From a virus: a DNA stretch of 26,009 bases. Shown here piece after piece: positions 1 through 26,009 of the stretch (position 1 is the first letter of the stretch; each line of letters opens with the position of its first letter). Position numbers and translations under genes: made by a program. The notes beneath the pieces were generated by a model. The model had not been told where the DNA came from. It worked only from the letters and a program-made list of their open reading frames with translations, and ran no database searches. The DNA lies in IMG/VR virus record IMGVR_UViG_3300046740_000245, positions 1-26,009 of that record; one strand, written 5' to 3'.

Positions 1-1
1 T

Positions 2-673
2 GTTTATTGGATATTTGAGCAAGAGGCTGAATTGATTTGGTTATGTCAATTGGCTCATTTAATTGGTAGAACGCCGATTATTTATATAATCCCGTATCTT
101 CCATATGCCAGGCAAGATAAAGGAGTAGATAATCATAGTTGTTTCGCTAGCACTACTTTTCAAATATTGCTGGATGGTTGTTGTAATCCGACTGATACGA
201 TTCACGTTTTAGATGCACATTCTGAATTTGCGTATAATTATTTTGACGCAAAAGTTATCAACTACATTCCTTATGATGAAATTAAGTTTGAATTTGAGGT
301 TAACAATAATAACTTAATGTTATTGCCTGACTTCGGCGCATTTAATCGTTACTACCAAGCAGTTTCCCATAAAGCTACACATTGTGTGAAAGACCGTGAC
401 CAAGCAACAGGAAAGATTAATTCAATTACATTACCTGATGATGTTGATTTTAAAAATAAACGTGTATTAATAGTTGATGACATCTGCGATGGTGGCGCAA
501 CATTCATAGAAATAGCAAAGCAATTAAAAGAGCGCGAAGTGGATCAAATAGCGTTATATGTAACGCATGGAATATTTAGTAAAGGACATGCGCCGCTAGT
601 AGATGCTGGAATAACTCAAATTCGGTCTTATAACTATGAAAGTTTTTACGAGAAAATAATCAATGAACAATAA
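2..673 (+). CDS. prs: Ribose-phosphate pyrophosphokinase-like protein (5' end outside window)
   Basis: The family transfers pyrophosphate from ATP to C1 of ribose 5-phosphate, giving PRPP; a phage subgroup is reported to act on ADP-ribose instead. The reading frame is open to the window edge, so the gene starts upstream; a TTG at 32 is only an internal codon. Visible motifs are YARQDK (about 104-121), DAHSEF (about 212-229, matching the metal-binding DLHA region of Prs), a K-x-R pair in VKDRD (about 386-400, matching the catalytic flexible loop) and VDDICDGGATF (473-505), the PRPP-binding loop. About 223 residues are present, against roughly 300 for full-length Prs. The stop overlaps the start of the Nampt-like gene, so the two are probably translated together. 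Family assignment is firm. Whether the substrate is ribose 5-phosphate or ADP-ribose cannot be decided from sequence. Confidence 0.93.
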   Translation, partial: VYWIFEQEAELIWLCQLAHLIGRTPIIYIIPYLPYARQDKGVDNHSCFASTTFQILLDGCCNPTDTIHVLDAHSEFAYNYFDAKVINYIPYDEIKFEFEVNNNNLMLLPDFGAFNRYYQAVSHKATHCVKDRDQATGKINSITLPDDVDFKNKRVLIVDDICDGGATFIEIAKQLKEREVDQIALYVTHGIFSKGHAPLVDAGITQIRSYNYESFYEKIINEQ

Positions 674-2081
674 TCTATTATTAATGACAGACGCTTATAA
701 ATTCGGTCACATCGAACAATATCCAGAAGGCATGAATAAAGTTTATTCCTATTTAATATCGCGCAGTGACCATAAATACAAAGAACAAATGTTTTTTGGA
801 TTGCAATATTATTTGAAGCAGTATTTAAATCCAATCAGCTACGAAGACATACAAGAAGCTGTGCATTATCGAAAACAAATATTAGGCAGTTGTCCATCTT
901 CTCTAGTAGCGGCATTTTTGAACTTGTATAAATTAGGTTATCTACCATTAAAGATTAAAGCTGTGCCTGAAGGAATGGTATTGCCTGTTAAAAATGTATT
1001 GATGACAATTACTAATACTCATCCTGATTTTTATTGGTTAGTCGGTTACGTCGAATCATTATTACTGAAAGTTTGGAACACAATTAGTGTGGCTACATAT
1101 AGCTATGAAATGAAAAAGCTAATTACAAAGTTTGTGGAGATGACATGTGACGATACAAGTCCAATTCCTTTTATGCTTCATGACTTTGGTTATCGGGGTT
1201 GTTCTTCTGAAGAAACAGCGGCACTTTCTGGAGCCGCTCACTTATGTAATTTTCTCGGTACTGATACAGTTCCCGCCGTTAAGCTGCTCGATCAATACTA
1301 TATGGCTGACGGTATCTCTGGGTATAGCGTGCCAGCTAGTGAGCATAGTGTTATGTGCGCTTATGGAAAAGAAAATGAAATCGATGCCTTTCGAGCTATG
1401 CTTAAATTGTATCCTACCGGCATTCTTAGCATCGTTGCTGATAGTTACAACTTATGGAAAGTGCTCGTAAACATATTGCCGCAACTTAAAGATGAAATAA
1501 TAGCGCGTGATGGTAAAGTAGTTATTCGCCCAGATAGCGGTGACCCACATAAGATTATATGTGGCAATCAAGAAGGCACAAACGTATTTGAAAAAACTGG
1601 CTGCTTAAGATTATTAGACAGTACATTTGGCAGCACAACTAATTCAAAAGGCTTTAAGGTTTTAAACCCAAAGATTGGTTTAATTTATGGGGATGGAATG
1701 TACTATGAACGATATAAACATATATTACAGGACATGCACGCGATGGACTATGCCGCATCAAATCTTGTCATTGGCCTGGGCGGCTTGTTATTACAACAAC
1801 ATAATAGAGATGATTTGGGAATTACATTTAAAGCAACTTATGGTGAAAGACATGGAAAGCCATTTGATATCGTTAAAGACCCAATCACAGATGCAAAAAA
1901 GAAATCTCATCAAGGTTTACTATGCTTAGAAAACAAAGACGACATTATTTCTACAAAGGAGCATTGCTCAGCCGAAGAAGAGCAAAGCGGCTTGCTTCGT
2001 GTTGTCTATGAAGATGGAAAACTTTACAATCAAAGTGATTTAAACGATATTCGGGAGAGAGCGAATGCCAAGCAAAACTAA
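663..2081 (+). CDS. nadV: Nicotinamide phosphoribosyltransferase-like protein (NadV/Nampt family)
   Basis: Nampt joins nicotinamide to PRPP to give NMN, the first step of NAD+ salvage. The 472 residues match the family's usual length. Motifs equivalent to human Nampt are present: HDFGYRG at 173-179 (Arg196 equivalent), GTD ending at D201 (Asp219), PASEHSVM with H228 (His247), RPDSGDP at 289-295 with D291 (Asp313, which favours amide over acid), GDG at 343-345, a glycine-rich stretch near 369-374 and KDP near 405. The start at 663 lies inside the end of the prs-like gene, an 11-base overlap implying coupled translation. Together the two form a phage NAD+ regeneration cassette. The enzyme could instead be a Namat, using ADP-ribose-pyrophosphate to make NAD+ directly, as in the NARP1 pathway. 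Family assignment is near certain. Confidence 0.96.
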   Translation: MNNNLLLMTDAYKFGHIEQYPEGMNKVYSYLISRSDHKYKEQMFFGLQYYLKQYLNPISYEDIQEAVHYRKQILGSCPSSLVAAFLNLYKLGYLPLKIKAVPEGMVLPVKNVLMTITNTHPDFYWLVGYVESLLLKVWNTISVATYSYEMKKLITKFVEMTCDDTSPIPFMLHDFGYRGCSSEETAALSGAAHLCNFLGTDTVPAVKLLDQYYMADGISGYSVPASEHSVMCAYGKENEIDAFRAMLKLYPTGILSIVADSYNLWKVLVNILPQLKDEIIARDGKVVIRPDSGDPHKIICGNQEGTNVFEKTGCLRLLDSTFGSTTNSKGFKVLNPKIGLIYGDGMYYERYKHILQDMHAMDYAASNLVIGLGGLLLQQHNRDDLGITFKATYGERHGKPFDIVKDPITDAKKKSHQGLLCLENKDDIISTKEHCSAEEEQSGLLRVVYEDGKLYNQSDLNDIRERANAKQN

Positions 2082-2223
2082 AAAACAAGCACGCCTTATG
2101 GCGGCTGTTGCACACAATCCAAAGTTCGCTAAGAAAGTTGGCATACCAGTTAAAGTTGGAAAAGAATTTAATCAAGCTGATGCTGGGACTGGAATATTGA
2201 AAGGCAAAAGGAAAAAGAAATGA
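2065..2223 (+). CDS. Small basic phage protein, 52 aa
   Basis: Only 52 codons. It begins MPSKTKKQARLMAAVAHNPK, continues FAKKVGIPVKVGKEF and ends in a very basic KGKRKKK tail. The core resembles a widespread family of tiny basic phage proteins of the form KxxAQARLMAAVAHNPxFAKKxGIP, whose function is unknown to me; this is recalled, not searched. The start lies 17 bases inside the end of the Nampt-like gene, after a GGGAGAGAG ribosome-binding site, and the stop overlaps the next gene in an ATGA. The conserved-looking core and tight fit make it very likely real. Nucleic-acid binding is plausible from charge only. Confidence 0.85.
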   Translation: MPSKTKKQARLMAAVAHNPKFAKKVGIPVKVGKEFNQADAGTGILKGKRKKK

Positions 2224-2456
2224 TAGACGATAAATATATAGTTCAGAATGGTCCATCATGTATATTGAAAGCAAATGACACCGATGAATTACAGAAGAAA
2301 TCAGCAGATATTTATGAATGGTTAGATTTTTTAAATATGAATATTAAAGAGAATAAGAGGTTAATGGCTGAAGCATTGGCAACAGGTGAAACCGTAAAAT
2401 GTTATGCTGGCGAAAATGATTTTGTTATTACAATGATAAATAGAGAAAAGAAATGA
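2220..2456 (+). CDS. Hypothetical small protein, 78 aa
   Basis: Not recognised. The protein is mixed-charge and probably helical, with no cysteine motif apart from isolated cysteines and no membrane segment. The middle (about residues 20-55) is rich in K, E, D and L, consistent with an amphipathic helix. It starts in an ATGA overlap with the preceding 52-aa gene and ends in another ATGA overlap with the next, so it is part of a translationally coupled chain. A purine-rich GGAAAAAGAA stretch precedes the ATG as a weak ribosome-binding site. Its reality rests on this tiling rather than on homology. Confidence 0.75.
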   Translation: MIDDKYIVQNGPSCILKANDTDELQKKSADIYEWLDFLNMNIKENKRLMAEALATGETVKCYAGENDFVITMINREKK

Positions 2457-2698
2457 CAGCAGATGAAATGAGAAAAATCAGCGATGTCAACCATACGGGG
2501 ATTGGATATAATTTGAGGCTGCAGATTATAAATGCAGCTAATAATGGTCAATATACAGTGCAGGTTAATGGAATCCTTAGCGATAAGGAACAAGAATGCT
2601 TGAGGAGCAATGGATTTAATGTGCAGCACATATACTGTAAGGATGCATCGATTTCTCCTGTAACATTTATTAGTTGGCATAAAGAAGAAGAGAAATGA
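2453..2698 (+). CDS. Hypothetical small phage protein, 81 aa
   Basis: Function unknown. The layout, an N-terminal helix, NNGQYTVQVNG, then LSDKEQECLRSNGFNVQ and a closing FISWH, resembles small proteins common in phage accessory blocks, where a strand-helix-strand fold ends in a strand with ISW. That family memory is not verified by a search. It starts four bases before the end of the previous gene (ATGA) and its own stop overlaps the next start in the same way. The preceding purine run AGAGAAAAGAA can serve as the ribosome-binding site. Confidence 0.75.
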   Translation: MTADEMRKISDVNHTGIGYNLRLQIINAANNGQYTVQVNGILSDKEQECLRSNGFNVQHIYCKDASISPVTFISWHKEEEK

Positions 2699-3000
2699 TT
2701 ATAGAAACTTCCCAACAGTTAATGGATGAATATAAAAGACGTATGGAGTGCCGTATTGTTCATTGTGATAATTGCAACATAACTGCTGCCAGACATGGAG
2801 GGCATAGAATATTTAAAGTAAGTTGCGGACATCAGATTATGTTTGTGCCAGGGACTCATCATGATACTTTACCCGCCGGATGGTCTGCCATAACTTGTAT
2901 TTGCGGTAAAGTTTTTCCAGAAATAGAATTTGAAGATTTCGAATTTCCCTGTAAGACGTGTGAAGAGAGAAAAAATGATAAACGAAAAAAAACCATTTGA
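2695..3000 (+). CDS. Cysteine-rich, probably zinc-binding protein, 101 aa
   Basis: Metal binding is suggested by paired cysteines and histidines along the chain: HCDNC near residues 23-27, SCGH near 43-46, CICGK near 68-72 and CKTC near 86-89. These could form one or two zinc ribbons. The C-terminus is strongly basic (KNDKRKKT). No family is recognised, and a DNA- or RNA-binding role is inference from the zinc-ribbon-like pattern. The gene is coupled to the previous one by ATGA and overlaps the next gene's start at 2975 by 26 bases, in keeping with the packed block. Confidence 0.75.
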   Translation: MIIETSQQLMDEYKRRMECRIVHCDNCNITAARHGGHRIFKVSCGHQIMFVPGTHHDTLPAGWSAITCICGKVFPEIEFEDFEFPCKTCEERKNDKRKKTI

Positions 3001-3142
3001 TATCGCAGAGTTTAATCGCCGTATGATTATGCGATTGACGCAAGAGAATGAATATGTAAAAGCAAGTCTACATGCGGCGTGGAAAGAAATAGATAGGATT
3101 AAAGGCATCCTAGAAAATGAGGCAGAAGGCAACATTAAATGA
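2975..3142 (+). CDS. Hypothetical small helical protein, 55 aa
   Basis: Not recognised. The start is placed at 2975 rather than at an upstream in-frame codon at 2930, because GAAGAGAGA sits just before it at good spacing and because the longer form would run 71 bases into the zinc-ribbon gene. The product begins MINEKKPFD and is then almost all helix-forming and charged, with a heptad-like spacing of hydrophobics across residues 10-50. It could form a short coiled coil. Its stop overlaps the next start (AAATGA). Confidence 0.65.
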   Translation: MINEKKPFDIAEFNRRMIMRLTQENEYVKASLHAAWKEIDRIKGILENEAEGNIK

Positions 3143-3297
3143 AAGTATTAGAGTTGATGCATAGCTTAGAAGAAGCGTATGATAGGTTCGGTGATATTGA
3201 AGTCGCTATATACGACACGAAATGTGGTGATAAATATAAATTAAAGATTAAAGAACTAATCATCGAGTCAGAAGAATTTATAATTAAATGTGAGTGA
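3139..3297 (+). CDS. Small phage protein, 52 aa
   Basis: The product begins MKVLELMHSLEEAYDRFGDI and continues EVAIYDTKCGDKYKLKIKE. The pattern of a short helix, an acidic turn, then EV-I-YD matches a very common type of tiny phage protein (K-LIE-L---PDTEV-I-D), whose role is unknown to me. The start overlaps the previous stop by four bases, and the stop lies next to a GAGTGA element that can act as ribosome-binding site for the following gene. Being below 60 codons, it is easy to miss. Confidence 0.7.
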   Translation: MKVLELMHSLEEAYDRFGDIEVAIYDTKCGDKYKLKIKELIIESEEFIIKCE

Positions 3298-3302
3298 TAA
3301 AT

Positions 3303-3479
3303 ATGTCAATTAAAGATGGCAAGTTAGTCAATGGCATTGGAAAGATAGTAAATGGTAAGTTCGTTTCGGTGTCACTTCAAGATGCTGCTAAACCAAAACC
3401 AATTAGCGACAAAGAAAGACTTGCGCGTTATCGTGGTGAACGAAACGAAATAGACAAAGAAAAACGAGGAGAAATTTAA
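3303..3479 (+). CDS. Small basic hypothetical protein, 58 aa
   Basis: Not recognised. The N-terminal half has a repeated short unit, KLVNGIGKIVNGKFV, which reads like a beta hairpin. The C-terminal half is basic and charged (KERLARYRGERNEIDKEKR) and probably helical. I chose ATG 3303, preceded by GAGTGA at 3292-3297. A GTG at 3294, three codons earlier, overlaps the previous stop and is a possible alternative. The stop forms a TAATG overlap with the next gene. Confidence 0.65.
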   Translation: MSIKDGKLVNGIGKIVNGKFVSVSLQDAAKPKPISDKERLARYRGERNEIDKEKRGEI

Positions 3480-3697
3480 TGACTGATTTTGATGTTCATC
3501 CCGACGGTTACCCAGCGAGTTTAGAAACTATGCCGTTGCCAGTGGCTAAAGTTGACCCAAGATTAAGCCGTAATTCTCAAGAAGATTTGCATATGGCTAT
3601 TGACTTAGCGTATTCTTTTGCTTCGGCTATTAATGCATTGCATCCTTTGGCTGAGAAACAAATCAAAGGAATGATATTTCAGGGGAATTTATTATGA
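3479..3697 (+). CDS. Hypothetical protein, 72 aa
   Basis: Not recognised. The N-terminal 35 residues are proline-rich and probably extended (DVHPDGYPASLETMPLPVA). The remainder is likely helical (EDLHMAIDLAYSFASAINAL). Small proteins of this kind occur just upstream of terminase genes in some phages, but no function can be named. A strong GAGGAGA lies at about 3466-3472 before the TAATG junction, and the stop is shared with the next gene in an ATGA overlap. Confidence 0.7.
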   Translation: MTDFDVHPDGYPASLETMPLPVAKVDPRLSRNSQEDLHMAIDLAYSFASAINALHPLAEKQIKGMIFQGNLL

Positions 3698-4026
3698 TTA
3701 AATTAGAAGATGTTGTTCGGGATTTAAATTATAAGTTTAATCTCTTTTTAAAAGATTCGCCTCCTTTCCCGAAATATAGCGCGAATACTTTTGAGATTAA
3801 TTCACGATTAGACCATTCTATTCTAGATGAAGGTCTAGAGATTAAAGCTGTTTATGGTAGATGCGCGGCTCATCCTGAAGGTACTGGTGAAGCAAATGTA
3901 AGGTATGAAATAGGTAAGTTTATTAATAATCTTTCTGATAAAGAGGCAATTGAACACATAGAAGAAAAAGTCGGGATAGCGCTTTTCCAAATTAGAAAAC
4001 AATTAAGAAAAGATGGTAATTTATAA
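3694..4026 (+). CDS. Hypothetical protein, 110 aa
   Basis: Not recognised. No helix-turn-helix, nuclease or cysteine motif stands out. The N-terminal third is mixed; residues 50-75 contain IKAVYGRCAAHPEGTGEANV, possibly strands; and the last 35 residues are charged and helical (NLSDKEAIEHIEEKVGIALF then QIRKQLRKD). It precedes the terminase by two genes, so it was considered as a small terminase, but nothing supports that beyond position. AGGGGA before the ATG is a good ribosome-binding site. Confidence 0.7.
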   Translation: MIKLEDVVRDLNYKFNLFLKDSPPFPKYSANTFEINSRLDHSILDEGLEIKAVYGRCAAHPEGTGEANVRYEIGKFINNLSDKEAIEHIEEKVGIALFQIRKQLRKDGNL

Positions 4027-4382
4027 TGTTAAACGATAGATGGGCTAAAAGAATATTACGGGCTGCAAAGACGGAAGTAATTGCTTCTGATGTAAAGCTT
4101 CCAGAAGAATTTAAATCAAACATAATTAATAGAGATTGTGAAATGAAAAATTGCGTTAAAGACCATGCGAAGATTATGGAATATTTACATAGAGAAAACG
4201 CTTCAGGACACGCGCATAACTTAGATATGTTGTTAGCATCACTGAATGTTAATCAGCATTTACGTGAAGCATTTTTAAGTGCAGAAGTAACAGAAAGAGA
4301 CGGTATGTATATTTTAAGTTTCCCGTTTGGCGTTAAGAAGATTGAATATATTTTATCGAAGAAAGCAGTAGATAATGAATGA
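4026..4382 (+). CDS. Hypothetical protein immediately upstream of terminase, 118 aa
   Basis: Not recognised. The product is basic at the N-terminus (WAKRILRAAKTEV), helical through about residue 85, and ends with strands (MYILSFPFGVKKIEYILSK). It occupies the position where P22-type phages carry the small terminase subunit (P22 gp3, 162 residues). It is shorter, and no N-terminal DNA-binding helix-turn-helix is evident, so I do not assign that role. It starts in a TAATG overlap with the previous gene, and 18 bases separate it from terL. Confidence 0.7.
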   Translation: MLNDRWAKRILRAAKTEVIASDVKLPEEFKSNIINRDCEMKNCVKDHAKIMEYLHRENASGHAHNLDMLLASLNVNQHLREAFLSAEVTERDGMYILSFPFGVKKIEYILSKKAVDNE

Positions 4383-4400
4383 ACATGTTAAAGGTCGATT

Positions 4401-5957
4401 ATGTCAGTAGTAATGACAGAAAGAGAAATTCAATTAAGACTAAAACTAAAAAATAACTTCCCGCATTATGCCTACAAATGCTTGATGATTCGGACGAAAC
4501 CTGGCGAAATCCTTCCGTTCGCACTTAATAAACCACAACTTTATTTACATTCCAAAATAGAAGAGCAAAGAAAAAAAACAGGACGTGTTCGCGTTATTAT
4601 TTTGAAAGGCAGGCAGCAAGGCATTTCTACTTATGTTGGCGGTCGATTTTATCATATTGTTTCACATAGAACAGGTTATCGTGCATTTATTCTTACTCAT
4701 GAGCAAAGAGCAACAGATAATCTATTTGAGATGGTAAAGCGTTACCATACTTACTGTCCTTTGTTTGTTCGTCCGATTGAAGGCGCGAACAGTTCTAAAG
4801 AACTTAATTTCCTTTCTCCAGAATCAGGTTATAAAGTAGGCACAGCAGGCAGTAAAGGCATTGGGCGCTCGAATACAATCCAGTTGTTTCATGGTTCAGA
4901 GGTAGGTTTATGGGAGAACGGCATACAACATTTAGATGGCATTATGCAAGCCATTCCTAGGATAGCAAATACAGAAGTTATCCTTGAAAGTACTGCGCAA
5001 GGTAAAGGTAACATCTTTTATAATTTATGGGATGAAGCTAATCGTGGTGAAAATGAATTTCTACCCGTATTTATTCCTTGGTATTGGAGCGATGAATATA
5101 GAGAGCCATTACCTGTAGGGCTTAAAGTAGGTGACCCAGGATACTTTGCATTAACTGATGAAGAGCACGAATATAAGAAGCTTTATAATCTAGATAACGA
5201 GCAGATGCATTGGCGCCGCATTACGACTAACAGTAGCCAACTTAAAGAGCTTGGTTTTAAGCAAGAATATCCTTCGACAGCAGAAGAAGCATTTATTGTT
5301 ACGGGTGGTAATTGCATTATTTCCAGCTTGTCTGTTGAAAAAGCCAGGAAATGTACCGTTGGTGCTTCTGGGGTTAAATTTATAGGCGTGGATCCAGCAG
5401 GTGGTGACCCAGAAAATATGGGTTCACATCGTGACAGAACATCTATTATTATCCGTCAAGGTCGCGTTGCCTATGGTCTCCAAAGCTATCAAAATAAAGA
5501 CACGATGCAAACGGTCGGCATATTAATTAATTTAATTAAAACAGAACAGCCAGATTTTATTTGTATTGATGTAACAGGTCTTGGCGTAGGTATTATTGAC
5601 CGCTTGCGTGAACTTGGTCATGGTCAGATAGTTAAGGCAGTTAACTTTGGAGGTGTAGCTTTACAGGAGGATAGATACGCAAACAAACGTGCTGAGATAT
5701 GGTCATTAATGGGTGATTGGTTAAAAGAAGTCCCTGTATCAATTCCTGATAGTGATTCGTTACATTCTGATTTATGCGCTCCATTTTATGATGCAGATTC
5801 ACTCGGGCGCGTCACATTAGAAAGTAAAGATAGAATGCGTGCTCGAGGTGTCCGGAGTCCGGACGAGGGCGACGCGCTTGCTTTAACTTTTGCCTTCCCT
5901 GCTTTAAGAAACAATGCTAATATAGGTAATATATACAACCCTAATATTAGAATTTAG
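4401..5957 (+). CDS. terL: Terminase large subunit (packaging ATPase and nuclease)
   Basis: The motor that cuts phage DNA and pumps it into the prohead through the portal. The ATPase half has a Walker A variant, KGRQQGIST at residues 69-77, a Walker B region with SE at 166-167 in QLFHGSEVGLWEN, and a coupling motif VILESTAQG at 193-201. PSTAEEAF at 291-298 is a typical linker. The RNase H-like nuclease half carries D331 in GVDPAGGDP, D390 in ICIDVTG and DEGDALAL at 488-495. These are the expected three acidic sites. The 518 residues fit the family (P22 gp2 is about 500). AAAGG at about 4390-4394 sets the start. The portal follows after three bases. No small terminase partner was identified. 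Confidence 0.97.
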   Translation: MSVVMTEREIQLRLKLKNNFPHYAYKCLMIRTKPGEILPFALNKPQLYLHSKIEEQRKKTGRVRVIILKGRQQGISTYVGGRFYHIVSHRTGYRAFILTHEQRATDNLFEMVKRYHTYCPLFVRPIEGANSSKELNFLSPESGYKVGTAGSKGIGRSNTIQLFHGSEVGLWENGIQHLDGIMQAIPRIANTEVILESTAQGKGNIFYNLWDEANRGENEFLPVFIPWYWSDEYREPLPVGLKVGDPGYFALTDEEHEYKKLYNLDNEQMHWRRITTNSSQLKELGFKQEYPSTAEEAFIVTGGNCIISSLSVEKARKCTVGASGVKFIGVDPAGGDPENMGSHRDRTSIIIRQGRVAYGLQSYQNKDTMQTVGILINLIKTEQPDFICIDVTGLGVGIIDRLRELGHGQIVKAVNFGGVALQEDRYANKRAEIWSLMGDWLKEVPVSIPDSDSLHSDLCAPFYDADSLGRVTLESKDRMRARGVRSPDEGDALALTFAFPALRNNANIGNIYNPNIRI

Positions 5958-5960
5958 AGA

Positions 5961-8276
5961 ATGGCAGATTCCTACAACATCGGTGCTTTTGGTAGTGATA
6001 CGGGCGATAACGCTATTCTCGATCGCATTTATAAAAACGTTAATCGTTATTTTAGGTTTAATCAACATAATATTAATCGTAGCCGCGTAGACCGTCGTTT
6101 TTTATTTTACGATCAATGGACTCTTTTCGAACGCCAAGCTTTCCAAGCCTTAAATAAACCAATCTTCACTTACAATAAACTCTATGATTATTATCGTAAG
6201 CTTATTGGCGAGCAACGTTATAACACCTGTAATTTAGAAGTTAGTTCTTTAAATGGTATTGGCTCACAAGAAGATATTACATTACGTGCCGATATTATCC
6301 GTGGGATTGAATATCGATCGAAAGCTGACATTGCTTATCAAACAGCATTTGCTAATGCTGTAAGTGGTGGTATGGGATTTATTCGCGTACGCACTGATTA
6401 CATTTCGCCTAAATCATTTAAGCAAGATATTTTTATCGAAGCTGAGAAATATTCTGATAGGGTAGGTTGGGATCCAAACGCTACATCTATGACGAAGACA
6501 GACGGCAATTTCATGTTTCGTTACGACACAATGAATCGTGATGACTTTGAAGAAAAATACCCAGACATCCCTTATCCGCAGTCTTTTCCTGCAAGCTATA
6601 ACACTGAATATTTTAATTGGGGCGATATTAAAGGCATTACTATTTGTGAATATTATGAAAAGCAATGGTATAACTTTACTTTATATCAGCTCAGTAATGG
6701 CGAAGAAATTAGTAAGAAAGATTATAACAAACGTAAAAAAGCGTTAGAGCAACCAGAAGAAGCCGAAGCAGAAGCAGCGCAAGGAATTGCGAGTGGACGT
6801 CAAATATATCAAGAAGAAGAAATGCAATCGATGATTGCTAATGCGCCACCACCGCCTCCCGAACAACCTATGCAACCTCAAAACCCTGGTATGCCGCCAC
6901 AACAACCAGGAATGATGCCGCCTTCCGGAATTCCGGAAATGCCACCACAAACTCCTGCTGCGCCTCCGATGATGGCTGGCGTAGATGTAATGCCTACAAT
7001 AGTAAGCAAACGTCGTTCGCGTGATTATAAAATCATTTGTTATAAAGCGATTGCCGGGCATATTATTGAGACCTACGAATGGCCCAGCAAGCATTTTCCA
7101 TTTGCTGCGGTCATGGGTGATGAAATAGTCATCGAGGGAAAGACCACGATTACATCGTTGGTTACTTATGCTAAAGACCCTCAAAGATTTTTAAATTTCT
7201 TGGCGAGTGATACTGCTCAAGCAGCAAAGAACAATCGGCGGGAGCAGTTCTTAGCTACTCCAAGTAATATTCAAGGCTATGAACTTCTATGGAAAAACCC
7301 GGCAAACCAAGCGGGCGTATTGCTATATAAACCCGATGATAGAACACAAAAAGAACCTATTCGGTTACCTGTTCCTGAATTGCCGCAAACATTATTAATG
7401 AACATGCAGCAAGCTGACAAAGACTTGCGCAGCATTATTGGCTATCCGCAAGAAATGAATGATGGACGCGCTTTTGGTCAATTATCTGGAAAGGCAATTC
7501 GTGAACAACAAAAGATTGGCAATTCTTCAAACCTTGTTTTCTTTGACAACCTGAAAATAGCGCAAGAACAAATAGGACGAGTTATATTATCAATGCTGCC
7601 GCAAGTTTATGACACCGAGCGCGTTTTATCTGCGCAAGGCGTTGATGGAAAATCTAAACAAATTACAGTTAATAAGAAGATTGCTAATGGAATGTCGAAT
7701 GATTTAAGCAAAGGTGAGTTCGATATTAAGATTACTGCTGGCGCAAATTATGCCGCTCAAAAGGAAGAAGCATTACAAGTTTTGATACAGCTAGCGCAAA
7801 CATCTCCGCAAATGCTTCCGTTAATCGCAGATATCATCGCTAAAAATATTGATATTGAAGATAACATTGAATTAGTGAACCGATTAAAAACGTTAGTGCC
7901 ACCCGATGTGTTAGCTAAATCGGAAGGTAAACCGCCACCACCACCAGCACCGCCGCCGCCACCAAATCCAGAGCAGCAAATACAGATGGCAAAATTGCAG
8001 GGTGCGCAGGACGATGTCAAAGCTAAACGTGAACTAAATCAGGTTAAAATGAGCCAAGCCATGATTGAAGCGCAATCATCTAAAATACGTGCTTATGCTG
8101 ACTTACAACGTGGCGGACTCGATTATAAGGCAGCTATGGTTGAGAGCGCAGCTAAGATTGCAGCTGCTCATGCCGATGTTTCAGACAAGCATTTCGAAAC
8201 CATAAAGCATATCCATAACCTTACTCAGCAACCGCTACGTCCTAAAGAGCCAGATGAACAAGAAGCTGGGGCATAA
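5961..8276 (+). CDS. Portal protein, P22 gp1-like
   Basis: Forms the dodecameric channel at one capsid vertex, which is the docking site for terminase and later for the gp4-like adaptor. The 771 residues are close to P22 gp1 (725). The N-terminal 250 residues, with FYDQWTLFERQAF and NKPIFTYNKLYDYYRKLIGE followed by VSGGMGFIRVRTDY, match P22-like portals as I know them. Two proline-rich stretches stand out: about 294-340, inside the body, and about 656-672 (PPPPPAPPPPPNPEQQ), followed by a long Gln/Ala-rich helical tail to the end. That tail could be the equivalent of the P22 portal barrel. The internal proline/glutamine insertion is unusual. The last 35 bases overlap the antisense AlpA-like gene. 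Confidence 0.93.
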   Translation: MADSYNIGAFGSDTGDNAILDRIYKNVNRYFRFNQHNINRSRVDRRFLFYDQWTLFERQAFQALNKPIFTYNKLYDYYRKLIGEQRYNTCNLEVSSLNGIGSQEDITLRADIIRGIEYRSKADIAYQTAFANAVSGGMGFIRVRTDYISPKSFKQDIFIEAEKYSDRVGWDPNATSMTKTDGNFMFRYDTMNRDDFEEKYPDIPYPQSFPASYNTEYFNWGDIKGITICEYYEKQWYNFTLYQLSNGEEISKKDYNKRKKALEQPEEAEAEAAQGIASGRQIYQEEEMQSMIANAPPPPPEQPMQPQNPGMPPQQPGMMPPSGIPEMPPQTPAAPPMMAGVDVMPTIVSKRRSRDYKIICYKAIAGHIIETYEWPSKHFPFAAVMGDEIVIEGKTTITSLVTYAKDPQRFLNFLASDTAQAAKNNRREQFLATPSNIQGYELLWKNPANQAGVLLYKPDDRTQKEPIRLPVPELPQTLLMNMQQADKDLRSIIGYPQEMNDGRAFGQLSGKAIREQQKIGNSSNLVFFDNLKIAQEQIGRVILSMLPQVYDTERVLSAQGVDGKSKQITVNKKIANGMSNDLSKGEFDIKITAGANYAAQKEEALQVLIQLAQTSPQMLPLIADIIAKNIDIEDNIELVNRLKTLVPPDVLAKSEGKPPPPPAPPPPPNPEQQIQMAKLQGAQDDVKAKRELNQVKMSQAMIEAQSSKIRAYADLQRGGLDYKAAMVESAAKIAAAHADVSDKHFETIKHIHNLTQQPLRPKEPDEQEAGA

Positions 8277-8478
8277 TCCATTCATCATGACTTGAATGTA
8301 CGGGTCTTGCTTTTATCCACTCGTATACTTCAGATGCTGCCCATCGATTAATTTTATTAACTTTAACTCTTTGCGGGAAAGTGCCGTTATCTCCTCGCCG
8401 ATATATCGTTGTTATACTTAATCGAGTAAACCGAACTACTTCATCTATTCTTAACCATTTGTTGTTTTCAAGGGTCAT
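8242..8478 (-). CDS. AlpA/excisionase-type DNA-binding regulator, 78 aa
   Basis: AlpA-family proteins are short winged-helix DNA binders that act as transcription activators or excisionases. The product begins MTLENNKWLRIDEVVRFTRL, followed by SITTIYRRGDNGTFPQRVKV and WAASEVYEWIKAR. This is the family's signature order: a 'LR--EV---TGLS-STIYR' helix-turn-helix, then a 'G-FP--VK' wing, then W---EV--WI. Residues beyond about 58 extend past the usual family end and overlap the 3' end of the portal gene in antisense. It is the only minus-strand gene inside the rightward head operon. An AGGTTG precedes the ATG and lies in a direct repeat that could also be an operator. Function is inferred: local regulator of the divergent intergenic region, or a xis-like factor. 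Confidence 0.8.
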   Translation of the reverse strand: MTLENNKWLRIDEVVRFTRLSITTIYRRGDNGTFPQRVKVNKINRWAASEVYEWIKARPVHSSHDEWIMPQLLVHLAL

Positions 8479-8484
8479 ATTTAA

Positions 8485-8515
8485 TCAACCTATTTCACTA
8501 TTGAACCAACCTATT
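8485..8515. repeat. Tandem direct repeat caacctattt, 21 bp apart
   Basis: The ten bases caacctattt occur at 8485-8494 and 8506-8515, exactly 21 bp apart, or two helical turns. They lie just upstream of the AlpA-like gene start at 8478. Such phased repeats often bind regulators as dimers. An operator for the AlpA-like protein is my inference. Confidence 0.5.
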
Positions 8516-8562
8516 TTATACCATAACCCGAAATAACAATAATTTAAAAATAAATTATCTTT

Positions 8563-8578
8563 TAGTATAAATATACTA
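8563..8578. promoter_or_regulatory. Perfect 7-bp inverted repeat, possible operator
   Basis: TAGTATA at 8563-8569 and its exact complement TATACTA at 8572-8578 flank a 2-bp AA spacer. The palindrome sits between the AlpA-like gene and the strong -10 sequences at 8600-8610, where a repressor or activator site would be expected. The region is very AT-rich, so chance cannot be excluded. Confidence 0.4.
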
Positions 8579-8610
8579 TTGCGCATTATTTAAATTTATT
8601 ATAATATAAT
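8579..8610 (+). promoter_or_regulatory. Candidate sigma70-type promoter upstream of the tRNA-like gene and scaffold
   Basis: Two overlapping TATAAT hexamers, 8600-8605 and 8605-8610, lie about 10-15 bases before the tRNA-like sequence. The best -35 candidate is TTGCGC at 8579-8584, spaced 15 bp from the first hexamer, which is short. The surrounding sequence is almost all A and T. The position, in the only gene-free stretch over 300 bp in the window and ahead of the scaffold and coat genes, supports a promoter. Confidence 0.5.
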
Positions 8611-8620
8611 CGGTAATAAT

Positions 8621-8696
8621 GGTGATTGTAGCTTAATAGCAAAGCCCTAAGCTGTGAACTTAGTAGATATGGGTGCGAGTCCCTTCCTTCACCCCA
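8621..8696 (+). tRNA. Degenerate tRNA-His(GTG)-like gene
   Basis: A cloverleaf with anticodon GTG can be folded by hand. The extra G-1 at 8621 faces discriminator C at 8693, the histidine tRNA hallmark, and CCA is encoded at 8694-8696. Anticodon stem CTAAG/CTTAG (8647-8651, 8659-8663) is perfect, with loop CTGTGAA and anticodon at 8654-8656. D stem GCTT/AAGC (8631-8634, 8642-8645) is paired, but the D loop has only 7 bases and lacks the usual GG. The acceptor stem (8622-8628 with 8686-8692) has two mismatches. The T stem has one mismatch, and its loop TGCGAGT lacks the usual TTC. It may be a decayed phage tRNA, a functional but unusual one, or a tRNA-like RNA. A standard tRNA search might score it low. 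Confidence 0.7.
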
Positions 8697-8794
8697 AATA
8701 AAAGCGAATATGCAGCTTTACAAATGTATAGGGCTAATATGCTGCCAAACGCATAGGGTTTGAAAGTAAACCGTAAACTTGAGGTAGAAATAGT
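8697..8794 (+). other. Leader between tRNA-like gene and scaffold gene
   Basis: No gene is supported here. Two short hairpins can be drawn: TATGC/GCATA around 8738-8755 and GGTTT/AAACC at 8757-8772. The first overlaps an imperfect direct repeat in which aatatgc and ataggg recur. GAGGTAG at about 8781-8787 is the scaffold ribosome-binding site. A second tRNA was looked for and not found. Confidence 0.35.
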
Positions 8795-9649
8795 ATGTCA
8801 GAAACACTTAATGTGGAGACAATTAGTCAGCCAGTTGTTGAGAGTAATAGTAAGAATTCTTTTGAAGCACCGACAGAGACCCTGTCAACGCCTGAAGCAG
8901 TCGAAGAGAAAGCGTCTACTTCTACGGAAGCTACGCCTACTGAGAATGCAGAAGGTGAGTTACCTGAGTTTGCTAAACGCAGATTAGGTAAAGAGCAAAA
9001 GAAATATGAACGAGAAATTGCAAAAGTTCGGGCAGAGCTAGACCAAGAACGCGCAAGAAATAATGCGCCTCAGCCGCAAGCTCCTTATGGTGCGCAATCG
9101 CCAACCGGTTACAACGACCCTATTACGGGACGTTATATCGACACGAGCACGCCAGAAGGTCAAGCAATTTTCAACTATCAACAAGAAATGTCACAACACT
9201 TGAACGCTCAAGAGAAGCAACAGCAAGAGCGCTCTCAGAAAGAAGTAGAAGCAAAACGCTTCGAACACTTTCAAGATTCATTTGAAGATGCCAAAGAAAG
9301 GTATTCTGATTTTGAAAAAGTGATTAGAGCATCTGGGATGAATGGCACTATCGCAAGCGAATTGTCAGATTTTCCCAACCCTGGCGAACTAGGCTATTAC
9401 TTAGCTTCAAATCCACGTGAAGTCGATCGATTACAAAAACTACCTGCTTACGAAATGAAGCGAGAGCTTGTTCGGCATATGGCAGATATGGTTTCAAAAA
9501 ACAATATTACTAAGACACCCCCACCAGTTAAACCGGTAGGGTCGTCATCTGGCTCATTTGCTAAACCTTTCGCTCAAAAAACTCTTGCTGAATTAAAGGC
9601 AGAGCGAAGAGCGCAATTAAGCGGCGAAGCCCCACGTGGTAGACGTTAA
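8795..9649 (+). CDS. Scaffolding protein, P22 gp8-like
   Basis: Scaffolding proteins direct coat assembly into a prohead and then leave. No catalytic motif is expected, and the assignment rests on position between portal and P22-type coat plus composition. The 284 residues (P22 gp8 is 303) comprise an acidic, low-complexity N-terminus rich in E, T, S and A (1-60), a charged coiled-coil stretch (about 60-90), a Gln-rich segment (about 155-175), a long charged helical region, and a short basic C-terminus (AELKAERRAQLSGEAPRGRR). In P22 a basic C-terminal helix-loop-helix binds coat, and the arrangement here is the same. The start is set by GAGGTAG eight bases upstream. A long overlapping frame from 8760 has odd composition and is discarded. 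Confidence 0.85.
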   Translation: MSETLNVETISQPVVESNSKNSFEAPTETLSTPEAVEEKASTSTEATPTENAEGELPEFAKRRLGKEQKKYEREIAKVRAELDQERARNNAPQPQAPYGAQSPTGYNDPITGRYIDTSTPEGQAIFNYQQEMSQHLNAQEKQQQERSQKEVEAKRFEHFQDSFEDAKERYSDFEKVIRASGMNGTIASELSDFPNPGELGYYLASNPREVDRLQKLPAYEMKRELVRHMADMVSKNNITKTPPPVKPVGSSSGSFAKPFAQKTLAELKAERRAQLSGEAPRGRR

Positions 9650-9709
9650 TATTTAAGCCTTCGACTTACCTTTAATTCAATAATTAATTTATTAAACATA
9701 AGGTGAGTC

Positions 9710-10936
9710 ATGGCTAATCAAATTCCCGTTACAGAACTTATCGCTAATGCTGCGCTTGCAGAATTAGCGACTAACAACTCTTTACTTTTAACTGGTGCGC
9801 GTACTTATGAATCGGACTTTAAACAAGCCGATTATCAAGTAGGTGACACTATCCGTTTGCGTAAACAAACTCAAGTTACTGTTAATCAAGGACGCGTTGG
9901 TGTTCTTCAAGATTCTATTGAGAAGACCGAACCGTTATCGATTGATTATCAATTAAATGTGACGCGTGAATACAGTACCCGTGAATTAACATTATTCATG
10001 AATACTGATCAAGCTCCATTTAACGAACGATATATTCGTCCTGCTGTTCAAGCGCTTTGTAAACAAGCTGAAAGTATTATCGCGCAAGGCGCAATTACTC
10101 AGTTAAATTATGTTTCCGGAAATCCTTCTGCTCCCGTCAACTCATTTGCTGTTGTCGATCAGGTTTACGCGAAGATGGAAACCCAAGCAATGCAAATCAT
10201 GAATGATGGGTATTTAGCTTTGGCTCCTTTCCAAGCAAGCGCATTGAAGTCAGCTAACCAAAATGCATTTAACCCGACCTTAAATGAAGACATCACGTTT
10301 GCATCACGTCTTGGTCACTACTCAGTGTTCGACTTGTTCTCTAACCAATCCGTCGCTTTTCATACGGTTGGTGTAGGTGCTGCGGGTGCTGTTGTAGCGT
10401 CAACTCCTGCAAGCGGTGACTCTACTGTGAATCTAAGCGGTTTAGGCGCAAGTGTGACTGGCGTTTATTTACCAGGCGATACCATTCAATTTACTGGTGT
10501 AAATGCTGTCAATCCAATTGATAGAAGCGACACTGGCTTATTGATGGATTTCACCGTTCAAAACCAAGTTGATTCTACTGCGGGTGGATTAGGACAAGTA
10601 ATAGTAAGCCCTCCGATTATCTCTGACCCAGCAGACCCTTACAGAAATGTTAGTACGCCTGTAGTCGCTGCAATGCCTGTGATTTTGATAGGTACGCCAG
10701 GTTCTCGTTATCACGTTAACCCTGCATATCATCCTCGCGGTCTTGATATTGTTATTCCTCCAATGGAAGTTTTAGACAATGTAAATACTTCGGTGGTCAC
10801 GGACAAAGACTTAAATGTTTCCTTGCGGGTAGAACGACAAGGCAGCTTATTGAATGACGTTAACATGCTTCGTATTGACTTGTTATTTGGTTTCAAATGG
10901 CACGATCAATATGGCGTTAAGTTGCTTTCATTATGA
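9710..10936 (+). CDS. Major coat protein, P22 gp5-like
   Basis: Forms the icosahedral capsid with the HK97-type fold. The 408 residues compare with 430 in P22. The inserted beta domain typical of P22 coat appears at roughly residues 221-305, with LPGDTIQFTGVNAVN at 254-268 corresponding to the P22 segment GDKISFAGV. The N-terminal region (VTELIANAALAELATNNSLL) and the C-terminal run ending in DLLFGFKWHDQYGVKLL also fit, the latter matching P22's LCRIALWYGV region. AAGGTGAG before the ATG is a strong ribosome-binding site, as expected for the most abundant virion protein. The stop overlaps the next start (ATGA). Confidence 0.92.
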   Translation: MANQIPVTELIANAALAELATNNSLLLTGARTYESDFKQADYQVGDTIRLRKQTQVTVNQGRVGVLQDSIEKTEPLSIDYQLNVTREYSTRELTLFMNTDQAPFNERYIRPAVQALCKQAESIIAQGAITQLNYVSGNPSAPVNSFAVVDQVYAKMETQAMQIMNDGYLALAPFQASALKSANQNAFNPTLNEDITFASRLGHYSVFDLFSNQSVAFHTVGVGAAGAVVASTPASGDSTVNLSGLGASVTGVYLPGDTIQFTGVNAVNPIDRSDTGLLMDFTVQNQVDSTAGGLGQVIVSPPIISDPADPYRNVSTPVVAAMPVILIGTPGSRYHVNPAYHPRGLDIVIPPMEVLDNVNTSVVTDKDLNVSLRVERQGSLLNDVNMLRIDLLFGFKWHDQYGVKLLSL

Positions 10937-11316
10937 TGTTGCACTCGCACTATCTATTTGACACGAACGAGCGCGCAGACATTGCGCGCTTGAAGCGTGT
11001 TTATAAGCTTTATTGTGGCGGACTATTTAAAACGTGTTCCTACAATGACGCAATCATATTATTAAAAACGGGTAAATGGTTTGATAAAACCAACTATTTG
11101 CCAAATGAAGAGGTATTAACTTATGAAAAACCAAGGCAGCGGATTTGTGGCAACCAACCCGAAGCGTCCAGTGAGCGGGAAGAACCCAGACACGAACAAT
11201 ATCAGTCCGACATCGCGATGCACAGCGCCCGAGAGGAAAATGCCAGAGAAGGGAATGGGACTCGGTCGCCAAGAAGCGAAGTAAAGAAACGTGGTCGACC
11301 AAAGGTAGTTAAATAA
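10933..11316 (+). CDS. Small protein downstream of coat with KRGRPK tail, 127 aa
   Basis: Function not recognised. Residues 1-65 look like a compact helical domain (NERADIARLKRVYKLYCGGL, then YNDAIILLKTGKWFDK). From about residue 68 the sequence becomes charged and compositionally odd, ending in KKRGRPKVVK, which contains the AT-hook core RGRP. It begins in an ATGA overlap with coat, and its stop forms a TAATG with the gp4-like gene, so translation to the very end fits coupling. From 11123 to 11284 a second frame on the same strand is also open, which may explain the odd C-terminal composition. DNA binding by the tail is inference. Confidence 0.75.
   Translation: MMLHSHYLFDTNERADIARLKRVYKLYCGGLFKTCSYNDAIILLKTGKWFDKTNYLPNEEVLTYEKPRQRICGNQPEASSEREEPRHEQYQSDIAMHSAREENAREGNGTRSPRSEVKKRGRPKVVK
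11123..11284 (+). CDS. Nested overlapping gene, 53 aa
   Basis: A complete frame lies wholly inside the 3' half of the 127-residue gene but in another phase. It begins MKNQGSGFVATNPKRPVSGK and ends GMGLGRQEAK, with a net positive charge. AAGAGGT at about 11108-11114 sits eight bases before the ATG, an excellent ribosome-binding site that has no role for the outer frame. The stretch is about 54% G+C by my count, richer than the AT-rich surroundings, as expected where two frames are constrained. No homologue is recognised. It could be the only real product of this stretch, with the outer frame reading through by chance, but the outer stop's junction with the next gene argues for both. Confidence 0.5.
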   Translation: MKNQGSGFVATNPKRPVSGKNPDTNNISPTSRCTAPERKMPEKGMGLGRQEAK

Positions 11317-12056
11317 TGGCGCAAGATTCTAGAACTGTTAATGACATTATTAATAATGCCTTTTACTTGTTGGGGGAGATATCGCCTGATGTCGTCCCCT
11401 CTGCAAGTGACGTTAATACTGGGCTTTATGTTTTAAATGACCTTCTAGATTCGTTTTCTGGCGCAAGCGTCCTTATTCCTTTTATAAAAACTATTGATGT
11501 AACTTTGGTTCCTAATCAAGGTACTTATGTAATTTCTAATATAGTGCCGGCTGATTTTAATTTTAATAGGATTGTAGAACTTGATTTTGTAACTGTAACA
11601 ATTCAACAAATAAGTTATCCCGTAAATATTGTTGATAGAGCAGTAATATTAAATCAAGTGCGTTTTGCTCAAGGACAAACAAGACCGGGCGCAGTCTTTA
11701 TGGACAACTTAGATTTACAAACTAATTTAACTTTTTATCCTAAGCCTGACCAAGCCTATAGCTGCCAGATTAGAGCAAAGTTTATGTTTGATAGATTATC
11801 TTTGTTCCAAGTGATAACAGAAGTTCCACCTAAATATTATAGGTTTTTAAAATATGCATTGGCGCGCGAATTACTTGCTTATTATCCTTCTGGATCATGG
11901 TCTGCAACTACAGAAGACGAATATAAAAAGATGCTGGCAAACATTGAAACATCGGCTGAAATAAATGTGATTATTAATCCTGATGGATTATTAATGACGC
12001 CTTACCAGTATGTTTACAACTCTATTTATGGAGTTTTAGGGGTGCTTAATCCATGA
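11316..12056 (+). CDS. Head-to-tail adaptor (tail accessory factor), P22 gp4-like
   Basis: In P22, gp4 binds beneath the portal after packaging and starts tail assembly. The N-terminus (TVNDIINNAFYLLGEISPD, then ASDVNTGLYVLNDLLDSFSG) is the characteristic helical head of this family. A strand-rich middle (about 60-165) and a helical region RFLKYALARELLAYYP near 188-203 follow. At 246 residues it is longer than P22 gp4 (166). It overlaps the preceding stop (TAATG) and the gp10-like start (ATGA), the same gene order as in P22. Assignment rests on the N-terminal pattern and synteny. Confidence 0.87.
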   Translation: MAQDSRTVNDIINNAFYLLGEISPDVVPSASDVNTGLYVLNDLLDSFSGASVLIPFIKTIDVTLVPNQGTYVISNIVPADFNFNRIVELDFVTVTIQQISYPVNIVDRAVILNQVRFAQGQTRPGAVFMDNLDLQTNLTFYPKPDQAYSCQIRAKFMFDRLSLFQVITEVPPKYYRFLKYALARELLAYYPSGSWSATTEDEYKKMLANIETSAEINVIINPDGLLMTPYQYVYNSIYGVLGVLNP

Positions 12057-13555
12057 AGCGAATGGACTTCCCAGTTGTTGGAAGCTTGCATGAAGACGTA
12101 ATTACTAAAGTTAATGCCGAGCGTACTATTAATATGTACGAGGTATTTTCTCCGCATGGAAAGAAACAAAATTATTTACACCCTACACCAGGAAAAGAAG
12201 AGCATGGCACATTCTCAGAAGGAAATAAAGGAAGGGCATCTTTTGTATTTAGAGGATTTACCTATTTTGTAGAAGGCGACACAATTTATAGAATGGACGC
12301 TACATTAGTCCTTAATGTTATTGCCGCTAATTTCTTCACAACAATAACAGGACATGTAGGAATTTCTGCAAATGAATTTCAAATATTATTTGTTGATGGA
12401 ATTAAATGTTTTTTATGGGACACAAATACAGCGACAGGAATCGATAATACGCCAAATTTACCAGGAGGATTTACGCCATTAGATATAGCGTTTATGGATA
12501 GCTCTTTTTTATTAATAAGTGGAGCAACAGGATTTCAGAATACATTCTATGTAAGCGGACTCGATAACGGAACTGTATGGCCCATTTTAGATTTCGCTTT
12601 AATTAATTCACGACCAACTATTTTAAATGGAATTTCTGTTTTAAAAAGAAGGATTTTCTTTTTTGGTCAAAACAAAAGTGAGATTTGGGTAGATGCGGGA
12701 CTTTCAGACTTTAGGTTTAGACGTGATAACAATTTATTGTTAGAGCATGGAGTTAAGGCGATTGATTCTATAGCGCAAGCGTTTGACAGGCTATTTTATT
12801 TGTCAGGTGATATTGATGGCGTAGGTTCAATCATGATGATTGAAGGTGGAATTAGTCCACAGCCAATTAGTACACGAGAAATGGATGAAAGAATTCAGCG
12901 ATATACAGCGCCACAAGATGCAATAGGGTTTGCATATAAAATTAATGGACAAGTGTTTTATCAAATTAATTTTACGACAGATGAGCATACATTTGTTTTT
13001 AATGCCAATACAAAATTATGGCATGAATTAGAAGCAGCAAATGGAACGCGAGACACATCAAATACTCATGCGTTTTTTGATAACAAGCATTTCATAACAA
13101 CATATAACGACTCTAAATTATATGAATTGAGTTATAACTTTTTAACAAATGCGGGCGAAAAAATTAAACGCACAAGGATATGTAGAACATTAAGTTCACC
13201 GACATATGAAAGAATTAAATATGCTCGTCTTCAGGTGGATATGTTGAAAGGTGTAGGAAAAATAAATACGAAACCATTAAGTTCATTGCCGCCACCACCT
13301 AAGACAACACAAGCACAATTGGAAGCGAGCGCAGATGTTGACCCAATGGTGTTTTTAAGCGTTTCTGAAGATGGTGGAGATACCTATCATTCATTTGGAA
13401 GCGAATCATTTGGGAAAGCGGGCGATAGAAATATAAGAATCATGTGGCAAAGATTAGGAACTTATAGAGATGCTATTTGGAAATTTGAAATATATAACGC
13501 CGTTCCTATTTATATTTTAGGAGCAGCAATCGATATGGAGATACAACCACAATGA
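12053..13555 (+). CDS. Packaged DNA stabilisation protein, P22 gp10-like
   Basis: In P22, gp10 forms the hexameric tail hub below gp4, keeps packaged DNA in place and holds the tailspikes. The 500 residues compare with 472 in P22. Features that fit are an N-terminal VNAERTINMYEVFSPHGKKQ, followed by repeated blade-like strands (FVFRGFTYFVEGDTIYRM, FFGQNKSEIWVDAG, KAIDSIAQAFDRLFYLSGD) consistent with the beta-propeller-like family, and a terminal strand domain. The order after gp4 supports it. It starts in ATGA with the gp4-like gene and ends in ATGA with the next. Confidence 0.88.
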   Translation: MKRMDFPVVGSLHEDVITKVNAERTINMYEVFSPHGKKQNYLHPTPGKEEHGTFSEGNKGRASFVFRGFTYFVEGDTIYRMDATLVLNVIAANFFTTITGHVGISANEFQILFVDGIKCFLWDTNTATGIDNTPNLPGGFTPLDIAFMDSSFLLISGATGFQNTFYVSGLDNGTVWPILDFALINSRPTILNGISVLKRRIFFFGQNKSEIWVDAGLSDFRFRRDNNLLLEHGVKAIDSIAQAFDRLFYLSGDIDGVGSIMMIEGGISPQPISTREMDERIQRYTAPQDAIGFAYKINGQVFYQINFTTDEHTFVFNANTKLWHELEAANGTRDTSNTHAFFDNKHFITTYNDSKLYELSYNFLTNAGEKIKRTRICRTLSSPTYERIKYARLQVDMLKGVGKINTKPLSSLPPPPKTTQAQLEASADVDPMVFLSVSEDGGDTYHSFGSESFGKAGDRNIRIMWQRLGTYRDAIWKFEIYNAVPIYILGAAIDMEIQPQ

Positions 13556-13869
13556 GTAATATTAACGCTGCATTTATGGCAGTCCCTCCTATTGAAGAAA
13601 AAATAGTAGATGAAAATGGAAAGCTTACGGATATTTGGAAAAACCATTTCGATGCGATTTCACAAACCTTAGGGTTAGTGGTTGTTCATGACAGATTTAA
13701 TAATACGAAACAAGAAACGCCCGTGACAGTTGTGATTGCAATGGAACAAGTAGACAGAGACCAATTAGACAACGCTATTGATGGGACGATACTTTATAAC
13801 AGAACAACGAATCGATTTAATTTTAGAGAAGCTGGAACATGGGTAACTTTTACGCCAGTAGCGGCATAG
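13552..13869 (+). CDS. Small tail-associated protein, 105 aa
   Basis: The opening, with PPIEEKIVDENGKLTDIWKN then HFDAISQTLG, is a pattern seen at the start of many small tail proteins, where 'P----I-D-NG-LT--W--FF' occurs. The end (DGTILYNRTTNRFNFREAG then TWVTF) resembles the receptor- or baseplate-facing 'G-i-Y-t-t--f----G--W' motif common in fibre proteins. It occupies the place of P22 gene 26 (tail needle, 233 residues), but it is less than half that length and lacks a long trimeric coiled coil, so it is not simply gp26. It could be a plug or fibre-attachment protein. Start and stop are tightly coupled to neighbours. Confidence 0.7.
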   Translation: MSNINAAFMAVPPIEEKIVDENGKLTDIWKNHFDAISQTLGLVVVHDRFNNTKQETPVTVVIAMEQVDRDQLDNAIDGTILYNRTTNRFNFREAGTWVTFTPVAA

Positions 13870-13876
13870 GTGATAT

Positions 13877-14569
13877 ATGAGTTGGATTGATGAATTATTT
13901 GGTGGTGGGCGTGAAGCCGCTGCTGGCGCAATGAATAAAGAATTAGGTCAAGGGCTATCAAGTTCACAAGGGCTTTTTTCGCAAGGACAACGCTATTTAA
14001 ACCCTTTTATCCAACGAGAGCCTGGGCAGTATCAAGCTTATATTGATGCGCTTAATCAGTCTCAAGACCCGATGAAATTATATAACCAGTTTGCATCAAG
14101 TTATAAAGAATCACCCGAAGCCTTGGCGCAACAGAAAGTAGGGCAACAAGCAGCAAATAATCAGGCTCTTTTAACTGGGCATTTTGGTTCAGGAGCTGAA
14201 GAAACAGCGGCAGCTAATTTAGCACAGTCTACGCGCGCAACTGATTTCGATAAATATATGGCAAATATGTTTAACACGCGAAACCAATATTTAAGTGGTT
14301 ATCAAGGGCTACAAGGTCAAGGCTTCCAAGCGGCAGGCATGGGTGCAAATCTTTCTGCTGAAGAAGCTCAGCAACAGCAAAAATATTATGAAGACATGGC
14401 TAATGCGCAAGCTGCCCAGAAAGAGGCGCAATCGCAAGGGTGGACAAATATGATCGGTCAAGGCATCGGGCTTGCTGGTGATATCTTTGGAATGCCTGGA
14501 ATGGGTGGAGGCGGTAATACTGGTGGTTCATGGTTAAATCCTGATACAGGGCGCACGGTCAATTATTAA
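13877..14569 (+). CDS. Injection (ejection) protein, P22 gp7-like
   Basis: P22 gp7, gp20 and gp16 travel in the virion and enter the host envelope with the DNA. The 230 residues (P22 gp7 is 229) are Ala/Gln/Gly-rich. Segments such as SQGQRYLNPFIQREPGQYQA, ALLTGHFGSGAEETAAANLA and NQYLSGYQGLQGQGFQAAGM match the gp7 style (NLQPF, GGLGSTAT, YQNLANIG-GALQGQ). The C-terminus is glycine-rich (GMPGMGGGGNTGGSW). AGGTGAT before the ATG sets the start. It is the first of three consecutive genes in the injection cluster, the same position as in P22. Confidence 0.78.
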   Translation: MSWIDELFGGGREAAAGAMNKELGQGLSSSQGLFSQGQRYLNPFIQREPGQYQAYIDALNQSQDPMKLYNQFASSYKESPEALAQQKVGQQAANNQALLTGHFGSGAEETAAANLAQSTRATDFDKYMANMFNTRNQYLSGYQGLQGQGFQAAGMGANLSAEEAQQQQKYYEDMANAQAAQKEAQSQGWTNMIGQGIGLAGDIFGMPGMGGGGNTGGSWLNPDTGRTVNY

Positions 14570-14581
14570 TGAGAGTAAGTT

Positions 14582-15877
14582 ATGGCTAATGCATTTGAAA
14601 CATTATTTGGCGGTCAACCTAGGACAGTGTTTGATTCCTATAACGATACTGCGTCGTCATTAAACAAATTACGTGACCAACGAATAGTTAACGCCCTTAA
14701 TCAAATTAAATTAAATTATGCTCCTCAGATGGCTCAATCTGCTGCAAGCAAAGCATCTGCGGAAGCTTCTACCGCACAAAACACCGCTAAATATGCGCCG
14801 CAAATGAGTTTAGCTGATTTAGCACAAAAGCACGCAGCCACTATTGCTGAGGGATTAAGATCGCAAGGTGAATATTGGGATAATATTACAAAAAAAGCTG
14901 AGGCAAACGGCGCGCCCGCAAAAGTACAAGCAGCATTAAACCTTCAACAAGCACAAATTAAATTAGCTCTTGCTCATGCGCAATCTTTTCTAAGTAAAGG
15001 TAAAGCGCCAGCTCCAGCGAAGGGCGCGCCTACATATTATGACTTAAAAGGAAATCCTCTTCTGGGAGGAGCGCAACAAATGGCACCTACGCAAACTCCA
15101 GAAATGGGAGCACCTACACAAGTCGCTCCGCAACAAATGCCTAATGTTGCATCTGCGGCACAAGCTGCGACGCAAAATAATGTGACTGTTCCACAAGCAG
15201 AGGAAGACACTTTTCCAGGAGCAGACCCGAAAGCACCTAATATTTTGCAGTCAGTTGGGCCAACTGATTCAAGAGGACATCCGGCGGCATTATATAATCC
15301 TCATACGGGCGAGCGTTTTAGTGTATTAAGCCCTACCCAACGTACACAAATGCAAAATCAGTTAATCTCTTTAAGGCAAGCCATTCCTTACATCGATGAT
15401 TTAAAAAAATATGGAACTGTAGGTAAGATTGGTCCAACTGGTAAAAATGAACTTTTACCTAATGCATTTGGCGGCGTTCCTCGTGGGGTTGGCGCTGAAT
15501 ATGATAAAGCATTGGCGGCGGCGACTGAGCATGTAATGACAGGTTCTAAATTGCAAAAAACTGATGCTACCGTGAATATGGTTCAGACTATTTTAAATCG
15601 ACAAAATTTTGAATCACGTGAAGATTACACTAATAGGATGAATAAATTTCAACAACATTTAAGAGATTTAGATGAAAATACTAAAAATAGTCTTGGCTTA
15701 AATGCAATGTCATTAGATAAATATACAAGTGATAATGAACAAAAATATGTAACTGATGAATATAATAAAATTACAAATGATACTGTAGATGTTATTTCGC
15801 CAGATGGTAAAGAAGGAACTATTCCACGAAGTAATCTAGAAAAAGCGCTCGCTCGTGGTTACAAGAGGGCGTCATAA
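14582..15877 (+). CDS. Injection (ejection) protein, P22 gp20-like position
   Basis: The protein has 431 residues (P22 gp20 is 471). The N-terminal 140 residues are almost entirely helical and Ala/Gln-rich (QSAASKASAEASTAQN, QLAQKHAATIA-type segments). Residues about 145-210 are a low-complexity Pro/Ala/Gln/Thr linker. The C-terminal half is charged and helical, with ITNDTVDVISPDGKEGTIPR near the end, a small strand unit. No catalytic motif is seen. Assignment as the second injection protein is by order and composition, since direct similarity to gp20 cannot be shown by eye. A GAGAGTAAGTT leader provides the start, and the stop forms TAATG with the next gene. Confidence 0.68.
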   Translation: MANAFETLFGGQPRTVFDSYNDTASSLNKLRDQRIVNALNQIKLNYAPQMAQSAASKASAEASTAQNTAKYAPQMSLADLAQKHAATIAEGLRSQGEYWDNITKKAEANGAPAKVQAALNLQQAQIKLALAHAQSFLSKGKAPAPAKGAPTYYDLKGNPLLGGAQQMAPTQTPEMGAPTQVAPQQMPNVASAAQAATQNNVTVPQAEEDTFPGADPKAPNILQSVGPTDSRGHPAALYNPHTGERFSVLSPTQRTQMQNQLISLRQAIPYIDDLKKYGTVGKIGPTGKNELLPNAFGGVPRGVGAEYDKALAAATEHVMTGSKLQKTDATVNMVQTILNRQNFESREDYTNRMNKFQQHLRDLDENTKNSLGLNAMSLDKYTSDNEQKYVTDEYNKITNDTVDVISPDGKEGTIPRSNLEKALARGYKRAS

Positions 15878-17262
15878 TGGCAGATGATAATTTAGGTTTT
15901 GTGGAAAAAACTCAAGATGATGGATTAGGGTTCAAGCCAAAATCTTCTCCTGAAAAATCTGGAATTCTTCAAGATATTTTACAAGCGGGCGGTACTGCAG
16001 GGAGGGCCATTGGGTATGGCATAGGAGACGTTTTAAATGTACCTATTGAAGCTGCAAATTATGCTAATCAAAAAGTCGCAGGATTGTTTGGAGTAAAGCC
16101 AGAAAATGTGCCAACGCCTCAGCCATTCAATCCTCAAGCTTTCCCGATGCCTGAAGTTTCACAACAAAGACAACAAGAATTAGATCCACTAGCCCGTGGC
16201 TTAGCAACCGGAGCAGAGCTTGCAACGCCTGCGACAGACTTAGCAAAATTAGTTAGTACTGGAGGTAAAAAATTATTATCAACTTTACAGAATAAATTAG
16301 GACTAGCAGCAAATCAAAAAGCTAAAAGCTTTATGAATGATTTATTACAAGGTAACAGCGTTTCAGAGGCGACTAAGCCTGTTGCTGATGAAATAAGAAA
16401 TAAATATACGGCTGCCAAAAGTGATTTTAATAATCAATATAGTGCCATTAAATCTGAAGCCGCAGATAGAGGTTACGCACCAACTGTAGCTAAACAATTT
16501 CCTGGAATATCGGTTGCGACTGATGAAAAATCAATAATTCCAAATAATTTTGAAAGCGTCTTAGATAAAATAGATTTATCAAAACATAGCAATGATATTA
16601 ATGAGGCTATCGACGATTTCAAAGAAAATCCAAGTTTTGAAAAAGCCCATGACTTGCAATCTACTTTAGGAAGTGAAGGCGATAAATTACGCAGCAATAA
16701 AGATAGCGACAACAGAAAACTAGGCGGTCAATTATTAAATTTAAGAAGTTCTCTTAAAAATGATATCTCAGACACATTGACTAAAAATGGCGACACAGAT
16801 TTATTAAATAAATATAACTCAATAGGACAAGATTATAAAAAAGTAGTCGCGCCTTATTTATCAAATACAACACTTAGAAATATTGTTTTAAAAAAAGGAC
16901 TATCGCAAATAAACCCTAAAACTATTGGAAATCTTTTAAGTAAAAATGATACGGCGACCACATCCATTAGAAATAATTTATCCGATGAATCCAAAAATTT
17001 ATTATTAGGTACTCAATTAAAAGCAGCCCTTAAAGCGCTTCCTAAAAAAGGAATTTTGCAGCGTGAAGCAGACGCTAAAAGTTTAGTGAACGAATATGGA
17101 AATCTTGATAATAAAGGACTTGATTTTTTAAGGACGCCCGAATCAATAGCTAAGATTGGATCCATTATGAATGATTTATCGCGTCAAAGTAAACTTAAAT
17201 GGGCAGCAGGAATCGGTATTCCAGCCGTCATAGGCGCAGAAGGTGCCAGAAGAATTTTTTAA
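15877..17262 (+). CDS. Injection (ejection) protein, P22 gp16-like position
   Basis: The protein has 461 residues (P22 gp16 is 609, so it is shorter). The N-terminus is extended and Gly/Pro-rich with an amphipathic stretch (ILQDILQAGGTAGRAIGYGI then GDVLNVPIEAANY), a type able to touch membranes. The centre (about 140-420) is a long charged helical region. The last 20 residues (WAAGIGIPAVIGAEGARRIF) are hydrophobic and could insert in a membrane. No lysozyme or peptidase motif was seen. Assignment is by order after the two other injection genes and by this composition. It begins at a TAATG overlap. Confidence 0.66.
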   Translation: MADDNLGFVEKTQDDGLGFKPKSSPEKSGILQDILQAGGTAGRAIGYGIGDVLNVPIEAANYANQKVAGLFGVKPENVPTPQPFNPQAFPMPEVSQQRQQELDPLARGLATGAELATPATDLAKLVSTGGKKLLSTLQNKLGLAANQKAKSFMNDLLQGNSVSEATKPVADEIRNKYTAAKSDFNNQYSAIKSEAADRGYAPTVAKQFPGISVATDEKSIIPNNFESVLDKIDLSKHSNDINEAIDDFKENPSFEKAHDLQSTLGSEGDKLRSNKDSDNRKLGGQLLNLRSSLKNDISDTLTKNGDTDLLNKYNSIGQDYKKVVAPYLSNTTLRNIVLKKGLSQINPKTIGNLLSKNDTATTSIRNNLSDESKNLLLGTQLKAALKALPKKGILQREADAKSLVNEYGNLDNKGLDFLRTPESIAKIGSIMNDLSRQSKLKWAAGIGIPAVIGAEGARRIF

Positions 17263-17273
17263 AAGGTAAAATT

Positions 17274-18893
17274 ATGCCGTCAACATTTAATATAGCTCCT
17301 AGCCCGAAATGGTATTTCTTAGATTCACAGGGTCGTCCTGCTGCCGGTGGTTCAATAACAACGTTTAGCAGCTTAGACCACTCTACACCAAAATTTATAT
17401 TTGCTGATGCAGCAGGCAATTTTCCTTATCTTGACCCTATTATTTTAGACGGAACAGGAGGAAGCCCCGTTCCCATGTATTTTGAAAATAATGGTGTCGA
17501 TTTATATTACGTTGTAATTAAAGATGCAGCAGGAAATATAATTTGTACAATAGATAATTTTCCACCAGGAACAGGCGGCGTTACTCCTATCAATACCAAT
17601 GTTGATATTGAAAATCACATTGTGAACGGCGCATTTATATTTATTGATGCACTAACATCGGGTGAATCTGTTATAAGCCCAATTCCAGCGGGGATGACAC
17701 GACTTGCGCCAGCGGCTGGTTTTTTCCAAGATATTGATGGACATTTTACGCCTACTCCAACAGGCAGTAATTTTAAATCTGGATGGAACTTTGTTAAATC
17801 AGGGGGTGCTGGTGAAACGAGTACTATAGCGTTTGTGGATGTTGTAGGAATTGGCGAAGGGTTTCCAAATTCTCCTAGTGAAAATGCAACGCGCTTTTTC
17901 CAATATCAATTGTCCGTTGCCGGCGCTCCTCAGACAGATGCTTTTTTATCTCAAACTATCCCAAATGTAGAAACATTTTCAGGAGAAACGCTTACCATTT
18001 CTTTTGATACTCATTCAGACGCAGCCGGAGTTGGTGTTTTTGAAATATTGCAATTTTTTGGGACGGGTGGTTCAGCTGATAGTGCAGTAACTCATAATTT
18101 TAATTTTTCAGTGGGCGCATGGGCAAGACAATCTTTTACTGTTGTTGTTCCTTCTGTAGTAGGAAAAAGTAAAGGCCCGAATCGAGATGATAGCATCAAT
18201 GTTTTATGGAGCTTTCCATTAAATACATTGGGCAGTTTCGATATAACAAATTTACAAGTACAACGCGGTACTTTTGGCGCTGCGCCTTATATTTATCAAA
18301 CTTATAATCAAGACCAATATAAAGTACTTATCGATTTATTAAGTTATAGCAATATTATTTTTGAAACAGGCGCGCTCCGGTTTAGTTTAAATGGAGATCC
18401 AGGTTTGCCTGAACAATTCAGAGGATGGCTGCTACTTTATAATGTTCTTCAAACGATAGGATATCAATCAGCAAGTGGCGCAACCACATTTGGCGAAAGA
18501 TTCGTAAATCTTTATATCTTATGGTGGACGTTGTTTGATCAAACAGAATGTGCAGTTAATGGCGGTCGCGGCGTGTCACCGACTGCTGATTTTTTTGCTA
18601 ACAAACAAATGACTATACCAGTCAGCATAATTAATCGTGTATTGGCAAGTGCTGGGACTGGGACAGCGACCCCATTTGGGACATTCGCAGGGGAAAATGA
18701 ACATGTCTTAACAATTCCTGAAATGCCTGCGCATGATCATACAATACCTAACCCTATTAATTTCCTTGCTTCATCAGGAGCAATACTCATTCATCCTGTT
18801 GATGGATTAGCGTTTTCCGGCACTACGGGCGGTGGACTTGCGCACAATAATATACAGCCAACAGCTTATTTTTGGCTCTATGTTAAATTATAG
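17274..18893 (+). CDS. Tail fibre protein with C-terminal collar-type domain
   Basis: Likely the receptor-facing appendage. I start it at ATG 17274, after AAAGGT, giving 539 residues. An in-frame codon at 17199 would overlap the previous gene by 64 bases. Residues 1-102 are a known virion-anchoring type (YFLDSQGRPAAGGSITTFSS, then DPIILDGTGGSPVPMYFENN and GVDLYYVVIKDAAGN). The middle (about 180-350) looks like a beta-sandwich of the carbohydrate-binding kind (FLSQTIPNVETFSGETLTIS). The C-terminal 65 residues carry TIPEMPAHDHTI and AHNNIQPTAYFWLYVKL, the end of the phage tail-collar domain seen in many fibres. It replaces the P22 endorhamnosidase tailspike. No enzyme motif was seen. Confidence 0.85.
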   Translation: MPSTFNIAPSPKWYFLDSQGRPAAGGSITTFSSLDHSTPKFIFADAAGNFPYLDPIILDGTGGSPVPMYFENNGVDLYYVVIKDAAGNIICTIDNFPPGTGGVTPINTNVDIENHIVNGAFIFIDALTSGESVISPIPAGMTRLAPAAGFFQDIDGHFTPTPTGSNFKSGWNFVKSGGAGETSTIAFVDVVGIGEGFPNSPSENATRFFQYQLSVAGAPQTDAFLSQTIPNVETFSGETLTISFDTHSDAAGVGVFEILQFFGTGGSADSAVTHNFNFSVGAWARQSFTVVVPSVVGKSKGPNRDDSINVLWSFPLNTLGSFDITNLQVQRGTFGAAPYIYQTYNQDQYKVLIDLLSYSNIIFETGALRFSLNGDPGLPEQFRGWLLLYNVLQTIGYQSASGATTFGERFVNLYILWWTLFDQTECAVNGGRGVSPTADFFANKQMTIPVSIINRVLASAGTGTATPFGTFAGENEHVLTIPEMPAHDHTIPNPINFLASSGAILIHPVDGLAFSGTTGGGLAHNNIQPTAYFWLYVKL

Positions 18894-18937
18894 TAAAGAT
18901 GATATAATGATTTAAACTTTTATTAAAAAGGTAAAAT
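18894..18937 (+). promoter_or_regulatory. Possible promoter and leader of the small hydrophobic gene
   Basis: A TATAAT occurs at 18903-18908 in a 44-bp gap. A matching -35 would fall around 18881-18886 (tgttaa), which is a poor match, so a promoter is only possible. The ribosome-binding site aaaaaggtaaaat is almost the same as that of the preceding fibre gene. Confidence 0.25.
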
Positions 18938-19282
18938 ATGGCAACCGTTGATTTAAGAGAAAAGCTAGCAAATGAAGCTGGAAGAATGGAGCAAATGGGA
19001 CGCCATTTTGCTGTGGCATTGCCTGTCGTATTAGATGCATTTTTTGATATTACTCAAAATGGGACATCTGTGGGACGCGTGACCGCTAATTCAATTTTAG
19101 TTGGTGGCGCAGGAAGTCTCGCATTAGAGATGGCTTATACCCTTAATAATTTACCGGTTATTTCTTTTATTCCAGCCGTCATTGCTGGGCAAGAAATAAG
19201 AGGATTAATTCGCCGGGTATTAAGTGTAAGTGCGCTTGGAAATACAACTGCTACGAATTTAGCTTGGACGAGTGGAGAATAA
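18938..19282 (+). CDS. Hypothetical protein between fibre genes, 114 aa
   Basis: Not recognised. The N-terminal 25 residues are charged and helical (REKLANEAGRMEQMGRHF). The rest is hydrophobic and strand-rich, with GGAGSLALEMAYTLNNLPVI and FIPAVIAGQEIRGLIRRVL. It is probably not an integral membrane protein, because the hydrophobic runs are broken by charged or polar residues. A virion accessory protein or fibre chaperone is a guess from position between two fibre genes. AAAGGT before the ATG sets the start. Confidence 0.75.
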   Translation: MATVDLREKLANEAGRMEQMGRHFAVALPVVLDAFFDITQNGTSVGRVTANSILVGGAGSLALEMAYTLNNLPVISFIPAVIAGQEIRGLIRRVLSVSALGNTTATNLAWTSGE

Positions 19283-19283
19283 A

Positions 19284-20714
19284 ATGTTTAGTCAGCAAAA
19301 TTTACAATTAGACAGAGGATTTTCTACTTCTCATACGCAAGGAAGATTCACGACTGCCTTACATCGATATTCAGATTTAACGGCTACGATTGGTGATATT
19401 AAAGCAGGGTTTCCTCCTTTCTTAGGACAAGGCGTAACTCAAGAGGTTGTCCTTGTTAATGACTTAATATTTATTACTGGCTCTGATGGCGTTGTTGTTT
19501 CTCAAATACTTTCATTATCTCCATTTACAGTGGGTGTTGATTTATTTTCGGGCGCTTCTGGATTAAGTGTTGGTCCAACTACCGTAGCTACAGATGGGAA
19601 TGCAGCAAAAATTAATGGCAATGTATTACAAATGGAAGTTGCGGACGCGACCCATTCAGGAATAGTCACTAACTTGCCTCAAGATTTTGGGGGCCCAAAA
19701 ACTTTCCATGATAATCTTACGGTCGATGAACCACCAAATGGAATTATTGTACAAAAAGCAATAGGCGATTTCGGAGTAGAACTTATAACTAGCGATCCAA
19801 ATGCTACACCTGGATTCGCTATAGCAAGTACAAATCTTCCTGGTCAAATTTTCGCAATGATATTTAAAGAAACAGGTTTTTTTAGTGCTAATCCAGAGCT
19901 TGCCGTTTTCGCGGGTCTTAATGCACTAATTGTTTTAGATAACATTAATCAAACAGTTACAATCGCACAAACTCTAGTAGGTGATAGCATTCAAGAGCGC
20001 ACCCCATCAAATGGTATAAATGTAAATGGAGTTACTGTTAAAGCAAATACAATTACTTTAGCGGATCCAAATGTATTTTGGGACAACGGCATTATTACAG
20101 CCAATAATGTAATTTTTAACTTTGATGCACAAGATTCTTTATATTATGACCAAGTAGCAAATAGAGCCGCATTTGCTATAGGAAATATTGATATCGCTTC
20201 AATAGCTGCTGCTGGCTTGACATTGCCTGCGACTAAAACGCTTGCTACAGATGCAATTGTTGAAACTACAGCCGCTAACGGAACGTCTATTAATACTGGC
20301 ATTAAATTATTAACTACTGGTGGAACACCAGCATTATTGAATCATTACGAAGAATTCACATACACATCTACTTTTACTAATAATCTTGAATCGACAGCGG
20401 CGCTTAATTTTACTGTTGTACGCGTAGGAAAAGCAGTAACAATTAAACTTATTGATGTTGGAAGCGCAGCGGCGCAAGTTGCTCCTGTGGAAGCATTCTC
20501 TTCAAATACAGCGTTACCAGCTCATCTGAGACCATCATTTGATACGTTCGGATATTGGCGTGTATCTAGCAATGCAATTTCTAAAACTGGCATGATTGAA
20601 GTGTCTAGTTCTGGAAATGTATTTATTCATAATGATTCTGATGGCACAACTGCATTTACTGCTGCTGTTCCGATTGGATTTGACCGGTGCGCATTTAGTT
20701 ACGATTTGGAATAA
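19284..20714 (+). CDS. Fibre-like protein A, paralogue of the next gene
   Basis: I start it at ATG 19284 after GTGGAGAATAAA, giving 476 residues; an in-frame GTG at 19272 would lie inside the previous gene. The N-terminal 150 residues align with those of the next gene: HTQGRF then LHRYSDLTATI, LVNDLIFITGSDG, LSPFTVGVDLFSGASGLSV, ATDGNAAKINGNVLQMEVAD and ATHSGIVTNL. The last 90 residues align as well (LPAHLRPSFDTFGYW, GMIEVSSSGNVFIHN). The middle differs. A conserved anchor and end around a variable middle is the pattern of phage adhesins. No enzyme motif was seen. It lies in the terminal fibre cluster before the operon's terminator. Confidence 0.8.
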   Translation: MFSQQNLQLDRGFSTSHTQGRFTTALHRYSDLTATIGDIKAGFPPFLGQGVTQEVVLVNDLIFITGSDGVVVSQILSLSPFTVGVDLFSGASGLSVGPTTVATDGNAAKINGNVLQMEVADATHSGIVTNLPQDFGGPKTFHDNLTVDEPPNGIIVQKAIGDFGVELITSDPNATPGFAIASTNLPGQIFAMIFKETGFFSANPELAVFAGLNALIVLDNINQTVTIAQTLVGDSIQERTPSNGINVNGVTVKANTITLADPNVFWDNGIITANNVIFNFDAQDSLYYDQVANRAAFAIGNIDIASIAAAGLTLPATKTLATDAIVETTAANGTSINTGIKLLTTGGTPALLNHYEEFTYTSTFTNNLESTAALNFTVVRVGKAVTIKLIDVGSAAAQVAPVEAFSSNTALPAHLRPSFDTFGYWRVSSNAISKTGMIEVSSSGNVFIHNDSDGTTAFTAAVPIGFDRCAFSYDLE

Positions 20715-20744
20715 ACATATTTTTTACATACGAGGTACTTAATC

Positions 20745-21842
20745 ATGGCATTTGATTTACGAGGTTTTCAATTTAATAGGGGCGTTGCAGCAGCAAACGC
20801 GCAAGGTGCTGGTGTAACTTCGGTTATCCATACCTATAAAAGCTTGACCGATACATTAGCTACGATTGGGGGTGCATCGTATTTTCCAAATAATATTGAT
20901 GGCGCAACTGATAAAGTTTTCATCAACGATTTATTATCGATTGTTGCATCTGACGGTACCTCTATGGTGAGAATTACTGCTTTAGACCCATTTACTACTG
21001 GTACCGATTTATATTTAGGCTCAAGCTCCAGTATTACTGTTGCCGCACCGGTAGCAGCAACGGACGCTAACGGCTTGATTATTAGTGGTGGCGTAGCAAC
21101 TTTAGAATTTGCTGATGCGACTAATCCAGGAATTGTGAGCATTGATGCTCAACAATTCACGGGTGATAAATTATTCAATAATAGTGTTATAACTGATGTT
21201 ATTAATAGAAAGAACGTTAATGATAGATTATTTATAGGCGCTGATGTGCCTGGATTTACTCAGATTGGCGTTACTGGCTCCGGTCAGGGTGCTCTAATAT
21301 CGTATATTGACGGTATTGATGCTGGAGGTGGTGGGCCCGTACCTGTACGTATAGGATCTATTCCGACCCAAACATCTTATGTTCAGCTAGGCGATATTGC
21401 CGCCGCGCCTGTGCGCATACCGTCTGGTCTTTTCTGGCCTGTAGGTGGTGGCTTCATTACGCAATATGAAAATGCTGACATACCTGTCAGCTGGACTGGA
21501 CCATTTACTGCTGCTCAGCCAGGGCGCGTTCATGTGCAGCGGTTTGAAGGGTTGAACTCTACCGATAAAGTGACATTCATTACTATTACTGGTATTCCAG
21601 CAGCCGCAGCAACTAATACTGCCAATATTACGACGGCTACTGTGTTACCCGCTGACTTCCGTCCTTTAGTAGATACTCATGGCATCTGTTTGGTAACGGA
21701 CAATACTGCATTTGCTACTGGCTCGTTCGTAATAAGTACGGCTGGGGTGATAACGATTTTTGCTAGCGCTACGCAAAATCAATTTACTAACGCAGGCACA
21801 GCAGGAACCGGTATCATTTCATTATCTTATAATAATGCATAA
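20745..21842 (+). CDS. Fibre-like protein B, paralogue of the previous gene
   Basis: The protein has 365 residues. The N-terminal half shares with protein A: ANAQGAG then IHTYKSLTDTLATI, INDLLSIVASDGTS, LDPFTTGTDLYLGSSSSITV, ATDANGLIISGGVATLEFAD and ATNPGIVSIDAQQF. The C-terminus shares LPADFRPLVDTHGI and TGSFVISTAGVITIF. The middle (about 165-260) is unrelated and about 110 residues shorter than in protein A, so the pair differ mainly by that cassette. It begins after ACGAGGTACTTAATC and is the last rightward gene before the terminator. A structural appendage or adhesin is the best reading. Confidence 0.8.
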   Translation: MAFDLRGFQFNRGVAAANAQGAGVTSVIHTYKSLTDTLATIGGASYFPNNIDGATDKVFINDLLSIVASDGTSMVRITALDPFTTGTDLYLGSSSSITVAAPVAATDANGLIISGGVATLEFADATNPGIVSIDAQQFTGDKLFNNSVITDVINRKNVNDRLFIGADVPGFTQIGVTGSGQGALISYIDGIDAGGGGPVPVRIGSIPTQTSYVQLGDIAAAPVRIPSGLFWPVGGGFITQYENADIPVSWTGPFTAAQPGRVHVQRFEGLNSTDKVTFITITGIPAAAATNTANITTATVLPADFRPLVDTHGICLVTDNTAFATGSFVISTAGVITIFASATQNQFTNAGTAGTGIISLSYNNA

Positions 21843-21857
21843 TCGATAACGTTTAAG

Positions 21858-22025
21858 TTAAGCCAGGCACCCCTCTGCCTGGTTTTTCTGTGTTGTGTCC
21901 ATTGGTATTATATTTTCACGAGCGCACTCTTCACAAGAGTAAAGATATTCTTTTGTTTGTGGAATAAACCATACCACTCGCATACAAGTTTCACCGCAGA
22001 ACTTACAAATAGGCTCAACCACCAT
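21858..22025 (-). CDS. Small zinc-ribbon protein, 55 aa
   Basis: Two cysteine knuckles, CKFCGETC at about residues 7-14 and CEECA near 34-38, indicate one zinc ribbon. The rest is unremarkable. I start at ATG 22025 because GGAGG lies six bases upstream; a TTG at 22040 would place the start further into the previous gene. The last codons run through the rightward terminator hairpin, so this DNA is used twice: as coding sequence on one strand and as terminator on the other. It is the final gene of the leftward operon. Function unknown. Confidence 0.7.
   Translation of the reverse strand: MVVEPICKFCGETCMRVVWFIPQTKEYLYSCEECARENIIPMDTTQKNQAEGCLA
21863..21887 (+). terminator. Rho-independent terminator of the rightward operon
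   Basis: A perfect 7-bp stem, CCAGGCA at 21863-21869 and TGCCTGG at 21876-21882, closes a 6-base loop, followed by TTTTT at 21883-21887. It lies 20 bases after the last rightward gene. On the minus strand there is no matching T tract, so it works rightward. It sits inside the 3' end of the convergent minus-strand gene. Confidence 0.9.
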
Positions 22026-22218
22026 TCTTAGCCTCCACAATTTTTTCTAAATAATGGCTGTCCGCAGTAAATTCCTTCCCCGAAGGTAAAAGAACTTTTA
22101 TTTTATTTGGATTTTTTCTTGATATAATGACGGCTTCCATCATATTAATATTTATCCATACAGGGCACGGAGCACCGCAATCAGTAGTAAACTCAGAATC
22201 ATTTATTTTAAGTAACAT
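22015..22218 (-). CDS. Hypothetical small protein, 67 aa
   Basis: Not firmly recognised. VWININMMEAVIISRKNPNK followed by IKVLLPSGKEFTADSHYLEK is a pattern of small beta-barrel-like phage proteins, where 'VN---V--I-----I-L-SG--f-v---Y--' recurs; their role is unknown. It lies in the early leftward operon between the 145-residue gene and the zinc-ribbon gene and overlaps the latter's start by 11 bases. Two cysteines near the N-terminus (CGAPC) may bind metal, but one pair is not enough to say. Confidence 0.7.
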   Translation of the reverse strand: MLLKINDSEFTTDCGAPCPVWININMMEAVIISRKNPNKIKVLLPSGKEFTADSHYLEKIVEAKNGG

Positions 22219-22228
22219 TTTTTATCTC

Positions 22229-22666
22229 TTATTTTACGATGGTGAATTTCGGCGCTCCGGTTATACCTAGATTTGCCGATAATAATTCATTTTTGAAATT
22301 ATTAAATTCTTCATCGCCTGTTGTGTTAATAATCTTTTTATATTCTCGCATATCAACTTTATATGACGCTATTTTAATTACGCCATCAATAATTGTACCG
22401 TGAGGATAAATGCTATACATACGAGAAAGCTTTTTTTGATCCCAAGTTATCTTACTTGGCAATTCTACTTTGCACCTGTAGTTTTTGCCTTGAATTCTAG
22501 CGGTTTTCACACCATTATTAAATTCAGCGAGTTGCATTAGTTTTGTTTTTGCAAAATTCGCCATTATTTTATAATTGTTTATTTGCTCTTCGGAATGCTC
22601 GATAATATGAATTAATTCATCAATCGTATATATTTCACCAGTTGTTGTATCCATAGAAACAGTCAT
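22229..22666 (-). CDS. Conserved-type phage protein of recombination cluster, 145 aa
   Basis: No enzyme motif is seen. The N-terminal 50 residues are helical and may form a coiled coil (ELIHIIEHSEEQINNYKIMA). A strand-rich core follows (VKTARIQGKNYRCKVELPSK, ITWDQKKLSRMYSIYP, IASYKVDMREYKKIINTTGD). The C-terminus ends GAPKFTIVK. The 'R---K-----LP---W----L---YP------I----- V--REFKKL-NT---' outline resembles proteins I associate with RecT/SSB-type phage operons; this is memory, not a search result. GAGGTGA lies just before the ATG. It is separated from the DUF669 gene by a strong hairpin. Confidence 0.72.
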   Translation of the reverse strand: MTVSMDTTTGEIYTIDELIHIIEHSEEQINNYKIMANFAKTKLMQLAEFNNGVKTARIQGKNYRCKVELPSKITWDQKKLSRMYSIYPHGTIIDGVIKIASYKVDMREYKKIINTTGDEEFNNFKNELLSANLGITGAPKFTIVK

Positions 22667-22691
22667 AAATCACCTCATTATTATTAAATTA

Positions 22692-22721
22692 AATCGACTC
22701 ACTTTGGTAAGTGAGTCGATT
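22692..22721 (-). terminator. Strong hairpin between DUF669 and 145-aa genes
   Basis: A perfect 13-bp inverted repeat, 22692-22704 and 22709-22721, closes a 4-base loop seven bases after the DUF669 stop. On the minus strand it is followed by TTTAATTTAAT, which is T-rich but interrupted. It could be a weak terminator or attenuator that lowers expression of the three distal genes, or an RNA stability or processing site. A 9-base half-repeat (gagtcaatt) also continues into the DUF669 stop region. Confidence 0.6.
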
Positions 22722-22728
22722 GAGTCAA

Positions 22729-23169
22729 TTAGAACGGAACTTCATCATTGAACTTGTCCTCAACTATCGGTTGTTCAGGAGCTTGAAAATCTGTTTTTAT
22801 TCCGACAGTTTCATAGAACCGTTTAACCTCATTGCTTGGTTTACCCATATATTCTTTTGCAATAACATCAGCGTCGACAATTTTATTATGTAGTTCTTTT
22901 AAATCTTTTAAATTATCTATCCCGACATACGTACAAATGTCTGCAAGTTCTTCTCTTGCCATTCGTTGAGCAGCTTCACTAGGATTATAGATATTAAGAT
23001 TTTTAAAAATAGTTTGACCTCGCCTAAATTCGCTAACTACTTCTAACTGAATATTAGCCATTTGGTCGCCACTTTTAGAATATTTAAGTTCAGCGTTTTT
23101 AATTCTAAATGTATAGCGCCCATCCGGTAGTGCGCTCCGAACATATTCTTTTAAATTAAAATCAATCAT
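22729..23169 (-). CDS. DUF669-family protein, probable ssDNA-associated
   Basis: DUF669 proteins sit in phage recombination operons and are thought to work with single-stranded DNA. The 146 residues show the family outline: LPDGRYTFRIKNAELKYSKS, then GDQMANIQLEVVS, GQTIFKNLNIYNPSEAAQRM, LADICTYVGI and LKELHNKIVDADVI, then SNEVKRFYE. The C-terminus, VEDKFNDEVPF, is an acidic tail with a hydrophobic tip like that of SSB proteins. I start at ATG 23169 after GAGGAAA; the longer in-frame form from 23229 would overlap the preceding gene by 59 bases. It lies two genes after the RecT-like gene. Family call by eye, function inferred. Confidence 0.8.
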   Translation of the reverse strand: MIDFNLKEYVRSALPDGRYTFRIKNAELKYSKSGDQMANIQLEVVSEFRRGQTIFKNLNIYNPSEAAQRMAREELADICTYVGIDNLKDLKELHNKIVDADVIAKEYMGKPSNEVKRFYETVGIKTDFQAPEQPIVEDKFNDEVPF

Positions 23170-23170
23170 G

Positions 23171-23362
23171 TTATTTTTCCTCGTAATTTGTGATGCCATT
23201 AATAGGATGTACGACTTCGATAGTATCATCTACCATTAGTCGTTGCGTAATTAAAAGGTTTGTATCTGAATCTTTAAAGCTTTCTAACAAATCAAATAAC
23301 TCATTTTGATGAATTACACCATGCATAGTATTGCCATTTAAATCTTTAATTGTTACTTTCAT
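23171..23362 (-). CDS. Hypothetical small protein, 63 aa
   Basis: Not recognised. It starts in a TAATG overlap with the RecT-like gene and ends just before the DUF669 start, so it is co-translated with both. The first half, MKVTIKDLNGNTMHGVIHQN, may form strands, followed by a helix (ELFDLLESFKDS) and a further strand region (TIEVVHPINGI). Position between two recombination genes suggests an accessory role, which is guilt by association only. Confidence 0.7.
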   Translation of the reverse strand: MKVTIKDLNGNTMHGVIHQNELFDLLESFKDSDTNLLITQRLMVDDTIEVVHPINGITNYEEK

Positions 23363-24069
23363 TATCTGAACCCCTGACTTAATACATTTGTTTTTTTAAT
23401 TTCTTCAATAATTGCTTCATCTGAACCAGGCTCTAATAGAGAATGTCCTGAAGAAGAAAGCTCTTCTATTGTAAGCGTTGGCTCTTCATGGATTTCTTTA
23501 ACCTCTTCGATTACAGTTGCCACTATACGATCATCTTCATTAATCTCTACGCCTAGCTCTTCAGCGGTATAAACTGCAACACCCCCAAAAATCCCAGGAG
23601 TAAAATGTCTAGCCCCACGCGTAAGTGCCCGAGCAAACAACATATCTTTAGGATATTTCAGCCAGATGCTATCTTTTTTTGCTAAAAGCCCCGCTGTTTC
23701 TGCTTCTTTAATTGTAAAAGAAGCAACTCCTAAAGAAGACTCTTTGCTAATCTTCTTATTTTTTGAGTCATAAAACTCAATATGACAAACTTCATTAGTC
23801 AACTCCCGAACGCGGTAAGTATAAGTTGGATGTTGAGCGATTAAAGTTGCCATTAAATTTGCGCCTGGTACAGGTTTTCCCATGACCATATGAATGCCGC
23901 TAATACTAGCAAAAGGTGGTACGCCTAATTCTTTACCGACCATCACTTTAACTAATGCTTGTGCGTGAGATTTTAAATCTGAAAACATACCGCTTTGATA
24001 AAAAGCAGCCGCTTGTCTTTTCATTAATTCATATTCTTGAACTTCTTTAATTTGTACTAAATCATTCAT
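23362..24069 (-). CDS. recT: RecT-like single-strand annealing recombinase
   Basis: RecT-type proteins anneal complementary ssDNA during phage replication and recombination. The 235 residues include ALVKVMVGKELGVPPFASIS, GIHMVMGKPVPGANLMATLI, ASFTIKEAETAGLLAKKDS and WLKYPKDMLFARALTRGARH with FGGVAVYTAEELG. This is the core order of a RecT-superfamily group: 'MG-ELG--P---L--I-V--GkP', 'F---DA--AGL', 'W--yP--ML--RA'. The C-terminal 55 residues are acidic and low in hydrophobics. No nuclease partner such as RecE is visible in the window. GGAGAA before the ATG sets the start. It is followed by a coupled small gene and DUF669, a typical recombination cluster. Confidence 0.75.
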   Translation of the reverse strand: MNDLVQIKEVQEYELMKRQAAAFYQSGMFSDLKSHAQALVKVMVGKELGVPPFASISGIHMVMGKPVPGANLMATLIAQHPTYTYRVRELTNEVCHIEFYDSKNKKISKESSLGVASFTIKEAETAGLLAKKDSIWLKYPKDMLFARALTRGARHFTPGIFGGVAVYTAEELGVEINEDDRIVATVIEEVKEIHEEPTLTIEELSSSGHSLLEPGSDEAIIEEIKKTNVLSQGFR

Positions 24070-24071
24070 TG

Positions 24072-24422
24072 TTATTCTCCGTCAGTTATTTCTACAAGTT
24101 TGTAGCGTTTGTCTAAAATTAAACGGTGGGCATATCGAAAAGATTCTTTTCCGCTAACAAGATACCCTCCAGATTTGGCGCCTTGGATTTTTGCTAGAGT
24201 ATTCAGTTCGTTATCTACATAAAATGCTTCTATTTTGCAAATCTCCCCGGCATCATTTAAATAAATCTCTCCGATTTCTAGCTTTCGTTTAGGTTTTTCT
24301 GTAAGCTCCCAAATCGTTCTTTGTAGTTTGTTAAAACTTATAATACAATTACATGGCGTACTTTTTTCCACAATCACACTACATGCATCCAATAATCTAT
24401 CCGCTTCTTCTTTAGTTAACAT
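24072..24422 (-). CDS. Hypothetical protein upstream of recT, 116 aa
   Basis: Not recognised. Residues 1-45 are helical (EEADRLLDACSVIVEK and QRTIWELTE). The remainder is strand-rich: IGEIYLNDAGEICKIEAFYV, LAKIQGAKSGGYLV, RYKLVEIT. Three cysteines near residues 14-25 are not arranged as a clear metal site. The start is set by GGAGAAA, which directly follows the stop of the 44-residue acidic peptide gene. Its place before the RecT-like gene suggests an early role, but nothing more can be said. Confidence 0.7.
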   Translation of the reverse strand: MLTKEEADRLLDACSVIVEKSTPCNCIISFNKLQRTIWELTEKPKRKLEIGEIYLNDAGEICKIEAFYVDNELNTLAKIQGAKSGGYLVSGKESFRYAHRLILDKRYKLVEITDGE

Positions 24423-24436
24423 TTTATTTCTCCGGG

Positions 24437-24571
24437 TTAAAAAGGTATTTCTTCTTCATGATTAAACTCAAAAGTATCTTCATCTTGATAGGACTCTATA
24501 TCAAACATGACTGAACCATCATGTTCAAATTGATCGAAACTATCATCAAAACAATCAAATTCTCCGTACAT
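24437..24571 (-). CDS. Acidic 44-aa peptide with SSB-like C-terminal tip
   Basis: The frame begins MYGEFDCFDDSFDQFEHDGS and ends HEEEIPF. It has no lysine or arginine, about eighteen Asp/Glu and seven Phe. The last residues match the SSB C-terminal tip (DDDIPF in E. coli), which docks on many repair, replication and defence proteins. No OB fold is present, so it looks like the tail alone. AGGGGGA eight bases before the ATG is a strong ribosome-binding site. The gene lies between a tiny membrane-peptide gene and the 116-residue gene, in the recT operon. A role as a decoy, a partner for RecT, or an inhibitor of tip-binding host proteins is inference. The gene is too short for usual gene callers. 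Confidence 0.65.
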   Translation of the reverse strand: MYGEFDCFDDSFDQFEHDGSVMFDIESYQDEDTFEFNHEEEIPF

Positions 24572-24572
24572 A

Positions 24573-24656
24573 TCACATTCCCCCTATTAGCCAAAATGAA
24601 TAATACATTGTTCCACACAGAACAGTGAGCCAAAAAACATTAGTTACAATTTTCAT
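24573..24656 (-). CDS. Tiny single-pass membrane peptide, 27 aa
   Basis: The 27-residue product, starting MKIVTNVFWLTVLC and ending YYSFWLIGGM, is hydrophobic from residue 4 to the end except for small polar residues, so it would span the membrane once. AGGAGA lies nine bases before the ATG, overlapping the end of the preceding gene, and its stop is two bases from the next start. These junctions fit the operon's tiling, yet at this length chance remains possible. Function unknown. Small phage membrane peptides can act on the envelope or on defence complexes. Confidence 0.5.
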   Translation of the reverse strand: MKIVTNVFWLTVLCGTMYYSFWLIGGM

Positions 24657-24661
24657 TATTA

Positions 24662-24865
24662 TTAATCTCCTATATTTATTCCGTATGTTGCTTTCATAAA
24701 ATTATTTATATAAGACATGATATGGTCGCACTCTCGCTTTAGTGCTTTTTCATACTCTTTACAACAATGTTCACCCATTGTAATTAAACTGGATTCAATT
24801 TTACTTCTTAGAGTTTGCTTAAGATCATCAAGATTCTTAAGGATCATTGACTGCTGTGTTTTCAT
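24662..24865 (-). CDS. Hypothetical small helical protein, 67 aa
   Basis: Not recognised. It is almost entirely helical and charged (MILKNLDDLKQTLRSKIESS, KEYEKALKRECDHIMSYINN), with heptad-like hydrophobic spacing that would suit a coiled coil. Cysteines occur at CC near residues 34-35 and again near 46. AGGGGAA before the ATG sets the start, and the stop is placed so that the next gene's ribosome-binding site lies in its last codons. Confidence 0.7.
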   Translation of the reverse strand: MKTQQSMILKNLDDLKQTLRSKIESSLITMGEHCCKEYEKALKRECDHIMSYINNFMKATYGINIGD

Positions 24866-24886
24866 TATTATTATTCCCCTATGTTG

Positions 24887-25192
24887 TTAATGAAGTGTTG
24901 GTTTAGTATGCGTGCCATTCTTACAATCTTCACAGTCTGCTGTTTTTTTAAAGCCGGAGAGATCTTCAAGAGAGCTATGTATTAACTGTGAAAGTTGCAT
25001 TAATCTATGTTGCAAATAATTTTGTCTTGTATGTTCTGGAATACATTCTATAGAATTAGACAAAAAGTATGAAAAAAATATATCTATGATTGCATCTGTT
25101 TCTGGAACTCTTAATTTCTCATCCTTTAAAATAGCCACAACTGCATTAATACTTTGCGCCATTAGTGATTGTATTTTTTCTGGGATATTCAT
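24887..25192 (-). CDS. Hypothetical protein, 101 aa, paralogue of the upstream gene
   Basis: It aligns along 80 residues with the 88-residue product of the preceding gene: EKIQSLMAQSINAVVAILKD, ETDAIIDIFFSYFL, IPEHTRQNYLQHR and LSQLIHSSLEDL. The extra C-terminus holds CEDCKNGTHTKPTLH, with two cysteines and two histidines that could bind metal. The fold is probably all-helical. The start is in an ATGA overlap with the upstream gene, typical of tandem duplicates. Function unknown. Confidence 0.72.
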   Translation of the reverse strand: MNIPEKIQSLMAQSINAVVAILKDEKLRVPETDAIIDIFFSYFLSNSIECIPEHTRQNYLQHRLMQLSQLIHSSLEDLSGFKKTADCEDCKNGTHTKPTLH

Positions 25193-25455
25193 TTTTTTTC
25201 TCCAAATATTTTATATTCTTTTACAGCTTGAATAGTTTGTTTAATTAAGCAACCCAGCTTCTCTTCACGATAATCTATATAAAATTTTTTCGAAGTTTCA
25301 TCTGGCATATTAGCTAGCGCTTGAGCAAAAAATAAATTAAATAAGAAGTCTATAATTGAATCCATTTCGTAGATAGAGACATCTTCGTTTATTACTATAT
25401 CACGTACAGCGTCTGCGCATTTACTCGCTAACTTACGTATTTTTTCATCTTTCAT
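25189..25455 (-). CDS. Hypothetical protein, 88 aa, paralogue of the downstream gene
   Basis: The shared pattern with the next gene includes EKIRKLASKCADAVRDIVIN, EMDSIIDFLFNLFF, MPDETSKKFYIDYR and LGCLIKQTIQAV. The fold looks all-helical, and SIIDFLFNLFFAQALA is quite hydrophobic but likely a buried helix. It begins with TAATG after GAGGAGAGG. No family is recognised. The duplication is the main information. Confidence 0.72.
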   Translation of the reverse strand: MKDEKIRKLASKCADAVRDIVINEDVSIYEMDSIIDFLFNLFFAQALANMPDETSKKFYIDYREEKLGCLIKQTIQAVKEYKIFGEKK

Positions 25456-25730
25456 TAAGCCTCTCCTCTCATTTCTTCAGCGTTCATTGTGCGTACAATT
25501 CCATATTCTTCGTCAGGATTAAACCGATAAAGTTTAGGTTCTATTTCTTCGTATTTATCTACTAAAATATGAAATGCTTTGTCTGGCATTAAAAGAATTT
25601 CTATTTCTTCATGTCTTTCTAATTGCGCTTTCATCTGCATAACTTCAAGTATTTCTGGAACTAATCCTGAAATAAGGCGAGTTGCGGCGCGCAGATTAGT
25701 CATGTATTCTATGTATTGTGTGTTTTTCAT
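25455..25730 (-). CDS. Hypothetical protein, 91 aa
   Basis: Not recognised. The start is placed at ATG 25730, preceded by GAGGG at seven bases; a TTG two codons upstream is less likely. The N-terminal half is helical (NLRAATRLISGLVPEILEVM). The second half has strands (EIEILLMPDKAFHILV, YGIVRTMNAEEM) and is acidic. It ends in TAATG with the next gene. Confidence 0.7.
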   Translation of the reverse strand: MKNTQYIEYMTNLRAATRLISGLVPEILEVMQMKAQLERHEEIEILLMPDKAFHILVDKYEEIEPKLYRFNPDEEYGIVRTMNAEEMRGEA

Positions 25731-25746
25731 AAACAAACCCTCATTA

Positions 25747-25944
25747 TTATTTATTAAGTTTCTTTACTTCGTTTTTGATTAGAGCGTGCATTTGTCTTAT
25801 CAATTTTATATATTGATTATTTTCTAATAATAATAAAAATGATAGTTTAGTGCGCTCTTGTCGTGAAAGGTCTTTAAGTTCTCGTACGTAATTATGCTGA
25901 ACTAAATATTCAACGTAATCTTCTATGTGGTCTGACTTTGACAT
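25747..25944 (-). CDS. Hypothetical protein, 65 aa, first visible gene of leftward operon
   Basis: Not recognised. It is helical and charged throughout (EDYVEYLVQHNYVRELKDLS, RQERTKLSFLLLLENNQYIK), with a basic C-terminus (LIKNEVKKLNK). A GGGAGAT lies before the ATG. Up to the window's right edge only 65 bases remain, which hold a possible promoter. Confidence 0.68.
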   Translation of the reverse strand: MSKSDHIEDYVEYLVQHNYVRELKDLSRQERTKLSFLLLLENNQYIKLIRQMHALIKNEVKKLNK

Positions 25945-25977
25945 TTATATCTCCCTGATATTTATTATTACGAAATG

Positions 25978-26009
25978 AGTTTGGCACGCCTAACTGGCAT
26001 TGTCAAGAC
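25978..26009 (-). promoter_or_regulatory. Possible promoter of the leftward operon
   Basis: A consensus -35 TTGACA reads on the minus strand at 26006-26001. At 17-bp spacing the -10 would be CAAACT (25983-25978), a poor match, so an activator or a different spacing would be needed. TGGCA occurs twice, at 25982-25986 and 25995-25999, within the spacer, and may be part of an operator. The window ends here, so the full control region is not visible. Confidence 0.35.

Follow-up and report, generated by a model that had tools for sequence, protein, structure and literature searches.

The question raised by this locus is whether two overlapping genes at the edge of a viral contig rebuild NAD+ from ADP-ribose, in the manner of the NARP1 pathway (Adps plus Namat) of Bacillus phage SPbetaL1 (PMC12774641), or serve classical nicotinamide salvage. 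The window, by which we mean the whole stretch of DNA that was analyzed, is the entire IMG/VR record IMGVR_UViG_3300046740_000245 of 26,009 bases; it is classed as linear, is possibly a fragment, and has no sequence upstream. Its first open reading frame (positions 2 to 673, plus strand) is open at the contig start and encodes 223 amino acids of the PRPP-synthetase family, and the second (663 to 2081, plus strand) begins with an ATG and encodes a 472-amino-acid member of the Nampt family. Open reading frames and family searches confirmed the 11-base overlap of two such genes that a sequence-only reading had proposed. The same reading had placed the pair at the head of a morphogenesis block, and genes for the terminase large subunit, portal, scaffold, major capsid protein, and head closure indeed lie directly downstream. 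It had also seen no NMNAT, and PF01467, the nucleotidyltransferase fold of NMNAT, was likewise not found in the 26-kb window. Within this fragment, the pair thus has the NARP1 layout of an adjacent two-gene unit without NMNAT.

Two other features of the window were recorded. A tRNA-His (GTG) gene is located at 8622 to 8696 on the plus strand, between the portal and scaffold genes of the morphogenesis block. A divergent block on the minus strand (22229 to 24069) encodes a RecT-like annealing protein (23362 to 24069), a single-stranded-DNA-binding-like protein (22729 to 23229), and a PHROG 2480 protein whose function was not recognized.

Judged from its sequence, gene 1 is an Adps-type enzyme and not a housekeeping Prs. 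Its features, and the overlap with gene 2, are as follows.

2 to 673, plus strand: Adps-type PRPP-synthetase-family gene, N terminus missing at the contig edge
389 to 400, plus strand: KDRD, conserved catalytic flexible-loop residues (K130 and R132 of the partial protein)
476 to 505, plus strand: 5'-phosphate (PRPP) loop DDICDGGATF, of the Adps form, against D[TS][AG]GT in canonical Prs
663 to 673, plus strand: 11-base overlap of the two genes, from the open reading frame coordinates

Full-length relatives of gene 1 exist (loci L003, L113, L254, and L258), and alignment with such proteins indicates that about 50 to 60 N-terminal residues are missing. The partial protein matches Pribosyltran (E value, 1.5e-8) and PHROG 619, ribose-phosphate pyrophosphokinase (5.5e-47); against NCBIfam ribP_PPkin it scores 92 bits, below the cut-off of 113, as expected of a truncated and divergent member. 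Profiles that had not been trained on window gene 1 gave 205 bits for Adps and 55 bits for canonical Prs, the latter represented by proteins from ten genomes. The DTxGT loop of a housekeeping-type Prs is not present in gene 1, which carries a DGGxT loop in common with most partners of Namat ligases and most partners of the ligase group, described below, to which gene 2 belongs; gene 1 and the partners in that group also show the Adps state at nearly all columns that discriminate Adps from canonical Prs. In two trees, gene 1 and the characterized SPbetaL1 Adps formed one supported clade (98/91 and 96/97), and canonical Prs was set apart in the synthetase tree (100/100). Profile, loop, discriminating columns, and tree thus all bear out the Adps type that had been suggested for gene 1.

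Gene 2, as classified by its sequence, is not a Namat of the published type; it is a member of a third ligase clade, here called clade W, apart from both Nampt and Namat. The features that matter for this assignment are the following.

663 to 2081, plus strand: Nampt/Namat-family ligase of 472 amino acids, third clade W
762 to 776, plus strand: RSDHK, corresponding to the selectivity-clamp loop of Namat; H37 takes the place of SPbetaL1 R40
1338 to 1355, plus strand: SEHSVM, catalytic histidine motif (H228); the VM is Namat-like, and Nampt has TI
1557 to 1601, plus strand: ICGNQEGTNVFEKTG, the ICG insertion, common to Namat and missing from canonical Nampt
1683 to 1697, plus strand: IYGDG; Tyr precedes GD in 99% of Namat and 100% of W, and Gln does so in 94% of Nampt
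1779 to 1811, plus strand: clamp-helix position GGLLLQQHNRD, without aromatics, with L375 and Q379 at SPbetaL1 F392 and Y396

Family searches place gene 2 broadly, with matches to NAPRTase (6e-45) and NAMPT_N (1e-17) in Pfam, NF006629/PRK09198 (556 bits; cut-off, 405), and PHROG 448, nicotinamide phosphoribosyl transferase (9.7e-166). The catalytic core is kept (F175, R178, D201, R289, D291, and H228, corresponding to F189, R192, D215, R306, D308, and the histidine of SPbetaL1 Namat), but this core is common to Nampt and so does not discriminate. An AlphaFold model of the ligase (pLDDT 87.5) superimposes on Namat with a TM score of 0.92 and on Haemophilus ducreyi NadV and human Nampt with about 0.9; these nearly equal values do not discriminate between the possible substrates. 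The confident model does bear on whether the pair has decayed and is non-functional in this phage, as the incomplete gene 1 might suggest. We regard this as very improbable, since gene 1 is cut just where the contig ends, its reading frame is open, and both proteins retain their catalytic residues.

Gene 2 departs from Namat in the clamp. ADPR-PP selectivity in SPbetaL1 Namat has been attributed to a helix of the form GSX-phi-X-phi-X-phi-TRD with aromatics F392 and Y396, together with loop residue R40 (PMC12774641). The SPbetaL1 helix reads GSFTYQYNTRD and the window helix GGLLLQQHNRD, with S391, F392, Y396, and T398 replaced by G, L, Q, and N; the window ligase therefore does not carry the published motif, which has aromatics at positions 3 and 7, and it resembles instead the human (GGGLLQKLTRD) and Xanthomonas (GGALLQKVDRD) Nampt sequences. 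The loop, which in Namat provides a stacking residue (Arg, or Lys or Tyr plus the next residue), is variable; it reads RSDHK in the window, and most members of W carry a K or an R. The clamp motif alone had first suggested plain Nampt salvage, in which gene 2 is a true Nampt that makes NMN from PRPP and nicotinamide, gene 1 only raises the supply of PRPP, and the last step to NAD+ is left to an NMNAT of the host. The Nampt-type clamp residues fit this explanation, and so does the finding that Namat itself accepts PRPP in vitro; single clamp mutations in Namat carry a cost of only 1.3- to 1.7-fold (PMC12774641). As the preferred reading, it was overturned by the analysis of gene 1, which belongs to the Adps clade and is without the canonical 5'-phosphate loop, and by the partner tree presented below, and we now consider classical salvage unlikely.

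For the ligase trees, relatives were gathered from viral contigs, genomes, and named phages, and the clamp columns were excluded. Three groups were supported: Nampt (100/99), Namat (100/100), and W, including the window (96/98). Gene 2 belonged to neither the Namat clade nor the Nampt clade, and W was separate from Namat also in an outgroup-rooted analysis (98/99). Rooting with a distant outgroup joined W with Namat (88/90), a grouping weakened by the great length of the outgroup branch. The members of W, 47 to 76% identical to the window ligase, come from uncultured IMG/VR phages and from Pedobacter and Mucilaginibacter chromosomes, the chromosomal ligases showing 54 to 57% identity. Isolates in the phage collection had no close W ligase: their best matches reached 42 to 44% identity, whereas even the most distant member of W shows 47%. 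Overall similarity was rejected as a classifier, since the window ligase scored an undecisive 526 bits with the Namat profile and 520 bits with that of Nampt; the W profile, built without the window, gave 716 bits. The tree and active-site comparison that the sequence-only reading had called for thus places gene 1 with Adps and gene 2 in neither known ligase clade, and what that reading named as evidence against NARP1, a grouping of the pair with canonical Prs and Nampt together with a neighboring NMNAT gene, was not observed.

Across the discriminating columns, W agrees with Namat against Nampt at 31, including IYGD and the ICG insertion, which favors a NARP1-like role, and with Nampt against Namat at 23, which speaks against it. 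This intermediate sequence would suit a dual-use ligase that takes ADPR-PP and PRPP with little preference, both routes then running according to substrate supply. The dedicated Adps-type partner that almost every W locus carries points to ADPR-PP as the principal donor, and we hold dual use to be improbable. Residues conserved specifically in W and present in the window (M346, Y347, Y351, and H380) are near AMP-contacting positions in the sequence; as pointers to how W ligases might hold adenine, they are only a lead.

The genomic neighborhoods link W ligases to Adps-type genes, with the reservation that many of the rows counted are related and not independent. An Adps-type or Prs-like gene flanks the ligase at 22 of 23 W loci and 148 of 164 Namat loci, compared with 3 of 107 Nampt loci (Fisher test of W against Nampt, 1e-20, related rows included). 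NMNAT-fusion genes were near 28 of the 107 Nampt ligases, 1 of the 164 Namat ligases, and none of the 23 W ligases. Both the rarity of a Prs-like neighbor at canonical Nampt loci and the distribution of NMNAT-fusion genes speak against classical salvage. A further count of PF01467 on whole contigs (2 of 12 for W versus 9 of 10 for Nampt) was dropped as evidence because the Nampt contigs had been chosen partly for an NMNAT match already seen. In the partner tree, the W partners formed no clade of their own and were intermixed with the Namat partners (AU p, 5e-59); W and Namat ligases thus work with one and the same kind of synthetase.

Two phage contigs, L258 and L088, are syntenic, with flanking genes 56 to 72% identical, and both keep the order Adps, macro domain, ligase. 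Identities within this cassette are 56% for Adps, 69% for the macro domain, and 40% for the ligase, which is of the W type in L258 and of the Namat type in L088. The ligase has thus been exchanged within a conserved cassette. Macro domains have a fold that commonly binds ADP-ribose, and the macro-domain protein is possibly a third component of NARP1-like cassettes that handles ADP-ribose derivatives. Macro-domain genes between Adps and ligase were observed at L258:9274-9783, L088:10893-11396, and L084:10660-11394. A gene of 187 amino acids in the same position in L254 was considered as a relative and rejected, having no recognizable kinship to the macro gene of L256; a Pfam search with it gave no match.

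One characterized enzyme weighs on the other side. H. ducreyi NadV (PDB 9KE8/9KEO; encoded on pNAD1, L368:3828-5315) is nested inside the Namat clade with an altered clamp, GAQTYQRNTRD, and seems to have derived from a Namat-like ancestor whose clamp residues changed. It makes NMN in E. coli (PMC6095924), and the 5.6-kb plasmid pNAD1 carries no Adps gene. A clampless enzyme of this family can therefore run on PRPP, which favors classical salvage; the lack of an Adps gene on the plasmid, unlike the situation at W loci, counts against extending the case to the window.

The NARP1 reading originally proposed is supported in part: gene 1 belongs with Adps, no NMNAT was found in the 26-kb window, the neighborhoods are Adps-linked, and ADP-ribose-binding modules occur in them. 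Gene 2 does not fit, as it falls outside the Namat clade and fails the clamp, which leaves the pair short of an established Adps/Namat NARP1 system. We nevertheless think it probable that the pair carries out a two-step, NARP1-like regeneration of NAD+ with a ligase from the third lineage. Gene 1 would transfer pyrophosphate from ATP onto ADP-ribose to give ADPR-PP, and gene 2 would join ADPR-PP with nicotinamide directly to NAD+, refilling the pool after cleavage by a host NADase defense. We infer ADPR-PP as the substrate of gene 2 from its Adps partner and from the ligase exchange; NAD+ as product and the anti-defense role are likewise proposed. Because the W clamp helix is of the Nampt-like glycine/leucine type, gene 2 would have to accommodate the AMP part of ADPR-PP by other means than the aromatic clamp known from Namat.

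The clade also extends to bacterial chromosomes, where NrtR heads the W operons of Pedobacter, Mucilaginibacter, and L185. Operons of the order NrtR, Adps-type gene, W ligase were recorded at L174:6282-9446 and in relatives L175 to L185, on Bacteroidota chromosomes except that L185 is titled Paceibacterota. The Pedobacter genome has a separate canonical Prs besides the Adps-type gene. Within its bacterial family the W ligase is sporadic: in a sample of 61 genomes, the query genome alone had it, and three others have a relative at 42 to 43% identity. The literature searched reported no function for these Pedobacter and Mucilaginibacter operons, and no work on NrtR with nadV and prs was found. 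ADP-ribose causes NrtR to dissociate from DNA in characterized species (PMC6800001). Such a regulator at the head of the W operons, and a canonical Prs elsewhere in the Pedobacter genome, favor the NARP1-like reading. On balance we lean toward a wider view, held less firmly than that of the window pair, in which W ligases use ADPR-PP through adenine binding without an aromatic clamp, serve NARP1 in uncultured phages, and form an NrtR-controlled ADP-ribose recycling operon in Bacteroidota.

The published Namat/NARP1 signature would label W ligases as Nampt and so overlook the pathway. If W ligases do use ADPR-PP, the aromatic clamp would be one solution among others and not a general requirement, and the evolutionary order of ADPR-PP use and the clamp would become testable with W, Namat, H. 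ducreyi NadV, and Nampt. The chromosomal operons would then be a case, outside phages, of ADP-ribose recycling governed by a regulator that itself responds to ADP-ribose.

Compared with known systems, the window shares with NARP1 a first gene in the Adps clade, an overlapping or adjacent ligase, and the absence of NMNAT. Its ligase shares with SPbetaL1 Namat the IYGD, the ICG insertion, and the fold, but belongs to a separate clade (supports, 96 to 100) and has a Nampt-like glycine/leucine helix in place of GSX-phi-X-phi-X-phi-TRD. Canonical Nampt and NadV proteins (human, Xanthomonas, and phages KVP40-like, SCTP-2, and phiN3) have the same catalytic core and a GGxLLQ..RD clamp helix; they differ in having no Adps neighbor, IQGD, and no ICG insertion, and their loci, unlike the window, often include a neighboring NMNAT, as in SCTP-2 and phiN3. 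We take salvage by canonical Nampt plus NMNAT to be NARP2-like. H. ducreyi NadV resembles the window ligase in being Namat-related and without the aromatic clamp residues, and differs in lying inside the Namat clade, in having no Adps on its plasmid, and in making NMN from PRPP. The NrtR operons of Pedobacter and Mucilaginibacter have in common with the window a ligase of the same clade and an Adps-type partner, but they lie on bacterial chromosomes and include an NrtR-type regulator gene.
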